Shown one piece after another: positions 1-64,000 of a stretch of DNA of 64,000 nucleotides; within the stretch, counting starts at the first letter, position 1; every line of letters starts with the position of its first letter. The translations under genes were made by a program, and so were the position numbers. This DNA comes from Terrimicrobium sacchariphilum (lineage in GTDB: Bacteria > Verrucomicrobiota > Verrucomicrobiia > Chthoniobacterales > Terrimicrobiaceae), in the NCBI RefSeq assembly GCF_001613545.1, contig NZ_BDCO01000003.1, positions 186,001 to 250,000 on the forward strand. Direction: 5' to 3'. The notes beneath the pieces were generated by a model. The model was not told the origin of the DNA, ran no database searches, and worked only from the letters and a program-made list of their open reading frames with translations.

Positions 1-1058
1 AGGAGATCGAGGAGCGGATGATTGAGCGGTTTGCCCACGACGATCTGGGTGACATTGTGCTCGCGGGCGACGCGCAGAAGAGTCTCGGTGACGTCCTCGC
101 CGCCATAGGTGACGACCTCCGCGCCGAGCGAACGTGCCAGCGCGAGATTGCGCTCCAGGCGCGTGCGTTCCTCATCGGAGAGCGTGCGACCGCTGTCGAT
201 GAAGGCCGCCATCCAGGTCCCATGCGTGAGGCTGCAAATCCGCCGTGTCCACCGGATGAGGTGACCGGAGAACGGGCTTGGCCCCACGGCGACGAGATAG
301 CGCTCGTGGGATTTCCATGGCCCGCTGATGCTTTGCGTCCGCAGGTAATCGCGCACGTCGCGATCCGCCCGTTCGGCGGAAATGCGCAGGGCGATTTCGC
401 GCAGAGCCTTCAGGTTTCCCTCGCGGAAAAAATTGTCGGAGGCGGTGATGGCGCGTTCGCCGAGATAGACTTTTCCTTCGTTGAGCCGTTTGCGCAGTTC
501 GGCGGGCGAGATGTCGATCAGCTCGAGCTCCGTCGCCTGGTCGAGGAGAGAATCCGGCACGGCCTCCCGCGCGGGCGCGCCAGTGATCTGCGCCACCACA
601 TCGCGGTAGCTCTCGACATGCTGGACGTTGAGCGTGGTGTAGACGTCGATCCCGGCGGCGAGGATTTCCTCCACATCCTGCCAGCGCTTCGGGTGGCGGG
701 AACCGGGGGCGTTGGTGTGGGCGAGTTCGTCGATGACGGCGAGCTGCGGGCGCGCGGCAAGCAGGGCGTCGAGGTCGAACTCCTCGATTTGCACGCCGCG
801 ATGCGCGATCGTCCGGCGCGGGATATGCGGAAGCCCGGTGGTCAGTGCGATCGTCTCGATGCGGCCATGGGTTTCCACATAGCCGATCATCACCCGCACG
901 CCCTCCTCCTGCCGCTGCTGGACGGCCAGCAGCATGGCGTAGGTCTTGCCCACGCCAGGGCACATGCCGAGGAAGACCTTGAGCCGTCCGCGCGTGCTTT
1001 CCGCCCGGGCGATGCCCGCCAGCAGGGCGTCGGGATCGGGCCGCCGTTCGTCGTTCAC
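1..1058 (-). CDS. kdpD: KdpD potassium-sensing histidine kinase, N-terminal part (cut by window edge)
   Basis: Sensor kinase of the Kdp potassium uptake system; normally it phosphorylates KdpE to switch on kdpABC under low potassium. About 352 N-terminal residues are visible. They contain the KdpD-type ATP-binding domain with a P-loop near residues 31-39 (GMCPGVGKT), a conserved stretch with DELAHTN, and the beginning of the universal-stress-protein-like domain. The transmembrane, GAF and kinase parts lie beyond the left edge. I place the start at a GTG (1056-1058), 4 bases after the kdpC stop, giving VNDERRPDPD. It is the fourth gene of a leftward kdpABCD operon; no kdpE is in the window. 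Confidence 0.93.
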   Translation of the reverse strand, partial: MNDERRPDPDALLAGIARAESTRGRLKVFLGMCPGVGKTYAMLLAVQQRQEEGVRVMIGYVETHGRIETIALTTGLPHIPRRTIAHRGVQIEEFDLDALLAARPQLAVIDELAHTNAPGSRHPKRWQDVEEILAAGIDVYTTLNVQHVESYRDVVAQITGAPAREAVPDSLLDQATELELIDISPAELRKRLNEGKVYLGERAITASDNFFREGNLKALREIALRISAERADRDVRDYLRTQSISGPWKSHERYLVAVGPSPFSGHLIRWTRRICSLTHGTWMAAFIDSGRTLSDEERTRLERNLALARSLGAEVVTYGGEDVTETLLRVAREHNVTQIVVGKPLNHPLLDL

Positions 1059-1062
1059 GCCG

Positions 1063-1614
1063 CTATCTTAGCGCATCCAGCGCGCGATTCAGCACCAAAA
1101 CATTCACCCGCGACTGACCGAGGAAGCCGAACTGCGGGCCTTCGGTGGCCGTCGCGACGACGCGCCGGATGGCCTCCGGCGGGAGCTGGCGGGCGGCAGC
1201 CACACGCGCAACCTGATACTCTGCCGCCTCGGGGGAAATGTGCGGGTCCAGCCCGCTGCCCGAGGCGTAGAGAAGGTCTGACGGCGCGTTGGGCCCGATG
1301 GCGGCGCGGCGCTCCTCCACGCCTGCCGCCAGCTTCGCGCTGGTGAACCCCTGGTTGCTGGCCCCGGAGGGCACGGTTCCGTAATCGGAGGCCGACGGAC
1401 GCGGCCAGAAGTATTTCGGCGCGGTGAATTTCTGCGCGAGCAGCGCCGACCCGGCTGGCTGCGTGGCGGGGCCGACGAGGCTGCCATTCGCTGCGTGCGG
1501 AAAGAGCGCCTGGGCAACGCCGGTCATGGCCAGCGGGTAGGCGAGGCCGGTGAGCACAGTGAAGACCACGATGGCCCGGAGCGAGACGAGATAATCAGTG
1601 AGGATGGTTTTCAT
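1063..1614 (-). CDS. kdpC: KdpC subunit of the potassium-transporting ATPase
   Basis: Small single-span subunit of the KdpFABC potassium pump; in the family it stabilises the KdpA-KdpB complex. The product has 183 residues, the usual size. One N-terminal membrane segment (about residues 12-35) is followed by a periplasmic domain with the family features GSALLAQ, FTAPKYFWPRPSA, SGLDPHISPEAA and VNVLVLNRALD. It starts 4 bases after the kdpB stop and ends 4 bases before the kdpD start, so it is surely cotranscribed. No kdpF-like mini-gene was recognised in the operon; such peptides are easily missed. Confidence 0.97.
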   Translation of the reverse strand: MKTILTDYLVSLRAIVVFTVLTGLAYPLAMTGVAQALFPHAANGSLVGPATQPAGSALLAQKFTAPKYFWPRPSASDYGTVPSGASNQGFTSAKLAAGVEERRAAIGPNAPSDLLYASGSGLDPHISPEAAEYQVARVAAARQLPPEAIRRVVATATEGPQFGFLGQSRVNVLVLNRALDALR

Positions 1615-1618
1615 GGGA

Positions 1619-3700
1619 TCAGGCGAGGTGAAGGGTCACGAGCAGCATGTCGATTAGCTTGATGCCGATAAACGGGGCGATGACGCCGCCGAGGCCGTAG
1701 ATGATGATGTTGCGCAGGAGCACCTGCGACGCTCCCGTGGCTCGGTAGGCCACGCCGCGCAGGGCCAGCGGAATGAGCGCGATGATGATGAGAGCGTTGA
1801 AGATCACCGCACTCAGGATCGCGCTCTCAGGCGAATGCAGGCCCATGATGTTCAGGGCAGCGAGCGGACCGGGCGCGCCGGGTTTCAAGGCATACAGAGT
1901 CGCAAACATCGCAGGCAGGATGGCGAAATACTTCGCCACATCGTTCGCGATGCTGAAGGTGGTCAGCGCGCCGCGCGTCATGAGGAGCTGCTTGCCGATC
2001 TCGACAACCTCGATGAGTTTCGTGGGATTGCTGTCGAGGTCGACCATGTTTCCCGCCTCGCGCGCGGCCTGCGTGCCGGTGTTCATCGCCACGCCCACGT
2101 CGGCCTGGGCCAACGCCGGGGCGTCGTTGGTGCCGTCGCCGGTCATGGCCACGAGGTGGCCTTCGGCCTGCTCGGCGCGGATGCGCTGGAGCTTCATCTC
2201 CGGCGTCGCCTCGGCCATGAACTCATCCACGCCCGCCTCGGCGGCGATCGCGGCTGCCGTGGTCGGGTTGTCGCCCGTGATCATCACGGTACGGATGCCC
2301 ATCTTGCGGAGCTGGCTGAAGCGCTCCTTGATGCCGCCTTTGACCACGTCTTTCAGTTGAACGACGCCGAGCACCGTCACGCCCTCCGCGACCACGAGCG
2401 GCGTGCCGCCCGCCTTGGAAATGACCTCCACGGCGTTGCGCACCTGCGCGGGGAATTTTCCCCCCTGGCGCTCGACCTCCTGGCGAATCGCCTCGGCTGC
2501 GCCCTTGCGAATGCTGCGTGTCGTCATGGGAGCGCCATCGTCATCGACCTTGATATCGATGCCGCTCATGCGGGTCTGCGCGGTGAAGGGCACGAAGTCG
2601 ACATGCGACGGCAGGAAGTCCCGCGCGCGCAGGCCATGGAGATCCTTGGCCAGCACGACGATGGAGCGACCCTCCGGGGTTTCATCCGCCAGCGACGAAA
2701 GCTGCGCCGCCTCGGCGAGTTGGCGCTCCTCCACGCCTGGAGCGGGGTGAAAGGCCGTCGCCATGCGGTTGCCGAGCGTGATGGTGCCCGTCTTGTCGAG
2801 CAGCAGCACATCGATATCCCCGGCCGCCTCAACTGCGCGACCGCTGGTGGCGATGACGTTGCGCCGGATCATGCGGTCGATGCCGCTGATGCCGATGGCG
2901 CTGAGCAGCGCGCCGATGGTGGTGGGAATCAGGCAGACCAGCAGCGAAACCAGAACCGGCGCGCTGGTATTGACGACGTCCTTCTGTCCCGCCGCCTGCT
3001 CGCTGTAGGCGCAGAAGGCGGGCAGGGTGAAGACCGCGAAGAGAAACAGCACCGTGATGCTGACGAGCAGGATGCCGAGAGCGATTTCATTCGGCGTCTT
3101 CTGGCGGCGTGCGCCTTCCACCATCGAGATCATGCGATCAAGGAATCCCGCTCCCGGATCGGCGCTGATACGGATGACGATGCGGTCGCTGAGCACGCGG
3201 GTTCCGCCCGTGACAGCGCTATGGTCGCCGCCGCTTTCGCGAATGACGGGGGCGGATTCTCCGGTGATGGCCGCCTCGTCGACCGAGGCCACGCCCTCGA
3301 CCACCTCGCCATCGGCGGGGATCGGGTCATTGGCCTCGCACGCCACGAGGTCGCCCTTGCGGAGTTCCGTCGAGGCGACGCGCTCCTCCACGCCATTGCG
3401 CAGGCGGCGGGCCATGGTCTGCGTGCGCGCCTGGCGCAAGGCATTGGCCTGGGCCTTGCCTCGACCCTCCGCCATCGCCTCGGCGAAGTTTGCAAAGAGC
3501 ACGGTGAACCACAGCCAGATCGCGATTTGCAGGTTGAAGCCCGAGAAGCTCGTGAACAGCGTCACCGTCGTCCAGATGGCCCCGAGGAACACCACGAGCA
3601 TGACGGGATTTTTCACCTGCTCGCGCGGGTCGAGCTTGAGAAAGGAGTCGCGGATGGCCGCGGGAATCAGTTGGGAATAGTCAGTCTTGGAAGCACTCAT
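1619..3700 (-). CDS. kdpB: KdpB, catalytic P-type ATPase subunit for potassium uptake
   Basis: P-type ATPase that hydrolyses ATP to energise potassium import through KdpA. The 693-residue length fits the family. The phosphorylated aspartate is D302 in DKTGT. Also visible are the TGES motif of the actuator domain, the nucleotide-binding domain, and the hinge [11 protein letters not shown] followed by the family stretch [24 protein letters not shown]. Several hydrophobic segments flank the cytoplasmic domains. It starts with ATG, 16 bases after the kdpA stop, and all expected motifs are intact. Confidence 0.98.
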
Positions 3701-3716
3701 ATATCGAGTCGATGGG

Positions 3717-5396
3717 TTAGAACGTGCGACCTTGGAGCATCACCATGTGCTCCGAGATCGGGCCGAGGGTGAGGGCGGGCAAGAAGAACAGCGCGCTCAC
3801 GATCAGGATCACGCTCACAAGGAGCGCGGCGAAGAGCGGCGTGTTCGTCGGGAAGGTGCCGGGCGAGGGCGGCGCGGCGGTCTTGCGCACCATGCTGCCC
3901 GCGATCATCAGCGCCGGAATGATGACGATGAAGCGCCCGATCAACATGCCTGCGCCGAGCATGAGGTTGTAAAACGGCGTGTCGACCGTGAGCCCGGCAA
4001 AGGCGCTGCCGTTGTTGCCCAGCGCCGAGGCGAAGGCATACAGAATCTCGCTCAATCCATGTGGTCCTGCGTTGGCGAGGCTGGAGAGCCCGGCCGGAAC
4101 CGATGCCGCGATGGCCGCGCCGACGAGGATCAGCCCGCTCGGGACGAAGAGCGCGATGACGGCAAGCCGCACCTCACGCGCCTCGATCTTCTTTCCGAGG
4201 TACTCCGGCGTGCGGCCCACCATCAGCCCGGCGATGAAGACCGTCAGCAGCACATACATGAGCATGCCGTACATGCCCGCGCCCACGCCGCCGTAGATCA
4301 CCTCGCCGAGCTTCATGTTGAGCATCGCCACCATCCCGGCGATGGGCGAGAGACTGTCGTGCATGGAATTGACTGACCCGTTCGAGGCGTCCGTCGTGGC
4401 GGTCGACCAGAGCACGCTGTTCATCACGCCGAACCTCTGCTCCTTGCCCTCCATGTTGATCGGGACATGCGTGATGGGATTTGGCCGGCTCTCCGCCCAC
4501 CAGCTCGCCGCGAAGCCCGCGAGGAACAGGATGAACATCGCGCCAAAGAGCGCCCAGCCCTGGCGACGGTCGCCGGTCAGGACGCCGAAGGTGTACGTCA
4601 GCGCCGCCGGGATGAGAAAGATGGCGAGGAGTTCGAGGAAGTTTGTCAGCGGGGTCGGGTTCTCAAACGGATGGGCGCTGTTCACGCCGAAGAACCCTCC
4701 GCCATTCGTGCCGAGCTGCTTGATTGCGACCTGGGAAGCCGCCGGGCCCATGGGAATGGACTGCTGCGCTCCCTCCACGGTCGTGGCCGTGACGTAACCC
4801 GAGAGGTTTTGCACCACGCCCTGGCCAGCCAGCACGATGGTAAAAAGAATCGAGAGCGGGAGCAGGATATAGAGAACCGTTCGTACGAGGTCGGCCCAAA
4901 AATTGCCCACCGTCGTGCCGGTGCGCCGGACGAATCCGCGGATGAGCCCGAGCATCACCGCGACGCCCACGGCGGGACTCACGAAGTTCTGCACCGTCAG
5001 CCCGGCCATCTGGCTGAAGTAGCTCAACGCCGACTCACCCGAATACGCCTGCCAGTTCGTATTGGTCACGAAGCTGATTGCCGTATTCAGCGCGAGAAGG
5101 AACTTCATCCCCGGCAGGCTCTGCGGATTCAGCGGGAGGAAACCCTGCCCCATCAGGATGGCGAGGAGCACCGCCAGCCCGATGATATTGAAGGCGATGA
5201 GCGCTCCCGCGTATTGCCTCCAGCTCATCTCGCGCAGCTCACGGATGCCGCAGAGCCGGTAGATGGCCGTCTCGACGGGGGCGAGGAACCGCCATCGTCC
5301 TTCCAATACCCGGGCCATGTACAGGCCCAGCGGGGGAGTCAATAGAATGAGTGCTGCCGCGAAGAGCGCGGCCTGAAGAATGTCCAATGCGAACAT
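3717..5396 (-). CDS. kdpA: KdpA, potassium-binding channel-like subunit
   Basis: Membrane subunit that binds and translocates potassium in the Kdp pump. It shows the repeated pore-loop signatures of Kdp[34 protein letters not shown] and NNGSAF, with many membrane spans. I choose the ATG at 5394-5396 (MFALDILQ, 559 residues, close to the family size of about 557) because a GGAG lies 9 bases before it. An in-frame TTG at 5412-5414 would add six residues and is less likely. It is the first gene of kdpABCD. The 180 bases between it and the divergent gene at 5579 must hold the kdp promoter; I could not pick one convincingly. Confidence 0.97.
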
Positions 5397-5529
5397 GCCG
5401 TCATTCTCCGGCAATGTCGGCCCGTACCGTGAGTTAAAGGCCCATCCTCCCGCATTAAAAAAACGTAAATGGCCCCATTCCGAGATTTTTAATCACCACA
5501 GGCAACCAGGTGCATGGAAACTTTTTCGG

Positions 5530-5558
5530 TTGCGGGAGGCAATCGCGGCTACGATACT
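5530..5558 (+). promoter_or_regulatory. Possible sigma-70-like promoter for the gene at 5579
   Basis: TTGCGG at 5530-5535 and GATACT at 5553-5558 are separated by 17 bases and sit just upstream of the start at 5579. Each box matches consensus only partly, so this is tentative. Confidence 0.25.
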
Positions 5559-5578
5559 ACCCGTTCTTTTCCCAGGGC

Positions 5579-6412
5579 ATGAAGCTGCTTGCACCAACAG
5601 TATTGGCACTGGCAATGATCTCGTCGGTTTTTGCGGCTGAGGCTCAGTCGCCAATTGCCTCGAGTCTCGATTTCCAGAAATTCGCGATGAAACTTCGCGA
5701 AAACGCCCTGTTGCAGGTTGCGCCCCAAGTGGTTACGCCGTCGAGTCCGGGAGCGGGCTTCAATCGGTATCCGTGGAAGCGTAACATCATGACCACGGTT
5801 TTCTGGGTCGGAGAACGCCCGACGGTCAATAATCCGGTGCCGAACTACAAGAGCTCATGGGATCCGCAGTGGGCTCGCAACTACGGCGGGTATGACGACC
5901 CGGATTCCTCCCGCCGCCGCAATTTTCTCCCTGCCAATTTCGTTCCCCGCCAAAATCCCTTTTACGTTGCGCTGCCCTACAATGACGTGACGCGAGGCAC
6001 GACCAAGCCGGAGTCTCGCAAGGTCATTCCATGGTTCAAGCAGGCCTTCGAGCGCCCCGGTAAGTCGGTTTGCAAGGGACGGTGGATCGCCATCCGTTTC
6101 GGCAGCCGTATCTGCTACGCCCAGTGGGAGGACTGCGGCCCGTTTCGCACCGATCATTTTCAGTACGTCTTTGGCAACGAACGTCCCCGCCCGAACCTCA
6201 ACCAGGGCGCTGGTCTCGATATTTCCCCCGCAGTGCGCGACTATCTCGGCATGGGAAACAAAGACGTAACTGATTGGAAGTTCGTCGAGGCTCGCGATGT
6301 GCCCGCTGGTCCATGGACGAAGTATGGCGATAACAATACCTTTGTCCTTCAGCGACGCGGAGCAAACCTCTTCCTCGTCGACCGCAATAACGCCTACGGC
6401 GCCCGCCGCTAG
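5579..6412 (+). CDS. Secreted protein with a possible RlpA-like double-psi beta-barrel region
   Basis: A 277-residue protein with a signal peptide (MKLLAPTVLALAMISSVFA, cleavage near AAEAQS). I start at the ATG at 5579 because an upstream in-frame ATG would put about 23 charged or aromatic residues before the signal peptide. The C-terminal half contains WEDCGPF, then LDISPAVRDYLGM. This resembles the DRGPF and IDLS.AAA..LGM pattern of double-psi beta-barrels in RlpA-type cell wall proteins, though the first aspartate position is altered (EDCGPF). Two cysteines (SVCKGRW and SRICYAQWEDC) could pair in the periplasm. The fold is my inference; no enzymatic role can be assigned. It is transcribed away from kdpA. 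Confidence 0.8.
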   Translation: MKLLAPTVLALAMISSVFAAEAQSPIASSLDFQKFAMKLRENALLQVAPQVVTPSSPGAGFNRYPWKRNIMTTVFWVGERPTVNNPVPNYKSSWDPQWARNYGGYDDPDSSRRRNFLPANFVPRQNPFYVALPYNDVTRGTTKPESRKVIPWFKQAFERPGKSVCKGRWIAIRFGSRICYAQWEDCGPFRTDHFQYVFGNERPRPNLNQGAGLDISPAVRDYLGMGNKDVTDWKFVEARDVPAGPWTKYGDNNTFVLQRRGANLFLVDRNNAYGARR

Positions 6413-6449
6413 GTGATCGTTCCCGGGGGTTCTTTCCTCCCGGTGACGG

Positions 6450-7775
6450 CTAGTAGTTGTTTAGGGTCTTCCATCCGCTTCCAGGCGGTGGTGTTTGCTG
6501 GGACCTTGGCTGATTCTGTGGGCGGACCTGCTGCTGCTGGCGATTCTGTTGCTGCTGGAGTTGTATCTGCATGGCTTCGCGCTGCTGTTGCATTGCGTCT
6601 GCCTGGCTTTGTTGTTGGCTCTGCCGCATCATTCGCTGCTGGGTATCCTGGATCTGGCGGTTGCGTTCCTGCATCTGCTCCTGTTGTTGCTGGATGCGTA
6701 CAGCGGTGTCGGATGAGGGCGCCTGCTGCTGGATTTCCTGGCGACGCTGGCGGTTGGCGTTGATCTGGTATTGTTGTGCCTGCTGTTGCTGCTGGTACTG
6801 AACCGGAGGGACAACGGTTTGCACAGTTGGCGAATTGGAAGGGTTCGACTGCTGGGGGGCCGGGTAGCCGACTATGCGAGGTTGTGGTTGCACTGTGACG
6901 GTCTGCGCTGCTTGAGCGGGTTGAACGGCGGATTGTTGGGGAGGTGGCCCATTTTGGTGGCGCGGAATCCGGACGGTCACGCTGCGCTGGCTCGTCGCGG
7001 AAAATATCGGATAAACCCTGGGAGCTCGCACGGGCAGCACGCCTTGCTTCAAGAGAGCCTGTTGTTCCGCCGAAGCCGGCCACCCGACGGCATCCTGGTA
7101 CTTCTGGATCTGGTATTGCGGGACGGAGTACTGCCCCTGCTGGTTGATCCGAGCGTAGTCGGGCCCATTGCAGTAGATCGCGTTATTGCGCACCGCGATC
7201 TTCGTGACATTGGTCGTCGTGGGCAGGATCACTCCGTTCTGCCTCACCGGCATCAATACGGGACGCAGTGCCGGCCAGCCGAGATATTGTACCGGGCAGA
7301 AGGTATAGACCTGAATTCCGATCCCGTAGGAAGCATCAACGCTCGTGTTGAATCCGGCCGAGGGTTCCCATACGGCCTCAGGGGGCAGGGGAGCCCAGCC
7401 GATATAGTCATCATTTGTGCGCCAGGATACCCAGGCGGGAGCCCATTCGTATCCAGGCACCCAGATCCAGGCACCGTCTTCCAGCGTGGTCCATCGACCA
7501 TAGTGGTAGGTGATCCATCCCCATGGTTCGTTGGACATCCAAGTCCATCCCGCGTCCGTTTGCGCCCAACGGCCATCCGTGTAGGGACGCCAGTCGGAGT
7601 CCACCTTGGGGCGCCAGCTCGTGCCGTAGCCATCCACGTCGATCCACTCGCCGTAGGGGGAAAGTTCATGAAAAAATGTGTCAAAAGTGACCGGAGATTG
7701 GGTCTGGGCGGATGCTCCGGAAGGAAAAATTCCCAGCAGGGCAACGATTGCCGCCAGGAGGAGGGGAAATTTCAT
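6450..7775 (-). CDS. Secreted DUF6600-like protein with a glutamine-rich C-terminus
   Basis: A 441-residue protein with a signal peptide (MKFPLLLAAIVALLGIFPSGASA). Residues of about 25-150 carry tryptophan/tyrosine-rich repeats such as YGEWIDVDGYG, WRPYTDGRW, EPWGWITYHYGRW and IGWAPLPPEA, the pattern of DUF6600 proteins. The last 200 or so residues are very rich in glutamine (runs such as QQQQQAQQ), with proline and asparagine, and look disordered. The function of this family is not established; an envelope or extracellular role is inferred from the signal peptide. It converges on the gene ending at 6412, with 37 bases between stops and no clear terminator. Confidence 0.85.
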   Translation of the reverse strand: MKFPLLLAAIVALLGIFPSGASAQTQSPVTFDTFFHELSPYGEWIDVDGYGTSWRPKVDSDWRPYTDGRWAQTDAGWTWMSNEPWGWITYHYGRWTTLEDGAWIWVPGYEWAPAWVSWRTNDDYIGWAPLPPEAVWEPSAGFNTSVDASYGIGIQVYTFCPVQYLGWPALRPVLMPVRQNGVILPTTTNVTKIAVRNNAIYCNGPDYARINQQGQYSVPQYQIQKYQDAVGWPASAEQQALLKQGVLPVRAPRVYPIFSATSQRSVTVRIPRHQNGPPPQQSAVQPAQAAQTVTVQPQPRIVGYPAPQQSNPSNSPTVQTVVPPVQYQQQQQAQQYQINANRQRRQEIQQQAPSSDTAVRIQQQQEQMQERNRQIQDTQQRMMRQSQQQSQADAMQQQREAMQIQLQQQQNRQQQQVRPQNQPRSQQTPPPGSGWKTLNNY

Positions 7776-7876
7776 AAGGTGGCCTCAGAGCGGAATTTAG
7801 CGCGATTTTTTGGGACTTCCAGCGGTCTCTTTGGAAATCATCGCGCAGCAATCTCACTCAGGGGGTGTTTTTCATT

Positions 7877-7904
7877 TTGACAGGCAATTCGCGTTTGGTA
7901 CGTT
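7877..7904 (+). promoter_or_regulatory. Candidate promoter of the tRNA-Thr / tuf / tRNA-Trp / secE / nusG unit
   Basis: A perfect TTGACA at 7877-7882 is followed after 16 bases by TACGTT at 7899-7904. It lies about 140 bases upstream of tRNA-Thr and points toward it. The -10 box is a 3 of 6 match. The leader between it and the tRNA has only short hairpins (for example AGGG with CCCT near 7970). Confidence 0.45.
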
Positions 7905-8042
7905 TTGCGTCCCTCTTCAATAAGGGAATGAAGACTCTAGCCGTTTCGCGGAATACGGGATAACGGTTAGGGTTTTACGCCCTTTTGCAGGTGGACAAAA
8001 TACGCAGAAGCGTCCTAGTTCTTTATGGCTCAGGCCCTATAT

Positions 8043-8118
<76 letters not shown>

Positions 8119-8163
8119 CCCCTGAAGAACGACGCGCCTGTCAAACCAAACGCAACCCTTAAG

Positions 8164-9348
<1,185 letters not shown>

Positions 9349-9369
9349 GTTAGTCGCCTCTTTTGCCAA

Positions 9370-9442
<73 letters not shown>

Positions 9443-9485
9443 AGCAAAAGGCATTATTCCTACATTTCTAAATTCGTACCCATTC

Positions 9486-9701
9486 ATGATCGGTAAGATC
9501 CGCAAGTTTGTCACCGAGGTCCGTGTGGAGCTCGGCAAAGCCCAGTGGCCTTGGGACCCCAACGAAAAAGGTTTCAAGCGCTACAAAGAGCTGGCGGATT
9601 CGACCATGGTGGTTTTGATCGCGATGGTCATCCTGGGCGCATACATCGCACTTTTTGATTTCTTCCTCATCAACATCGTCGGTTTCCTGACCAGACAGTA
9701 A
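9486..9701 (+). CDS. secE: Preprotein translocase subunit SecE
   Basis: Small essential clamp subunit of the SecYEG channel. The 71-residue product has the usual short form: an amphipathic N-terminal helix with EVRVELGKAQWP, then a single membrane span at about residues 41-65 (STMVVLIAMVILGAYIALFD). It lies 43 bases after tRNA-Trp and 6 bases before nusG. Confidence 0.96.
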   Translation: MIGKIRKFVTEVRVELGKAQWPWDPNEKGFKRYKELADSTMVVLIAMVILGAYIALFDFFLINIVGFLTRQ

Positions 9702-9707
9702 AGACAC

Positions 9708-10271
9708 ATGCCAATCGCACCCCGAGACCAGTGGTATGTCGTGCACGTTCTCTCCGGACAGGAGCAGAAAGTGCAGGACAATCTCGTCCGCCGTATCAAG
9801 CTCGAGGAGATGAGCGATTATGTGTACGAGGTTCTCATTCCTACGGAACGCGTGCAGGAGATCAAGCGCGGCAAGAAGACCGAGACCACTCGCAAGTTCT
9901 TCCCCGGCTATCTGATCGTCAACATGCACCTGCTGGATGACAACAACCAGCTCGTCGACAAGACCTGGTACTTCGTCCGCGAAACGGACGGCGTGATCGG
10001 ATTCGCCGGTTCGAAAGACCGCCCGACTCCCATGCGTACCAAGGAAGTCGAGGGTCTGCTGGCCCAGGTCCGCGAACGTGAGGACACCGTAAAGCCAAAG
10101 ATCAGCTTCGAAGTCGGAGACAAGGTCAAGGTGGCCGATGGTCCGTTCCAGAACCAGAATGGTATCGTCGAGGAAATCGATCCCGAGCGCGGCAAGCTGC
10201 GCGTATCGGTTACCATCTTCGGTCGCGAGACCCCGGTGGACCTTGAATACTGGCAGGTCGAAAAGGCCTGA
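9708..10271 (+). CDS. nusG: Transcription termination/antitermination factor NusG
   Basis: Binds RNA polymerase and couples it to Rho or to ribosomal protein S10. The 187-residue protein has the NGN domain (QWYVVHVLSGQEQKVQDNL; KKTETTRKFFPGYLIVNM) and a C-terminal KOW domain (VGDKVKVADGPFQNQNGIVE). It starts 6 bases after the secE stop. It is followed directly by a strong terminator, so unlike in many bacteria it is not joined to rplK-rplA-rplJ-rplL-rpoB. Confidence 0.98.
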   Translation: MPIAPRDQWYVVHVLSGQEQKVQDNLVRRIKLEEMSDYVYEVLIPTERVQEIKRGKKTETTRKFFPGYLIVNMHLLDDNNQLVDKTWYFVRETDGVIGFAGSKDRPTPMRTKEVEGLLAQVREREDTVKPKISFEVGDKVKVADGPFQNQNGIVEEIDPERGKLRVSVTIFGRETPVDLEYWQVEKA

Positions 10272-10295
10272 TATATTTACCCAACACGTTTTCCG

Positions 10296-10324
10296 AAAAG
10301 GCCGGTCATTACGACCGGCCTTTT
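10296..10324 (+). terminator. Rho-independent terminator after nusG
   Basis: Arms AAAAGGCCGGTC (10296-10307) and GACCGGCCTTTT (10313-10324) are perfect complements around a 5-base loop, with a T-run at the end. It closes the tuf-secE-nusG unit. Confidence 0.93.
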
Positions 10325-10490
10325 CAATTTTCCGGAGTCGCCCCCCTCCATAGTTTCCCTGGAGTCGCCAGCGCCTTGTTTCGGCGATACATGGTGCCGG
10401 CCTGGTCCCGAGCATCGCATCGGGGAGGTGATTGCACTTGCCCTTGCCAGGTTGAGTCGGTATCTATGATCGCCAGTTCCTTAACCCAAA

Positions 10491-10787
10491 ATGCTTCCTC
10501 TTCTCCTCGCCGGAGGCGCTTACATCGCGCCCATTACCACGACGCAGTCCACGACGACCGAGGTCGATATGTATAATCACACTCTGCGCGGCGAGCGCAT
10601 TCTGGCTAATGAAGTTGTCTGCCGTAGTCGGTGGGGTACCCCGATGCTCCCCAATGGGAAAGGCGGATATAGCATCATTTCTCCGATCAACCCGGAGTTC
10701 ATTGCATTGAGCCTCATTCAGCCGCCGAAGACCTCCGGTACGCCCTTCCGTCCGGCCAAGGTAGTGAAGGTCTCCGTCCTCGAATAG
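10491..10787 (+). CDS. Small hypothetical protein
   Basis: A 98-residue protein beginning MLPLLLAGGAYIAPITTT. The short hydrophobic N-terminus could be a weak membrane or export signal. The rest is mixed, with no motif I recognise (a pair of cysteine/tryptophan residues in VVCRSRWG is notable). It lies after the nusG terminator and 57 bases before the lipoprotein gene at 10845, on the same strand. No strong ribosome binding site is visible. Codon use looks like the neighbours', which favours a real gene, but an open frame on the other strand also covers this stretch. Confidence 0.5.
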   Translation: MLPLLLAGGAYIAPITTTQSTTTEVDMYNHTLRGERILANEVVCRSRWGTPMLPNGKGGYSIISPINPEFIALSLIQPPKTSGTPFRPAKVVKVSVLE

Positions 10788-10844
10788 AGGAAGATTTTGA
10801 GGGATTCGCTTTGCTCCGAGCTTCGGAGCGGTTATCAGATCGCC

Positions 10845-11585
10845 ATGCGCGCGTTTTTCGTACTCGTGGGAGCAGTGCTCCTTGCGTCCTGTGCCCACCG
10901 CGAACCTGAGGTTCCCGTGGTCGATCCCACCTCGCTCGGCGATCGTCTCTCCACTGTGGCAAGGACTCACAACTCGGCGCGCCACGAGCAGTTCGCAGAT
11001 CAGTTCGCGAAGAATGCGACCATCCAGTTGCCAGCCTCACCGCGCGGTGCCACCGTGTCGACGTACCTGAATGCGCTGGCTCTCGATCCCTATACGATCT
11101 CGTTTACCAAGCCCGAGATGGTGTATTCCCTGCCCACCCGTGCTGCTACTCGCAGCACGATGACGGCAAACTCTCCGGGGCGCTTCAATATCCAGGAACG
11201 CGTGACGGTTGATTGGATCTGGGAGGATGGGTCGTGGAAAATCGCCCGTATCGCTGTGTCCGAGTGGCCTGCGATCGTTGGCACCTGGCGGCGTAGCGGC
11301 TTGAAGGGCGAGGGCTCCATCGAGTTGCGCATTCTTCCAGGTAATACCTACGCCATCTACCTCGGTGAGGATATGGCGGTCCCAGCTTTTCGCGGGCGTT
11401 ACACGCTGGAGGGCAATCGGATCACCTTCACCGACACTTCAGCTAACGAAGCTACGCGCTTTGAAAGCGCTCCGGGCAGTTACACCTACATCGCCACGGG
11501 CCGCGGCATGACCCTTACCCGTATTGATGAAGGCAATTCGTGGCGCAAAGACCGCTTCGAGGGCGACTGGAACGGTTCCCGATAG
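10845..11585 (+). CDS. Putative lipoprotein of unknown function
   Basis: A 246-residue protein with a lipoprotein signal: MRAFFVLVGAVLLASCAHRE, with the lipobox LASC and C16 as the lipidation site. The first half contains a stretch ending in VDWIWEDGSWKIARIAVSEWP that recalls SnoaL/NTF2-like folds. The second half (IVGTWRRSGLKGEGSIELRI, then YTLEGNRITFTD) recalls small beta-barrel lipocalin-like domains. Both resemblances are weak. An in-frame TTG at 10797 would hide the signal peptide, so I use the ATG at 10845. Confidence 0.8.
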   Translation: MRAFFVLVGAVLLASCAHREPEVPVVDPTSLGDRLSTVARTHNSARHEQFADQFAKNATIQLPASPRGATVSTYLNALALDPYTISFTKPEMVYSLPTRAATRSTMTANSPGRFNIQERVTVDWIWEDGSWKIARIAVSEWPAIVGTWRRSGLKGEGSIELRILPGNTYAIYLGEDMAVPAFRGRYTLEGNRITFTDTSANEATRFESAPGSYTYIATGRGMTLTRIDEGNSWRKDRFEGDWNGSR

Positions 11586-11713
11586 GAAAAGGCTTGCCCG
11601 GCAGAGGCGAAATTTCGCATCTCACCGACGTGATCTGCTTGCCTCGCGCGGCCTCCAGTGCATTATTCTTGCCGCAGGCAGGTTTCCCAAGGAGACTCGC
11701 CTCCCTTTTCTCA

Positions 11714-11788
11714 GGGCAGTTAGCTCAGCGGTAGAGCGGTAGTCTTACACACTATTGGTCGGGGGTTCGATCCCCTCACTGCCCACCA
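11714..11788 (+). tRNA. tRNA-Val (anticodon TAC)
   Basis: Acceptor arm GGGCAGT (11714-11720) pairs with ACTGCCC (11778-11784). D-arm TAGCTCAGCGGTAGAGC, anticodon loop CTTACAC with TAC and T-arm GGGTTCGATCCC are clear. Discriminator A is followed by an encoded CCA (11786-11788). The 3' end overlaps the stop codon and last codons of the convergent gene ending at 11776. Confidence 0.95.
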
Positions 11789-13680
11789 TTTACCAGCTCC
11801 AGCACACGGCTGGAGACTTCTTCCGGGGTCACGGCGGCCATACAGCGGAAATCCACCGGGCAATCCCGCAGGAAGCATGGACTGCACTCGACGCGATGCC
11901 GGATCACGACGCTCTTGTCCTTGCGCGGGCCAGTGAGGTCGGGCTCGGTGGAGCCAAAGATCGAGACGAGCGGTACGCCGAGGAAATCCGCGAGGTGCAT
12001 CGTGCCGGTATCGTTGGTGACGAGTGCGGTGAGCGTTTCCAGTGTCTCCACGAGGCCGTCGAGGGAGGTCTTGCCGGTCAGGTCTTCCACCTCGCCGGGG
12101 AATCCCTCAATAATTTCGGCGGCGATGGGCTGGTCGGCCGAAACGCCCAGGATTACCCATTTGCAGTCCAGTTTCGCCGAGACCAGGTCCATCGTCTTGC
12201 GGAAGCTCTCGGCGGGCCAGCGCTTGGCAGGGCCATATTCCGCGCCGGGGCAGACGCCGATCACAGGCTTGCCGGGAGCCGGGCGGCTGCGGCGGGGGAG
12301 GGGCGGAGGTTCGACTCCGCCGCACTTCTCGGCCAACGTGAAGTACCGGTCCGCGTGGTGTTCAGGCTTGGGAGCCACCTTCTTTTTCTTCTTCTTTTTC
12401 TCCGAGGGAATCTGGTTGAGGAAATACTCGCGATTGTGCCCGCGGTAGCCGAATCGCCGCGGGATGCCTGCCAGCCACGCCTCAAGCGCGCTGCGTAGCG
12501 AATTCGGAAAAAGCACCGCCACGTCGAAGCGACCGCGGAGCTTTTTCGCCACGGAGAAAATCGACTCTTTTGGCTCAAAGGGGATGATCTCGTCCACCTC
12601 GGGCACGAGTTTCCACAGCCCGGCCAGCTTGGCGGGGGTGAGGATGGCGAGGTGTGTGTCGGGACGGCCGAGCTTGAAGGCGCGGGCGGCGCGGAAGCTC
12701 ATTACGGCGTCGCCCAGCCAGTTCGGCGAGCGCACGACGATACGGAAGGGCTTCAGCGTCTCCTTTTCGCCCTCGGGGAGGTATACGCCGCGCTTCTGCG
12801 TGACGGTGAGGAAGTGCGGGAGAGGGGTTTTCCAGCGGTTGTGCACCCAGAACCAGTCGGCGGGCGACTCGCGGATCTGCCGCTCGAGCGCCTTGTTGAT
12901 GTCGAGGGTGAGCTGTTCGGGCTGCGCGGGGTCGTAGGGCACCTCCTCGCTGATCTCGACGCGCCATTTGGCGAAGCCCTCGGTGAAGATCGCGATCGGC
13001 ACCACGGCGGCTTCCGTGCGGATGGCCAGCGTGGCTGCCAGCGGCGAGGTGGAGCTCAGGCGGTTGAAGAACGGCATGAAAATGCCGCCATCCCCGGCAT
13101 TCTGGTCGACCAGTACGCCGACCACGCCGGGCTGGCGCAGGAGGGCGATGGCTTCGTTAAAGCCCCTCTTGCGGTCAAAGGTGGCCACCCCGAGGCGGCG
13201 GCGGTCCTGGTTGATCAGGTCGTCGAGCGGCTTGTTGCGCAGCGCCTGATAGACTGTGCCAAACTTGATCTCCGGCATCATGAAAACCATCTGGGCGTAA
13301 AGCTCCCAGTTGCCGATGTGGTTGATGGCGATGACGGCGGGGCGACCGGCGGCGAGGTGCTTTTGCAGGCGCTCGGGATGGGCGATCCACGCGGCCTTGG
13401 CGATGACCTTCTGTGAAGCTCCGGCGATGTTCAGGGCGCACACGCTATTGGCTCCGAGCGTGGTGAAGTGCTTGAAGGTCAGCGCGCGGATTTCCGCCGG
13501 GGTTTTCTCCTCGCCAAAGACGCGGGTGAGATTTTCCCTTGCGAGCCGCCGATAGCTGGGCAGGATGGCCCACAGCAGCGCCCCGAGCGACTGGCCAAGA
13601 ACAAAGGCCGCGCCGAGTGGCAGACATCGGATTACCGAGATGATGCCCAGCGCCAGAAAGTACGTAATACGGTCAACCAT
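11776..13680 (-). CDS. Fused lipid A acyltransferase-like / ADP-heptose glycosyltransferase protein
   Basis: A 634-residue protein with two enzyme domains, both of lipopolysaccharide biosynthesis. Residues of about 1-300 resemble LpxL/HtrB acyltransferases: an N-terminal hydrophobic segment (YFLALGIISVIRCLPLGAAF) and the HX4E active site H121-E126 in NHIGNWE. Residues of about 314-634 resemble heptosyltransferase II (WaaF, glycosyltransferase family 9): PNWLGDAVMS near residue 319, VCPGAEYGPAKRWP, and the nucleotide-sugar site TNDTGTMHLADFLGVPLVSIFGSTEP (split here into its parts TNDTGTMHLA and FGSTEP). A run of seven lysines near residues 428-434 lies inside the glycosyltransferase half. The start ATG (13678-13680) overlaps that of purK by two bases. 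Both halves look intact; the fusion is directly visible as one open frame. Confidence 0.9.
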   Translation of the reverse strand: MVDRITYFLALGIISVIRCLPLGAAFVLGQSLGALLWAILPSYRRLARENLTRVFGEEKTPAEIRALTFKHFTTLGANSVCALNIAGASQKVIAKAAWIAHPERLQKHLAAGRPAVIAINHIGNWELYAQMVFMMPEIKFGTVYQALRNKPLDDLINQDRRRLGVATFDRKRGFNEAIALLRQPGVVGVLVDQNAGDGGIFMPFFNRLSSTSPLAATLAIRTEAAVVPIAIFTEGFAKWRVEISEEVPYDPAQPEQLTLDINKALERQIRESPADWFWVHNRWKTPLPHFLTVTQKRGVYLPEGEKETLKPFRIVVRSPNWLGDAVMSFRAARAFKLGRPDTHLAILTPAKLAGLWKLVPEVDEIIPFEPKESIFSVAKKLRGRFDVAVLFPNSLRSALEAWLAGIPRRFGYRGHNREYFLNQIPSEKKKKKKKVAPKPEHHADRYFTLAEKCGGVEPPPLPRRSRPAPGKPVIGVCPGAEYGPAKRWPAESFRKTMDLVSAKLDCKWVILGVSADQPIAAEIIEGFPGEVEDLTGKTSLDGLVETLETLTALVTNDTGTMHLADFLGVPLVSIFGSTEPDLTGPRKDKSVVIRHRVECSPCFLRDCPVDFRCMAAVTPEEVSSRVLELVNGGQ

Positions 13681-14863
13681 GCAGAACGAGAACGAGCACC
13701 CTAGCCGAGCCGATGCTCCGGCGAAAAGGAATTCCATCAACCCCGGCAGCACCGTCGGCATCCTCGGCGGAGGCCAACTCGGGCGCATGTTTGGCATCGC
13801 CGCCCGGCGGATGGGGTACAGGGTGCACGCTTTTGAGCCCAACCCGGACAGCCCGGCTGGCCAGATCAGCGATGTCGAGGTGACAGCCTCGTTCACGGAT
13901 ACCGAGGCGCTGGCCCGGTTCGCCTCTGGGGTGGATGCGATTTCCTTTGAGTTTGAGAATATCCCGCTCAGCGCCGTGCAGGCGGTCGAGTCGATCTGCC
14001 CGGTGCGCCCGCGCGGCGAGGTGTTGCACATCTGCCAGAACCGCGAGCGCGAAAAGACCTTCCTGCGCCAGAATGGCTTCCCACATGCGGAGTTCCGCGT
14101 GGTGGATTCTGCGGAATCCCTCGCGAAAGCCATAGGCGAGATCGGCACCCCATCTGTGCTGAAGACGGCGGATTTCGGCTACGACGGCAAGGGGCAGGTG
14201 AAACTCAACGGCTCCGTCGATGCGGCTCAACTCTGGGAGAACTTCGGCGCGCCGCGCGGCGTGCTGGAGGCCTGGGTGCCTTTTGAGCTGGAGCTTTCCG
14301 TCGTCGTGGCTCGAGGGGTGGATGGCGTGGCGGTTTCCTTCCCGCCCTCGGAGAATATCCACACCCACCACATCCTCGATCTTTCGATTGTCCCTGGGCG
14401 TTTTTCGCCCGAGGTCGCCGAGGCAGCGGAAAAGCTCGCTCGGGAAATCGCTGTCGCGCTCGACGTGGTCGGCCTGCTGGCGGTGGAGTTTTTCCTGACC
14501 CGCGATGGCAAACTCGTTGTCAACGAACTCGCCCCGCGTCCGCATAATTCCGGCCACTACACCTTCGACGCCTGCGCCACGAGTCAGTTCGAACAGCAAC
14601 TCCGCGCCGTCTGCGGCCTGCCGTTGGGTTCGCCGGAGCTCCTCACACCCGTCGTGATGTGGAACATCCTCGGCCACCTTTGGAAAGACGGCGAGCCTCG
14701 CTGGGATGTCGTCCTCTCCGAGCCGAAAGCCAAGCTGCATCTCTACGGCAAGGCCGAGGCGCGGCCTGGCCGCAAGATGGGCCACGTCTGCGTGCTCGGT
14801 CCGGTCGACGAGGCCCTTGCCACGATCGCGCGGCTCAAGTCCGCGCTCGGCGACGAACGCTAA
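13679..14863 (+). CDS. purK: N5-carboxyaminoimidazole ribonucleotide synthase PurK
   Basis: ATP-grasp enzyme of purine synthesis that carboxylates AIR using bicarbonate and ATP. The 394-residue protein has the N-terminal VGILGGGQLGRM at about residues 27-38, SFEFENIP, LKTADFGYDGKGQ (ATP-grasp lid), and EFFLTRDGKLVVNELAPRPHNSGH with the metal ligands. The start at ATG 13679 leaves a 26-residue polar extension before the first strand; no in-frame ATG, GTG or TTG lies closer. The partner purE is not in the window. It is divergent from the fused lipopolysaccharide gene, with overlapping start codons. Confidence 0.93.
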   Translation: MQNENEHPSRADAPAKRNSINPGSTVGILGGGQLGRMFGIAARRMGYRVHAFEPNPDSPAGQISDVEVTASFTDTEALARFASGVDAISFEFENIPLSAVQAVESICPVRPRGEVLHICQNREREKTFLRQNGFPHAEFRVVDSAESLAKAIGEIGTPSVLKTADFGYDGKGQVKLNGSVDAAQLWENFGAPRGVLEAWVPFELELSVVVARGVDGVAVSFPPSENIHTHHILDLSIVPGRFSPEVAEAAEKLAREIAVALDVVGLLAVEFFLTRDGKLVVNELAPRPHNSGHYTFDACATSQFEQQLRAVCGLPLGSPELLTPVVMWNILGHLWKDGEPRWDVVLSEPKAKLHLYGKAEARPGRKMGHVCVLGPVDEALATIARLKSALGDER

Positions 14864-14929
14864 AAACGCACGGCTTATGCAAGGCGACGCTAAGATAAGC
14901 GACCTGTTGCATTGCTTTAGTCTTAGTCT

Positions 14930-14951
14930 GTAAAGGGGGATTTGCCTTTAC
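14930..14951 (+). other. Perfect 7-bp hairpin downstream of purK
   Basis: GTAAAGG (14930-14936) and CCTTTAC (14945-14951) are exact complements around an 8-base loop. No T-run follows, so it is a weak terminator candidate or a leader hairpin for the gene at 14974. Confidence 0.3.
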
Positions 14952-14973
14952 GCTGCGGGGGCGGGCGGACAGA

Positions 14974-17499
14974 GTGTGCGCCACTAAGCGTGCTCCTGTG
15001 AAAGTTTCACCTGTAACGGCCTGTGTCGTGATTTCGGGAGTCTTCGGACTCGTGGTTGCCCTGGGATATTATTACTACTCCGAGCAAAGCGCATCGACGG
15101 TCGTAGTGAGCACCGGTGTTCCGGTGGCGAGGGATGAGGCGAGACTGATGCGCACGGAGGAAGGCTGGACCGTACGGTTGATCTCCCAATATCTCGCGGA
15201 CCTCGGCGCTCTCGCAAAAAAGGGGGAGATTGAAGAAGTGGTATTGGCCTATCCCTCGGCGGGACTCTACGAGGTCGCTGCTCGCGGAGTAAATACGCCC
15301 CTGGCTGTCGGGAAGACAGGAGTATGGAATCCCGAGACCTATCGTGAGTGGGCGCGACTCATGCTGCCTGCCCCGGACGACGCCTTGTCCAACCAGACGG
15401 CGGAGGGGTTGCTGACCCGGCTGTTGTCTCCAGGCATCGTGGTTTACTCCGAGGAAAACCGCCGTATCTCCGAGTTCCTGCAGGCGCATCCGGGATCGGG
15501 CGAGGGCTGGCTGCAGGCGGCCATTCTTTGCGGAGTGATGGCCTTTAACGACCATTCGGGAATGTTTCGCGATATTCGCCCGGCTCTTGATCGCATGACA
15601 GCATTTCTGGCTGCGGCGGATGCGCTGGGAGTTTCGAAGGAGTCCCCGGGAAGGAAAGTCGCCGAGGCGTTGCGACTGACTCTGTGCGGGCAGCAGAGGG
15701 ATGCATTGGCTATGAATCTCCCTGCGCAGGGAAAACTGGCCGATTGGAAGGAGATCATTCGCCTTCGCAATTCCATGGATTGGCGGTCGGGCCGCCCGGC
15801 CGCGGGCATGGGAAGCCCAGCGCTGCAGCATGAGTATTTTCGGGCGCTCACGATGGCGATCAATGAAATGTCAGGCATTGACTTTCTGGAGGAGATCAAG
15901 CTGGAGAAGATCGATCTCGGCTACTGTCGCATAGCCAACGAGCGGTACCTCTCCGTCAGAGGTGGGCATATCTTTAGCAAGCCCATTCTGATCCCGGAAC
16001 TGCAGGAGATCGCTTATGCAGCCAAGGCCGAAGGCTTTGAGCCCTCGGATAAATCGTGGTCGTGGCTGAAGGAATATCTCGACACTCCGGAGGGATCTCC
16101 AGTCACTGCGGGCAGGGACGGGAGTTTGAGGCTCCAGGTCGCGGGCCGTAATCTGCTCTCGGGGATGCAGCAGCGCAGTCTCATGCAGGGGCTCGATTCG
16201 CTCTATGCTTTTCTCAATGACAAGTGGGGAGTGAAGGACGAGGCGTCCGAAGTGAAGGCATTCATCGTGAATCAGCTTCCCTCGCTAAGATACAAGCCAT
16301 TCCTCGAGCGCTCCATGGAGCGCGACGCCCGACGGTATGAGATGATGAATGATCCCTTGCGAAAGATCATTCAAGAGCAGCCCGAGATGGTGACGCCCTG
16401 CCTGTGGGCGTCTTTGCGTCGCAACAAGGATGGGGATGATGTGCCGGCTCAGGTTCCCGACTGGCATAGGTGGTTTCATCCGGAAATCCCGTCAGGCACC
16501 GCCTTTGAAGAGGAGACCCGGCTGTATGACATCGGCGTGGGAGACGAGACGGACAAGGTCTGGATGACCGAGCTGCTTGATCGGGCGCCATACTCTTATC
16601 GGCTGGCCTACAATCTGGCTTACATCGACAACGGATCGAGCCACGACCACATCAAGCCCGCGATGTTCGAGAAATACATGGCGGACATGCTGGGATTCCA
16701 CCGCAGAGCCATGCGCACATTGGCCAACTCATACTACGATCAACCCGCTGAGTACGAAAAATACTCCTCGCGGGTCGCCGAGATCGATCCTGATGAATAT
16801 CTCGATCTGGGTTTCTATTTTCGCGAGCGGGACGATGCTGGTAAAGCGGCCCGGTATTACCTGCTCGGTTTTGAGAAGGCTCGCGACCGGGTCAGGACTG
16901 CCAACAATTCTCTTTGGCTGGTGAAATACCTCCATGGCAAAGGCGACGCCGAGATGGCGGAAAAGGTGGGAGCCGATGCTGCGGAGGTGTATTCTTATAC
17001 TGGTCTGCAATCCTACATCTGGCTGCAGGAGGCGACCGGCCGGTGGAGCGGCGCCCTAGATACCGCCCGAAAGTGCGACGAAAGGTATAGCAAAGGCAAG
17101 CCGGTGGAGGAGTCCGCCCACCTGATCCGCGCTATGAAGGCTGCTCCGCAGTATGTGGACCGGGAGCAGTATGACAGGCTCATCGGCAGCATCTTCCCCG
17201 CAGGCATCCAGGAGGTTACCCTGGCCTCCTTCTCTGTTCCGCCCCAAAAGGGAGTCTCCATTCGCGAGACCAACAGCTTCTTGGAGCGTAATGGCCTCAA
17301 GAGCGGCATGATTATCGTCGCCCTCGATGGCTATCGTACGGATACCTTCGATCAATATCTCATGGTGCGCGCGATGACGACTGAACCCCTCATGAAGCTG
17401 GTCGTCTGGGATGGGCAGAAATACTCCGAACTGACGCCGTCCGTGGACGATCGCCGCTTCGGCGTCGATATGGGCGACTACATCGCCAGTACCCAGTAA
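14974..17499 (+). CDS. Large membrane-anchored protein with helical repeats and a C-terminal PDZ-like domain
   Basis: An 841-residue protein with one membrane span near the N-terminus (SPVTACVVISGVFGLVVALG, then YYYYSEQ). The body is probably extracytoplasmic. Residues of about 530-720 look like TPR-type alpha-helical repeats (YLDLGFYFRERDDAGKAARY). The end (GVSIRETNSFLERNGLKSGM, then IIVALDGYRTDTFDQYL) looks like a PDZ domain, often used to bind exposed C-termini. No protease triad was seen. The start used is GTG 14974; a GTG at 14998 would give a shorter cytoplasmic tail and is equally possible. Function unknown; a scaffold role at the envelope is an inference. Confidence 0.85.
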   Translation: MCATKRAPVKVSPVTACVVISGVFGLVVALGYYYYSEQSASTVVVSTGVPVARDEARLMRTEEGWTVRLISQYLADLGALAKKGEIEEVVLAYPSAGLYEVAARGVNTPLAVGKTGVWNPETYREWARLMLPAPDDALSNQTAEGLLTRLLSPGIVVYSEENRRISEFLQAHPGSGEGWLQAAILCGVMAFNDHSGMFRDIRPALDRMTAFLAAADALGVSKESPGRKVAEALRLTLCGQQRDALAMNLPAQGKLADWKEIIRLRNSMDWRSGRPAAGMGSPALQHEYFRALTMAINEMSGIDFLEEIKLEKIDLGYCRIANERYLSVRGGHIFSKPILIPELQEIAYAAKAEGFEPSDKSWSWLKEYLDTPEGSPVTAGRDGSLRLQVAGRNLLSGMQQRSLMQGLDSLYAFLNDKWGVKDEASEVKAFIVNQLPSLRYKPFLERSMERDARRYEMMNDPLRKIIQEQPEMVTPCLWASLRRNKDGDDVPAQVPDWHRWFHPEIPSGTAFEEETRLYDIGVGDETDKVWMTELLDRAPYSYRLAYNLAYIDNGSSHDHIKPAMFEKYMADMLGFHRRAMRTLANSYYDQPAEYEKYSSRVAEIDPDEYLDLGFYFRERDDAGKAARYYLLGFEKARDRVRTANNSLWLVKYLHGKGDAEMAEKVGADAAEVYSYTGLQSYIWLQEATGRWSGALDTARKCDERYSKGKPVEESAHLIRAMKAAPQYVDREQYDRLIGSIFPAGIQEVTLASFSVPPQKGVSIRETNSFLERNGLKSGMIIVALDGYRTDTFDQYLMVRAMTTEPLMKLVVWDGQKYSELTPSVDDRRFGVDMGDYIASTQ

Positions 17500-17506
17500 A
17501 ATCCGG

Positions 17507-17707
17507 CTACCCTCCCGCGCTGACGCGCAGGATTTCAATCACGTCGCCCTCGGTGATGGCCTCTGTGGGCCACTCGGAGCGGTGGAGCGCCTTGCCGTTG
17601 AGTTCCACCAGCACGGTTGGGGCGGGGAGGCCGAGTTCGTCGACCAATGCTACCGCCGTCGAGGCTGCGACCTCGCGTGGCTGGCCGTTGATGGTTACCG
17701 TTTTCAC
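17507..17707 (-). CDS. thiS: Sulfur carrier protein ThiS
   Basis: Ubiquitin-like carrier of sulfur for the thiazole half of thiamine. The 66-residue protein starts with VTINGQPREV and ends in the essential Gly-Gly (VSAGG), which is adenylated and thiocarboxylated in the family. The GTG start (17705-17707) overlaps the thiH stop (GTGA), so translation is coupled to thiH. It converges on the gene ending at 17499, with 7 bases between. The usual partner thiG is not adjacent. Confidence 0.93.
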   Translation of the reverse strand: MKTVTINGQPREVAASTAVALVDELGLPAPTVLVELNGKALHRSEWPTEAITEGDVIEILRVSAGG

Positions 17708-18819
17708 GCAGCGTTGAGGATGGCTGGGTCCCAGTCCTTCCAGACCGGTTCGAGGCCGAGCTCGCGCAGGCGCGCGGCGACTTCGGCGGTGGTCCGGGCA
17801 TCGGAGATGGCAAATTGCTCCTCGGCTCTTTCGCCGCCGGTGGGCTCCTGGGCCTTGCCGCGCACGGTCTGGTGCAGCTTGTCCTTGCCCTGGCCGGTGT
17901 AGCCGCCGGGCTCGGTGTGGCTGCCCGCGCTCATCATGGTCACGCCGAGGGGCGCGACGGCATCGCGCAACTCGGGCATTTCGCGGGTGCTCAGGACGAT
18001 GCCGACATGTGGGAAACAGATGCGCAGGGCGCACATCACCTGGATGAACTCGCGGTCCGGCAGGATGTAGCGGGGCTGGAATTCCCCCGCCGCCGGGCGC
18101 AGGCGCGGCATGCTGACGGTGAGCTGCGATTTCCAGCAGTTCTTTTGCAGATGCTCGAGGTGGGCGGCGAGTGCAAGGGCCTCCTCCTGCCACTTCCAGA
18201 GGCCGAAAAGAGCGCCGATGCCGATGCGGCGGAATCCCGCGGCGTAGGCGCGCTCCGGGCAATCCAGCCGCCATGCGTAGTCTTTCTTCGGCCCGGTAAG
18301 GTGCATCTCGCGGTAGGTCTCGGCGTGATAGGTCTCCTGGTAAACCACCAGGCCGTCCGCTCCGGCTTTCACGAGCGGGGCATATTCCTCGGTCTCCATC
18401 GGGGCGACCTCGAGGGAAAGGCTCGGCACCATGGGCCGCAGGCGCTCCATCGTACGCATGAGATAATCGCCGGAGACAAATTTCGGATGCTCGCCCGCGA
18501 CGAGGAGAATGTTGCGGTAGCCCTCCTTGACGAGGTGATCGGCCTCGCGGGCGGTTTCCTCGATTTCCAGCGTGACGCGCAGAATGGCGTTTTCGCGCGA
18601 AAATCCGCAGTACGAGCAGGAGTTGATACACTCGTTCGAGAGGTAGATCGGTGCGAACAAACGCATCGTCTTTCCAAAGTGACGGCGGGTGAGGGCGGAG
18701 GACTCCCGGGCCATCCTTTGGATGGTGGCGTCGCTGCAGGGCTCGATAAGCCGGGCAAAACGCTGCACCAGCGGGGACTTCAAGCACTCACCCGCGGCGT
18801 ATGTTTCTGAGAACGTCAT
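17704..18819 (-). CDS. thiH: 2-iminoacetate synthase ThiH (radical SAM)
   Basis: Radical SAM enzyme that cleaves tyrosine to dehydroglycine for thiazole synthesis. The 371-residue protein has the iron-sulfur motif C64-x3-C68-x2-C71 (NECINSCSYCGF), preceded by LFAPIYLSN. Other conserved stretches are VAGEHPKFVS, YQETYHAETY, RRIGIGALFGL and MSAGSHTEPGGY. I start at ATG 18817-18819 (MTFSETYAAGE); an upstream in-frame ATG would run into the divergent gene's start region. The 90-base upstream gap shows no recognisable TPP riboswitch. Confidence 0.95.
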   Translation of the reverse strand: MTFSETYAAGECLKSPLVQRFARLIEPCSDATIQRMARESSALTRRHFGKTMRLFAPIYLSNECINSCSYCGFSRENAILRVTLEIEETAREADHLVKEGYRNILLVAGEHPKFVSGDYLMRTMERLRPMVPSLSLEVAPMETEEYAPLVKAGADGLVVYQETYHAETYREMHLTGPKKDYAWRLDCPERAYAAGFRRIGIGALFGLWKWQEEALALAAHLEHLQKNCWKSQLTVSMPRLRPAAGEFQPRYILPDREFIQVMCALRICFPHVGIVLSTREMPELRDAVAPLGVTMMSAGSHTEPGGYTGQGKDKLHQTVRGKAQEPTGGERAEEQFAISDARTTAEVAARLRELGLEPVWKDWDPAILNAA

Positions 18820-18909
18820 GGAATGTCCAAAATACGGCAAATCGGCCCGCGCTAAAACGGAAACTTTTTTCTGTTTCTCCCAGAGCGTGTCGCTGGCAGC
18901 ATCCATCGG

Positions 18910-20172
18910 GTGTTGCAAAAATCGGAATTCGGCCGCGCGCTAGCCTCCGGCAGCGGTATTGAAGAACTGATGGACGATCTCGGGCATGCCCTCGCGGATG
19001 CCCATGGAACCATGCGGATGCTGGGCGGGGGCAATCCCGCGCACATTCCCGCCGTGCAGGAGGTGTGGAGACATCGCATGTCCGACCTCCTCGCCGATGG
19101 CGGCGCCTACGACCGGATGCTGGCCAATTACGACCCACCGGCGGGCAATACCGCCTTTCGCGATGCCGTGGCAGGTTTGCTGGAGCGTGAGTACGGGTGG
19201 CCCGTGACCCGCGAAAACGTCGTCGTGACGGCGGGCGGGCAGACGGCGTTTTTTTATCTTTTCAACCTCCTGGCGGGGCAGTTCGCAGAGGAAAAGCGGA
19301 CCATACTGCTTCCCCTCGCGCCCGAGTACATCGGGTATGCGAATCAGGGAATCGCGCCCGGGTTGTTTGAATCCGCGGAGCCCGACATCGAGTTCCTGCC
19401 CAATCATCGCTTCAAATACCGCATCGATTTCGCGCGCCTGCCCTTGAGTGATCGTACGGGGGCGATCTGCCTGTCCCGTCCCACGAATCCCTCTGGCAAT
19501 GTCCTCACTGATGAGGAAATCCTGCGCCTCGACAGCGTTGCCCGCGAGGCGGGAATTCCGCTCATCATCGACAATGCCTACGGCGCTCCCTTTCCCGGCA
19601 TCATCTTTCGGGAGGTGCGCCCGATCTGGAATGAAAACATCATTCTCACCCTCAGCCTGTCGAAGCTCGGTCTCCCGGGCACCCGCACGGCGGTGATCGT
19701 GGCCCGGCCCGAGATCATCCGGGCGGTGAGCTCGCTCAATGCTGTCGTCGGCCTCGCCAATGGCAACATCGGGCAGACGCTCGTACGCCCTATCGTGGAA
19801 AGTGGCGATATTCTCCGCCTGAGCCGCGAGGTGATCCGCCCATACTACGAGGCCAAATCCCGGCAGGCGCTTGGCTGGATCGACGAATATTTCGACGACT
19901 CGCTCGACTACCATGTGCATGTCAGCGAGGGGGCATTGTTCCTCTGGCTGTGGTTTCGTGGACTGCCGATCTCGGCGGAGGAACTGTACGTTCGCTTGAA
20001 GGAGCGGGGGGTGTTGATCGTTCCCGGTCATTACTTTGCGGTGGGAATGCCCGCTGACTGGCGGCACGCCCACGAGTGCATCCGCCTCAGCTTTGCCATG
20101 GAGGATCAGGTCGTGCGCGAGGGCATCGAAATCCTCGCCCGCACCGTCGCCGAGGCTTATCGCGGAGAGTAG
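18910..20172 (+). CDS. avtA: Valine-pyruvate aminotransferase-like enzyme (AvtA family)
   Basis: PLP-dependent class I/II aminotransferase, in the family moving amino groups between valine or alanine and the matching keto acids. The 420-residue protein shows the AvtA-like start GSGIEELMDDLGHAL, then MLGGGNPAHIP, ANYDPPAGN and GGQTAFFYLFNLLAG. The PLP lysine is K252 in LSLSKLGLPGTRTA, and RPTNPSGNVL is also present. Start is GTG 18910 (a TTG follows directly, so the exact start is uncertain). It is divergent from thiH. Substrate is inferred from family resemblance. Confidence 0.88.
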   Translation: MLQKSEFGRALASGSGIEELMDDLGHALADAHGTMRMLGGGNPAHIPAVQEVWRHRMSDLLADGGAYDRMLANYDPPAGNTAFRDAVAGLLEREYGWPVTRENVVVTAGGQTAFFYLFNLLAGQFAEEKRTILLPLAPEYIGYANQGIAPGLFESAEPDIEFLPNHRFKYRIDFARLPLSDRTGAICLSRPTNPSGNVLTDEEILRLDSVAREAGIPLIIDNAYGAPFPGIIFREVRPIWNENIILTLSLSKLGLPGTRTAVIVARPEIIRAVSSLNAVVGLANGNIGQTLVRPIVESGDILRLSREVIRPYYEAKSRQALGWIDEYFDDSLDYHVHVSEGALFLWLWFRGLPISAEELYVRLKERGVLIVPGHYFAVGMPADWRHAHECIRLSFAMEDQVVREGIEILARTVAEAYRGE

Positions 20173-20221
20173 GGAATGGCAGTGTTTGATCTCCGGGGCG
20201 CAACATGCTTGCATCGCCTGC

Positions 20222-21142
20222 ATGGCTGACTACTCCGAAAGCGTCTCCGATGGCGTGACTCTGGATACCCTGACTGGCGAGCGGTTCAAGATCGCGGTCA
20301 ATCGCAAGGGTGCCGAGATGATCAGCCTCGCCGCCAAGGCTTTCTCGGGCGAGTGGAAGGGCTTTCTCTATCGCGATGGGGAGACCGGGAAACCCGAGAG
20401 CGGCTGGGCCAATCACGCCACCGTGATGGGGTACTACCTGCACCGACTCTGGAAGGAGCAATCCCACTACCGCGGCCAACTCATCAAGGGCGGTAACCAT
20501 GGATTTCTCCGCTCGTTCGATTTTGACGCGCCGAAGGTCGGGGAAAACTCGCTCACCTATCACGTCCCGGCAGATCGCGTGCCGCAGGATTTCTACCCGC
20601 TTCGCGTCTCGCTCGACCTGACCTACTCGCTTTCCGAGCGTGGTGTGACCGTGGAGTTCACCTTCCTCAACGAGGAGCCGACGCTCGATGCCCACGTGAG
20701 TTTCGGACTCCACCCGGGTTTTGCCGTCAGTTCGCCGCTCACGGCGAAACTCCTCTTGCCGTCAGGAACCTACGCCCGTCACATGGCGCCGGGGAATTTT
20801 CTCAGCGGAGAAATCGAGACGATAACGCACGCGGGCGGGGAATCACCCTTTCCCTCCGCCGAGCTGGAGGGCTCCTACATCCTCGGTTTGGACGGCGTGC
20901 CGGAACGGACGTTTATTATCGACGACCCCGCCAGCGGGCGCCGCGTGTCGCTCGATTTCTCCGAGGCTCCCTATGTCACCCTCTGGAGCGATATGCACCC
21001 ATTCCTATGTGTCGAGCCTTGCTGGGGGCTGCCGGATTCCAATCCGCCCACGGCGTTTGAAAACAAGCCCGGTATCCAGGTGATCGCTCCCGGGGCAAAA
21101 TTGAGCCGATCCTTCACCATCCTTCCATCCATCCTGTCATGA
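20222..21142 (+). CDS. Aldose 1-epimerase-like (galactose mutarotase fold) protein
   Basis: A 306-residue protein with the mutarotase-like beta-sandwich pattern: VNRKGAEMISL near the start, KGGNHGFLRSFDF with a conserved His and Arg, SFGLHPGFAV, and VEPCWGLPDS with a likely catalytic glutamate. Members interconvert alpha and beta sugar anomers, or act on hexose-6-phosphates. The start is ATG 20222 (MADYSESVSDG), 49 bases after the aminotransferase. The stop overlaps the next gene's start. Substrate unknown. Confidence 0.85.
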   Translation: MADYSESVSDGVTLDTLTGERFKIAVNRKGAEMISLAAKAFSGEWKGFLYRDGETGKPESGWANHATVMGYYLHRLWKEQSHYRGQLIKGGNHGFLRSFDFDAPKVGENSLTYHVPADRVPQDFYPLRVSLDLTYSLSERGVTVEFTFLNEEPTLDAHVSFGLHPGFAVSSPLTAKLLLPSGTYARHMAPGNFLSGEIETITHAGGESPFPSAELEGSYILGLDGVPERTFIIDDPASGRRVSLDFSEAPYVTLWSDMHPFLCVEPCWGLPDSNPPTAFENKPGIQVIAPGAKLSRSFTILPSILS

Positions 21143-21339
21143 TGTCCCTGCTTGCCCTGCTGCTACGTGTTTCCCTGCTGGCCGTTTTCACCTTCGGTTT
21201 CGTCGTTCTTTACGAGCACGGAACGAGCGATTTTGTCCAAGGCGCTGCAACAGAGTGGAAATCGCTGACGGAGTTTGTTAGTAGTCAAGGAAGTGCGAAG
21301 GCTCCGGCTGCGCCGTCCTCGCAGGCTCCTACCCCGTAA
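21139..21339 (+). CDS. Small single-span membrane protein
   Basis: A 66-residue product with one N-terminal hydrophobic segment (LLALLLRVSLLAVFTFGFVV), followed by a short polar tail rich in Ser, Ala and Pro. Its ATG overlaps the stop of the mutarotase-like gene (ATGA), so it is probably translated by coupling. It precedes the TPR gene by 26 bases. Function unknown. Confidence 0.65.
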   Translation: MMSLLALLLRVSLLAVFTFGFVVLYEHGTSDFVQGAATEWKSLTEFVSSQGSAKAPAAPSSQAPTP

Positions 21340-21365
21340 CTGCACCTGTTCGTTCACCCCGACCT

Positions 21366-22766
21366 ATGCCCGTAATCACTGAAAAAGAACTGCCCGAAGC
21401 TCAACGCGCCCCGTGGCTCAAGGCTATGAGCGCCATGGAATTGCGAAACTACGGGTATGCGATCCAATTATTGCAGGGAGTTCTCAAGGCTTGTCCGAAT
21501 TTCCTCGTTGGCCGCCAGCTTGTCCGCAAGGCAGCCATTGCAAAAAACTCCGGCAAAAAGAGCCTCCTTGGAGGACTTTCCGGGGCATCGTTCAACACGA
21601 TCAAGGTGCAAAGCCTGATCAAGAAGGACCCCGTCGCTGCTCTCGATACGATCGAGAAGTCGCTGGAAAACGAACCGCACAATCCGGCCGCAAACCAGCT
21701 CCTCAAGGAGGCTGCGCTCGCCGCAAATATGCCGGAAGTCGCGGAATTTGCCCTGCAGACCATCATTGAGGGGAATCCCAAGGATACCAAGACGATGCAC
21801 GAGCTGGCCAAGCTCCTGCTCTCCACCGGCCAGCCGCAGAAAGCGGTCGATATTTATGGAAAGATCGTCCAGGTAACACCCAATGACCTCGCCGCAGTGA
21901 AGGGAGGCAAGGATGCCGCTGCTGCCGCTTCCATGCAGCGTGGGGGTTGGGAAAAAGAGGAAACCACCTACCGCGATCTCATTCGCAACAAGGACGAGGC
22001 GGTCGCTCTCGAGCAGCAGAATCGCGTCGTGCGTAGTGAGGAGATGATCGACAACCTCCTCGCCGATCTCCATGCCCGTGTCGAGCAGGACCCGTCGAAT
22101 GTCGATGTCTCCCGCCGCATCGCAGAGATGTACGAGCAGAAGGAAGACCTCGAGTCCGCAGTGAACTGGTATAACTACGCTGTCCAACTGACATCCGGTT
22201 CCGATTCCTCACTCGTACGCAAACTCAGCGACCTGCGCCTCAAGCAGTACGACGTCGCCATCGCCGGGTACGAGGAGTATCTCGCCGCCAATGGCAGCGC
22301 TCCCGAGGCCGCAGAGTACGCGACGCAGTTGGAAGACATCAAACGCCAGCGCGCCGCGCTCCTGTTTGAGGAAGCCCAGAAGCGTGTGGAGCGCAATCCC
22401 ACCGATCTCGCGCTGCGCTTCGAACTCGGTGAAATCCTCGTAGCCGCGGGAAATTACAAGGACGCCATCCCGGAGCTTCAGCGTGCGCAGCAGAATCCCA
22501 GCGTACGCCTGCGCGCCATGAGCCTGCTCGGCGAGTGCTACACCGGCCGAGGGATGTATGACCTCGCCTCGAAGATCCTCGAGAAGGCCAAGAGCGAACT
22601 CTATCAGATGGACGCCACGAAGAAGGAGATCACCTACAAGCTCGGGATGGTCTTTGAAAAGATGGGGCAGGCCGACAAATGCATCGAGTGCATGAAGGAA
22701 ATCTACGAGGTCGACTACAGCTTCCGAGATGTGGCCGAGCGCGTAGAGGGTTCTTACAACTCCTAG
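21366..22766 (+). CDS. Tetratricopeptide repeat protein
   Basis: A 466-residue, probably soluble protein made almost wholly of TPR-type helix pairs, for example MELRNYGYAIQLLQGVLKAC, HELAKLLLSTGQPQKAVDIY and RFELGEILVAAGNYKDAIPE. No signal peptide or enzyme domain is seen. Such proteins act as scaffolds. The start is ATG 21366 (MPVITEKELPEAQ). It is in line with the small membrane protein before it and the lipoprotein phosphatase after it (14-base gap), so these may be one operon. Confidence 0.85.
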   Translation: MPVITEKELPEAQRAPWLKAMSAMELRNYGYAIQLLQGVLKACPNFLVGRQLVRKAAIAKNSGKKSLLGGLSGASFNTIKVQSLIKKDPVAALDTIEKSLENEPHNPAANQLLKEAALAANMPEVAEFALQTIIEGNPKDTKTMHELAKLLLSTGQPQKAVDIYGKIVQVTPNDLAAVKGGKDAAAAASMQRGGWEKEETTYRDLIRNKDEAVALEQQNRVVRSEEMIDNLLADLHARVEQDPSNVDVSRRIAEMYEQKEDLESAVNWYNYAVQLTSGSDSSLVRKLSDLRLKQYDVAIAGYEEYLAANGSAPEAAEYATQLEDIKRQRAALLFEEAQKRVERNPTDLALRFELGEILVAAGNYKDAIPELQRAQQNPSVRLRAMSLLGECYTGRGMYDLASKILEKAKSELYQMDATKKEITYKLGMVFEKMGQADKCIECMKEIYEVDYSFRDVAERVEGSYNS

Positions 22767-22780
22767 CCAGCAGATTTCCC

Positions 22781-23434
22781 ATGAGACGTCTGCTGGCCGC
22801 AGCCGGTCTGGTCGTGATCGTCGCGGGGTGCGCCCCGTGCGAGCCGCGCCCCAACCTCGGGCTGTATAAGCAGCAACTCATCGGGTGGCACGATGCGGGG
22901 GATTACGAAAAGTGCTTCTCGCAGGCGGCTCAGCGCGGTCATGCCGCTTTGGACAGGGCGATCGCCAGCAAACAGCCCCGCCAGCAGATGGCGGTGGTCT
23001 TTGACATCGACGAAACGCTGCTGAGCAACTGGGCGTATCTCACCGACAAGGGTTTCGATGTGAAGCTCAGCACCTTCTTTGCCTGGGTAAAAACGCATGA
23101 CGACCCGGTGCTCGCGCCGACCAAGGCCATCTATGAAAAGGCTCGCGCGGCCGGGATACCCATCTACCTCATTACCGGTCGTGTGGAGTCTGTCCGTGCG
23201 GATACCGTGCGTCAGCTCAAGGCTGCCGGCCTCACCGGCTGGAGCGGGCTCTTTCTCAAGCCCGACAACTACAGCCAGCCATCGATCGTTCCATTCAAGT
23301 CCGGCGTGCGTCGCAAACTGGAGGAGGCAGGCCACGTCATCGTCCTGAACATGGGCGATCAATTGAGCGACCTGGAGGGTGGATACGCCCGCACGGCAGT
23401 CAAATTGCCCAACCCGTACTATTACATTCGCTAA
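22781..23434 (+). CDS. Lipoprotein acid phosphatase, HAD superfamily (class B/C type)
   Basis: A 217-residue lipoprotein with signal [17 protein letters not shown] and C17 as the likely lipidated cysteine. The HAD nucleophile motif DIDETLLSN has D75 and D77. ITGR with the motif II residue follows, then a conserved lysine region and [12 protein letters not shown] with the acidic metal ligands. This matches the HAD acid phosphatase (PF03767-type) family, which removes phosphate from external nucleotides or other monoesters. The start is ATG 22781, 14 bases after the TPR gene. Confidence 0.9.
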
Positions 23435-23487
23435 TATTTGGCGGGGTTTCTTGCGTCCTTGCAGAGCACCGGGTATCGTCATGGCCC

Positions 23488-24903
23488 GTGAGCACAAACG
23501 TACCTCTCTCTCCGAGTGAGACCCACCGTGTCGAGACCGACACCATGGGCCAAATCTCCGTACCGCACGATCGCTACTGGGGCGCGCAGACCGCCCGTTC
23601 CCTCATCCATTTCAATATCGGCAACGACGTCAAACCGCCGGAATTGATCCGCGCGCTCGGCATCCTGAAAAAAGCCTGCGCCCTGGCCAACAATGAGCTC
23701 GGCAAGCTGTCCGATGAAAAGACCAAGCTCATCGTGCAGGCCGCCGATGAGGTTATCGCGGGCAAGCTGGACTCCCACTTCCCGCTGCGTATCTGGCAGA
23801 CCGGCAGCGGCACCCAGAGCAACATGAACGCCAACGAGGTCATCTCGAACCGCGCGATCGAAATCGCCGGCGGCGTCCTCGGTTCCAAGAAGCCCGTTCA
23901 CCCGAACGACGACGTGAACATGTCGCAGTCGTCGAACGACACCTTCCCAACTGCGATGAGCATCGCTGCCGCCGTGCAGGTGCATGAGAAGCTCCTTCCC
24001 GCCGCCCGCCGTCTGCGTGACACGCTCGACAAGAAGGCGAAGGAATTCGACAGCATCGTCAAGATCGGTCGCACGCATCTTCAGGACGCCACGCCGCTCA
24101 CGCTCGGCCAGGAATTCTCCGGCTACGTCACCCTGCTCGATGACGACATCAAGCGCGTCGAGGACGCCCAGGCGGGTCTCTACAAACTCGCCGTCGGCGG
24201 CACCGCCGTCGGAACTGGCCTGAACAGCCACCCGCGCTTCGGTGAGGTCGCAGCCAAGTATATCGCCCAGTTGACCGGCCTGCCGTTCGTCTCGGCCGCG
24301 AACAAGTTCGCCGCCCTCTCGTCGCACAACGAATTCGTCTTCGCCAGCGGAGCGGTCAAATCGCTCGCGTGTTCCGCCATGAAGATCGCCAACGACGTTC
24401 GCTGGCTGGCTTCCGGTCCGCGTTGCGGCCTCGGCGAGCTCACCATCCCGGAGAACGAGCCGGGTTCCTCGATCATGCCGGGCAAGGTGAACCCGACCCA
24501 GTGCGAAGCGATCACCATGATCGCCGTGCAGGTCATCGGCAACGACACCGCCATCGGCGTCGCCAGTTCGCAGGGCAACTTCGAGTTGAACGTGTTCAAG
24601 CCCGTCATCGTCTTCAACTTCCTCAACTCCGTCCGTCTCCTTGCCGATGGCTTCATCTCCTTCGATGAGCATTGCGCCATTGGGATCGAGCCGAACCGCG
24701 AGCGCATCGCCGAGTACGTGAAGAACTCGTTGATGCTCGTCACCGCGCTCAACCCGCACATCGGCTACGACAAGTCCGCCCAGATCGCCAAGAAGGCGCA
24801 CAAGGACGGCTCCAGTCTCCTGGAGGCCGCCGTGGCCCTGGGACACGTCACTCCCGAGCAGTTCGCCGAATGGGTGAAGGCCGAGGAAATGACTCATCCG
24901 TAA
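23488..24903 (+). CDS. fumC: Fumarate hydratase, class II
   Basis: Hydrates fumarate to malate in the TCA cycle. The 471-residue, iron-independent form has the opening [35 protein letters not shown], the substrate-binding [37 protein letters not shown], and the superfamily signature [11 protein letters not shown] starting at residue 326. The start is GTG 23488. An ATG at 23545 would remove part of the N-terminal domain. It stands alone and is followed by a strong terminator. Confidence 0.97.
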
Positions 24904-24925
24904 GCGGATCGAGACTCCCAAAATG

Positions 24926-24955
24926 AAAAAGGCCGGTGGAAACACCGGCCTTTTT
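24926..24955 (+). terminator. Rho-independent terminator after fumC
   Basis: Arms AAAAAGGCCGGTG (24926-24938) and CACCGGCCTTTTT (24943-24955) surround a GAAA tetraloop, and more T residues follow. The flanking A-run lets it serve the convergent gene at 24975 as well. Confidence 0.95.
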
Positions 24956-24974
24956 TGTTTGGAAAATCAAGCGA

Positions 24975-25391
24975 CTAGACCCGCTCGACAACCTCGAGCT
25001 TCAGCGGGTGGTCGAGAGACTCGACTAATTCGTGTTCGAAGAGATCACGCGTGATGTGCCGGCGGATGTCCGCCAGCGAGCGATGCTTCCGGCGGAGGAT
25101 GCGGGCCAGCCCGATGTCCTCGCCGTGGGCCTCCAGGCGCAAGCTGCCCGCGAGGAGATTCCTCAGGCGGTAAAAGGGCAGGTAGTGCTGGGTTTCCAGC
25201 GCGAGGCGGCACTTCAGGAACAGGTCAAACGTGGTGTTCCAGTTCCGGCCATGCAGGAGCTCCTGTCGGAGGTCGATCAGCATGTCCCAGTATGCCGGCG
25301 AGGTGGTACGGAAAAGTTCCTCCACGATCCCGGCGGCGTCATGGCGCCACGTCTTGGCGGGATACCCTGCGAGTTGGAAGCTGGAAAACAT
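24975..25391 (-). CDS. Hypothetical protein
   Basis: A 138-residue, mostly helical protein with no signal peptide and no motif I can name. It is rich in Arg, Leu and His (ILRRKHRSLADIRRHITRDL). It converges on the fumC terminator, which fits a real leftward gene. An overlapping open frame on the other strand (25032-25418) has less protein-like composition. No strong ribosome binding site precedes the ATG at 25389-25391. Confidence 0.55.
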   Translation of the reverse strand: MFSSFQLAGYPAKTWRHDAAGIVEELFRTTSPAYWDMLIDLRQELLHGRNWNTTFDLFLKCRLALETQHYLPFYRLRNLLAGSLRLEAHGEDIGLARILRRKHRSLADIRRHITRDLFEHELVESLDHPLKLEVVERV

Positions 25392-25484
25392 GGTCGTGCA
25401 TCTATTTTATGCACTTGAGACCTATTCGCAAGAGGAGATGCACGCTGGCCAGAAAAGAAAAAGAATTTATGGTGTGCGGCGACG

Positions 25485-25847
25485 ATGTCCGAAACACCCG
25501 ATCCTTCAGCTTCCAAAGTGTACTACGCCTGCCAGCGCTGCACAAACTGTTGTCGCTGGCCGGGTTTTGTGAAATTGGGCGATGCCGATATTCGCGACAT
25601 CGCGGTGTACCTTGGGCTGAGCGAGTATGAGTTTGTCCAGCAGTACACCCGCCTCCGGCCCGCCCGAGACGGACTCGCCCTCATCGATAAACCGACCGGC
25701 GAGTGCATTTTCCTCGAGGGCCGCGACTGCCGCATCCAGGCGGCCAAGCCTTACCAGTGCAAAGGCTTCCCCAACGTATGGAATTTCCCGGGTTGGCGGG
25801 ATGTCTGCGAAGCGATAGAGGTACCTGCGCCGGTATGTTCGAACTGA
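25485..25847 (+). CDS. YkgJ-family cysteine cluster protein
   Basis: A 120-residue protein with the pattern of the YkgJ / zinc- or iron-chelating cluster family: CQRCTNCCRWPGF near the start, then a conserved CIFLEGRDCRIQAAKPYQC. The eight-cysteine arrangement is thought to bind a metal or an iron-sulfur cluster; the biochemical role is not settled. Its last 13 bases overlap the cardiolipin synthase gene in another frame, so the two are cotranscribed. Confidence 0.88.
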   Translation: MSETPDPSASKVYYACQRCTNCCRWPGFVKLGDADIRDIAVYLGLSEYEFVQQYTRLRPARDGLALIDKPTGECIFLEGRDCRIQAAKPYQCKGFPNVWNFPGWRDVCEAIEVPAPVCSN

Positions 25848-27268
25848 TCGCCATCATCGTTTCCATTGTGACGTTCGCCTTTCAGGCGGCGGGCATCTAT
25901 TTCGCCATCCAGGCGGTGATGATTTCCCGCACCCCGCAGGCCTCCATCGCCTGGGGACTGTCGTTGCTGGTCCTGCCGTATATCGCAGTGCCCCTGTTTC
26001 TCGTCTTCGGTGAATCCCGCTTCTCCGGCTACGTGCGGGCGGGCACGGGGAAATGCAAGGAGCTGGATGACTTCATGGCGGCAACGCGCGAGGCGATGAT
26101 TCCCTTCCGGGCGCACTTTTCTGCGAAGTACCGTGACGCGGAGCGACTGGGGGAGGATCTCCGACATTTCCCCGTCACGCATGGCAACCGAACCAAGCTC
26201 CTTGTCGATGGCAAGGAGACGTTCGACGCGATTTATGCGGCGATCGAGGGAGCCAAGGATTACGTCATCGTCCAGTTTTACATCGTGCACGATGATGGGG
26301 TGGGGCGGGGCTTGAAGGATCGCCTCCTTGCCGCTTCAGCACGGGGCGTCAAGTGCTGGCTGCTCTATGATTCGGTCGGCGCGAAGGGCCTGCCCGAGTC
26401 GTTCGTGCAGGAACTCATGGACGGTGGCGTGCCAGTGAAGTCCTTTGTCACCAACCGCCAGATGGGCCGCCGGTTTCAGGTGAATTTCCGCAACCATCGC
26501 AAGCTCGTTGTCGTTGATGGCCACACGGCCTTCATCGGCGGCTTGAACGCAGGCGACGAATACATGGGCCTTGGCCCGCTCGGAGCCTGGCGTGATACGC
26601 ACATGCAGGTCGAGGGGCCGGCGGTGCAGGCTCTTCAGGTTTCTTTTGCCGAAGACTGGCGCTACGCATCTGGCGGGCAGGTGCCTCAAATTCCCATCCG
26701 CCCGCGAGTGGTGGGAGATGAGCGTGTATTGCCTTTTGCCTCGGGTCCGGCCGAGGTCTGGAATGTCTCATCCGCCGTTATCTGTGAGATCATTCACGAC
26801 GTGCGCGAACGACTGTGGATCGCCAGTCCGTATTTTGTCCCAGATCCCGCGTTGCGTTCCGCCCTGGCTCATGCCGCGTTGCGAGGCGTGGACGTGCGTA
26901 TCATTCTGCCGCAGGGCATCGACCATACGCTGCCCTGGCTGTCGTCCTTCACCTTCTATCCCATGATGCGCGAGGCGGGAGTCCGGATATGGCGCTATCA
27001 GCCTGGTTTCATGCACCAGAAGGTCATGCTCGCGGATAGCGAGGTGGCGATCGTTGGTTCGGTAAATTTCGACTACCGTTCCTTCATGCTGAACTTCGAA
27101 CTGGCTGCAGCCGTCGAAGATTCGCGATTTGCGAAGGATGTGGAAAAGATGTTCGAGGCGGACTTTGCTCGCAGCATCGAGGAAGATTTGAAAGCGAAGT
27201 TCGAGGAAAACAGCTTTTTCTTCCGCCTGCGCTGCCGCCTCTCGGCTCTGATGAGTCCTGAGCAGTAG
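25835..27268 (+). CDS. cls: Cardiolipin synthase (phospholipase D family)
   Basis: Membrane enzyme that joins two phosphatidylglycerols into cardiolipin. The 477-residue protein has two N-terminal membrane segments (FELIAIIVSIVTFAFQAAGI and IAWGLSLLVLPYIAVPLFLV). Two HKD motifs follow: H221 in NHRKLVVVDG and H394 in MHQKVMLADS, each followed by the expected G-G/S-N residues. The start at ATG 25835 overlaps the upstream cysteine-cluster gene by 13 bases. It converges with squalene-hopene cyclase, 8 bases apart. Confidence 0.95.
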   Translation: MFELIAIIVSIVTFAFQAAGIYFAIQAVMISRTPQASIAWGLSLLVLPYIAVPLFLVFGESRFSGYVRAGTGKCKELDDFMAATREAMIPFRAHFSAKYRDAERLGEDLRHFPVTHGNRTKLLVDGKETFDAIYAAIEGAKDYVIVQFYIVHDDGVGRGLKDRLLAASARGVKCWLLYDSVGAKGLPESFVQELMDGGVPVKSFVTNRQMGRRFQVNFRNHRKLVVVDGHTAFIGGLNAGDEYMGLGPLGAWRDTHMQVEGPAVQALQVSFAEDWRYASGGQVPQIPIRPRVVGDERVLPFASGPAEVWNVSSAVICEIIHDVRERLWIASPYFVPDPALRSALAHAALRGVDVRIILPQGIDHTLPWLSSFTFYPMMREAGVRIWRYQPGFMHQKVMLADSEVAIVGSVNFDYRSFMLNFELAAAVEDSRFAKDVEKMFEADFARSIEEDLKAKFEENSFFFRLRCRLSALMSPEQ

Positions 27269-27276
27269 AGAGAGCG

Positions 27277-29229
27277 TTATCGCTGCACCATCTGCTGGTA
27301 CGTGGCCAGGGCGAGCAGGGGGAAGTGCTGCCGGTACATCTCGTACTTGAGATAAAAGACGCACGGGAACCCGGTGCCGGTCGTGTAATCCTCCGTCCAG
27401 GAACCATCAGCCTCCTGCGTTCGAGTGAGGTAGGCCACGCCGCGCTCGATGGACTCGCGCGAGGCGTCGCCACAGGCGCAAAGGCCCATGAGCGCCCAGG
27501 CCGTCTGGCTGGCCGTGCTCGGTCCACGGCCCTTGAGCGCCGGGAAATTGTATGACTCGCAGGTCTCGCCCCAGCCGCCGTCTTCGTTCTGGCAGCTTTC
27601 CAGCCAGTCACGACCGCGGCGAATCCACTCCTGGTCCATGTTTTCCCCGATGGCGGCGAGGCCGCGCAGCACCTGCCAGGTGCCGTAGAGATAGTTCACG
27701 CCCCAGCGTCCATACCAGGAGCCGTCGGACTCCTGGGTGCGGCGCAGCATGGCGACAGCGCGCTTCACCACCGTGCTCTCGCGGTCGTAACCGATGTACC
27801 CGAGCAACTCCAGTACGCGGGCGGTCAGGTCACTGCAGGTCGGGTCGAGAATAGCATTGTGATCCGCGAAGGGCACATGCTCCAGCCAGCGGGCGGTTAC
27901 GTCCTTGTCAAAAGCCGCCCAGCCGCCGTCTTCGCATTGGAAGGCGAGGAGCCACTTCAACGCGCGCTGGAACTGCGCGTCGCGTTTTGCCTTGTCCTTT
28001 GCCGGGACATGACGCAGCGCCATGAGCACCATCATGGTGTCGTCGGTGTCGGGGTAATACTTGTTGTCGTGCTCGAAAGCCCAGCCGCTCGGCTCGATGC
28101 CATGCACCCGCTGCGCCCAGTCGCCGACGAAACGGACCTCGCGATCCTCGAGCCACTGTGCCGCGTGCTGCATCGCCTCATCGGTGCCGGGAACTCCGGA
28201 CTCAGCCAGCGCAATGGTGGTGATGGCGGTATCCCACACGGGAGACAGGCACGGCTGGATGCGGAAATCCTCCGGGTCATCGACGAAGAGTCCGGCAAAA
28301 TCGCGGTCTGCCTTTTGCACGAGCGGGTGGTCGTCTTTGTAGCCGAGCACCTTGAGCGCCATCATGGCGTTGAGCATCGACGGGAAGATGGCGGCGAGTC
28401 CCTCGCTGCCTTCGCCCATGCGCTCGGTCATCCACTTTTCCGCCACCTTCAGAGCGTGCTGGCGGAGGGGATGGAAGGGGAGGTCGTTGTAAATCTTTAG
28501 GAGCTGGTCACAGCGCAGGAAGAAGTTGCGCCAGGCCCAGAAGCGAGGGTCTTTCTTCAGCGACAGATCGGTATTCTCCAAGCCTGCCGGATAAAGCTCG
28601 TGGAGCTGGAACTCCGCCGGAAGCGTGCGCGTGGGCTTGAAGTGATTCAGGATCGTGAGCGGCGCGAGGATCGGGCGCGTCCATGACGACATCTCCGAGA
28701 GGTTGAAGAAGAACCACTGCGGGAAGAGGAAAATCTCCGGCGGGATCGTCGGCACGTACTTCCACGGGAACTGGCCGAGGAGGGCGAGATAAAGCTTCGC
28801 GTACGTGTTGGTGGCGGGAATGCCGCCGAGGCGCAGAATGTTCGCGCGGGCCTCGCGCATCCAGGGCGCGTTGGGCGAGTGGCCGGCGAGCTTGAGGGCG
28901 AAGTACGCCTTCACCGAGGCGTTGATCTCGCTCGGGCCGTTAATGAAGATATTCCACCCGCCATCGCTCAACTGGCGGCGGCGGATGTGGGCGATGCACT
29001 TGCGCTGGAGGTCTTCGTCGACCCGGTCGGCCCAGTGCATGTAGAGCACGTAGTCCGAGCACAGCGTGCTGTCGACGAGGAGCTCGGCCTCCCAGTGTCC
29101 GTCCGCCCGCTGCTGGCGCAGCAGGTTCCCTTGAGCCTTCGTGATGGACTCCTCGACCGACTTGGGCTCGGCGAGCAGTGTGAGTTCAGGAGATTCGAAG
29201 GGGAACACGGGGCGGGCGAGTGGGGTCAT
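27277..29229 (-). CDS. shc: Squalene-hopene cyclase
   Basis: Cyclises squalene to hopene or hopanol, the first committed step to hopanoids, at the membrane. The 650-residue size is typical. The protonating DXDD motif is D394-T-D396-D397 (YPDTDDTMM). Many QW repeats are visible, such as QEADGSWTEDYTTG, QNEDGGWGE, QESDGSWYGRWGVNYLYGTW and QRADGHWEAEL. Its start codon overlaps the hpnH stop (ATGA), so the two form a coupled leftward pair. Squalene synthesis genes (hpnCDE or sqs) are not in the window. Confidence 0.97.
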   Translation of the reverse strand: MTPLARPVFPFESPELTLLAEPKSVEESITKAQGNLLRQQRADGHWEAELLVDSTLCSDYVLYMHWADRVDEDLQRKCIAHIRRRQLSDGGWNIFINGPSEINASVKAYFALKLAGHSPNAPWMREARANILRLGGIPATNTYAKLYLALLGQFPWKYVPTIPPEIFLFPQWFFFNLSEMSSWTRPILAPLTILNHFKPTRTLPAEFQLHELYPAGLENTDLSLKKDPRFWAWRNFFLRCDQLLKIYNDLPFHPLRQHALKVAEKWMTERMGEGSEGLAAIFPSMLNAMMALKVLGYKDDHPLVQKADRDFAGLFVDDPEDFRIQPCLSPVWDTAITTIALAESGVPGTDEAMQHAAQWLEDREVRFVGDWAQRVHGIEPSGWAFEHDNKYYPDTDDTMMVLMALRHVPAKDKAKRDAQFQRALKWLLAFQCEDGGWAAFDKDVTARWLEHVPFADHNAILDPTCSDLTARVLELLGYIGYDRESTVVKRAVAMLRRTQESDGSWYGRWGVNYLYGTWQVLRGLAAIGENMDQEWIRRGRDWLESCQNEDGGWGETCESYNFPALKGRGPSTASQTAWALMGLCACGDASRESIERGVAYLTRTQEADGSWTEDYTTGTGFPCVFYLKYEMYRQHFPLLALATYQQMVQR

Positions 29230-30515
29230 GCTGCGGTCTGGGCTTCTTTCTGCGGTCGGCCGGTCTTGTGTCCGTTGCCTGCGGTCACGCCGGTGAAGGC
29301 CTGGACCGTTGCCCCCTCCAGGCGGCGGGGCGGCTTCGGGCCGAAGTTAAACTTGATGTTCTTCCACGTGTCGCCGGGCTGGGCGCACTTGCCGAGGGTG
29401 GCGCTGGGCTCGTAGCCGCAATGCACCATGCAGTTCTCGCACCGCTTGTCGCGGGCCACCCCGTCGACGACGCCGTATTTTTCCCAATCGGTCTTGGTGA
29501 GCAACTCCTTGTAACTGGAGTAGTGCCCGTCGGTCATCAGGTAGCAGGGAGCCTTCCATCCGCGGATGTTGCGCGTGGGAATCGCCCAGGCCGAGCAGGT
29601 AAGGTCGCGAGTGCCAGCGAGGAAGTCGAAATAGATCGGCGTGCCGAAGAGCGTATACTTTTCTCCCCAGGAGCGGATGTCCTTGAACTTCTCCTTCGTA
29701 GCCGCGCGGGTGAGGAAGAAATTCTCAGGCTCCAGGTTGAGGCGCTTGCGCATGTCCTCCTTGGCCGAGTCGTAATCGTAGCCGGGCGAGATGGTATGAC
29801 CGTCGACCTCGAGCCAGGAGAGGTACTCGTACATCTGCTCGATCTCGGCCATGTCGGTTTCCTTGTAGATCGTCGTGTTCGTCGCGACCTGGTAGCCAAG
29901 GATCTTGGCCATGCGGATGGCGGCGATGCACTCCTTGAAGACGCCCTCGCGTTCCACGATGAGATCATGCGTGCGCTCGAGGCCGTCGAGGTGGACGTTC
30001 CAGTACATCCAGCCGCTGGGGCGGATGACATGGCTGCTCGGCGGGTTCTTCGGATTGCGCACCTCCTCGGCATGCGCCGGGGTGATGAGATCCTCGCTCG
30101 TGAGCTTTTGGAGGAAGACCTCCACGGCATCCTTGTTCTGCGTGTACTCGTAGGCGAGCCACTCGCGCATCTTTTTGCGCATGAAGATGCCGTTTGTGCA
30201 GATGTAGACAATGCGCCCCTGCTCAAAGAGACCCTCGACGAGCTTCTCGATATGGGGATAGATGAGCGGTTCACCGCCGCAGATGGAGATCATCGGCGCC
30301 CCGCACTCCTCGGCGGCGCCGAGGCAGTCTTCCAGGCTCATCACGTCCTTGAGCGACGTCGAATATTCGCGAATGCGACCGCAGCCGGTGCACGTCAGGT
30401 TGCACGTGTGGAGGGGTTCCAACTGTAAAACAGTCGCGAACTTGTCCACTCCCCGCAGCTTTTTCCCGATGATATACCCTGCAATCTTCGCCGTCAGTGG
30501 CAGCGGAAACCTCAT
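29226..30515 (-). CDS. hpnH: Adenosyl-hopene transferase HpnH (radical SAM)
   Basis: Radical SAM enzyme that adds an adenosyl group to the hopene side chain, opening the route to bacteriohopanetetrol. The 429-residue protein has the motif C38-x3-C42-x2-C45 (HTCNLTCTGCGRIREY), CGGEPLIYPHIEKLVEGL, and the C-terminal cysteine cluster CENCMVHCGYEPSA. It starts with MRFPLPLTAKIAGYIIGKKL as in other HpnH proteins. It overlaps shc by 4 bases; this pairing supports both calls. Confidence 0.95.
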   Translation of the reverse strand: MRFPLPLTAKIAGYIIGKKLRGVDKFATVLQLEPLHTCNLTCTGCGRIREYSTSLKDVMSLEDCLGAAEECGAPMISICGGEPLIYPHIEKLVEGLFEQGRIVYICTNGIFMRKKMREWLAYEYTQNKDAVEVFLQKLTSEDLITPAHAEEVRNPKNPPSSHVIRPSGWMYWNVHLDGLERTHDLIVEREGVFKECIAAIRMAKILGYQVATNTTIYKETDMAEIEQMYEYLSWLEVDGHTISPGYDYDSAKEDMRKRLNLEPENFFLTRAATKEKFKDIRSWGEKYTLFGTPIYFDFLAGTRDLTCSAWAIPTRNIRGWKAPCYLMTDGHYSSYKELLTKTDWEKYGVVDGVARDKRCENCMVHCGYEPSATLGKCAQPGDTWKNIKFNFGPKPPRRLEGATVQAFTGVTAGNGHKTGRPQKEAQTAA

Positions 30516-30549
30516 AGGGGTGGCATTACAAGCAACCCTCGTGCCGCTG

Positions 30550-31692
30550 TCAATGGATTGCGGAAGAAGCCGAGGTCCCGGTGATTCCCAGTTTCTCCAG
30601 GATGCGGGGGACGTCTACGTACTCGCTGACGAGATTCTGGATGCGGGAAATCTTCTCGGTATCGCCGGGGAGCGTCTTCACCGTCATGGAGTGAATGCGG
30701 CTGGCGATGCTGTAACTGTTTCGCTTGGAGCCAATTACCGGGAGAGGGGCGTCCTTCATGATCTCCATGAGGCGGTCGCTTGGCTTCAGGTTGTCGGAGA
30801 GGACGATGCCGCAGAAGGGGCCTCCATCGCTCTCCAGCGATCGCGAAACCGCCGCCAGGACGACATCTTCGCGATCGCCGGGAACCACGAGAAGGGTTCC
30901 CGGAATGACATTGCGGAACAGATTTGCCGAGCTCATCGCGCCGATCATGGTATAGGCGACACGGTTTCGGGCGTATTCCGGCCCGTGGTACGTCTCACCA
31001 CCAATGTGTTCGCAGACCTGCTGGAGCGTGGGTTGCATGAGGATTTCCTCCTCGGGCAGGACGCCAAGGAGTTCCAATCCCAGGCGGCCAAAGCCTCGAC
31101 GGGCGATTTCTTCGATCGACTCAAGGCGATCTGGAAGGATCTTGTTCATGACGACGCCGATGACTTCGACGCCTTCTTTTTCGAAGAGCGCGGCATTCAG
31201 CGCTCCTTCGTCGATAGGGCGGCCAATTCCTCCCGGAGTGATGAGGAGCACTTTGCTCTTGAGGATGCGGGCCACGCGGGCATTGGACAGGTCAAAGACG
31301 CTGCCCACCCCGGCATGGCCGGTGCCCTCGATGATGGCAAAATCTTTCTCCCACGCCGCGCGGTCGAAGGAGTGCTGGATACGGCGCGTCAGGGCTTCGT
31401 TGTTGGCGTGATTGATGTACCGCCGGGTGAACATCGGCTCGACGGCGATCGGGCTCATGTCCTCGATCGGCACCTGGGTGCCGAAGGTATCGCGGATGAG
31501 CACGCTGTCCTCGTCGATCTGCTTGCCCTCGACATCGACAAACCGCTGGCCCACCGGCTTGATGAAGCCGATGCGTTCAAAGGTCTTGCGCAGCTCGGCG
31601 TAGAGACCCACGGCGGTGGTGGTCTTGCCGGTGTTCTGTTCCGTGGCCGCGATGAACAGCCGGGGTGTGACGGCGTTGATCAACTGCGACAT
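30550..31692 (-). CDS. P-loop ATPase with DRTGG-like domain (N-terminal half of a split phosphotransacetylase)
   Basis: A 380-residue protein resembling the N-terminal regulatory half of long Pta enzymes: a dethiobiotin-synthase-like P-loop (ATEQNTGKTTTAVGLYAEL, G22-K23-T24), then a DRTGG-type domain near residues 215-330. Its ATG directly follows the pta stop (TAA ATG), so it is translated with the catalytic subunit. In E. coli these parts are one protein. Here the catalytic part comes first, as a separate gene. The likely role is regulation of phosphotransacetylase by nucleotides or metabolites, which is an inference. Confidence 0.85.
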   Translation of the reverse strand: MSQLINAVTPRLFIAATEQNTGKTTTAVGLYAELRKTFERIGFIKPVGQRFVDVEGKQIDEDSVLIRDTFGTQVPIEDMSPIAVEPMFTRRYINHANNEALTRRIQHSFDRAAWEKDFAIIEGTGHAGVGSVFDLSNARVARILKSKVLLITPGGIGRPIDEGALNAALFEKEGVEVIGVVMNKILPDRLESIEEIARRGFGRLGLELLGVLPEEEILMQPTLQQVCEHIGGETYHGPEYARNRVAYTMIGAMSSANLFRNVIPGTLLVVPGDREDVVLAAVSRSLESDGGPFCGIVLSDNLKPSDRLMEIMKDAPLPVIGSKRNSYSIASRIHSMTVKTLPGDTEKISRIQNLVSEYVDVPRILEKLGITGTSASSAIH

Positions 31693-32733
31693 TTACGCGG
31701 CAGGTTCTTCCGCCGGATACAGCTTGCGGTATTCGATGGCCTGAAGGCCGACCACGGCGGCAACCGAGACGATTTCCTCCACGGTCGCGCCACGGGAAAG
31801 ATCCGCCGCCGGGCGAGAAAGACCGAGCAGGATCTGTCCATACACCCGGGCTCCGCCGAGATGCTGGATGAGCTTGGCAGCGATGTTGCCGCTGTTCAGA
31901 TCGGGGAAGATGAGCACGTTGGCTTGTCCGCCGACGAGGCTGGCTTCCATTTTCTTTGAGGCGACTTCGGGAATGAGGGCGGCATCGGCCTGCATTTCTC
32001 CATCGACGGCGATTTCCACACCGAGTTCATCGGCGAGCTTGCGGGCGATCACGACGGCCCCGGCGACTTTCTCCGTCGAGGGCGTGCGGGCGCTCCCCTT
32101 GGTCGAGAAGCTCAGCAGAGCCACGCGCGGTCGCTGGCCAAAGACCTGGCGCGCGACGAGGCCGGTCTGCACGGCGATGGAGGCGAGTTGCTCCATGTTG
32201 GGATCGGGCACCACGCCGCAGTCGGCGAGGAAAAGGACACCACCGTCGCCAAAGCGCTCGTCCACCTCGGCGATCATACATCCCGAGATGAGCGGGGCGT
32301 GGGGGAGGGGCTTCACCAGCTGAATGAGCGGACGCAGGAGCGAGCCGGAATAACTGTGCACGCCGCCGACGAGAGCATCGGCCTGGCCGTGCTGGAGCAT
32401 CATCGCGGCGAAGTAGTTCGGATTGGAAAGCAGGGCGCGGGCGTCATTGATACCCATCTTCTTGTAACGCTCGAGCTTCTCGAGGCGCTCGCAGAAGACT
32501 GGCATTTCGCTGGCCGTCTCGGGATTGATGATGGCGACGTGGTCGAGGCTCACCTTTTCTGTGAGGGCGATGCGCTCGATGACATCGCGCTTGCCGATCA
32601 GGATCGGGATACCGGCGTCTTTTTCGTAGAAAGCATGGCAGGCGCGCACGACCCGGGGATCGTCGCCATCCGGGAAAACGATGCGTTTCGGATGCCTTTT
32701 CAGTTTGGCGAAAACCGAATCAATAAAACTCAT
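31693..32733 (-). CDS. pta: Phosphate acetyltransferase, catalytic (short) form
   Basis: Converts acetyl-CoA and phosphate to acetyl phosphate. The 346-residue protein covers the catalytic PTA domain only: RIVFPDGDDPRVVRACH, DALVGGVHSYSGSLLRPLIQ (typically DA.V.G..HTT), SGCMIAEVDERFGDGGVLFL, LSFSTKGSARTPSTEKV, and PDLNSGNIAAKLIQ. I start at ATG 32731-32733 (MSFIDSVFAKL). The next gene encodes the P-loop/DRTGG half. No ackA is in the window. Its start is 44 bases from that of divergent folP. Confidence 0.93.
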   Translation of the reverse strand: MSFIDSVFAKLKRHPKRIVFPDGDDPRVVRACHAFYEKDAGIPILIGKRDVIERIALTEKVSLDHVAIINPETASEMPVFCERLEKLERYKKMGINDARALLSNPNYFAAMMLQHGQADALVGGVHSYSGSLLRPLIQLVKPLPHAPLISGCMIAEVDERFGDGGVLFLADCGVVPDPNMEQLASIAVQTGLVARQVFGQRPRVALLSFSTKGSARTPSTEKVAGAVVIARKLADELGVEIAVDGEMQADAALIPEVASKKMEASLVGGQANVLIFPDLNSGNIAAKLIQHLGGARVYGQILLGLSRPAADLSRGATVEEIVSVAAVVGLQAIEYRKLYPAEEPAA

Positions 32734-32777
32734 GGCTGTTGCCAGTACACCCCACGCTGGGAGAGAATGCAAACAAG

Positions 32778-33650
32778 ATGGAACTGACAGCCCGCGATCG
32801 CCGCATTCGTTTTCCCCGGCGGCCCCTCATTATGGGCATCCTCAATATCAACCACGACTCGTTTTCCGGCGACGGGCGGGTCGATCAGGACTGGGCGGTG
32901 CAAAAAGCCCGCGAACTGGTGCGGCTGGGGGCGGACATTATCGATGTCGGCGGCGAGAGCGCCCGGACAAATCGCGAGGCCATCTCGCCGGAGGAGGAAC
33001 TCGAGCGTATCGCGCCATTTATCAAAGACTTCCGTGAGGTCTCGCGGGACATGGCGCCGCGGGACGAGGAACAGGTTTTTCCGCCTCTGCTCTCATTAAA
33101 TACCTGGCGGCCTGAGGTGGCAGGCCCGGCGCTGGAACTTGGCGGCGACATTCTCAATGACATGAGCGGCCTGCCGGACGAGCGGAACGCGGCCCTCTGC
33201 GCCCGATCCGGTGCGGCGCTGCTCATCATGCACACCATGGGGGAGCCCAAGGTGTCGCATAAACACATCCAATATCGGGACGTGATCGTCGAAATGGGCG
33301 AGTTTTTTGAAGATCGCATCGAGCGGGCGTTACAGGCCGGGGTGTCGCGCGCCGCTATCATCCTCGATCCGGGAATCGACTTTGCCAAGCAGGTGCAGGA
33401 CAACTTGCGGGTATATCGCGAGGCGGCGTCTCTGGAGCGCTTTGGGCGACCGGTGTTGCTGCCAGTCTCCCGGAAAAGCGTGATTGGGAAGGTGCTGGGG
33501 ATCACGAATCCGCCCGATCGCGACGCGGGCACGGCAGCCTGCATCGTGGCCGGGATGCGACGTGGCGCGGGACTGTTCCGCGTCCACAATGTCGACATGG
33601 CTTACCGCGTAATCACGACGGTGCACCAGATCTGCGAGGGCGCGGCGTGA
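32778..33650 (+). CDS. folP: Dihydropteroate synthase
   Basis: Joins pterin pyrophosphate to p-aminobenzoate in folate synthesis. The 290-residue TIM-barrel protein has LIMGILNINHDSFSGDG, IIDVGGESARTNREAISPEE, ILNDMSGL, LDPGIDFAK and LPVSRKSVIGKVLG. The usual NVTPDSFSDGG is here NINHDSFSGDG, and GGESTRPG is GGESARTN, so it is somewhat divergent but keeps the key positions. The start is ATG 32778. Its stop overlaps the next gene's GTG start. Confidence 0.92.
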   Translation: MELTARDRRIRFPRRPLIMGILNINHDSFSGDGRVDQDWAVQKARELVRLGADIIDVGGESARTNREAISPEEELERIAPFIKDFREVSRDMAPRDEEQVFPPLLSLNTWRPEVAGPALELGGDILNDMSGLPDERNAALCARSGAALLIMHTMGEPKVSHKHIQYRDVIVEMGEFFEDRIERALQAGVSRAAIILDPGIDFAKQVQDNLRVYREAASLERFGRPVLLPVSRKSVIGKVLGITNPPDRDAGTAACIVAGMRRGAGLFRVHNVDMAYRVITTVHQICEGAA

Positions 33651-34120
33651 AGTATTCTGCGAATATCCTTCTCGTCATCCTCCGCATCGCCCTCGGGAGC
33701 GTCTTTCTCTACGCGGGCGGGATCAAGGCGATGGCCACCGAGTCCTTTGCCCTCACTCTCATGCCGTTTACCTTCATCCCGCCGGAGGCGTACGACTGGA
33801 TCGCGCTGCTCCTGCCGTACACGGAGATTCTGGCGGCGTTGTTCATCATCTTTGGCCTGCCGCGCATCGGGGCGGCCATGATTCTCGGGCTGAGCGTGAT
33901 GTTCTGCTACGTCATCGGCTGGGCCATCTCAAATCAGATCATCGTTTCGTGCGGATGCTTCGGCACGGAGGATACGGCTCCCTCGGCGGCAAAAATGGCA
34001 TGGGCCATGTGGCGTGACGTACTGCTTGCAGCAGGCAGCCTGGTGGTGCTGATCTTTCGGGGAAGCTGGCGGGCTATTCTGCGGCCGCTGGTTGCTCTTC
34101 CGGCTTCGCCGAGCCGTTGA
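33647..34120 (+). CDS. MauE/DoxX-like integral membrane protein
   Basis: A 157-residue protein with four hydrophobic segments, starting near ILLVILRIALGSVFLYAGGI, with a conserved SCGCFG motif near residue 101, typical of MauE/DoxX-type proteins implicated in thiol-disulfide or quinone chemistry. Its GTG start overlaps the folP stop (GTGA), which implies coupled translation with a folate gene of no obvious relation. The last 47 bases overlap the end of the convergent fur-like gene. Confidence 0.8.
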   Translation: MKYSANILLVILRIALGSVFLYAGGIKAMATESFALTLMPFTFIPPEAYDWIALLLPYTEILAALFIIFGLPRIGAAMILGLSVMFCYVIGWAISNQIIVSCGCFGTEDTAPSAAKMAWAMWRDVLLAAGSLVVLIFRGSWRAILRPLVALPASPSR

Positions 34121-34559
34121 GGCACTCCGGGCACTTGCCGAAAAACTCGAGCGAGTGCGTCAGGTCTTGGAACCCGTACCGCTCTGCGATGAAGCGCTCC
34201 GCTTCGGCCAGCGGGCAGGGGACGTCGAGGAGGACGACCTTGCCGCATTCCGTGCAAACGATGTGATCGTAGTGCTTGGTCGGATCGTGCAGTTCGTAAT
34301 AGCTGCACGAACGCTGGAGATTCACTTTGTGAACGATGTGCAGGCGCTCCAGCAGAGTGATCATGCGGAAGACCGTGGCGTAATCCGGCCCCTCTCCTCG
34401 CGCGGCAGCCTCGTCCTGAATCTCCTGAAGCGAGAGAGGACGCCCTGCCTCAAAAAGCACCTCGAGGATGCCACGGCGGCTGCCCGTCACACGCATTCCT
34501 TCCCCGCGCAGGCGGTCGAGGATCGAGTCGACGGTAAAGGTATGTGCGCAATCGCTCAT
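34074..34559 (-). CDS. Fur-family metal-responsive transcriptional regulator
   Basis: A 161-residue protein with an N-terminal winged helix (MRVTGSRRGILEVLFEAGRP, then YATVFRMITLLERLHIVHKV). The C-terminal metal domain has KHYDHIVCTECGKVV and LTHSLEFFGKCPEC, giving two CxxC pairs for structural zinc plus histidine ligands. Whether it senses iron (Fur), zinc (Zur) or peroxide (PerR) cannot be decided by eye. It may control the iron-related genes at 53,593-56,020, but no Fur box was recognised there. Confidence 0.9.
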   Translation of the reverse strand: MSDCAHTFTVDSILDRLRGEGMRVTGSRRGILEVLFEAGRPLSLQEIQDEAAARGEGPDYATVFRMITLLERLHIVHKVNLQRSCSYYELHDPTKHYDHIVCTECGKVVLLDVPCPLAEAERFIAERYGFQDLTHSLEFFGKCPECLNGSAKPEEQPAAAE

Positions 34560-34598
34560 CGGTAACCTTTAATCCACCCTGGCGGATTTCTCAAACCC

Positions 34599-35357
34599 TC
34601 AAAGGCGCACCGGTACGCCATGGGAGGCAAGGTGTTCCTTGGCTTGATGAATGGTGTACTTCCCGAAGTGAAAGATGCTGGCGGCGAGCACTGCGTCGGC
34701 CCGGCCCTTGTCGAGCACCTCGGTGAGGTGGTCGAGCGTGCCCGCGCCTCCGCTGGCAATGACCGGAATGCTTACGCGCTCGCTCACGGCCCGGTTCAGG
34801 CCGATATCATAGCCGTCGCAGGTGCCGTCGGCATCCATGCTGGTGAGGAGGATTTCTCCTGCGCCGAGACGCGCCACCTCGGCGGCCCACTCGACCGCGT
34901 CGAGCTCGGTGGGGCGGCGTCCGCCATGGGTGTAGACCCGCCACTTGCCGGGGCCGTCCTGTTTCGCATCGATGGCGACGACGATTGCTTGGGAACCGAA
35001 ATAATTCGCCGCGTCGGCTACAAGCTGTGGATTGTGAATGGCGGCGGTGTTCATGCTGACCTTGTCCGCGCCCGCCATGAGCATAGTGCGTACGTCTTCG
35101 ACGGTACGGATACCGCCGCCCACGGTGAGGGGCATGAAGCACTGCTCCGCCGTGCGCGACACGACGTCGACCATGGTCGCACGGCCGTCGCTGGAGGCGG
35201 TGATGTCGAGAAAGACGAGTTCGTCGGCACCCTGCGAATCATAGGCGCGGGCGCACTCGACCGGATCTCCGGCGTCCCGCAGTTCGAGGAATTTCGTGCC
35301 CTTCACCACGCGTCCATCGGTGACGTCGAGGCAGGGGATGATTCGTTTGGCCAGCAT
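34599..35357 (-). CDS. hisF: Imidazole glycerol phosphate synthase subunit HisF
   Basis: Cyclase half of the enzyme making imidazole glycerol phosphate and AICAR in histidine synthesis. The 252-residue TIM barrel starts [12 protein letters not shown] with catalytic D11; also visible are [46 protein letters not shown] (second catalytic Asp region) and [14 protein letters not shown] 35355-35357 was chosen; an ATG 12 bases upstream is possible. No other his gene is adjacent. It lies 39 bases after the divergently placed end of the fur-like gene on the same strand. Confidence 0.97.
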
Positions 35358-35469
35358 GGCTTTACCCATCGCCCGGGACGAGGTTCTACGCGAGACTAAA
35401 TTGTTGCTTTGCTCGGTGAGTCCTTTACGTTGCGCACGTTCTGGAGAACCGGAACACGGGCGATGTAAA

Positions 35470-36135
35470 ATGGATTCAACGCGCAACCGACTCACTACCA
35501 TCAGAACCTGGTTTTGTCTCACCGTCGGATTGTCGATTCTTCTCCTCTTCGGAGGCTGCGCCGGTCCCTCCTACCTGACGGGTGCGGGAAATTTCCATAC
35601 CGTCATCGTCGACGCGGGCCATGGCGGCCACGACATGGGAGCCAAGTCGGTCGCCGGGCAGCCGGAGAAGGTGCTGGCGCTCGACACGGCGCGGCGCTTG
35701 GCGATCGAGTTGCGCAAGCAGGGCTTCAATGTCATCGAGACGCGCAACGCGGATTACTTCGTCCCGCTCGGTGGTCGTACGGCGATCTCCAACCGTAAAA
35801 ACGACTCCATTTTTGTGAGCATCCATTACAACTGGGCTCCGAAGCGCAAGCCGCAGGGCATGGAGGTTTACTACTTCTCTTCGCGGTCGGGCCGACTGGC
35901 GGCGAACATTCTCCAGGAGATCAAATCCGTTTATCCCACGGTTAACCGCGGAGTGAAGCGCAACAACTACTACGTGCTGCGCAACAACCGCCGTCCCGCC
36001 GTGCTTTGCGAACTCGGGTTCCTTTCCAATGCCTCCGACAACCGTTACGTGCAAACCGCTGCAGTGCGGCAGAAGCTCGCCGAGGAAATCGCCTGGGGCA
36101 TCACGAAGGAGCGCCAGGGGCGCATCATCTGGTAA
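35470..36135 (+). CDS. N-acetylmuramoyl-L-alanine amidase (lipoprotein)
   Basis: Zinc amidase that removes stem peptides from peptidoglycan. The 221-residue protein has a lipoprotein-like signal ending in [11 protein letters not shown]. The catalytic domain shows [14 protein letters not shown] (zinc His), an acidic residue region, [10 protein letters not shown] (second His), and the catalytic Glu in [11 protein letters not shown]. No SPOR or AMIN domain is present. The start is ATG 35470. Its end overlaps the convergent pseudouridine synthase by 11 bases. Confidence 0.93.
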
Positions 36136-36853
36136 GCACGGCGAGATCGCCGGGCAGCGGGGCATCCCAGACATTGTCCCCGAAGATCATGCGCGTGCAG
36201 TGCAGGGCATGCCGGGGCAGCCATAGATCGGCGGCTAGAGCCTCCGTCCAGCCCTCGTCGATGAAACGCAGGTATTTGTCGCGGCCTCGCGCGTAAAGTT
36301 TGTCCCCGACGATGGGAAAACCCAGCGAGGCGGCATGAACGCGGATTTGATGGGTGCGGCCGGTCAGGGGTTCGGCCTCCAGCAGCGCGAAGGGCTCGTC
36401 GTTGCGCGAATGGCGATCGAGGACCCGAAAGCGGGTGACGGCGGGTTGCCCAGACGGATGCACCATCCGCTCCAGCCAGACGATGGAGTCCTCCACCTCC
36501 CCCCGGCGGCAGATCGGGGTGTCGATGGTGATTTCCTCCCAATCCGGCCAGCCAAAGACGAGCGCGAGGTAGCGTTTCTTCATCTCGCGTCGCTGCATGG
36601 CGATCCCGGCGGTGCGGGCGGCTTCGGCGCTCTTCGCCACGATCACGACGCCGCTGGTCTCGCGGTCGAGGCGGTTGATTATGGAAATCTGCCCGCCGGT
36701 GGCGAGTTCGTAGCCGAGGAGGTCGCGCAGTCCGTCCCAGAGGGTGCGTGGGCCGCCCGGCTTCGAGGGATGAACCAGCAGGCCGGCGGGTTTGTCGACC
36801 GCCAGGTAATCGGCGGTTTCACCCAGGATGTGGAAGTCGGCTTGATTCTGCAT
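36125..36853 (-). CDS. RluA-family RNA pseudouridine synthase
   Basis: Converts a uridine of rRNA or tRNA to pseudouridine. The 242-residue protein has YLAVDKPAGLLVHPS, the catalytic RLDRETSG with the essential aspartate, KKRYLALVFG, and the RluA signature GRTHQIRVHAASLGFPIVGD. It lacks an N-terminal S4 domain, like the shorter members. The start is ATG 36851-36853; a GTG 6 bases upstream is an alternative. Which RNA is modified cannot be told. Its start lies 28 bases from the divergent ABC ATPase gene. Confidence 0.92.
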   Translation of the reverse strand: MQNQADFHILGETADYLAVDKPAGLLVHPSKPGGPRTLWDGLRDLLGYELATGGQISIINRLDRETSGVVIVAKSAEAARTAGIAMQRREMKKRYLALVFGWPDWEEITIDTPICRRGEVEDSIVWLERMVHPSGQPAVTRFRVLDRHSRNDEPFALLEAEPLTGRTHQIRVHAASLGFPIVGDKLYARGRDKYLRFIDEGWTEALAADLWLPRHALHCTRMIFGDNVWDAPLPGDLAVLTR

Positions 36854-36881
36854 GGCCACGCGGCAAGGTAGTCACCCTACC

Positions 36882-37544
36882 ATGATCCGACTCCAGGACG
36901 TCACCCGAATCTATTCCCGCGAAGGAGCCGCCGTGAAAGCGCTGGATGCCGTCAACCTGGAGGTGCCCACCGGAGAGTTTGCCTCCGTGACCGGGCCGAG
37001 CGGCTGCGGGAAGAGTACGCTCCTCAACGTTCTGGGCGGTCTGGACAAGCCGGATTCCGGCGAACTCTGGGTCGGCGACCTGCCGTTGCACTCCGCGACG
37101 GATGCGCAACTGACCGCCTATCGGCGCAACGATCTTGGTATCGTGTTCCAGTTCTTCAACTTGCTTCCGTCGATGACCGTGGAGGAAAACGTGGAACTGC
37201 CCCTCCTGCTGCGTGGCGAGCCGTCCAAAAAGGCGCGTCCTCGCGCCGAGGAAATGCTTGATCTGGTCGGTCTCACGAAGCGGCTGGGACATTTTCCGCA
37301 TCAATTGAGCGGTGGGGAGATGCAGCGTGTGGCCATCGCCCGGGCGCTCGCGGGGCGGCCCCGGTTGCTTCTGGCGGACGAACCGACGGGCAATCTCGAC
37401 AGCGAGAACGCCGCCCGCGTGACGGACACCCTCCTAAAGATTGCTTCCCAAAAAATCGTTACGATGATTATTGTCACCCACAGCAGTGAGCTGGCCGCTC
37501 TGGCTCCGCTCCACATCCGGATGCTCGATGGAAAAATCCTCTGA
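36882..37544 (+). CDS. ABC transporter ATP-binding protein (LolD/MacB/FtsE type)
   Basis: A 220-residue ATPase with Walker [11 protein letters not shown]-loop [20 protein letters not shown], signature [15 protein letters not shown], Walker [13 protein letters not shown] and the H-loop THSSE. The [19 protein letters not shown] stretch marks the MacB/LolD/FtsE group, which moves lipoproteins or peptides or controls cell wall enzymes. No permease follows; instead a cNMP-binding-fold gene overlaps its end by 17 bases. The start is ATG 36882 ([12 protein letters not shown]). Confidence 0.93.
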
Positions 37545-38013
37545 CAGTCATTGCCCGAGTTGCGACGACGCGCTTTGGGCGAAGCTTACGCTTTTCGCGG
37601 AACTCAACCGCGACGAGCTCCAGACGCTTTTGCACCAGAGCTCCCGCGAGCACTTTGCCGCTGGCACGAAGATCATCAGCTTTGGCGACGAGGGGTATTG
37701 CATGTATGTCATCCTGCGTGGCTCGGCTCGCGTGACCGTGCCCTCCGCCGAGGGCGAGGTGGAGTTGGCTGTCCTCCAGGCGGGAGATTTCTTTGGGGAA
37801 ATCGCTCTCGTCGACGATGGTCCGCGCACTGCGGATGTCACGGCTCTGGAGGATTGCGAGCTGCTCTGTATCACCCGCATGACCCTTGGCGTGCTGGCCG
37901 GTCTCCAGCCCGGAGCCGCCATTCATCTCCTGGCCTCGATCGGCCGGGCTCTGGTATCCCGCCTGCGGGTCGGCCACCGGAAGTACATGGACCTGCTCAG
38001 CCATCCGGCCTGA
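37528..38013 (+). CDS. Cyclic-nucleotide-binding-domain protein without DNA-binding domain
   Basis: A 161-residue protein whose residues of about 15-140 form a CRP-like sensory barrel: [20 protein letters not shown], then [20 protein letters not shown]. No helix-turn-helix follows, so it is not a CRP-type regulator. An N-terminal CPSCDD could be a metal or redox site. It overlaps the ABC ATPase gene by 17 bases, so it may regulate that ATPase. The ligand is unknown; the typical cAMP Arg/Ser positions (DGPRTADV) are partly present. Confidence 0.88.
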
Positions 38014-38037
38014 GCCACCCCGCTTTTTTTAGTTATC

Positions 38038-39339
38038 GTGGATAAACAACGTACGCTCGCATCGTCTGCCAGTCTGAAGGGCACGGCCCTGCACACCGGC
38101 GAGAACGTCACCCTGACGGTCCGTCCCGCTCCGGTCGGACATGGCTTCAAGTTCAAGCGCATCGACCTCCCTGACGAACCCGTGGTCGACGCCAAGGTGG
38201 AGAGCGTCAAAACGGTCGAGCGTGCGACGACCCTCGTCGAGGGCAGCGTCAAGATTCACACGGTCGAGCATGTGATTTCCGCCCTGGCGGGTCTCGGTGT
38301 CGACAATGCGCTCATCGAGATGGACGCCAACGAGCCGCCTATCGGCGACGGCAGCGCTGCCGCTTATGTCGCGCTGATCAAGGAAGCCGGCATCGTCGAG
38401 CAGGACGCGCCGCGTAGCTACTTCACGCCGCGCGAGCCCATCTCGGTGCAGGTAGGCGATTCCATCCTCACCATCCTGCCGGACACGAAATTCCGCGTCT
38501 CCTGTACGCAAGTTGGACCCGAGGGACGCTTTACGCAGTATCTCAGCGCCGAGATCACCCCGGATTTCTACGAAACCGAGATCGCCCCGGCTCGCACCTT
38601 TGTTTTCTACGAGGACGTGAAGCCGCTCATGGACAAGGGGCTCATCCGCGGCGGAAGCCTGGAGAACGCCATCGTCGCCCGTGGAGACAGCGTACTCAGC
38701 AAGGAGCCGCTGCGTTTCCCGGATGAATTCGTCCGTCACAAGATACTCGACATCGTGGGCGACCTCGCGCTCTCCGGACGCAGGCTTCGCGGCCATATCG
38801 TCGCGGTAAAGCCGGGCCACGGCCCGAATACCGAGCTGGCCCGTGCGCTCGTGAAGCGTCACTCCGATTACGTCGCGATGGCTCCCACGCCGATTGCCGC
38901 CGAGGGCGGCGTGCTCGACGTCAACGAGATCATGCGCACCCTACCGCATCGCTATCCCTTCCTCATGGTCGACCGCATCATTGAGCTGGTCGAGGATACC
39001 CGCGCCGTGGGCGTGAAGGCGGTGACGATCAACGAACCGTATTTTCAAGGCCACTTCCCGGGCCATCCGGTCATGCCGGGCGTGCTTCAGGTCGAGGCCA
39101 TGGCCCAGGTCGCGAGCGTCGTGATGATGCGCCGCACGGAGAACATCGGAAAGATCGGCTATTTCATGAGCGCCGACTCCGTGAAGTTCCGCAAGCCAGT
39201 CTTCCCGGGCGACACGCTGTTCATTCACTGCGAGATGCTGAGCGCGAAGAAGCGCCTCGGCAAGGCGGCCTGCCGCTGCGAGGTCAACGGTGAGGTGGTC
39301 TCCGAGGGCGAACTGCTCTTCGGTCTGGTCGATAAATAA
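38038..39339 (+). CDS. lpxC/fabZ: Bifunctional UDP-3-O-acyl-GlcNAc deacetylase / 3-hydroxyacyl-ACP dehydratase (LpxC-FabZ fusion)
   Basis: Joins the committing lipid A deacetylase with a fatty acid dehydratase. Residues of about 1-285 are LpxC, with zinc ligands in HTVEHVISALAGLGVDNA and HKILDIVGDLAL and a downstream His in GHGPNTELA. Residues of about 295-433 are FabZ, with LPHRYPFLMVDRI and the active-site GHFPGHPVMPGVLQVEAMAQ. This fusion is known from Bacteroidetes and some PVC bacteria. The start is GTG 38038 (VDKQRTLASS). lpxA follows after 7 bases. Confidence 0.97.
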   Translation: MDKQRTLASSASLKGTALHTGENVTLTVRPAPVGHGFKFKRIDLPDEPVVDAKVESVKTVERATTLVEGSVKIHTVEHVISALAGLGVDNALIEMDANEPPIGDGSAAAYVALIKEAGIVEQDAPRSYFTPREPISVQVGDSILTILPDTKFRVSCTQVGPEGRFTQYLSAEITPDFYETEIAPARTFVFYEDVKPLMDKGLIRGGSLENAIVARGDSVLSKEPLRFPDEFVRHKILDIVGDLALSGRRLRGHIVAVKPGHGPNTELARALVKRHSDYVAMAPTPIAAEGGVLDVNEIMRTLPHRYPFLMVDRIIELVEDTRAVGVKAVTINEPYFQGHFPGHPVMPGVLQVEAMAQVASVVMMRRTENIGKIGYFMSADSVKFRKPVFPGDTLFIHCEMLSAKKRLGKAACRCEVNGEVVSEGELLFGLVDK

Positions 39340-39346
39340 TCACGAG

Positions 39347-40120
39347 ATGGCCGGCATTCATCCGACCGCAATCATTGACGCCTCGGCCCAGATCGGCGCC
39401 GGGGTGGAGATCGGGCCGTATTGTGTCATTGGCGCAGACGTGACGCTAGGTGATGAATGTGTGCTGGCAAATCATGTCACCATCGCGGGGCCGACGACCA
39501 TTGGGGCGCGCAATCGCTTTTACCCCTACACGTCGATCGGTCAGCGCAGCCAGGATCTGAAGTACGCGGGCGAGCCAACCTATCTCGAGATCGGCAACGA
39601 CAATTCGTTTCGCGAATTTTGCACCGTCAACCGCGGCACTGCGCCCGGCAGCAAGACGGTCGTGGGCAGTCACAATAACTTCCTCGCCTACGCGCATGTC
39701 GCACACGACTGCACGGTGGGGGATCACGTGATTTTCTCAAACAACGGCACCCTCGCCGGGCATGTCATCGTCGAGGATCATGTCGTTATCGGCGGCCTCA
39801 GCGGAGTGCATCAGTTTTGCCGCATTGGTCGTCACGCCATCGTCGGAGGATGCACGAAGATCGTGCAAGATGTCGCCCCGTACATGATTGCCGATGGCAA
39901 CCCGGCGGAACTTCGTGGGATCAATCAGGTCGGGATGGAGCGACGCGAGTTCGCGGCGGAGGAGATTCGCACCCTGCGCGAGGCTTTCCGTCTGTTGTGC
40001 CGCTCGAATCTCAACGTGAAGCAGGCCTGCGAGTCCATTCGCGAGCAGCTTCCGACGAACTCCCATCTCGAGCACCTGCTGAGCTTCATCGAAGCGAGCA
40101 AGCGCGGTATCGTTCGCTAA
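39347..40120 (+). CDS. lpxA: UDP-N-acetylglucosamine acyltransferase LpxA
   Basis: Transfers a 3-hydroxyacyl chain to UDP-GlcNAc, the first step of lipid A synthesis. The 257-residue protein is a left-handed hexapeptide beta-helix (IHPTAIIDASAQIGAGVEIG and later repeats). The catalytic His lies in FLAYAHVAHDCTVGDHV, and GLSGVHQFCRIG and the helical C-terminus (REAFRLLCRSNLNVKQA) fit. The start is ATG 39347. It forms an operon with lpxC-fabZ. Confidence 0.97.
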   Translation: MAGIHPTAIIDASAQIGAGVEIGPYCVIGADVTLGDECVLANHVTIAGPTTIGARNRFYPYTSIGQRSQDLKYAGEPTYLEIGNDNSFREFCTVNRGTAPGSKTVVGSHNNFLAYAHVAHDCTVGDHVIFSNNGTLAGHVIVEDHVVIGGLSGVHQFCRIGRHAIVGGCTKIVQDVAPYMIADGNPAELRGINQVGMERREFAAEEIRTLREAFRLLCRSNLNVKQACESIREQLPTNSHLEHLLSFIEASKRGIVR

Positions 40121-40202
40121 AACTCCGCAGGCCCCGATAGCGGACTCAGGCAATCCGATATTCGCGAGGGGATCGATTCTTTCACGACGGAGGTAAATAC
40201 CT

Positions 40203-40439
40203 ATGAAATCGTGGCATCGCTTTCTGGCCTGGATGTATCAAAGGCATCTTAACGAAGAACGTCGGAAGCTCGCGCAGTTCGTGCGGGAATCGCAGCGGGA
40301 GATCAGTCAATGGGAGGAGGATCTCGAACAGTTCGAGATTCGCACCCGGCGGCAGGTGGAACTGGCGGGAGTTGAGACCAAGGAGTCCTTGGGTTCCGCT
40401 CTGCCGAATATCATTCCCCTGAGGAAGCACGCTGCGTAG
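40203..40439 (+). CDS. Small hypothetical protein
   Basis: A 78-residue product, highly charged and helical (MYQRHLNEERRKLAQFVRES, then REISQWEEDLEQFEIRTRRQ), likely a short coiled coil. A clear ribosome binding site, GGAGGT, precedes the ATG by 8 bases, which supports translation. It follows lpxA by 82 bases. Function unknown. Confidence 0.65.
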   Translation: MKSWHRFLAWMYQRHLNEERRKLAQFVRESQREISQWEEDLEQFEIRTRRQVELAGVETKESLGSALPNIIPLRKHAA

Positions 40440-40487
40440 CGGATTTCCTCGGCTAAAGCGGTCCGAATCACTCTTCGCCGTGACGGA

Positions 40488-41537
40488 TCAGCGTGGCGGA
40501 GGAGCGGTCGATTCGCGAACGAAAAGCTCGGGAGTCAGCTTGAGCCCGATCGGCGCTGCCTCGGGATCTGCGAAGCGTTGTGCCAGCACTTGTACAGCTC
40601 CCTCTCCCCAGTGGTCGTCGGCTACGCCGACCTCGGTAACGGACGGGACAATTAGCGCGTTGCTGGCCTCCAACCCGAACGAGGCCAGGCTGCAATCCTT
40701 GGGCACGCGAATGTCAGACTCGTGAAATGCCCTTAGCGCCCCGATTACCCCTGCAGAACTGGCGCTGATCAGGGCGGTGAAACCTGGTTTTCCCTTATTC
40801 GCAGAAAGGTACTCTTTCAAGCCCGCATAGGCTCGATGGAGGCTGCTCTCTCCTCGCTCGGTGTGGCAGGGGATGATGACGGGTTTTGGAAGATCGAAGA
40901 GGTCCACGAGGTTCAGGAAAATCTCACTCCTTTGCAGGATCGAGAAAAACGGAGGTTCGTTCTCCAGCAGGGCCAGGTGGCGATGACCCAGGCTTAAAAG
41001 GTGCTTCACCAGCAGACTCATGTACCGGTGATCGTCCCCGGTGACATAGTCGAGTTGGAACGGTCCGGCGGAGCGGCCATAAGCCAGGATCGGGGAGGAT
41101 TGGGAGGTGATCTCTTTGAAGAAGCCGGGATTGGACTCAATGATCGTCGGCATGACCACATGGGCGCAGGTCCTGACATGAGGGCGGATATCCGGATCGT
41201 CGCCGTTCACCGGTTGTCTCTTGATGACCAACTTCCATCCCGCCTGGGAGACGGCCCGATCGAGCGAAATCTCCTTCACGTCCATCGTGGGCGAGGGGTA
41301 TTGCGGGCGATGAAGCTCGATGTAGCGCACGCCCTTCTGGGGATTGATAAAGATGCCGCTGCCTTTTTTGGTCGTGATCAAACCCTCTGCCTCGAGTTGA
41401 CGCAGGGCCTGATTGATGGAATGCAGGCTGGTGTCGTATCGGTTCATCAACGCTCTCACTGAGGGCAACTTTTCTCCTGGTGCCTGAGAAAGGGCTTTAT
41501 GACGGAGTAAATCGGTGACTCGGGAAGAAGCGCTCAT
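40488..41537 (-). CDS. Transcriptional regulator: GntR-type HTH with LacI-type sugar-binding domain
   Basis: A 349-residue protein. Residues of about 5-70 form a GntR winged helix (LPSVRALMNRYDTSLHSINQ, ALRQLEAEGLITTKKGSGIF). Residues of about 110-340 resemble the periplasmic-binding-protein-like ligand domain of LacI/GalR regulators (LSLGHRHLALLENEPP, then ISASSAGVIGALRAFHESD and IRVPKDCSLASFG). It is divergent from the PEP-CTERM gene with an 81-base gap containing a palindrome, so local control is likely. The ligand is probably a sugar or sugar derivative, by analogy. Confidence 0.9.
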   Translation of the reverse strand: MSASSRVTDLLRHKALSQAPGEKLPSVRALMNRYDTSLHSINQALRQLEAEGLITTKKGSGIFINPQKGVRYIELHRPQYPSPTMDVKEISLDRAVSQAGWKLVIKRQPVNGDDPDIRPHVRTCAHVVMPTIIESNPGFFKEITSQSSPILAYGRSAGPFQLDYVTGDDHRYMSLLVKHLLSLGHRHLALLENEPPFFSILQRSEIFLNLVDLFDLPKPVIIPCHTERGESSLHRAYAGLKEYLSANKGKPGFTALISASSAGVIGALRAFHESDIRVPKDCSLASFGLEASNALIVPSVTEVGVADDHWGEGAVQVLAQRFADPEAAPIGLKLTPELFVRESTAPPPR

Positions 41538-41560
41538 TCTGAGAATATCGATACACTTTG

Positions 41561-41582
41561 TATTGAAAAACGCAATTCAATA
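41561..41582. promoter_or_regulatory. Candidate operator palindrome between the GntR/LacI hybrid and the PEP-CTERM gene
   Basis: TATTGAA (41561-41567) and TTCAATA (41576-41582) are exact inverted repeats with an 8-base spacer, AAACGCAA. It lies 24 bases upstream of the regulator start and 37 bases upstream of the PEP-CTERM start, in AT-rich DNA. This is the expected place for the regulator's binding site. Confidence 0.5.
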
Positions 41583-41618
41583 TTGATTACACTGATTGGC
41601 GTTCTTAGGTTCCCGTTC

Positions 41619-42491
41619 ATGAAAAGAGCGATTTCTTCTTTCATTGTTCTCCCTCTCGTTTTGATCGGTTTCGGTTCACTGCAGGGGGCGACTTTACTTG
41701 ATGACGCGGTGGCCTACTGGAATTTCGAAGGAAACCTGGACGGGACTCACGCTATCAATCTCGCGGATGTTTCCGGAACCACGACCGCGATGACTCCGAC
41801 CATCGTTCCCACGTTTAATCCGGTATCCGGGATCAAGGCGGTGAATGCCGGAACCCAGGCGGTGGCATTTGACGGAACCAATGTCCTGAAGTCCAACGCT
41901 GCCAGCCTGAGAATCAGTGGAGCTCAAACGCTCTGGCTGCGGGTGAATCTTGGGAGCATTCCGGCCGGGACGGTGGCATTTATGACGCGGAGTCGGCCGG
42001 TTAACACCCAGCGCGGGATCTCCCTGCAAATGACGAACGGGCGTCTGCAGGGGTATTTGTCTGCAGACGGGACGACCTACAACACTCAACTGACGAATGC
42101 TTCGTCGTACGCGCTGCAAGCGTCATCATGGTACGATATCTCCATGCGATTCGATCCCTCGAACGTTCTGCGCATCGATCTTTACGATCCCATGACGGGG
42201 ACCCTGCTGGATTCGATGGAAACAACCGCGAATGTTCCGGCTTCCATCAGCGCCTCCAATAGCATCGGATCGGGTTATTTCCAGGTCGGATCGATCAACA
42301 ATGGTGGCGCAGGCAGTTCCTATCTCGTTCCCAATGGCACGTTGATCGAGTCCGCTGCGGTATGGAACAGCTATCTTTCCGATGACCAGATTCGGACTCT
42401 TTCCGCAGTGCCAGAACCTCGCAGCATCAGCATGCTGATGATGGGAGGCGCTTCGCTTGCCATGTTTCTTCGCTGGTCGCGCAGCCACTGA
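41619..42491 (+). CDS. Secreted LamG-like protein with PEP-CTERM sorting signal
   Basis: A 290-residue protein with a signal peptide (MKRAISSFIVLPLVLIGFGS, cleavage near LQGA). The body from DDAVAYWNFEGNLDG to AAVWNSYLSDDQIRTLS resembles concanavalin-like LamG domains that bind carbohydrate. It ends in a PEP-CTERM tail: VPEPRSISMLMMGGASLAMF, then LRWSRSH. Such proteins are cut by an exosortase and released or anchored outside the cell. The start is ATG 41619. It is the first gene of a rightward group facing the regulator. Confidence 0.88.
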   Translation: MKRAISSFIVLPLVLIGFGSLQGATLLDDAVAYWNFEGNLDGTHAINLADVSGTTTAMTPTIVPTFNPVSGIKAVNAGTQAVAFDGTNVLKSNAASLRISGAQTLWLRVNLGSIPAGTVAFMTRSRPVNTQRGISLQMTNGRLQGYLSADGTTYNTQLTNASSYALQASSWYDISMRFDPSNVLRIDLYDPMTGTLLDSMETTANVPASISASNSIGSGYFQVGSINNGGAGSSYLVPNGTLIESAAVWNSYLSDDQIRTLSAVPEPRSISMLMMGGASLAMFLRWSRSH

Positions 42492-42529
42492 ATATTATCG
42501 AAAGACGAAGCGTACCGAGGAAGACCATC

Positions 42530-44425
42530 GTGAAAATTCCCCCTCCGATCACAGGACTGCTGGTGTGGTTCTGTGGATGCTGCCTGCCTTTGGCGGCGCA
42601 TGCAGATGTCTATTACGTAGATGGGAAAACGGGGAGGGATTCCGCTGATGGCCGTGCTCCGGATGGGGAGCACGCCCTGGCCACGATCCAGGAGGCCGCC
42701 CGCCGCGCCAGCCCAGGGGATGTCATCACGGTGGCTGAGGGGATTTATGAGGGCCCCATCGACCTCCATATTGCCGGGGAGCCCGGCCGCCCGATCACGA
42801 TCCAGGCGGCAAGCCGCAAGAAGAACGCCGTGGTCATCACCAACGCGGAGCCGACCCTCCGAAAGGGCGCTACGCCCTGGACGCTGGTCGATGAGAGTCT
42901 GGGGCTCTATCGCGCTCCGCTGGCGCGTCCCACCTGTCGTATTCTCTATTCCGGCGTGGATATTCAGCCGTACGCTTCCCTGGATGCGCTCAAGACTTTT
43001 GTCGGTCTGGATGGGAATCCCGGTCCGCGGCATGGCTACTACTACGACGAGAAGGCGCAAATGCTCTATGTCCGGCTGCATGCCTCGGGCAAATATGGTT
43101 CGCCGAATCCTGCAGATCACCTGATCTCTGCGGGGCCGAGGACGGGCGGAGGCTCGGCGGGGAACAACTACGACGGCCCGCTTTTTTTCAATCTCGGCCT
43201 GCGCGGTAACAAACCGCTGCATGTCATCGTCGACGGATTCACCTTTGAGACGCCGGGATACGCCGGAGTGTATGTTGATGGCAGCGATGTGGTCGTGCGC
43301 AACTCGTGGTTCCTCGGCTGCCGCGCGGGTGTTTCCGGCCGGCGCGAGTCTGCCGATCCCTCTGTGACCTCCAATCGCGTCACTGTGGAGTTCTGTGACT
43401 ATAGTCAATACCCGGCCTTTGATGACATGATCGAACTGCTGGAACTTCGGAAGGCAGGGCGTCTTTCCGTGGCTCCGAGCAAGTTTCCTCTTTTCTGGTG
43501 GTCGCGCAAGGGCAACGGTGCAGGCAACAACAAGACCTACGAGACCGGGATATGCAATCTGGTAGGGTCCGACTGGATCGTTCGTAATAACGACATCCAT
43601 GATGCGTTTGAAGGCCTTTCCACCTGGGCCCTTCGGTGGAGCAAGGGGCTGGTGGTGGCGCACAACCGGTTGGAGAGGTTGGTGGACAATGCGGTCGAGA
43701 GCGAGGATCATACCTTTGGCATGAAGATTTACGGGAACTTCATCCGTAATGTCGTCGAGCCCTTTTCCTGGCAGCCGCTAGGTGGCGAACCCTGGCCGGG
43801 ATCGGTCTATATCTATGACAATGTGGTTCAGAGCGACCTTGCTCTCAATCAACTCATCACCGTAGTCAGCGACTGGACTCCCGGATGGTTCAAGGCCGGG
43901 GCGAGCAGCCAGAATTGGGAGGCTTCCTGGAACACCCATATGAAAGACGTTCCCCGGGATGTCGTGCGGGCGCCCGGTGATGGAGTGGTCGTCTTTAACA
44001 ACACGGTTTTCTTCCCGGGCGGGGAGTTTCTGACCCGGGTGCAGCCGCCGGAGCGGAAGTTTGAGAATTTTCGATTCGTCAACAACGTGAGCGTCGCGGC
44101 GGGATTTTCGCGCCAGCAGGAGGATATCGGCAGCGGTATTACCTTTTCTCATAATGCCTGGGCTTATGCCCCGGCAGGAAGCGACCGGGGGCAGGTCTTT
44201 GCAGGCGTCGAGGGCACCGTCTTTCCGGAATCCAGCGATGCATGGATAGCCGACATGTCGAAGAGTTTGGACGAGATCCTGGAGGGCGCGCCCTGGAAGG
44301 ATCTGCCGGGTGCGGGGGTGCCCTCCGCTGCCGCAGCCTTTGCGGGCGCACCGGAGATCCGCACGGTGGGTGCCGGATTGAATGGCCGGCCGTGGAAGAT
44401 GCCGGACACGGGACCTCGCGAGTAA
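42530..44425 (+). CDS. Secreted right-handed beta-helix protein (possible polysaccharide lyase/hydrolase)
   Basis: A 631-residue protein with a signal peptide (MKIPPPITGLLVWFCGCCLP, then LAAHA). It opens with YYVDGKTGRDSADGRAPD and ATIQEAARRASPGDVITVAE, the usual start of right-handed beta-helix proteins of the pectate lyase / chondroitinase B superfamily. Later come repeating rungs (VDGFTFETPGYAGVYVDGSD; DWIVRNNDIHDAFEGLSTWA). No catalytic residues could be fixed by eye, so the substrate is open. The start is GTG 42530, 38 bases after the PEP-CTERM gene. Confidence 0.87.
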   Translation: MKIPPPITGLLVWFCGCCLPLAAHADVYYVDGKTGRDSADGRAPDGEHALATIQEAARRASPGDVITVAEGIYEGPIDLHIAGEPGRPITIQAASRKKNAVVITNAEPTLRKGATPWTLVDESLGLYRAPLARPTCRILYSGVDIQPYASLDALKTFVGLDGNPGPRHGYYYDEKAQMLYVRLHASGKYGSPNPADHLISAGPRTGGGSAGNNYDGPLFFNLGLRGNKPLHVIVDGFTFETPGYAGVYVDGSDVVVRNSWFLGCRAGVSGRRESADPSVTSNRVTVEFCDYSQYPAFDDMIELLELRKAGRLSVAPSKFPLFWWSRKGNGAGNNKTYETGICNLVGSDWIVRNNDIHDAFEGLSTWALRWSKGLVVAHNRLERLVDNAVESEDHTFGMKIYGNFIRNVVEPFSWQPLGGEPWPGSVYIYDNVVQSDLALNQLITVVSDWTPGWFKAGASSQNWEASWNTHMKDVPRDVVRAPGDGVVVFNNTVFFPGGEFLTRVQPPERKFENFRFVNNVSVAAGFSRQQEDIGSGITFSHNAWAYAPAGSDRGQVFAGVEGTVFPESSDAWIADMSKSLDEILEGAPWKDLPGAGVPSAAAAFAGAPEIRTVGAGLNGRPWKMPDTGPRE

Positions 44426-44445
44426 CCTCAGCACATCATTCCCCC

Positions 44446-45156
44446 ATGAAATATCGTCGCGTTCATTCGGCAGCCTGGAGTCTCGTCGAGCTCCTCGTCG
44501 CCATTGGTATCATCGGCATACTGGCCTCGCTTGCCCTGCCTGCCTGGAGCGGCGTTCGGGCCAATGCCGATCAAGCACAGTGCGCCTCCCGTTTGAGAAA
44601 TCTCGCCTCGGCCAGCCTCAGCTGGATCAATGATCATGGCGGGGCGATGCCGGATGCGATGTATTGGCGATTCCCTAGTGAGAATCACGATGGCTCCATC
44701 CTGCCCTACCTGGGCTATAGGGACACGATGCTAAACCAGAAAGGACCCACTGCGCTGAGTTGTCCCGCTTCCCTTCGCGCGGTCGGTCCGAATGCAGATT
44801 GGAACCGGAGCTATTCCATCAACATCTACGCCTGCGGCACCGAGAACGGTCAGCGTTACAGTCCATTCGACCGGGGTGTCGCCCGCATCCAGCAGGTCGC
44901 CAGTCCGGCAAAGATGGCGTTTTTCATGGACGGCAACTTCCTGGCTGGCGGAGCCCCGGAGCGTAAGGTTGGTCCCGCCAGCGTGGAGAACGTGTGGGAT
45001 AAACAGCAAAAAACCGGCTTTTACGATCAGCATACAGGCAATGGGGCCAATGTGGTCTTCCTCGACGGCCATCTGGGACTCATTTCCCGGACCAATCTGC
45101 CGAAGGGAACCCCTACCGAACAGAGGCTGAATCCCTTTTGGGGCGCCATCCAATAG
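44446..45156 (+). CDS. Pseudopilin-like protein (prepilin N-terminus, H-x-DG type)
   Basis: A 236-residue protein with a type IV prepilin-like N-terminus: AWSLVELLVAIGIIGILASL, with the conserved glutamate five residues into the hydrophobic stretch. The usual Gly-Phe cleavage site is here Ala-Ala-Trp-Ser, which is unusual. Near the end it has HTGNGANVVFLDGHLG, close to the H-x9-DG motif of processing-associated pseudopilins in PVC bacteria, with one extra spacer residue. Such proteins are abundant in this group and of unknown function. The start is ATG 44446, 20 bases after the beta-helix gene. Confidence 0.85.
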   Translation: MKYRRVHSAAWSLVELLVAIGIIGILASLALPAWSGVRANADQAQCASRLRNLASASLSWINDHGGAMPDAMYWRFPSENHDGSILPYLGYRDTMLNQKGPTALSCPASLRAVGPNADWNRSYSINIYACGTENGQRYSPFDRGVARIQQVASPAKMAFFMDGNFLAGGAPERKVGPASVENVWDKQQKTGFYDQHTGNGANVVFLDGHLGLISRTNLPKGTPTEQRLNPFWGAIQ

Positions 45157-45266
45157 ACATCCGGGCTGCATTCAACAACCGAACCCATGAAAACCTGAGA
45201 GCTTTCTTTCTTCTGAATTTTCAACTGCACGATGTTCTCCCCCGGGACGCAGGCATTTCACATAAA

Positions 45267-46538
45267 ATGAAATTGGTAGATGTGGTTTTGGTAGGTATCG
45301 GGGGTTATGGCGCCAGATATGTCAGGGCGCTGGATGATTTGCCCGAAGCCAGGCTTGTAGCGGTCGTCGACCCAATGGCGGAATCCACCGAGCACTGGAA
45401 CACAATCCAGGAAAGAGGAGTTAGGCAATACAGGAGCCTTGGCGATTTTCTTGCCGCCGGAGGGCGGGCCGACCTGGCTGTGATCTCGTCGCCGATTGGC
45501 TTTCATCAGGAGCAGTCCTGTCTCGCCTTGCGGGCGGGAATGAATGTGCTTTGCGAAAAGCCGATCAGTGCCACGATGGAGGAGGCTCTACGCATGATCG
45601 AGGCGAGGGACGCTGCCGGACGTTTTCTCGAGATTGGCTACCAGTGGTCCTTCAGTCGAGCCATCCGGCAACTCAAGGAGGACATCCTGGCCGGAATATT
45701 TGGCGACTCATTGCTCTTCAAGACTCTGGTCGCCTGGCCGCGGGGCAGCGCGTACTATGGGCGCAATGACTGGAGTGGTCGGATAACGAATGATGAGGGC
45801 AGGCCAGTCTACGACAGCCCGGTAAATAACGCCACGGCCCATTATCTCCACAATATGCTGTTCCTTGGTGGTCGCAGTATGGAGAGCGCTGCGCATCCTA
45901 TTTTCATTGAGGCTGAGTGCTACCGTGGTAATGAGATCGAAAACTTTGATACAGCATGCTGCCGGATCACTACGGACGAAGTTCCTGAGATCTTGTTTTT
46001 AACCTCGCATTGCGTGGAGCGAAATTTTGGCCCGATTTTTGAGTTGAGATTCGAGCGGGGTACGATTCGCTATCCGGTCGGCGGCTCCATCGAGGCTATC
46101 CTCGAGACGGGGCGGCATGTGAACTACGGTGATCCTGAGGCTGATCCCATGGGGAAGCTCCGCTTGTGCCTGGAGCGATGCCGATGTTCTCAACAGCAAC
46201 CCGCCTTCTGTGGCCCGGAGGCCGCCGCCTCTCTGACGGCATGTGTCGAGGGCATTCAGCGTATGCCTGTGCATCGTTTTCCAGCAAACGACTTGGCTCG
46301 TCGTCCGCTTCATTCTGACGATGACGTACTGGTGTACCTTCCGGGACTGGTCGAAACATTTCAGGATGCATTTGAAGTGGAGCGCCTTCCCTCGGAATTC
46401 GGGGTTCCATGGACCAGTCCTGCGGGGAGTGTTGATCTGACATCTGGTTTCGGCCGACAGCGTCGGGGCGAAACAGCATTAAAGTCGCATACCAAGAGGG
46501 ATGTCATGCTCTCGACGTCGATCGGAGAGGATCGTTAA
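45267..46538 (+). CDS. Gfo/Idh/MocA-family NAD(P)-dependent oxidoreductase
   Basis: A 423-residue enzyme with an N-terminal Rossmann fold (VVLVGIGGYGARYVRALDDL), ISSPIGFHQEQSCLALRAGM and the family CEKPIS (lysine-proline) motif. A C-terminal alpha/beta substrate domain follows. Members oxidise or reduce sugars, inositols and sugar derivatives. The start is ATG 45267, 110 bases after the pseudopilin gene. Placed last in the group opposite the GntR/LacI regulator, it may act on the sugar freed by the beta-helix protein. The substrate is not known. Confidence 0.9.
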   Translation: MKLVDVVLVGIGGYGARYVRALDDLPEARLVAVVDPMAESTEHWNTIQERGVRQYRSLGDFLAAGGRADLAVISSPIGFHQEQSCLALRAGMNVLCEKPISATMEEALRMIEARDAAGRFLEIGYQWSFSRAIRQLKEDILAGIFGDSLLFKTLVAWPRGSAYYGRNDWSGRITNDEGRPVYDSPVNNATAHYLHNMLFLGGRSMESAAHPIFIEAECYRGNEIENFDTACCRITTDEVPEILFLTSHCVERNFGPIFELRFERGTIRYPVGGSIEAILETGRHVNYGDPEADPMGKLRLCLERCRCSQQQPAFCGPEAAASLTACVEGIQRMPVHRFPANDLARRPLHSDDDVLVYLPGLVETFQDAFEVERLPSEFGVPWTSPAGSVDLTSGFGRQRRGETALKSHTKRDVMLSTSIGEDR

Positions 46539-46589
46539 CACCCGCCCTCTACTGCGGAAGTGAGAGACCCTGCGGGTTGCGCTTGCCCG

Positions 46590-47009
46590 CTAATAAGTCG
46601 GCCAGACGCGTGGAGTGAGAAATTCCAGCAGATGGCCATCCGGATCGCGGAAGAAGACACTGGTGCCGCCCGTGGGCCAGGTGAACTTGCTCTCCACCGG
46701 GATGCTCCATTCCGCGAGCCTGGTTTCCCAAGCCGGGAGATCGGCTTCCGTGGTGGAGAAGCCAATATGGGAGGTTCCCGTGCCTCCATGGGGAGGGATG
46801 CGTCCGCAAGCCATCTGGCCTCCATGCTGGTGGCCTCGGCAAAAGATCAAAAGTACGCTGCGGCCTGCGACATCGAGCGCGCAAAAGTGGCCTTCATTGA
46901 CCATGACCGGGAAGCCAAAGAAACGGGTATAGAAATCCAGAGAACGGGGCAGGTCATCGACTTCCAGGCAGGTTTCCAGGAGCCCTATGGATGGAGAGAA
47001 CGGAGGCAC
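46590..47009 (-). CDS. VOC-superfamily (glyoxalase-like) protein
   Basis: A 139-residue protein with paired beta-alpha-beta-beta-beta units: LETCLEVDDLPRSLDFYTRF, then HIGFSTTEADLPAWETRL and GGTSVFFRDPDGHLLEFLTP, where the Asp-x-Asp-Gly-His...Glu segment carries a metal ligand. Members include glyoxalases, dioxygenases and resistance proteins for fosfomycin or bleomycin. A specific role cannot be assigned. It converges with the oxidoreductase gene (51-base gap) and is divergent from algH. Confidence 0.88.
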   Translation of the reverse strand: MPPFSPSIGLLETCLEVDDLPRSLDFYTRFFGFPVMVNEGHFCALDVAGRSVLLIFCRGHQHGGQMACGRIPPHGGTGTSHIGFSTTEADLPAWETRLAEWSIPVESKFTWPTGGTSVFFRDPDGHLLEFLTPRVWPTY

Positions 47010-47094
47010 GGAAAAGATGATAGCCAGGATGTACTGTCAGGCGAATGCAAAGAGTGCGCTTGAGCGTGGGCCGGGCTGGGGCAATAGTGGTTCC

Positions 47095-47652
47095 ATGGCG
47101 CATGATGGTTTCGCCCCGTCCAATCTTACTGGCTCGTTGCTGATTGCGCATCCGAGCCTGACGGATCCGAATTTCCGGCGCACCATCCTGTTCCTTTCCC
47201 ATCACACGGTCGAGGACGGGGCTGTTGGTCTGGTATTGAACCGTCCTCTGCGCAAGACACTTGGCGAGATCGCTGCGTCCAAGGTGCCTTTTGCCCTCCA
47301 GCAGGCGGAGACATTCTACGGAGGCCCTGTAGCGATGGACCAGGTGACGGTCGCCAATCTGCAGTGGCAGGACGATCCCTCGTCCGTGGTCTTTCACAGC
47401 TATACGGGGCTCGAGGAAATTGAGATCGGGAACGGTTGGCTGCCCAGCTTGCGGGTATTCCTCGGTTATGCTGGCTGGACGGCCGGTCAGTTGGAAGGCG
47501 AGATCGAGCAGAAGGCCTGGATCGTTATGAAACCGACGCGTGACCTCATCGAGATGGCGACGCCGGACGACGCCTGGCGTACCATTATGCGGGCGTCGAG
47601 TCCCTCGCTGAAGCTTCTCTCGGAAGCTCCGGATCATCCGGAGTGGAACTAG
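47095..47652 (+). CDS. YqgE/AlgH-family protein (UPF0301)
   Basis: A 185-residue protein with the family pattern: LTGSLLIAHPSLTDPNFRRT, VGLVLNRPL, FYGGPVAMDQV, LRVFLGYAGWTAGQLEGEI and AWIVMKP. The family is widespread, with a known fold and an uncertain role, linked in some bacteria to regulation of alginate. I start at ATG 47095 (MAHDGFAPSN), just before the conserved domain; earlier in-frame ATGs would add up to 36 residues. Its last 68 bases overlap the convergent TVP38-like gene. Confidence 0.9.
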   Translation: MAHDGFAPSNLTGSLLIAHPSLTDPNFRRTILFLSHHTVEDGAVGLVLNRPLRKTLGEIAASKVPFALQQAETFYGGPVAMDQVTVANLQWQDDPSSVVFHSYTGLEEIEIGNGWLPSLRVFLGYAGWTAGQLEGEIEQKAWIVMKPTRDLIEMATPDDAWRTIMRASSPSLKLLSEAPDHPEWN

Positions 47653-48292
47653 CCTTGCGCTCTTCGCGGGTGGTCACCCACGCTTTCCAGACGCGGGAGG
47701 CGGCAATGCCTGACCACGCAATGACGACGACGGTTGCGACCAAGCCAAGAATGTACAGTGTCCAGGTCACCGGATCGTGCGGAGTAAGGCTGGCGCTGGA
47801 GCGGACGGCGGAGCCGAGTAGTGCTCCGACGTAGGAGTACGCAGCGCTCATCGGGATGAACCCGAGAAACGAAGCGAAAAGGAACCGCCAGAACCCGATT
47901 TGGGTCAGTCCCGCAGCATAGCTCACAAAGGTATGTGGGACGATGGGTGAGATACGGCTGATGAGGATGAACTTCCATCCTTCGCTGCCGACGGCCTTTT
48001 CCAGAGCCTGCATGCGGGCGTCCTGCCCCATCTTGCGCGTGATCCAATTGCGGGCCAGATAGCGGCTGGTGAGAAAGCTGGCGGCCGCGCCAAGGGTGGA
48101 GGCCGCGGTGACAAGGGGAACGGCTATCCAGAAGCCATAGATTGCACCCGCGCCGACAGTCAGGAAGGAGGCGGGGAGAAAAAGAAACGAGGTGCCGCTG
48201 AAGAGCACGACAAACCAGACTGCGCCGACCCATCCGCTATGGCGGATCCACTCCAGCGAATGCGCCAGAAAATCGGCGTAACTACCTTCCAT
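47585..48292 (-). CDS. TVP38/TMEM64 (DedA-like) membrane protein
   Basis: A 235-residue integral membrane protein. Typical features are VLFSGTSFLFLPASFLTVGA, FWIAVPLVTAASTLGAAASF, and the conserved FILISRISPIVPHTFVSYAA, followed by GLTQIGFWRFLFASFLGFIP. Members of the SNARE-associated/VTT family are implicated in lipid scrambling or membrane homeostasis. The C-terminal tail is charged and cytoplasmic. The last 68 bases overlap algH on the opposite strand. Confidence 0.9.
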   Translation of the reverse strand: MEGSYADFLAHSLEWIRHSGWVGAVWFVVLFSGTSFLFLPASFLTVGAGAIYGFWIAVPLVTAASTLGAAASFLTSRYLARNWITRKMGQDARMQALEKAVGSEGWKFILISRISPIVPHTFVSYAAGLTQIGFWRFLFASFLGFIPMSAAYSYVGALLGSAVRSSASLTPHDPVTWTLYILGLVATVVVIAWSGIAASRVWKAWVTTREERKASSTPDDPELPREASARDSTPA

Positions 48293-48356
48293 TCAGTGTC
48301 GTTGGGTTTAAGGGCGAGCGTCTATGTATCTCGGAAACGGGAGATCAGGGCAAAGA

Positions 48357-48388
48357 AAAAGGCGGACAGCGTGAACTGTCCGCCTTTT
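48357..48388 (-). terminator. Rho-independent terminator after rplQ
   Basis: Arms AAAAGGCGGACAG (48357-48369) and CTGTCCGCCTTTT (48376-48388) are exact complements around a 6-base loop. Read leftward it ends in a T-run, 25 bases beyond the rplQ stop. Confidence 0.93.
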
Positions 48389-48413
48389 CAACGGGAGGTA
48401 TCGGAAGACGACC

Positions 48414-48917
48414 TTATTCCGTCTTCTCGGACGAATCCTCAGCCTTCTCCGTGGCCTTGGCCTTGGAAGCGGGCTTTTTCGTGGCTTTCGCCTTCGCTGG
48501 CTTCGTCTCGGGTGTCGCAGTTACGGGAGCTTCCTCCGCGGCAACTGCAAGGTCTACCCACTCGATGTAAGCCATCGGAGCGGAGTCGCTCGGGCGGGGC
48601 CCAAGCTTGATGATGCGGGTGTAGCCGCCGTTGCGGGTGGCGCTGCGGGGCCCGAGCTCGGTGAACAGCTTGCTGACCGCCTTGACGGTGCGGGTGCTGT
48701 TGTTGTGGAGCAGGGCGAGGGCGCGGCGGCGGGCGTGCAGATTGTTACGCTTGGCGAGCGTGATCATCTTCTCCGCGAGCGGCTTGACGGCCTTGGCCTT
48801 GGCCAGGGTCGTCTTGATGCGACCGTGCTCGATGAGGCTGCAGGCCTGGTTGGCGAGCAGCGCGTTGCGGTGCTCGGCGGTGCGGCCGAGTTTGACAGTT
48901 TTCTTTTGGTGGCGCAT
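48414..48917 (-). CDS. rplQ: Ribosomal protein L17 with basic C-terminal extension
   Basis: Large-subunit ribosomal protein. The L17 core occupies residues of about 1-118 (MRHQKKTVKLGRTAEHRNAL, then HGRIKTTLAKAKAVKPLAEK and GGYTRIIKLGPRPSDSAPMAYIEWV, here in parts). A tail of about 40 residues rich in Lys, Ala, Thr and Glu follows (KPAKAKATKKPASKAKATEK), making it 167 residues instead of about 120-130. It starts 6 bases after the rpoA stop and is followed by a terminator. Confidence 0.97.
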   Translation of the reverse strand: MRHQKKTVKLGRTAEHRNALLANQACSLIEHGRIKTTLAKAKAVKPLAEKMITLAKRNNLHARRRALALLHNNSTRTVKAVSKLFTELGPRSATRNGGYTRIIKLGPRPSDSAPMAYIEWVDLAVAAEEAPVTATPETKPAKAKATKKPASKAKATEKAEDSSEKTE

Positions 48918-48923
48918 GGCTGG

Positions 48924-49928
48924 TTACTTGATCTCGCCGACGGGGTCGACGAGGCCGGATTCGAATTTCATGCCGAGGCCCAAACCGAGTTGCTGGAGCT
49001 TGTCCTTGATCTCGTTGAGCGACTTTTTGCCGAAGTTGCGGTACTTCAGCATTTCGGCCTCCGTCTTCATGGCCAACTGGCCGACGGTGGTGATATTGGC
49101 GTTGTTGAGGCAGTTCGCAGCGCGAACGGAGAGCTCGATCTCGTTGACGCTCATGTTGAGCAGCTTCTTGAGTCGGGTGTTCTCCTGGCTGACTTCCTCC
49201 GGGGTTTCGTCAAACTCGACCTTGGTGTCGTCGTAACCGACGAACACGTCGAGGTGATGGCGAAGAATGGCCGAGGCCTGGAGGAGCGCTTCGTCAGGCG
49301 TGATGCGGCCGTCCGTCCAGATGTCGAGGATGAGCTTGTCGTAGTCCGTACGCTGACCCACACGGGTGTTTTCCACGGCGTACTTGACGCGGGTGACAGG
49401 CGAGAAGATCGAGTCGATGGCGATGACGCCGATCGGCTGGTCCGAGGACTTGTTCTCGTCGCCGGTGGCGAAGCCGCGACCGACCTTGACTTCGAATTCC
49501 GCCTCGAACTTCTGCTTCTTGTCGAGGGTGGCGATGTGCTGGTCGGGATTGACGACCTCGATGCCCTGCACGAGCTGGAGGTCGGCGGCTGTGATGGCGC
49601 CTTCCTTGGTGACCGAAAGGGTCACGGTGCGGGTCTCATGGTCGGGGGCCTTGAACTTGACCTTCTTGAGGTTGAGAATGATGTCGACGACGTCTTCCAC
49701 CACGCCCGGGAGGCTGGTGAATTCGTGCGAAGCTCCCTCGATGCGGACCGAGGTGATGGCGGCGCCTTCCAGCGAGGAGAGGAGCACGCGGCGGAGCGAG
49801 TTGCCGAGCGTGTGGCCGTAACCGGCTTCGAAGGGTTCCGCGATGAACTTCGCGTACGTGTCTGTCGCCGTTGCCTCATCTTTGGTGAGGCTCTTGGGCA
49901 TTTCGAATCGTCCGAGACGAATTGGCAT
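48924..49928 (-). CDS. rpoA: RNA polymerase alpha subunit
   Basis: Assembles the polymerase core and contacts upstream promoter DNA and regulators. The 334-residue protein has the N-terminal assembly domain (GYGHTLGNSLRRVLLSSLEG, KAPDHETRTVTLSV) and the C-terminal helix-hairpin domain (ELSVRAANCLNNANITTVGQ, then YRNFGKKSLNEIKDKLQQLG). It sits with rplQ, but the preceding gene is a phosphohexomutase rather than rpsD/rpsK/rpsM, so the alpha operon is broken up here. Confidence 0.98.
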   Translation of the reverse strand: MPIRLGRFEMPKSLTKDEATATDTYAKFIAEPFEAGYGHTLGNSLRRVLLSSLEGAAITSVRIEGASHEFTSLPGVVEDVVDIILNLKKVKFKAPDHETRTVTLSVTKEGAITAADLQLVQGIEVVNPDQHIATLDKKQKFEAEFEVKVGRGFATGDENKSSDQPIGVIAIDSIFSPVTRVKYAVENTRVGQRTDYDKLILDIWTDGRITPDEALLQASAILRHHLDVFVGYDDTKVEFDETPEEVSQENTRLKKLLNMSVNEIELSVRAANCLNNANITTVGQLAMKTEAEMLKYRNFGKKSLNEIKDKLQQLGLGLGMKFESGLVDPVGEIK

Positions 49929-50017
49929 GGGTACTTAATGATTTCGCCGGGTTTCCCTGTGCGCTAGTGGCAGATCATCGAAGATGCCTGCCGCAGGACC
50001 AACGGCGCGTTATTTCA

Positions 50018-50051
50018 GCGCAAGGGTGGACACGCTAGTCGCACCCTGCGC
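50018..50051 (-). other. Imperfect hairpin between the phosphohexomutase gene and rpoA
   Basis: GCGC-A-AGGGTG (50018-50028) pairs with CACCCT-GCGC (50042-50051), leaving one bulged base and a 13-base loop. Read leftward no strong T-run follows. It may be a weak terminator for the mutase gene or part of the rpoA leader. Confidence 0.35.
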
Positions 50052-50091
50052 GAAAGCAAGGAGAAAATACCGGGAATTGTGGCGACCGAGG

Positions 50092-52053
50092 TTACTTCAA
50101 GCGGGCGTCGGCGTCGGCCTTGAGGGTCTCCCACAGGCTCTGGATGGACGCGGCGACCTTGGTCTTGATCGCGGCAAGCTCCTCGGCGGTAAAGGTTTGA
50201 CCTTCGGCAGGCTTCTGCGCGGCGAACATGTAGTACTTGATCTTGGGCTCGGTGCCGGACGGACGCACCGCGATGCGGCGGTTGTCGGCGAGCGTGATCA
50301 TGAGCATGGCCTCGGCGGGGATGCGGACGCCCTCGCTGTCGTAGATTTCCTCCGTGGCGAAGTTCTGCACGGAAACCACTGCGGCTCCGTCGAGGGTGGT
50401 CGGCGGGTTGGCGGCGTAGGAGTCGACGAGCTTCTTGATCTGGGCGGCGCCTTCCGCACCTTCCATCGTGAGGGATTCGCCACGCTCGAGGTAATAGCCG
50501 TACTCGCGGTAGATATTGTCGAGGAGGCCGACGAGGGTGAGACCCTGCGACTTCGCATAGGCGGCGACCTCGGCGATCATCACGGCGGCGGAGTTGCCGT
50601 CCTTGTCGCGGACGAAGTCGGACCCGCTGTAGCCGTAGCTTTCCTCGCCGCCGAAAACGTAGAGCGAGGAGTATTTGATGCGGAGGTCTCGGGTGGCGTC
50701 CTCGGAGAGCTGGCGGTATTCCTGGCGGAGCTCGGCGGGAATCTGTTCCTCGTACTTGCCGAGCTTCTCGCCGATGTACTTGAACCCGGTGAGCGTCTCG
50801 ACGGTACGGAGGCCGAATTTCTCGGCGATCGCCTTTTGCAAGTCCGTGGTGACGAAGGTCTTGATGATGACGCCGCGCGAGGCGTTTTCCTTGGTCAGGA
50901 TGCCGAGGGCAAAGTGCTGCGAGGCGCGATACCACGCCATGAGCGAGCCGATCTGGTTGCCGGTGAGGAGGACCATCTTGCCTTCGTCATTGCGGACTGC
51001 GATGCCCATGCGGTCGTCGTCGGGATCGGTCGCGATGACGAGATCGGAGCCGGTTTCCTCGGCGAGCTTCACCGCGAGGCTGAGGGCTTCGGCGTTCTCG
51101 GGGTTGGGCGACTTGACGGTCGGGAAGCGGCCATCCGGCACCTCCTGCGACTCGACGGTGAGAAACTGGAAGCCGAGGCGCTGGAGCATCGGCTTGATGA
51201 TGACGCCGCCCACGCCGTGCAGCGGGGTGTAGACCACCTTGAGGGAATTCTCCTTGCGGATGAGCTCGGGATTGAGCGGGAGTTTCTCGAGGCGGGCCAT
51301 GTAGGCCTCATCGACTTCCTCGCCCATCGGAATGACCTTGCCCTGCTCGGCGGCCGGGACGGGAGCGTAGTTGTCGCTCTCGACGGCGTTGACCTTGTCG
51401 ATGATCGCGGAGGCATGCGGCTCGGTAACCTGGCAGCCGTCCTCAAAGTACACCTTGTAGCCGTTGTACTGTGGCGGGTTGTGGCTTGCCGTGATGTTGA
51501 TGCCGGCCTGGGAATTCGTGTAGCGAACGGCGAAAGATAGCTCGGGAGTTGAGCGGGGCCCCTCGAAGAGATAGGCGTCCACGCCGTTTTCCACCATCAC
51601 CTTGGCGGCGAGTTCGGCGAATTCGCGGGAGAAATAGCGGGTGTCGTGGCTGATACAGATGGAGGGCTTGCCCTCACGACCGCTGCGGGCGAAATGCTCC
51701 TTCACATAGGCGACCAGACCCTGGGTGGCGCGACTGATGTTGTAGTAGTTCATCGCGTTGGTTCCCACACAGGGGAACTCCGGGCGGTCGAGCGGCTGGG
51801 GCGAACCTGCCTCGGCCTTGGTCAGGGTTGCGCCGATGGTCTTGCCTCGGAGGCCGCCGGTGCCGAAGGCGAGCGTACGGAAGAACCTGTTATCCAGCTC
51901 CTTCCAGTTTTCCGTGTCGACCAGCTCCTGGATGACAGCCTGGTCGAGAGGCGACGTGCTCTTGCTGAGCAGGGCCTGGATGTTCTGGGCTGAAGACTCG
52001 AGAATTTTTCCGGCCGCAGCCGCGGCAGCAATCGTGGTGGTAAGCTCGCTCAT
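50092..52053 (-). CDS. Phosphoglucomutase/phosphomannomutase family enzyme
   Basis: Alpha-D-phosphohexomutase that moves phosphate between C1 and C6 of hexoses. The 653-residue protein has all four family motifs: FGTGGLRG near the start, the phosphoserine loop ITASHNPPQYNGYKVY, the metal-binding DPDDDRMG, the sugar-specificity loop GGEESYGYSGSDFVRDKDG and the phosphate-binding RPSGTEPKIKYY. The length and GEESYGY fit the long PgcA-like phosphoglucomutase/phosphopentomutase type. It starts at ATG 52051-52053 and precedes rpoA by 163 bases. Confidence 0.93.
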   Translation of the reverse strand: MSELTTTIAAAAAAGKILESSAQNIQALLSKSTSPLDQAVIQELVDTENWKELDNRFFRTLAFGTGGLRGKTIGATLTKAEAGSPQPLDRPEFPCVGTNAMNYYNISRATQGLVAYVKEHFARSGREGKPSICISHDTRYFSREFAELAAKVMVENGVDAYLFEGPRSTPELSFAVRYTNSQAGINITASHNPPQYNGYKVYFEDGCQVTEPHASAIIDKVNAVESDNYAPVPAAEQGKVIPMGEEVDEAYMARLEKLPLNPELIRKENSLKVVYTPLHGVGGVIIKPMLQRLGFQFLTVESQEVPDGRFPTVKSPNPENAEALSLAVKLAEETGSDLVIATDPDDDRMGIAVRNDEGKMVLLTGNQIGSLMAWYRASQHFALGILTKENASRGVIIKTFVTTDLQKAIAEKFGLRTVETLTGFKYIGEKLGKYEEQIPAELRQEYRQLSEDATRDLRIKYSSLYVFGGEESYGYSGSDFVRDKDGNSAAVMIAEVAAYAKSQGLTLVGLLDNIYREYGYYLERGESLTMEGAEGAAQIKKLVDSYAANPPTTLDGAAVVSVQNFATEEIYDSEGVRIPAEAMLMITLADNRRIAVRPSGTEPKIKYYMFAAQKPAEGQTFTAEELAAIKTKVAASIQSLWETLKADADARLK

Positions 52054-52151
52054 TGCAGGGAGGTCTTGCCTACCAGCATGGCTCCCAATTGTCGAGGCGT
52101 CGAATATCTTTCGCTCCCTGAGGGCAGGATGAGGTCACGGCCCTGTTGACA

Positions 52152-53369
52152 ATGAACACGAGCCGCCTAGCCTTTACCGCACAGAAAATGTCTCACCCAA
52201 TCCGACCCTCGGACGCGCGGTTTGTCTCCCATGCGCCCGGTCACTGGCCTGATGTGGCGCCTGAACAGTGGAATGACTGGAAATGGCAGTTAAAAAACCG
52301 CGTAACGACTCTGGCCCGTCTGGAAGAGCTGATCCCGCTCACGACCGAGGAACGCGCAGGGGTTCTGCTCGCGGGCAACAAGCTCTCGCTCGCCATCACG
52401 CCTCACTTTTTCAACCTGATCGAGCCGGATAATCCGGATTGCCCGATCCGCCGCCAGGTCATCCCGCGCATGGAGGAAGGGTATACCGCTCCATGGGAAA
52501 TGGCTGATCCCTGCGGCGAGGACAGCCACATGCCGGTGCCTGGACTCGTCCACCGCTACCCGGATCGCGTCCTCTTCCTCGTGACCGACCGCTGCGCCTC
52601 GTATTGCCGCTACTGCACGCGCAGCCGGGTGGTCAGTGGGGCGGGGGATCAGGAATTGCACACCGACTTTGACGAAGCCTTTGCCTATCTCGAGAAACAC
52701 ACCGAGGTGCGTGACGTGCTCTTCTCCGGCGGCGACGCGCTTTTGCTCTCGGATGAAAAGCTGGAACGCCTGCTCAGCCGGGTACGTGCCATCCCGCATA
52801 TCGAGTTTGTCCGCATCGGCACGCGTGTGCCGATCTTTCTCCCGCAGCGCATCACGCCGGAGCTTTGCAAGATGCTCCAGAAATACCATCCGCTCTGGAT
52901 GAGCGTGCATGTGAATCACCCGCGCGAGTTGACCACCGAGGTGCGCGAGGCGCTGGGGCGTCTCGTTGATCATGGCATCCCGCTGGGCAATCAGAGCGTC
53001 TTCCTCGCCGGGGTGAATGATGATGTGGAGACCATGCGCGAGCTGGTGCACAAGCTCCTGCTCTGCCGCGTGCGACCGTATTACCTTTACCAGTGCGATC
53101 TTATCCAGGGTTCCTCGCATCTGCGCTCGTCGGTGGCGAAGGGCGTCGAGATCATCGAGGCGCTGCGCGGGTTTACCACGGGGTATGCGGTGCCGCAGTT
53201 TGTCATCGACGCTCCCGGCGGCGGCGGCAAGGTGCCGATCAATCCCTCCTACGTGCTCTACCACGACCAGGAAAAGGTCGTGATCCGCAACTACGAGGGG
53301 AAGATCTTTGAGTACCCCGAGGCCGGGCTTCCGGTCGTCAGTCATCGCGAGGTCGAGCTGTTTCGCTAA
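52152..53369 (+). CDS. KamA-family lysine 2,3-aminomutase-like radical SAM enzyme
   Basis: PLP- and SAM-dependent enzyme that shifts an amino group from C2 to C3 of lysine or a related substrate. The 405-residue protein has the C148-x3-C152-x2-C155 motif (TDRCASYCRYCTRSRVV), FSGGDALLLSD, HVNHPRELT, and the C-terminal YLYQCDLIQGSSHLR and FVIDAPGGGGKVPINPSY. The size suits KamA more than the shorter EpmB. The start is ATG 52152; a TTG 6 bases upstream is possible. No lysine catabolic genes are adjacent, so the true substrate is uncertain. Confidence 0.9.
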   Translation: MNTSRLAFTAQKMSHPIRPSDARFVSHAPGHWPDVAPEQWNDWKWQLKNRVTTLARLEELIPLTTEERAGVLLAGNKLSLAITPHFFNLIEPDNPDCPIRRQVIPRMEEGYTAPWEMADPCGEDSHMPVPGLVHRYPDRVLFLVTDRCASYCRYCTRSRVVSGAGDQELHTDFDEAFAYLEKHTEVRDVLFSGGDALLLSDEKLERLLSRVRAIPHIEFVRIGTRVPIFLPQRITPELCKMLQKYHPLWMSVHVNHPRELTTEVREALGRLVDHGIPLGNQSVFLAGVNDDVETMRELVHKLLLCRVRPYYLYQCDLIQGSSHLRSSVAKGVEIIEALRGFTTGYAVPQFVIDAPGGGGKVPINPSYVLYHDQEKVVIRNYEGKIFEYPEAGLPVVSHREVELFR

Positions 53370-53466
53370 CAAAGTGAACCCTATCGCAAGGTGGGGCTAA
53401 ACTAACGCAAGCCTCCGGCAGCGGAGTTGGGCGGTTTAGGGCATGGATTGTGCACATTCGTCATCC

Positions 53467-53586
53467 ATGAGCACCGAAGCCGCCGCAACACCCGCGATCA
53501 TCCGGGCCGATCCTCGCTCGCTGTCATTTCTGGCACAGGCGGGAGTGGTGCATCTCTGCATGGACACGAAGGAACTCCATGACTGA
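53467..53586 (+). CDS. Possible 39-residue leader peptide before the flavodoxin genes
   Basis: A short frame starts with ATG 53467 (MSTEAAATPAII), ends HLCMDTKELHD and stops 6 bases before the flavodoxin ATG. Neither it nor the flavodoxin gene has a strong ribosome binding site, so coupled translation is conceivable. No family is recognised, and it may be chance. Confidence 0.3.
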   Translation: MSTEAAATPAIIRADPRSLSFLAQAGVVHLCMDTKELHD

Positions 53587-53592
53587 GATTTT

Positions 53593-54045
53593 ATGATCAC
53601 GATATTCTTCGCAACCCAGACGGGAAATGCCGAGGAGAGCGCCGAGAACCTCCTCAAGCATCTGACTGAGGGCGGTCTCACCGCTCGCACCAAGACCCTC
53701 TACGATTACCAGGCCGGAAAGCTGGCGGAGGAGCAGGTTGCTCTCTTTGTCGTAAGCACCTTTGGCGATGGAGAGCCTCCAGACGACGCAATTCCTTTTT
53801 ATGCGGGGCTGCAAACTCTGGCCGAGGGCTCGCTGCCAGGTCTGAAATACGCCGTCTTCGCTCTCGGCGATAAATGCTACGATGAGTTCTGCAAGTTTGG
53901 CCGGGACATCGACGCTCAGCTCGGAAGGCTGGGAGCCGAGCGGATTCTCGCGACGGAGGAATGCGACCTCGATCAGGATGTGAAGCTCCCGCCCTGGGCG
54001 GATCAGCTCATTCCGCTGCTGGCGGAGAAAGCCGGGGCGGTATGA
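53593..54045 (+). CDS. Flavodoxin-domain protein
   Basis: A 150-residue FMN-binding domain. The phosphate loop ATQTGNAEESAENLL is intact, followed by VVSTFGDGEPPDDAIPFYAG and VFALGDKCYDEFCKFGRDID, the pattern of flavodoxin modules in sulfite and cytochrome P450 reductases (CysJ/MioC-like). It acts as a single-domain electron carrier. Its stop overlaps the next gene's start (ATGA). It lies with a ferritin and a haem-protein gene, which hints at iron reduction or haem cleavage. Confidence 0.9.
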   Translation: MITIFFATQTGNAEESAENLLKHLTEGGLTARTKTLYDYQAGKLAEEQVALFVVSTFGDGEPPDDAIPFYAGLQTLAEGSLPGLKYAVFALGDKCYDEFCKFGRDIDAQLGRLGAERILATEECDLDQDVKLPPWADQLIPLLAEKAGAV

Positions 54046-54485
54046 ATCGCAGCATCGTGGTTCTCTACACGGAAGAGGGTGATGCCGCAATGAGCGTAGC
54101 TTTTGACCTCGCGGCGGGGTTGTTCAGCAACGGGTACGACGTGACCGTGGCGGGTTTTTCCCGCTATCTCGCGAGTCATGTATTGACCGAGCGCACGCTG
54201 CTGGTTTGTGTGGACGAGACGCAGCCCCGCGTAATGGATGAGGTGCTCGACTTTGTCGACTTCGCAGGCTCTCTGGACCGAAGCAGTCTATCGCGCCTCC
54301 GGTTCTCGGTCTTGTCTCTTGGGCAGGGAGAGGCTGGTTGTGATATTGACTCATCCCTGGCGCAAAATGGAGCGAATCGTCTCGCGCGCCACGTGGTGGC
54401 GGCGACTTCGGATTCCGCGCTCATCGAAACCTGGGAGGAAACGATTTGCGCCTCTGTCGGGCTTGGGCTACGACGGGCAGCGTAA
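54042..54485 (+). CDS. Degenerate flavodoxin-like protein
   Basis: A 147-residue protein translated by coupling with the preceding flavodoxin. It begins SIVVLYTEEGDAAMSVAFDL, which recalls a flavodoxin beta-strand and phosphate loop, but the T-x-T-G-x-x-E loop is replaced by TEEGDAA. A later segment, LRFSVLSLGQGEAGCDIDSS, matches the position of the second FMN loop without its aromatic residues. I infer a diverged copy that may not bind FMN. It could also be an unrelated Rossmann-like protein. Confidence 0.7.
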   Translation: MNRSIVVLYTEEGDAAMSVAFDLAAGLFSNGYDVTVAGFSRYLASHVLTERTLLVCVDETQPRVMDEVLDFVDFAGSLDRSSLSRLRFSVLSLGQGEAGCDIDSSLAQNGANRLARHVVAATSDSALIETWEETICASVGLGLRRAA

Positions 54486-54499
54486 CCCCTACTTAACTT

Positions 54500-55012
54500 A
54501 TGATCAGCAGCCAAACCCTGGTCGACCTGCTCAATGAGCAGATTCGAAACGAACTCTATTCCCACGCCATTTACCTCGCGATGTCGGGATGGTACGAAAC
54601 GACGCCTTTCAAGGGCTTCGCCGCCAAGTACCATGCCGCCGCTCTCGAAGAACATGGACACGCCATGCGGTTCTATACGTATCTGGCGGACCGTGACGCT
54701 CGCATCAAAGTGCTCGCCGTGCCGGAGCCTCCCTTCGAATACGAGTCTGTCGTGAGCGCGGCCAAGGCGGCTCTTGAGCAGGAGCGTCTGGTCAGCTCGC
54801 AGATCCGCAAGATCTACTCTCAGGCACAGAAGGATGAGGACTTTGAAACGCTCTCGTTCCTGAAGTGGTTCCTCGACGAGCAGGTCGAGGAGGAAAAGAC
54901 GGCGCAGGATTTTCTCGGCTATGTCGAACTGGCCGCCGGCCACCCGGTCGCGCTGCTGGAGCTCGATGAGAAGGCGATCCCTGCCGTCGCCGCTTCTCCC
55001 GACACCAAGTAA
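54500..55012 (+). CDS. Bacterial ferritin
   Basis: Iron storage protein of 170 residues forming a four-helix bundle. Iron ligands of the ferroxidase site are recognisable: E18 in NEQIRNELYSHAIYLAM, E51 and H54 in ALEEHGHAMRFYTYL, a Glu near residue 94 (LEQER) and the Gln/Glu in DEQVEEEKTAQDFL. There is no haem-binding methionine typical of bacterioferritin that I can confirm, so I call it a non-haem ferritin (FtnA type). It lies 14 bases after the flavodoxin-like pair. Confidence 0.93.
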   Translation: MISSQTLVDLLNEQIRNELYSHAIYLAMSGWYETTPFKGFAAKYHAAALEEHGHAMRFYTYLADRDARIKVLAVPEPPFEYESVVSAAKAALEQERLVSSQIRKIYSQAQKDEDFETLSFLKWFLDEQVEEEKTAQDFLGYVELAAGHPVALLELDEKAIPAVAASPDTK

Positions 55013-55096
55013 TCTCACCACCATCCATGGCGGCAGAGGGAACATACAGGGCTGCCGCCATGGATACCTCCCCGGAAATGCTCGAACTTTAAGCCT

Positions 55097-56020
55097 ATGT
55101 CATCGGACCGCTTCCCGCTTCACCGTCCTGCCGCCTCGCGTCTTGAGGGGTGTTGTGAAATCAACCGCCAGTTAATGAAGGCGGTCTCGCCGACGCACAT
55201 CCGCGTGCGAGGGGCGCGCATGGAGGTTTCTCTACATGATCAGTGGCCCCAAATGCTTTACGGTTTGAAAGCCTGGGGTGAGGTGCTGGTAATAACCCGG
55301 AACGGCAGCGCTGTCCTCGGCCAGACCCGGGAATATCCGGAACTGCGATTTTCCCACGATTTCATTCACGCGCGAAGCCCGGAGGATGCCTTCGATATGG
55401 ACTTTCCCCCATTCCATTCGGCTCGACTGGTGGTCGAGGAGCGTGGCGAACATTTTGCATACTATGTAGAGTTCCTCGATGGACGTGGCGATGTGCTGCA
55501 CAAGGTCTGCACGACGAATGCCTCCGACATGGAGCAGGTGCTCATATGGACCGAATTTCATCAGGGATTATCGAGGCCGGATGAATCCCCCATGGCCGCG
55601 CTCGCTCATCGCTGGCGGAGGGTCCAGCAGCGTCACTGGTTCGGAATCGAGGAGGCCGAAGAAGTGCAGGAAAACTCCCTTTCGCTGCTTCTACTGGAGG
55701 CGCGGAAAAGAAGGTTTCCCATCCGCCTCATGACGGGAAATGAAGGCGTGGTCCAGGCTGCAACCATGATCCCGCAACGGCTGGTGCCATCCAATGGCTG
55801 GATGTTTTGCAGCGATGATACGACAGGGTTGCACTATGACCCCGAGACCTTCGGGAGTCTGGTGGTCCACCATCTCTCCGAGTTGCAGGATCATCCGCCG
55901 GTATCGGTGCTGAAATGCTTCGACGATCGCGGTGAACTCTGCCTTGCGGTCGCTCCACCAGAGCCCGACCTCCTCGCAGAGTGGGGTTCGCTCCTCAACG
56001 CGGCGGTCTGCCCGCGTTAG
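55097..56020 (+). CDS. HemS/ChuS-like haem-utilisation protein
   Basis: A 307-residue protein with segments like the HemS/HmuS/ChuS family: LKAWGEVLVITRNGSAVLGQ (compare the family's GEVMALTRN..AVHE), then FAYYVEFLDGRGDVLHKVCT and SDMEQVLIWTEFH. The family binds or degrades haem in the cytoplasm after import. Similarity is limited, and the axial His cannot be fixed. Downstream of a ferritin and flavodoxins, a role in haem-iron release is plausible. The start is ATG 55097, 84 bases after the ferritin. Confidence 0.8.
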   Translation: MSSDRFPLHRPAASRLEGCCEINRQLMKAVSPTHIRVRGARMEVSLHDQWPQMLYGLKAWGEVLVITRNGSAVLGQTREYPELRFSHDFIHARSPEDAFDMDFPPFHSARLVVEERGEHFAYYVEFLDGRGDVLHKVCTTNASDMEQVLIWTEFHQGLSRPDESPMAALAHRWRRVQQRHWFGIEEAEEVQENSLSLLLLEARKRRFPIRLMTGNEGVVQAATMIPQRLVPSNGWMFCSDDTTGLHYDPETFGSLVVHHLSELQDHPPVSVLKCFDDRGELCLAVAPPEPDLLAEWGSLLNAAVCPR

Positions 56021-56343
56021 CTTTCCTCGCGCTTAAGGCGGTTCCGGCGAAGCCGATTCTGCACGAAGGTGGAAATGCTGTAGATCAGAATGGTGTTCAG
56101 CAACCCGGAGCCATAGATGATCGTATTCCCGACGAGATCTGAATCCAAGGCGCCTGGTGCGTAGGACTGCGTCGCCAGCGCGGCGATGAAGCTCCAGGGC
56201 ATGGAGGCGACGACCGCATAAAAGCCGAATGGCAGCGCGGTAAGGTTGGCGATGTGCATGGAAATCGCGCAAACCAGAAACACACAGGCATAGGCCACGG
56301 TGAGTGTGAGATTCCAGCGAAAGGGGCGTTTTCCGGGGTTCAT
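56017..56343 (-). CDS. Hypothetical membrane protein
   Basis: A 108-residue protein with three hydrophobic segments (LTVAYACVFLVCAISMHIAN; ALPFGFYAVVASMPWSFIAA; TIIYGSGLLNTILIYSISTF) and a basic C-terminus (RLRRNRLKREE). Its stop overlaps the end of the convergent HemS-like gene by 4 bases. No family is recognised. Confidence 0.65.
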   Translation of the reverse strand: MNPGKRPFRWNLTLTVAYACVFLVCAISMHIANLTALPFGFYAVVASMPWSFIAALATQSYAPGALDSDLVGNTIIYGSGLLNTILIYSISTFVQNRLRRNRLKREES

Positions 56344-56612
56344 GAGTCGAAAGAAAGACCCTTTATCGGTGCTCCGGCTGTTCGTCGAGAACGGACCATC
56401 GCCATGGTGGATCTTTATGCCTCATCGATCCTTGTGCATCCTCGTGCCGAGCAGGTAAACAGCGAAACCACGAAAGATTCTTCTTGGAGGCAAGATCCTC
56501 ATAATCAACGACGAGAGCGGTGATCGGAGGCATTCTTTCTCGACGCAGGTCAATCGGTTGCATTTTCCGCTAATACTCGTCCCCAGATTTTGCTAGGATA
56601 TGGGCCATCGCT
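56344..56612. other. Intergenic stretch with no supported gene
   Basis: This lies between two divergent small membrane-protein genes. Short frames on both strands show no protein-like composition or ribosome binding site. No repeat or hairpin of note was seen; promoters for both neighbours must lie here. Confidence 0.4.
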
Positions 56613-56846
56613 ATGAGCACCCCCCCGAATCGTAGTCAGGACGAGGTGAGTACCTCGGATTGGTTTTGGACACTGCTGATTCTCTCCATTCCCGTCCTCA
56701 ATCTGATAATGGCTGTCTATTGGGCGCTGTCTTCCCATACGAAGCCGAGCAAGAAGAACTTTTTTCTCGCGAGCTTCCTCTGGGTCTTTGTGCTGTTGGG
56801 CCTTGCACTCGTGGCGGCCTTTTTCCAGTACGCGGTCAAGGCCTAG
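56613..56846 (+). CDS. Small two-span membrane protein
   Basis: A 77-residue protein with two membrane segments (FWTLLILSIPVLNLIMAVYW and FFLASFLWVFVLLGLALVAA) joined by a polar, lysine-rich loop (SSHTKPSKKN). No named family is recognised. It stands alone between the divergent membrane-protein gene and the regulator at 57041. Confidence 0.6.
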   Translation: MSTPPNRSQDEVSTSDWFWTLLILSIPVLNLIMAVYWALSSHTKPSKKNFFLASFLWVFVLLGLALVAAFFQYAVKA

Positions 56847-57040
56847 CTGCGAGAGTTTTGTGACTTCGAGGAGTTTCGGGTGATTGAGGGCGTGGCCATG
56901 ACGGGTTGATCGGAGTTCTTGCCGCAATACCTCGAGCAGTTCCCGGAACTCGCACGAGAGCCATCGCGGGTCTCTGAAGGTTGCTAATGTTTGTGGGAGG
57001 ATTTTTTGGTTAAGCGATTATCTTTGTTTCCAGTGATGTC

Positions 57041-57838
57041 ATGGGAGATAGTCGGCAAGTGACGAAAGCGCGTAGTTCCGTGTCGGCGACGGCTGATCTT
57101 CGCGAGCTTTGCCGGCTGCGCTCGGATCTCGAGGCGTTCGCCGTTGTCCGATTGCGGCGAAGTCCCGATCGGGTTCGGATCTTTCAGGCTTTGGAGGTGC
57201 AAATGCGACAATTGAGATCTGCGGCGATGCGTGGTGACTATGAGCGGTTTCATCTCGAAGACATGGCTCTCCATCGCATCGTGATCGAGACCCCTGGGCT
57301 GGCAGCTCTCGTGCGTTCCTGGAATCTGGTTTCCGAGGAGCTCGACGCATGGATCCTTCAGGTAAAGTTTACCAACTGGCCGAGCCTTATGGCTCTTTAT
57401 CGGGAGCATGAGTACCTCGTTGACGCCTGGAACTCCGACGATGACGACGCGGCAGCAGGCGCGACTCACCACCATCTCGAGGCGGGGTGGTATCGCGTCG
57501 CGATGGCTCAGGATGCGCTCCCGATTGAGGGAACCGCCGTCGATCGGGCGGCCTCGTTTCTTTCCACGCACTATGCAAGCAGCATCGATGTCAAGTGGAT
57601 GGCGGAAAACATTTGTTTTGTCAGTCCGAGCCACCTGACCCGTCTATTCCGTGCGCAGTTCGGGAAAGCTCCGTATGCATGGCTCCGTCAGATCCGTATG
57701 GAGAGGGCTGCCGAGTTGATCGCGGGTTGCGCCAGGTCGGTATCAGCAGTGGCCCGGCAGGTCGGATATCGGAATGCGTCGCATTTTGTTCGGGACTTTC
57801 GTGCTTATCATGGCGTGACGCCTGGAAAGTTCCACTAA
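57041..57838 (+). CDS. Transcriptional regulator with FCD-like sensor domain and C-terminal AraC-type DNA-binding domain
   Basis: A 265-residue protein. Residues of about 20-155 match the helical FCD pattern of GntR/FadR-type regulators: LCRLRSDLEAFAVVRLRR, YERFHLEDMALHRIVIE and EHEYLVDAWNSDDDDAA, then THHHLEAG, with His and Asp residues able to bind a metal and an organic acid. Residues of about 165-265 are an AraC double helix-turn-helix (LTRLFRAQFGKAPYAWLRQI, then ARQVGYRNASHFVRDFRAYH and GVTPGKFH). GntR regulators normally carry FCD behind a winged helix, so this pairing is unusual. It is the first gene of the catabolic region. Confidence 0.88.
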   Translation: MGDSRQVTKARSSVSATADLRELCRLRSDLEAFAVVRLRRSPDRVRIFQALEVQMRQLRSAAMRGDYERFHLEDMALHRIVIETPGLAALVRSWNLVSEELDAWILQVKFTNWPSLMALYREHEYLVDAWNSDDDDAAAGATHHHLEAGWYRVAMAQDALPIEGTAVDRAASFLSTHYASSIDVKWMAENICFVSPSHLTRLFRAQFGKAPYAWLRQIRMERAAELIAGCARSVSAVARQVGYRNASHFVRDFRAYHGVTPGKFH

Positions 57839-57940
57839 TAAAGTATCCTAAAACGAGCAATCGCTTGTCCGGCTAGGCGCAATGAGACCAAGAGGGGGCA
57901 TTGTGAGTTGTGCCCTTTTGCTTGCGCATCAATATTGGAT

Positions 57941-57974
57941 GAGAACTCGCACTGAGTGTCAGTTGCGGGTTCTC
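57941..57974 (+). terminator. Long hairpin after the FCD-AraC regulator gene
   Basis: GAGAACTCGC (57941-57950) pairs with GCGGGTTCTC (57965-57974) with one G-T wobble. Inside, ACTGA pairs with TCAGT, making a stem of about 15 pairs; TTT follows. It probably ends the regulator transcript, though the T-run is short and it lies 103 bases beyond the stop. Confidence 0.55.
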
Positions 57975-58230
57975 TTTGAATGAACACGACCGGAGACACG
58001 TTTGCCTACCTATATCCTGTTTGGATTATCGCGCCCACGCCTGTAGGCCTGCCGGGATCGGGGGCCTGTCTGGACTTCTTGTCGGAGGCACCCGTCGAAA
58101 TTGAAATCCGGGAGTAGCTTCGTGCCCTGATACACTCATGAGCACACGAACTGGTATCTATTATTGGAAATGCGATCGGCCCGCCGCATTTCATGGCACG
58201 GATGGAGCTGCAGCCGGAGGAGAACTCACC
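57975..58230 (+). other. Upstream region of the kinase-like/aldolase pair
   Basis: With the hairpin and the stretch before it, the gap between stop 57838 and start 58231 is 392 bases. I see no further gene here. It must hold the promoter of the pair at 58231-59975, and a binding site for the regulator at 57041 is likely, but no clear repeat could be identified. An in-frame ATG at 58138 exists but lacks a ribosome binding site. Confidence 0.4.
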
Positions 58231-59229
58231 ATGGCTGCTCAGTTGGAGCGATCTCTGCGGAATCGGTTTGGTGACGACGGTATCTGCGTGAGGTCTGCCG
58301 GAGGACAGGGGAATCATCGTACCTATCTTGCGGAGATGGGGGCGACCCCGGCCTTTATTCGTGTCGAGGATGGGCCGGAACACGATGATTACTTCGATGT
58401 TGAGGCAGTCATTCTCGATGAAATTCGCGCCCGGCAGATACCTGCTCCGCTTCACCTCGGGTCCGACACGAGCCGCGAACAAACGTCCTTTGCCTGGCAG
58501 GTCCTGGAGCGCATTCAGGCTCCCGACCTCAATCAGCTCCTCAAGGCGGGCAGGCTTCCCCTGGAACAGCTTGCCGGGAAGATCGGTGAGCTCGTTGCAT
58601 GCTGGCAAGGAATCGCTCCGACGGGTTTCGGTCCCTTGGATGCATCGGAGGCTCGCCGGACCTGTGCATTGCAGGGCTTGCATTCAGACTATCCCGCGTA
58701 CTTTTACCTCAACCTGGAACGTCATCTTTCCTTTCTGGCAGACAAGGAGTTCCTGACATCAGGCTGCGTGCGTGAGATACTGGCCGAGGTCCAGGAGCAT
58801 GAGAAACTCCTTTACCTCGAGGAAGGATGTCTCGTTCACAAGGATCTCGCCCTTTGGAACATTCTGGGTACGACCACGGAGATTCTTGCCGTGATCGATT
58901 GGGATGACGCGATCTCCGGGGACCCGCTCGATGACATCTCGCTACTGGCCTGTTTTTATGGCGGATCTGTAATACGAGGCGCCTTGGATGGTTACTCGGC
59001 CGTGAGGCCACTTCCTACAGAATACCGGCGGCGATTCTGGCTGCACCTGCTGCGCAACATGCTCGTGAAGGCGGTAATTCGCGTCGGCGCGGGTTACTTC
59101 GACCGTAAGGCTGACTTCTTCCTGATCGGGCCGGGAGCCAACGGGCAGGATCTCCGGTCGTTCACCCTCCAGCGCATTCAAGAGGCGGTGAACGGACTGC
59201 GCAACGATATCGACCCTGGCCATCTATGA
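58231..59229 (+). CDS. Aminoglycoside-phosphotransferase-fold small-molecule kinase
   Basis: A 332-residue kinase-like protein of the APH/choline kinase fold. It has the catalytic loop LVHKDLALWNILG (Brenner-type H-x-D-x4-N) and the metal-binding VIDWDDAISGDP. I choose ATG 58231 (MAAQLERSLRNRFGDDG) because GGAGG lies just upstream; the ATG at 58138 has none. The stop overlaps the aldolase start (ATGA), so the products probably act in one pathway. A metabolic substrate such as a hydroxy acid or amino alcohol is more likely than an antibiotic in this context, but that is inference. Confidence 0.85.
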   Translation: MAAQLERSLRNRFGDDGICVRSAGGQGNHRTYLAEMGATPAFIRVEDGPEHDDYFDVEAVILDEIRARQIPAPLHLGSDTSREQTSFAWQVLERIQAPDLNQLLKAGRLPLEQLAGKIGELVACWQGIAPTGFGPLDASEARRTCALQGLHSDYPAYFYLNLERHLSFLADKEFLTSGCVREILAEVQEHEKLLYLEEGCLVHKDLALWNILGTTTEILAVIDWDDAISGDPLDDISLLACFYGGSVIRGALDGYSAVRPLPTEYRRRFWLHLLRNMLVKAVIRVGAGYFDRKADFFLIGPGANGQDLRSFTLQRIQEAVNGLRNDIDPGHL

Positions 59230-59975
59230 AAACACCGCTCGCATCACTCCTGGAAGCCGGCCCTTCCGCGCTTGGAACGTGGATTTCTCTGGGCGATCCT
59301 GTTGTCACCGAAATGGCATCGGAGTTCGGTTTCGACTGGCTGCTTATAGACCTTGAGCATGGAGGTTTTACGGAGGCAGCGGTATTGGGGAATCTCCAGG
59401 CTGTCCGGCATCCCGCGACGTCGCCCATCGTTCGCGTTCCGAAGCTTGATCCAGCGCTCATCGCCCGCATGCTCGACCGGGGGGCGCATGGAGTGATGGT
59501 CCCGCATATTTCCTCACCGGACGAGGCGCGTGCACTCGTGAGCGCGACTAGGTATACACCTCATGGAGAGCGCGGGTACTCCCGTACGGTCCGGGCGTAC
59601 GGGTACGGTCGGCGCATCCCGGAGGATGCTGCTTCCTACCGATGCGTTGTCATGGCTCAGATCGAGAACCTGGCCGGGGTGAACCATGTGGAGGAGATCG
59701 CCGCGGTCGATGGGGTCGATGTGCTCTTTGTCGGTCCGGCGGATCTCACGCACGACCTTGCCGTTCGGGGGGCGGCTGATCGTTATGAGGCAAGCCTGCT
59801 CCGTGTCGCATGCGCTGCCCGGGAGCACGGCAAGGCCGCCGGAATTCTCGCTCGCAACCTCAAGGACATTCCCCACTTGAAAGCGATCGGCTATCGTGTT
59901 TTTGCGTTGGATTCCGATATCGGACTCTTGCGCAAAGGCTACGAATGCACCGTCGAGGCGCGAAATCTGCTCTAA
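59226..59975 (+). CDS. HpcH/HpaI-family aldolase
   Basis: Class II, metal-dependent aldolase of 249 residues that cleaves 2-keto-3-deoxy or 4-hydroxy-2-oxo acids to pyruvate and an aldehyde. Family features are ALGTWISLGDPVVTEMASEF, LLIDLEHGGFTE, IVRVPKLDPALIARMLDRGA with GVMVPH, the metal-binding Glu in AQIENLAGV and Asp in LFVGPADLTHDL. It is coupled by a 4-base overlap to the kinase-like gene and converges on the symporter gene. Confidence 0.92.
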   Translation: MKTPLASLLEAGPSALGTWISLGDPVVTEMASEFGFDWLLIDLEHGGFTEAAVLGNLQAVRHPATSPIVRVPKLDPALIARMLDRGAHGVMVPHISSPDEARALVSATRYTPHGERGYSRTVRAYGYGRRIPEDAASYRCVVMAQIENLAGVNHVEEIAAVDGVDVLFVGPADLTHDLAVRGAADRYEASLLRVACAAREHGKAAGILARNLKDIPHLKAIGYRVFALDSDIGLLRKGYECTVEARNLL

Positions 59976-60057
59976 GGACTCCGGCTTGTTTCTCGTGCGT
60001 TAAAAGGATTTCAGAGAAACCGTCGATTGGAATCGAAGGGCGGCTGCGACGAGAGGG

Positions 60058-62013
60058 CTAGTTGGCTGGATCATCGAGATTGTGGTGATTGACCACCATG
60101 CCGTTGTCCTCCGCATTGGGACGCTCCTGCCGTAGCCGGGAGAAAAAGAGCCGCATGTCGCGGATGCCGCCCCAGGTGAACCAGATCGCCGTGACGAAGG
60201 CAAAGAAGACCGGGATGCCGATACCGACGACGAACCAGAAGTGCGACCATACCGCGATGGGCCACGGAGCGATGAGGTTCCAGATCGACCCGATGACGAG
60301 CACCCCAAACCACAGCATGCTCCAGCCGAAAAGGCCTCCGGCAAGGAACTTGTCACCAAGAGTGAAATGCTCATCGAATCCGATGAGCCTTCCCCATGTG
60401 ACGCGCCTGGTGGATACTGTCTCGTAGGCTTGCTCGGATTTCACGGCATACTTCCCGCGATGCAGCATGCGGTCCATGTCAAAATCCTTCCTGCAGGTGA
60501 GCAGCGAAACGACGGCATAAACGATGCAAGCCGAGATCGCGCCAAAGAAGCCGATCTGTGCGCCGTTGATCGGAAAGGCGTCGCCCCAGATCTGGCGGGC
60601 CAGGATGCCACTGGTGACGAGGCCAGAGCCCGTCAATAGTCCCGCCCAAGCTCCAGCCGTCGTGCCTTTTTTCCAATATAGGCCGCCGATGATCGCGACG
60701 CCGGCTCCGCCGACGTAGAGAGCCTCGGTAACCGCCCACCACATCATTACATACTCGGTTTGCTTGAAGAGACAGCCGAAACAGAAGGCAAAGACAGCGA
60801 CGCCGATCATCGCGCAGCGCAGGAGGCGAATATGCTGCTTTGGCGTGAACGGCTTCTTGCGCAGGGGAAGGATGACGTCTTGAATGAACAGACTGCCCCA
60901 GGAGAGCAGGTGCGTTCCATCTCCGCCGAAGATGCCCATGAGCAGGATGATGCATAGCAGCCCTTTGATACCCTCGGGTAGCATGTGCACGACTGCGATG
61001 GGAATCGTCATCTGCTCCTGAAGCTGGGGCTGGCCGATCTCGGCCACCTGCTGTTTTACTGCGGCGGCCTGCGCCGTGAAGTCGGGATGCGCCAGATACG
61101 TCATCGCGCAGACGGCGAGCAGCGTAATGATGGCGGAGTTGCCCAGGCCCTTCCAGTTGGCCATCACCCCGCCCATGCGGGACTCATGCGGAGTCACTGC
61201 CGCCGTCGTATAGGCACCCTGGTTTTGCCAGGCCATGGTGCGGTATACTGCTCCGAACAAACCCATCAACACATACCAGATGTTGAAATCCTTCAACCCC
61301 ATGGAATCGAAGGGGTTGAGCAGCGACTCGCCAGCAGGACGATTTTCCAGCACCGTCGAGATTTCCGACCAGCTGAACATCGTGAAGAGAAACGCGATGA
61401 TGATGAGAAAGAGCACCATCGACACCATGCCCTCCAGACAGTTTGTCACCATTAGTGTGATGAGGCCGCCGGAAAGCGTGAGCGCAAGGCTAATGCTCAG
61501 CAGCAGTGCCATCAGCGGAATATAGGTCGCCACCTCCCAGCCAAAGAGATGTACAGTGGGCGGAAGACCAAGAAAATACGTCATGAACCGCGCTCCCACG
61601 ACCGGGATGATGCCAAAATTGGCAATGCCTGCGGCGAATCCCAGGAAGCCAGTAAAGAGGCGGAAGCGCTTGCTGTAGCGAATCTCAAAGAACTGAGCCA
61701 GTGTCAGCGCTCTGGTCTCACGAAAGCGATAGATCACCCAGCCGCTGATCGCCACGATGAGCGTCACAGGCACGCTCAGCCATCCCCACCAGGTGAGGAC
61801 GAAGCCTGACTTGGATATCATCTCGAACATCGCGACAAATACCACCGCCCCGACGCCCTGCTCCCCTTTGGCCACTGCGAGGAGATACCTTCCCGCCATG
61901 CGTCCACCGGAGAGAAAGTCCGCTACTCCCTTGAGATAAGTCCGGGTGTAGAGCGCTACCGCGAGAAGGCCGAGAAGGGGCAAGGAAATCAACAGCCAAT
62001 CAATAAGATGCAT
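60058..62013 (-). CDS. Sodium:solute symporter family transporter
   Basis: A 651-residue membrane protein with about 13-15 hydrophobic segments. It begins MHLIDWLLISLPLLGLLAVA, followed by KGVADFLSGGRMAGRYLLAV, typical of the SSS family (the D-F-F-L-x-G-R type motif). Later come IFGGDGTHLLSWGSLFIQDV and GGLYWKKGTTAGAWAGLLTG. The C-terminus is hydrophilic (RLRQERPNAEDNG). I start at ATG 62011-62013. It is the last gene of the leftward catabolic group and is likely to import the substrate, an organic or sugar acid by context. Confidence 0.92.
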   Translation of the reverse strand: MHLIDWLLISLPLLGLLAVALYTRTYLKGVADFLSGGRMAGRYLLAVAKGEQGVGAVVFVAMFEMISKSGFVLTWWGWLSVPVTLIVAISGWVIYRFRETRALTLAQFFEIRYSKRFRLFTGFLGFAAGIANFGIIPVVGARFMTYFLGLPPTVHLFGWEVATYIPLMALLLSISLALTLSGGLITLMVTNCLEGMVSMVLFLIIIAFLFTMFSWSEISTVLENRPAGESLLNPFDSMGLKDFNIWYVLMGLFGAVYRTMAWQNQGAYTTAAVTPHESRMGGVMANWKGLGNSAIITLLAVCAMTYLAHPDFTAQAAAVKQQVAEIGQPQLQEQMTIPIAVVHMLPEGIKGLLCIILLMGIFGGDGTHLLSWGSLFIQDVILPLRKKPFTPKQHIRLLRCAMIGVAVFAFCFGCLFKQTEYVMMWWAVTEALYVGGAGVAIIGGLYWKKGTTAGAWAGLLTGSGLVTSGILARQIWGDAFPINGAQIGFFGAISACIVYAVVSLLTCRKDFDMDRMLHRGKYAVKSEQAYETVSTRRVTWGRLIGFDEHFTLGDKFLAGGLFGWSMLWFGVLVIGSIWNLIAPWPIAVWSHFWFVVGIGIPVFFAFVTAIWFTWGGIRDMRLFFSRLRQERPNAEDNGMVVNHHNLDDPAN

Positions 62014-62078
62014 GGGGGCGAAATGGGATATATACCAGCGAGCCGGACGATATTGCTCGAGCGGAACCTTGGCAAATA

Positions 62079-62897
62079 TTATCCCTGAAACGGACGACTC
62101 TCCGGTACCACCGGGTTCGTCAAAGCGCCTATGCCCTCGATGTCGACAGTCACCACATCGCCAGGCTTGAGCCAGCGCGGCGGCTTTGCCGCCATACCGA
62201 CTCCATGAGGTGTGCCTGTCAATATCACAGTCCCTGGCAGCAAGGTTGTGCTGCCGCTCAAGAACTCGATCAGCGCCGGGACATCGAAGATCATGTCTGC
62301 GGTATTCCAATCCTGCACGGTTTCCCCATTCAGAAGTGTGCAAATGCGTAGTGCATTCGGATCCCTGATCTCGTCACGAGTGACGATCGCCGGACCCAAT
62401 GGGCAGAAGGTGTCAAAGGTTTTGCCGCGACACCACTGGCCTCCGCCCTTTCTGATCTGCCAGTCCCGCGCGCTGACATCATTGGCGCAGGTATATCCCA
62501 GGACATAATCCATGGCACAGTCGCGCGGGACATTTTTGCAGCGCTTTCCCATAACGATTGCCAACTCGCATTCATAATCCACTTCATCGCTGGGAAGGGT
62601 TGCTGGAATCTCGATGGGGTCGCCTGGATTTTGAAGGGAGTTGACGCCTTTGACGAAAAGCACTGGATAATCCGGAATCGCCATCCCGCTCTCCGCAGCG
62701 TGACGCTTGTAGTTCAATCCGATGCAAAGGATTTCGGTGGGAATGAGTGGGGCAAGGAATTTTCCTGGTATCGAGAGCGTTTCAGAGAGTTGGAATGATC
62801 CGAAAAGATTGCCATGGATTTGACGCACTCTGCCGTCGCGTTCCAGCGCTCCATGAGAGATTCCGCCGTTGCGATCTTCGTATCGGATGATTTTCAT
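62079..62897 (-). CDS. Fumarylacetoacetate hydrolase-family enzyme
   Basis: A 272-residue enzyme of the FAH superfamily, which cleaves or decarboxylates beta-diketo and 2-keto-3-deoxy type acids with a divalent metal. Features are ILCIGLNYKRHAAESG, DYECELAIVMGK (metal-binding Glu residues), YTCANDVSARDWQ (metal Asp), GKTFDTFCPLGPAIVT and TGTPHGVGMAAKPP. FAH-fold 2,4-diketo-3-deoxy-L-fuconate hydrolases have a similar layout, but the substrate is unproven. The start is ATG 62895-62897, 25 bases after the dehydrogenase stop. Confidence 0.92.
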   Translation of the reverse strand: MKIIRYEDRNGGISHGALERDGRVRQIHGNLFGSFQLSETLSIPGKFLAPLIPTEILCIGLNYKRHAAESGMAIPDYPVLFVKGVNSLQNPGDPIEIPATLPSDEVDYECELAIVMGKRCKNVPRDCAMDYVLGYTCANDVSARDWQIRKGGGQWCRGKTFDTFCPLGPAIVTRDEIRDPNALRICTLLNGETVQDWNTADMIFDVPALIEFLSGSTTLLPGTVILTGTPHGVGMAAKPPRWLKPGDVVTVDIEGIGALTNPVVPESRPFQG

Positions 62898-62922
62898 AGA
62901 TCTTCTGCCGATCGGGCTCCAG

Positions 62923-63876
62923 CTAGACGCGGTTGACGGGGTGCGAAAGCGCCAGGCCGGCAAGACCCCGCACGATCTCCTCAGCTGCTTTACGCTGGAG
63001 CTCCGGTACGCTGCCTCCGCTGTACCAGGCAGTATGGGAAGTCAGGATCGTATTTGGAACATCTCGAAGAGGATGATCTCCCAGCAATGGTTCTGTCTCG
63101 AATACGTCCAGACCGGCCCCTGCGATACCTCCCTGAGCAAGTGCTTCGGTCAGAGCCTCGGTATCTATCAATCCGCCGCGTGCTGTATTGACCAATACAG
63201 CATCGTTTCGCATCCGGCTCAGCCTGGTTCGATCGATGAAGTGCCTTGTTTGGGTCGTAAGGGGAAGATGAAGGGAGAGAATCCCAGCTTCTTGAAAAAG
63301 CTCCTCCAATTGAAGCTGCTTCACTCCCAGCGCGGCGAACTTCTCCGTTGGAACCAGAGGATCATAAGCAGCGAGTTGAAAGCCGAATCCTCTCGCCCTT
63401 TCGAGCACTGCCCTGGCGATACGGCCAAAGCCAGCGGTGGCAAATACGGTATCCCGGAAAGCGGGAAAGGAGGTGGGTGGGGTGATTTTCCAGGTCCCTT
63501 GCCGGACGAGGGCATCGGTCTGCGGAAGTCGCCGGGTCAAGGAGAGGGCGAGTGCGAGCGAATGGTCCGAGACCTCATCAATGCAGTAGTCGGGAACATT
63601 GCAAACCGGGATGTTTCTTGCAGTGGCCGCCTGGAGATCAATGTTGTCGACCCCGATGCCGTAGCGAACGATGATCCGGCATTGATTGAGGTGGGCGACG
63701 ACTTCGCTGGTGACTGGCGCCCATTGAACCAGCAGAGCGTCGGCTTCCCCACACTCTGCTATGACATCCTCCGCGGTTTTGCATTGCGCGACATGAAGCT
63801 TTGCTCCGGTCTGCGTGATGATTTCACGCTCGCGGTCGACATGGGGGAATCCGTGATCGGTGATGAAGACGTTCAT
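62923..63876 (-). CDS. D-isomer specific 2-hydroxyacid dehydrogenase
   Basis: NAD-dependent enzyme of 317 residues reducing 2-keto acids or oxidising D-2-hydroxy acids. The Rossmann site is TAGFGRIARAV, where the third glycine of the usual GxGxxG is alanine. Catalytic residues are all present: Arg in VNTARGGLID, Glu in LDVFETEPL and His in LTSHTAWYS. YGIGVDNIDL and VPDYCIDEVSDHSLAL are also typical. The start is ATG 63874-63876, 19 bases after the dehydrogenase gene cut by the window edge. Confidence 0.93.
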   Translation of the reverse strand: MNVFITDHGFPHVDREREIITQTGAKLHVAQCKTAEDVIAECGEADALLVQWAPVTSEVVAHLNQCRIIVRYGIGVDNIDLQAATARNIPVCNVPDYCIDEVSDHSLALALSLTRRLPQTDALVRQGTWKITPPTSFPAFRDTVFATAGFGRIARAVLERARGFGFQLAAYDPLVPTEKFAALGVKQLQLEELFQEAGILSLHLPLTTQTRHFIDRTRLSRMRNDAVLVNTARGGLIDTEALTEALAQGGIAGAGLDVFETEPLLGDHPLRDVPNTILTSHTAWYSGGSVPELQRKAAEEIVRGLAGLALSHPVNRV

Positions 63877-63895
63877 TGATGGACGAAATGAGGTC

Positions 63896-64000
63896 CTAGA
63901 AGTCCCGCATGAAGCCGCCCGCGGACCAGCCGCCATCGACGCAAAGCGTCTGGCCTGTGATGTAGCTGCTCTCGGGAGCTGCGAGAAAGACGATGACGTT
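63896..64000 (-). CDS. Short-chain dehydrogenase/reductase, C-terminal end (cut by window edge)
   Basis: Only the last 34 codons are inside the window. They read FLAAPESSYITGQTLCVDGG and end WSAGGFMRDF. The YITGQ.L.VDGG pattern is the standard C-terminus of classical SDR enzymes. It is the first visible gene of the leftward group SDR, 2-hydroxyacid dehydrogenase, FAH-family enzyme, symporter. Confidence 0.88.
   Translation of the reverse strand, partial: NVIVFLAAPESSYITGQTLCVDGGWSAGGFMRDF

Follow-up and report, generated by a model that had tools for sequence, protein, structure and literature searches.

Verrucomicrobiota degrade many complex glycans, and how they hold and import these substrates without SusCD systems is an open question. 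Here we ask whether a five-gene locus of the cultivated soil bacterium Terrimicrobium sacchariphilum could be a means of doing so. The locus lies in a window of 64,000 nucleotides, the whole stretch of DNA that was analysed. An earlier note on this DNA described four rightward genes facing a hybrid regulator across a shared palindromic promoter, and all five genes are placed as claimed. The regulator gene is on the minus strand (349 aa; 40488–41537). The rightward genes, all on the plus strand, encode a predicted secreted LamG-like protein with a PEP-CTERM-type end (290 aa; 41619–42491), a secreted right-handed beta-helix protein that is a putative polysaccharide lyase or glycosidase (631 aa; 42530–44425, with a GTG start codon), a pseudopilin-like protein with a degenerate H-X9-DG-type end (236 aa; 44446–45156) and a cytoplasmic Gfo/Idh/MocA oxidoreductase (423 aa; 45267–46538).

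The divergent promoter region between the regulator and LamG-like genes spans 81 nt, and the gaps along the four rightward genes measure 38, 20 and 110 nt, with no terminator-like site in any of the three. A scan for sigma-70 promoters was uninformative (2 found vs 3.0 expected). The five-gene block is collinear in all three genomes of the genus; all five frames are open in these genomes, and dN/dS values of 0.04–0.15 indicate purifying selection (rows for lpxA, a 78-aa ORF and yqgE were left out because of wrong frames or overlapping starts). With its order and its operator candidate conserved, the claim of a single unit under a shared, regulated promoter held up, and the sequence comparison gives good support for a locally acting operon with autoregulation.

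The regulator matches PF00392 (GntR; 53.7 bits, cut-off 27) and PF13377 (Peripla_BP_3; 65.6 bits, cut-off 26.5), both over the Pfam cut-offs, and is a GntR/LacI hybrid of the AraR type, with a GntR winged helix and a LacI-type periplasmic-binding domain. AraR-type hybrids likewise combine GntR DNA-binding with LacI-type sugar-binding and use a short palindromic operator; the candidate found here (ATACA-CTT-TGTAT) differs from the AraR consensus. Orthologues in the two sister species (G001 and G002) are 93–94% identical to the regulator, relatives in two other genera reach 47% (G005) and 42% (G094), and a paralogue in the same genome (R28) reaches 31%.

The palindrome claimed for the promoter proved to be real. 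A 47-nt run of the divergent promoter (41543–41589) is identical in the three species and is the longest three-way invariant run within 40450–46580. It contains the operator candidate ATACACTTTGTAT (41551–41563) and, overlapping it, a second inverted repeat recognized by reading, TATTGAA-N8-TTCAATA (41561–41582; arms 41561–41567 and 41576–41582), also invariant in the three species. Among 356 flanking four-fold sites, 196 are invariant. As invariant coding runs of 40–44 nt also occur, the geometric probability of the 47-nt run was not used as a test. The core of the candidate, WACACTTTGTW, recurs beside relatives of the regulator: it has three matches in the T. sacchariphilum genome and one in each sister species, exactly at this promoter. 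Five genomes together contain 15 matches, seven of them beside members of this regulator subfamily (the window, R28, G001, G002, G005 twice, and G094) and the remaining eight within open frames. The counterpart of R28 in G001 bears ATACAGTTTGTAT at the same place. We regard ATACACTTTGTAT as a strongly supported candidate for the operator of this regulator; a palindrome serving both its own promoter and the target operon, as expected of an AraR-type hybrid, is thus predicted here at the sequence level.

The earlier note proposed a genome-wide count of similar modules, and such modules do recur. The regulator survey gave 47 matches, of which R20 and R40 lacked a called gene and R13 and R45 a single-locus reference; these were dropped from later counts. 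Typing by regular expressions left 27 of 45 unclassified; Pfam then took its place for 43 of the 45. Linked runs of PEP-CTERM and pseudopilin genes, which we call kits, are present at 11 of the 45 regulators, or at 13 when two cases missed by the regular expressions and found by HMM are included. A pilin motif lies within 5 kb of 21 of the 47 regulators; local shifts predict 10.4, and none of 5000 shifts reached 21. For PEP-CTERM motifs the proximity was not significant (16 of 47 vs 12.3 expected by local shifts, p 0.19), and the pairing of regulator with PEP-CTERM protein is therefore less secure than that with pilin. The kit enzymes vary (GH5/39, GH38, GH42, GH71, beta-helix): among 20 chosen large kit proteins, 9 fell into glycoside hydrolase families and 4 were beta-helix proteins, with 1 sulfatase, 1 BNR protein, 1 SSF symporter and 4 without a useful match. 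Orthologues of the regulator also head kits in the two other genera, with PEP-CTERM, GH39-like and pilin genes in G005 and PEP-CTERM, sulfatase, GH39-like and pilin genes in G094. Judged by predicted gene content, the genome has about a dozen units of this sort, the present one included, that combine the same kinds of surface parts with a different enzyme each. In the 575 genes called near the regulators, phmmer finds no relative of the LamG-like or the beta-helix protein (P0002 and P0003) at E ≤ 1e-3, so that these two parts share no phmmer-visible descent with the kits. The idea of a unique system was rejected, as similar kits recur in the same genome. We found no published report of such a kit in the open-access literature searched.

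With 91 PEP-CTERM and 102 prepilin motifs in the genome, both families clustered in the same genome parts, surface genes are common enough that the set could be a coincidence of neighbours. We consider this very improbable, given an order and operator conserved in three species, the analogous partners that the orthologous regulator has in two other genera, and the excess of regulator–pilin pairs over local shifts; chance was rejected on the conserved order, the operator and the analogous orthologous loci.

The prepilin motif of the pseudopilin is sub-threshold (PF07963, 16.1 bits vs 21.2; TIGR02532, 15.0 vs 16.3) and conserved in the genus; the protein has phmmer relatives among the kit pilins (best E 9.5e-16), several of which pass the motif cut-offs. 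For the C-terminal H-X9-DG motif of TIGR04294/DUF1559-type pseudopilins, TIGR04294 gave no match in this protein at E ≤ 1; an H-X10-DG spacing is present by reading. The TIGR02596/TIGR02599-type members of a Verru_Chthon cassette gave no match to the window pilin at E ≤ 1. The oxidoreductase has the NAD-binding Rossmann domain of the Gfo/Idh/MocA family (PF01408, 69.1 bits vs cut-off 24). It is the fastest-changing gene of the set (78–81% amino acid identity in the sister species) with the weakest codon score, and the 110-nt gap before it is the longest, contains indels and is 65–67% identical. These features would fit a shorter operon of regulator, LamG-like, beta-helix and perhaps pilin genes, followed by an oxidoreductase of unrelated role that is transcribed from a separate promoter within the gap. 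We think this unlikely, as the block is collinear in the whole genus sample, the gap has no terminator-like site, and another kit of this genome (R06) likewise ends in PEP-CTERM, beta-helix, one further gene, pilin and Gfo/Idh/MocA. The gap is large enough for a separate promoter.

The name LamG-like is provisional, coming from a sub-threshold match to PF22237 (26.1 bits vs cut-off 27) and sequence reading; the structure model was too poor (pLDDT 40) for a fold search. Profile comparison with the LamG/PEP-CTERM protein of another kit gave a match at the C-terminal end only. This end, VPEPRSISMLMMGGASLAM, is conserved in the three species with VPEP, a hydrophobic stretch and a basic end all present, and it scores below the curated cut-offs (PF07589, 16.8 bits vs 20.7; TIGR02595, 14.6 vs 16). 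The earlier note would have abandoned its proposal had the genome lacked an exosortase; one EpsH match is present (PF09721, 153 bits; TIGR02602, 128.4 vs cut-off 105.55), adjoining an EpsI-like gene (40.1 bits vs cut-off 42.8). Glycosyltransferase-like genes, by reading, also lie beside it. PEP-CTERM/EpsH sorting (PMC1569441) likewise acts on a secreted protein with a C-terminal VPEP–hydrophobic–basic end, here with one exosortase in the genome; the present case differs in its sub-threshold motif and in a locus that looks catabolic and not like an exopolysaccharide cluster.

The beta-helix protein scores 24.4 bits against PF13229 (Beta_helix; cut-off 25.9). Its AlphaFold model (pTM 0.77) resembles alginate lyase 6kfn (Z 21.8) and the RbmB lyase (Z 21.3), and the first-ranked Foldseek hit is the GH120 enzyme XylC (E 4.6e-8, TM 0.40). 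The likeness to GH120 is one of fold, with a profile match that spans only profile positions 19–96; PL6/chondroitinase B likewise shares the fold (7o7a, Z 19.1), while its Pfam model scores below the cut-off (PF14592, 11.9 bits vs 24). In the search for the catalytic Lys/Arg and calcium site of the latter family, an invariant DNAVExExH followed by a basic residue was seen at the sequence level in five of five homologues. Invariant residues include D298/D299/E302, H357/D358 and D386/E390/E392/H394. The carbohydrate-acting fold proposed earlier is thus borne out as a fold, whereas no enzyme family cut-off is reached; we treat the protein as a putative polysaccharide lyase or glycosidase. Beta-helix folds also occur in non-enzymes, such as adhesins and tailspikes. 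A homologue in G039 has no regulator, pilin or PEP-CTERM partner arranged as here.

These parts could also serve the cell's own surface, with the LamG/PEP-CTERM protein, beta-helix protein and pseudopilin building or trimming an exopolysaccharide matrix or adhesin layer, the oxidoreductase making a sugar precursor and the regulator sensing an intracellular sugar and not food. PEP-CTERM systems sit with exopolysaccharide genes (PMC1569441), and the neighbours of the exosortase agree with this. RbmB, among the closest folds, is a matrix polysaccharide lyase. Gfo/Idh/MocA enzymes also serve nucleotide-sugar synthesis, and the G039 beta-helix homologue adjoins nucleotide-sugar-like genes (by reading). 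Such remodelling nevertheless seems improbable, since enzymes of catabolic type and an SSF symporter occur in the sister kits, LacI/GntR hybrids typically control the breakdown of sugars, and synthesis genes are absent from the locus.

We therefore prefer to read the unit as one for glycan use: it is probably, if far from certainly, a small, locally regulated, SusCD-free PUL-like operon built from a reused kit, with a presumed glycan target, enzyme activity and pseudopilin role. Most likely the five genes capture and trim one particular complex sugar, presumably a glycan, at the cell surface. Without its sugar ligand, a dimer of the hybrid regulator on ATACACTTTGTAT would repress its own gene and the four-gene run, and a sugar freed from the target glycan would lift this putative repression. 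The LamG-like protein may be tethered or released by the exosortase route, the secreted beta-helix enzyme would cut the glycan, and the pseudopilin may join a type II secretion or type IV pilus-like machine that aids enzyme export or holds substrate at the surface. Imported sugar would then be processed by the oxidoreductase. Against this reading stand the beta-helix protein that reaches no enzyme family, the sub-threshold PEP-CTERM and prepilin motifs, and a locus without transporter genes.

Across kits, the regulator, PEP-CTERM protein and pseudopilin would stay constant in kind and the enzyme change with the substrate. More tentatively, and rather doubtful as a whole, these three may make up an interchangeable kit for glycan capture, independent of SusCD, in Terrimicrobium and other Verrucomicrobiota. 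A regulator and operator of its own would tune each such kit to one glycan, only the enzyme cargo would be swapped, and the pseudopilin would physically display the substrate or pull it in. The question is open to testing, since the predicted operator has one or two targets in each genome and a species in culture offers about a dozen kits in parallel: every regulator–kit pair predicts which genes rise on which glycan, and the kits can tell whether the PEP-CTERM and pseudopilin genes, puzzlingly numerous in these genomes, are per-substrate capture parts.

SusCD polysaccharide utilization loci of Bacteroidota resemble the unit, as we read it, in local regulation, in surface proteins with carbohydrate-active enzymes and in one set per glycan. 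They differ in that none of the five genes here is SusC/SusD-like by Pfam, the regulator is a GntR/LacI hybrid, and the surface proteins are of the PEP-CTERM and pseudopilin kinds. The mucin utilization loci MUL1/MUL2 of Akkermansiaceae, as described in PMC13174399, also belong to Verrucomicrobiota and tie pilus-like proteins to glycan attachment and uptake; MUL2 differs in having a PilM-like and an archaeal-type pilin-like protein in conserved synteny, whereas here an H-X9-DG-type pseudopilin goes with a variable enzyme and its own regulator. Also from Verrucomicrobiota is the alginate operon of Verruconatronum alginivorum (pgaptmp_000046-60), in which extracellular carbohydrate-active enzymes cluster with a pulG-like pseudopilin and are upregulated on alginate, in a proteome with one replicate per treatment (PMC13274419). 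Its enzymes are polysaccharide lyases with a uronate symporter, and the accessible part of that paper mentions no PEP-CTERM protein or GntR/LacI regulator in this cluster. The earlier suggestion of a system unlike SusCD stands in so far as SusC/D-like genes are absent from the locus, but this other verrucomicrobial genome already provides a published case of a polysaccharide-lyase operon with a pseudopilin. Many pseudopilin copies are a further likeness, the V. alginivorum genome having 67 (PMC13274419).

The genome of Terrimicrobium sacchariphilum NM-5 comprises 4,751,807 bases in three contigs (PMC5532833). On re-reading the window sequence, all five genes described in the earlier note were borne out: a GntR/LacI-hybrid regulator (41537-40488, minus strand) faces genes for a LamG-like PEP-CTERM protein, a beta-helix protein, a pseudopilin and a Gfo/Idh/MocA oxidoreductase (41619-46538, plus strand). 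The regulator combines a GntR domain with a LacI-type sugar-binding domain, each above its Pfam cut-off; the PEP-CTERM and prepilin motifs are both under the curated cut-offs. The LamG-like and beta-helix proteins have N-termini that read as signal peptides, and the oxidoreductase, with a strong Gfo/Idh/MocA domain, reads as having none. Separate transcription of the oxidoreductase, which would be compatible with a glycan operon, is unlikely. The exosortase that the note had proposed to look for is present as a single copy in the genome, in a neighborhood that by reading holds an EpsI-like protein and glycosyltransferase-like genes. Beyond the regulator lie a 78-aa open frame (40203-40439), an LpxA-like gene and a single open frame (38038-39339) that by eye reads as an LpxC-FabZ fusion.

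In the two further congeneric genomes covered by our search, gene order is collinear throughout the region, with a DNA identity of about 89%, and none of the five reading frames is interrupted (dN/dS 0.04-0.15). As the flanks are collinear too, collinearity alone is weak evidence for an operon. Stronger evidence for a single unit comes from the promoter: between the regulator and the LamG-like gene, all three species share an unbroken stretch of 47 bases (41543-41589), unmatched in length within 6.1 kb, whereas in the two flanking genes they agree at only 196 of 356 four-fold sites. This run holds ATACA-CTT-TGTAT and a second, overlapping inverted repeat. That the genes are chance neighbors is very improbable.

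The motif core ACACTTTGT was found beside relatives of the window regulator, in loci fetched because of the regulator and not the motif. A search of five genomes with WACACTTTGTW returned 15 places. Each of the two sister species has one, in the equivalent promoter. The own genome has three: the window promoter, a site upstream of the operon adjoining R28 (a paralogue of the window regulator, 31% identical) and C2:590262, inside open frames. Two of the three places in G005, another genus of the same family, lie around the operon of its regulator (47% identical), and one of the seven in G094, from a different order of the same class (regulator 42%), lies between a PEP-CTERM gene and a run of enzyme genes diverging from it. 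All eight places away from the regulator subfamily are inside open frames (at least 80 codons, stop to stop), one of them, L122, near the end of its frame. Raw counts are not enriched, since the backwards control pattern has 2, 6, 2, 5, and 8 occurrences across the five genomes; what is informative is the position of the motif. ATACA-N3-TGTAT occurs three times in the 767,530 bases examined: in the window, at R28 and at C2:1270721, inside a called gene of another kit. The R28 counterpart in one sister species has the variant ATACAGTTTGTAT at the equivalent place. This site, upstream of the operon of the R28-like regulator (position 8081 of locus L115, G001:C6), suggests a small regulator subfamily with a common operator whose center drifts.

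The earlier note called for similar modules to be counted genome-wide. At E ≤ 0.001 the own genome has 91 PEP-CTERM, 102 prepilin, 47 LacI-type sensor and 32 Gfo/Idh/MocA matches; the DNA-binding domains of 43 regulators include 22 LacI and 18 GntR (Pfam). A prepilin motif lies within 5 kb of 21 of the 47 regulators, a number never reached in 5000 trials in which the regulators were shifted by 20-150 kb (mean 10.4). The same test for PEP-CTERM genes was not significant (16 vs. 12.3 expected, p 0.19), because both are concentrated in shared genomic regions. On contig C2, PEP-CTERM, pilin and sugar-regulator genes cluster together, mainly at about 0.2-1.7 Mb and 2.9-3.6 Mb, and linkage tests therefore need local-shift controls. 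Among the 45 regulators placeable with simple gene calls, the own or divergent run contains a PEP-CTERM gene in 18, a pilin gene in 16 and both in 11; to these 11 can be added R25 and R29, whose pilins were found by NCBIfam and missed by the pattern. The kit of regulator R06 has the composition of the window set (PEP-CTERM, beta-helix, one more gene, pilin, Gfo/Idh/MocA). At the level of sequence, the analysis as a whole establishes a single unit, a candidate operator and a recurring kit. Two cassettes (C3:328940-334530 and C1:51625-57214), each adjoined by a LacI-type regulator, carry three pilin-like genes (157, 303, and 204 aa in both) and a 1160-aa gene, resembling Verru_Chthon cassettes; that name comes from weak NCBIfam matches on pilins other than theirs.

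Close homologues of the beta-helix protein were found in the genus only; others, at 36-43%, occur in G039, as a longer protein without the surrounding kit, and in a Planctomycetota MAG. The predicted structure is a right-handed parallel beta-helix (mean pLDDT 65.8, pTM 0.77). VIA-align placed alginate lyase 6kfn closest (Z 21.8, 267 aligned, 2.5 Å), followed by the Vibrio RbmB lyase (Z 21.3), alginate epimerases, PL6 lyases and then polygalacturonases; the top Foldseek match was the GH120 xylosidase XylC. Adhesins and tailspikes lie within a few Z units, and therefore the fold names no activity. The acidic, histidine and basic residues invariant among the homologues (D298, D299, E302, R326, K327, E338, H357, D358, D386, E390, E392, and H394) are candidates for an active site. 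A role of the set in matrix remodeling is doubtful.

We consider a small inducible glycan operon the best reading of the window set, and a fairly probable one. The regulator would repress the genes until a sugar from the target glycan lifts repression, the LamG-like and beta-helix proteins would be secreted, the beta-helix protein would cut the glycan and the pseudopilin would assist enzyme export or substrate retention at the cell surface. The closest experimental support is the Verruconatronum alginate operon, with an induced pseudopilin that has 67 homologues in that genome; the proteome of that study had one replicate per treatment (PMC13274419). Akkermansiaceae MUL2 suggests a role for pilus-like parts in glycan capture within the phylum (PMC13174399). 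The gene families are already known and a verrucomicrobial glycan operon with a pseudopilin is already published; searches of an open-access library returned no set in which a dedicated GntR/LacI operator, a PEP-CTERM protein and a pseudopilin are combined with interchangeable enzymes.

We scanned 20 large, hand-picked (not random) kit proteins, 17 from the own genome and three from G005 and G094. Nine matched glycoside hydrolase families (GH5, GH38, GH39, GH42, GH71, GHL6, and similar), some below threshold; the rest were four beta-helix proteins, a sulfatase, a BNR protein, a sodium symporter and four with nothing useful. The window regulator is rare: among 387 genomes sampled from the phylum, two have a match (E ≤ 1e-50), the own genome being one. 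Its orthologues in G005 and G094 are accompanied by a PEP-CTERM gene and a pilin with other enzymes, and therefore the regulator and surface components are retained as the enzyme cargo varies. In a sister species, locus L113 (G002:C9:306000-325000) holds a regulator-like gene, a 297-aa gene and a pilin, followed, beyond what reads as an integrase-like gene, by a Gfo/Idh/MocA gene that shares 46% identity with that of the window, possibly a disrupted sister kit.

Follow-up and report, generated by a model that had tools for sequence, protein, structure and literature searches.

Within the window, the 64,000-nucleotide stretch of DNA analyzed here, the soil bacterium Terrimicrobium sacchariphilum NM-5 encodes a 265-residue regulator in which an FCD sensor domain is followed by an AraC-type double helix-turn-helix (HTH) DNA-binding domain (Table 1). 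Downstream on the same strand lie the genes for an APH/fructosamine-kinase-like phosphotransferase and for an HpcH/HpaI aldolase, two genes that share 4 bases; the aldolase matches TIGR02311 and GarL with E about 1e-48, below the equivalog cut-offs. Convergent to the aldolase gene, a sodium:solute symporter, an FAA-hydrolase family enzyme and a D-2-hydroxyacid dehydrogenase are encoded in a row (60058–63936, minus strand), and this block is perhaps a separate acid-catabolism unit. The FAA hydrolase resembles 2,4-didehydro-3-deoxy-L-rhamnonate hydrolase with a score below the cut-off. Upstream of the regulator, a HemS/ChuX-like haem protein is encoded at 55097–56020 on the plus strand (Pfam HemS, E 5.6e-16).

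Table 1. Coordinates of the regulator gene, its domains and candidate sensor residues, and the neighboring genes (window numbering).
Feature	Position	Strand	Basis or remark
FCD-AraC regulator gene	57041..57838, stop codon included	+	265 aa ORF
FCD sensor domain, residues 22-147	57104..57481	+	Pfam PF07729 E 2.9e-12; fold matches span residues 12-161
Arg27 codon	57119..57121	+	aligned with NanR Arg128 (ligand carboxylate salt bridge)
Asp74-x3-His78	57260..57274	+	aligned with NanR Zn ligands Asp172, His176
His123	57407..57409	+	aligned with NanR Zn ligand His222
His145	57473..57475	+	aligned with NanR Zn ligand His244
Linker, residues 148-165	57482..57535	+	tail of last FCD helix, then a short link of lower confidence (pLDDT about 78-80)
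AraC-type double HTH DNA-binding domain, residues 166-265	57536..57835	+	HTH_18 at 193-264; structural matches
Regulator/kinase intergenic region, proposed target promoter	57839..58137	+	proposed from gene order
APH/fructosamine-kinase-like phosphotransferase, start motif IYYWKCDRPAA.HG	58138..59229	+	Pfam APH E 1.9e-16; conserved partner
HpcH/HpaI aldolase (HpaI/GarL-like)	59226..59975	+	Pfam HpcH_HpaI E 2.3e-37; conserved partner
Sodium:solute symporter, ORF start probably too far upstream	60058..62343	-	Pfam SSF E 3e-13; not conserved with regulator
FAA-hydrolase family enzyme	62079..62963	-	Pfam E 1.9e-76; not conserved with regulator
D-2-hydroxyacid dehydrogenase	62923..63936	-	Pfam E 6.8e-54; not conserved with regulator

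The FCD effector domain usually lies C-terminal to a GntR winged helix and is treated as a signature of the GntR/FadR family. In the regulator it stands at the N-terminus, where the PF07729 model is matched over positions 1–124 of 125 (E 3e-12; 47.5 bits vs a curated cut-off of 24.3), and the C-terminus matches HTH_18 (E 2.3e-21; 76 bits vs a cut-off of 33.6) as well as HTH_AraC in two stretches (E 1e-15), the pair of HTHs that marks the AraC/XylS family. Even with E relaxed to 10, Pfam detected no GntR winged helix, and a truncated winged helix at the N-terminus is excluded because the frame measures 274 residues from stop to stop, leaving only ~9 codons ahead of the start. Because both domains exceed their curated cut-offs and recur together in other species at 30–54% identity, the architecture is confirmed as real and chance is ruled out. 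The regulator is also the sole FCD match in the T. sacchariphilum genome.

The same two folds are found in an AlphaFold2 model built on an alignment of 12 homologues (pLDDT 89.8, pTM 0.83), which has helices over residues 5–156 and an AraC-like bundle from residue 166. When the predicted model was compared with known structures using VIA-align, residues 12–161 matched the FCD domains of GntR regulators with Z up to 16.4 at 2.5–3.4 Å (PDB entries 7u5q and 4p9f, both Z 16.4; by protein McbR, 16.4, DhdR with inducer, 16.0, TM0439, 15.5, NanR with sialic acid, 13.7, and also PdhR), and residues 161–265 matched the AraC-type DNA-binding domains of AraT (Z 16.9), AraC (13.7) and also AdpA. For helical bundles a Z of about 13 may be common, a caution answered by the independent sequence match to FCD. 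None of the 50 structural matches listed spans both halves of the regulator. A sequence-only reading of this DNA had proposed an FCD domain joined to an AraC double HTH, with the winged helix missing, and had named the lack of any significant FCD match, in profile or structure, as what would refute it; FCD models and FCD structures are the top matches for the N-terminal half, and the proposal holds in each of these parts.

The architecture recurs in at least 18 distinct FCD-AraC proteins, all within Verrucomicrobiota, and both domains score above the curated cut-offs in five further members scanned. When 18 FCD-AraC domains and 41 further FCD domains are placed in one tree, a single branch (support 100/99) separates the fusions from the rest; since the members were found by similarity, the tree shows one clade among the members found, and other fusions may exist. 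In an HMM test, the FCD proteins matching the family at E < 1e-30 all carry AraC and none carries GntR, while the weaker FCD proteins lack AraC without exception, and all except two of them gave a GntR match. The FCD-AraC regulator thus appears, from these sequence comparisons, to be a stable domain fusion with one origin. Close FCD relatives occur in 5 of the 388 genomes of a phylum sample, vs 159 of the 388 with some FCD protein, and strong matches in 12 of the 384 genomes of a class sample. Scanning GTDB species genomes yielded eight loci, every one in Verrucomicrobiota, from Spartobacteria (LR76, of the same genus as the Terrimicrobium regulator), Verrucomicrobium, Opitutia, Kiritimatiellales and others; this one scan, which relied on two peptide patterns derived from the clade itself and would miss independent fusions elsewhere, constitutes the search beyond the phylum. 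No relatives of the regulator were found on viral contigs. In a plasmid collection 11 records cover at least 80% of the query at about 24–25% identity; in one of them, a Sinorhizobium plasmid record (L073), no long ORF spans the match and only a 182-aa ORF lies upstream. One further locus (L103, G643:C109) holds two divergent FCD-AraC paralogues ~2 kb apart (6639–7055, minus strand, and 9014–9418, plus strand) that represent both subfamilies of the clade and are surrounded by several BNR genes.

What the FCD domain may sense can be approached through two characterized relatives. In NanR of E. coli, Arg128 binds the carboxylate of sialic acid and Asp172, His176, His222 and His244 bind a zinc ion (PMC8012715); in CitO of Enterococcus faecalis, an activator, citrate sensing requires a divalent metal, Arg97 and His191 (PMC4746285). 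Alignment with NanR pairs its zinc ligands and Arg128 with Asp74, His78, His123, His145 and Arg27 of the regulator, so that the His/Asp spacing of FCD domains that had been read from the sequence is borne out, and, judged by residues, the regulator has the Asp/His metal site of the metal-binding FCD subset. All five residues, together with Phe70, which aligns with NanR Phe168, are invariant in 21 of the 21 members compared. Because these invariant residues align with the ligands of NanR, and given the precedent of CitO, we infer on good grounds that the FCD domain of the regulator binds a metal and a carboxylate.

The FCD fold of NanR (GntR/FadR family; PDB 6on4) is shared over regulator residues 18–147 (Z 13.7), as is a context of sugar-acid catabolism, but NanR begins with a winged helix and lacks an AraC domain, and part of its Neu5Ac pocket (H214, N215 and S218) is without counterpart in the regulator alignment. 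Membership in the NanR equivalog was rejected (NCBIfam NF003011, 25 bits vs a cut-off of 260). CitO likewise uses an FCD domain for metal-dependent sensing of an organic acid, in its case to activate, but places it at the C-terminus behind a GntR winged helix. TM0439, a Zn-binding FCD regulator (PDB 3sxk/3fms), has the FCD bundle in common (profile match E 1e-5 to 5e-5; Z 14–15.5) and differs in having a GntR winged helix and lacking an AraC domain. With E. coli AraC (PDB 2k9s) the regulator shares the C-terminal double HTH, at 30% identity and a TM-score of 0.81 over the DNA-binding domain. The order of sensor and DNA-binder is that of AraC/XylS regulators, whose N-terminal sensor is a cupin/arm domain, whereas that of FCD-AraC is an all-helical FCD bundle. 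In a survey covering 761 genomes, the 46 companion domains identified for the AraC/XylS family were reported as exclusive to it among regulator families (PMC5882156).

Of the genes around the regulator, the kinase and the aldolase are its conserved partners. The same pair of kinase and HpcH/HpaI aldolase genes adjoins the regulator in 9 of the 14 main-clade loci and lies beside it at LR76, L027, L028, L036, L038 (cut off by the contig end), L039, L042 and L107; at L029 and L040 the pair is not adjacent, and the genome of L029 (G253) has one on another contig. Often the cluster also encodes a transporter of the PanS/BASS type, a secreted sialidase-like (BNR) protein and one more conserved domain, which matches nothing in Pfam. 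The kinase family is sharply bounded (E < 1e-100 or nothing) and present in 21 of the 384 class genomes, among them 9 of the 12 with the regulator (Fisher p 1.3e-10 and odds ratio 90, both uncorrected for genome relatedness). For divergent FCD-AraC members the neighborhood includes BNR proteins, NanA-like lyases or a sialate-type transporter. Homologues of the symporter, FAA hydrolase and 2-hydroxyacid dehydrogenase were found in none of the sixteen other loci searched (E 1e-5), and as context these genes are therefore weaker than the kinase–aldolase link. The sequence-only reading had placed the regulator beside genes for organic acid breakdown and had suggested HpcH aldolases and symporters as the place to look for its architecture: such genes do adjoin it here and the association with the aldolase is conserved, but the association with the symporter, hydrolase and dehydrogenase is not. 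Gibbs sampling for an 18 bp operator motif in 14 intergenic regions gave 12.48 bits vs 11.6–12.6 in shuffles, with no motif above the control.

We consider it probable that FCD-AraC is a one-component, ligand-responsive regulator, likely an activator, whose metal-bound FCD domain recognizes a sugar-acid-like carboxylate. The FCD domain stands where AraC itself has an arm/cupin sensor, ahead of the double HTH. Its predicted helical bundle would hold a divalent metal through Asp74, His78, His123 and His145, and Arg27, together with the metal, would bind a small acid by its carboxylate group. The most plausible ligand is a 2-keto-3-deoxy sugar acid or a nonulosonate-like acid, a class tentatively suggested by the neighboring genes. 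Binding would reposition the HTH pair, and possibly an FCD dimer too, at the adjacent kinase–aldolase promoter, and the operon, if it is the target, would then be switched on.

The sign of control is where the first alternative arises. AraC-type DNA-binding domains mostly activate. For this reason, and because the FCD regulator CitO activates (PMC4746285), we propose by analogy that the regulator probably activates the kinase–aldolase operon; that it instead represses the operon until released by ligand, like NanR, we regard as unlikely, even though NanR and many FCD proteins repress (PMC8012715), and the layout at L028, with the regulator transcribed away from the conserved operon across a short shared intergenic region, fits either mode. 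A second alternative concerns the sensor itself, which might bind no ligand and be a mere dimerization module of an AraC-type regulator that follows another signal. FCD domains do also dimerize GntR regulators, and the missing counterparts of the remaining NanR pocket residues fit this reading, but a pure dimerizer would have no need of four metal ligands and a carboxylate arginine kept invariant in 21 members down to about 30% identity, and we judge it quite improbable. Although unusual architectures of such kind frequently derive from errors, a frameshift or a merger of separate GntR-FCD and AraC genes is effectively ruled out: the ORF runs unbroken here, and so do those of no fewer than 17 other distinct proteins known from independent assemblies (30–93% identity), with one linker position and no GntR upstream.

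Our search of the open-access literature (PMC) found no description of an FCD-AraC regulator. The FCD and AraC parts are each known, and what is new is their combination and order. A conserved lineage with FCD ahead of AraC shows that this sensor can be transferred to a different output and the order reversed; if the proposed mechanism is true, FCD signaling is independent both of the GntR winged helix and of domain order. The fusion permits direct tests of how FCD domains transmit signals, suggests a portable metal-dependent acid sensor, and points to a conserved, uncharacterized sugar-acid cluster in Verrucomicrobiota, the substrate of which would be revealed by the ligand of the regulator. 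The broadest reading, to which we give an even chance, is that of an undescribed, vertically conserved class of one-component Verrucomicrobiota regulators, their AraC DNA-binding domain driven by a metal-dependent FCD acid sensor, that would control an undescribed sugar-acid pathway comprising a secreted BNR protein, a PanS-like transporter, an APH-like kinase and an HpcH aldolase.

The cluster of transporter, kinase (YYWKCDRPAA.HG), HpcH aldolase, and BNR plus conserved domain recurs with or without FCD-AraC (L132–L145, L027, L028, L039 and L107, and 58138–59975 of the window). Near clusters that lack FCD-AraC, the N-termini of two genes (L133:17190–18239 and L137:17466–18518) read like LacI-type regulators, and one kinase–aldolase cluster locus without FCD-AraC has an AraC-type gene nearby. 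Because the cluster also occurs in such settings, FCD-AraC is one regulatory solution among several for it. The further conserved domain, of ~510 residues, lies for example at L042:6146–7735 (minus strand) and L027:5152–6696 (plus strand); it has no Pfam match at E 0.001, is often fused behind the BNR domain and is 37–75% identical between loci.
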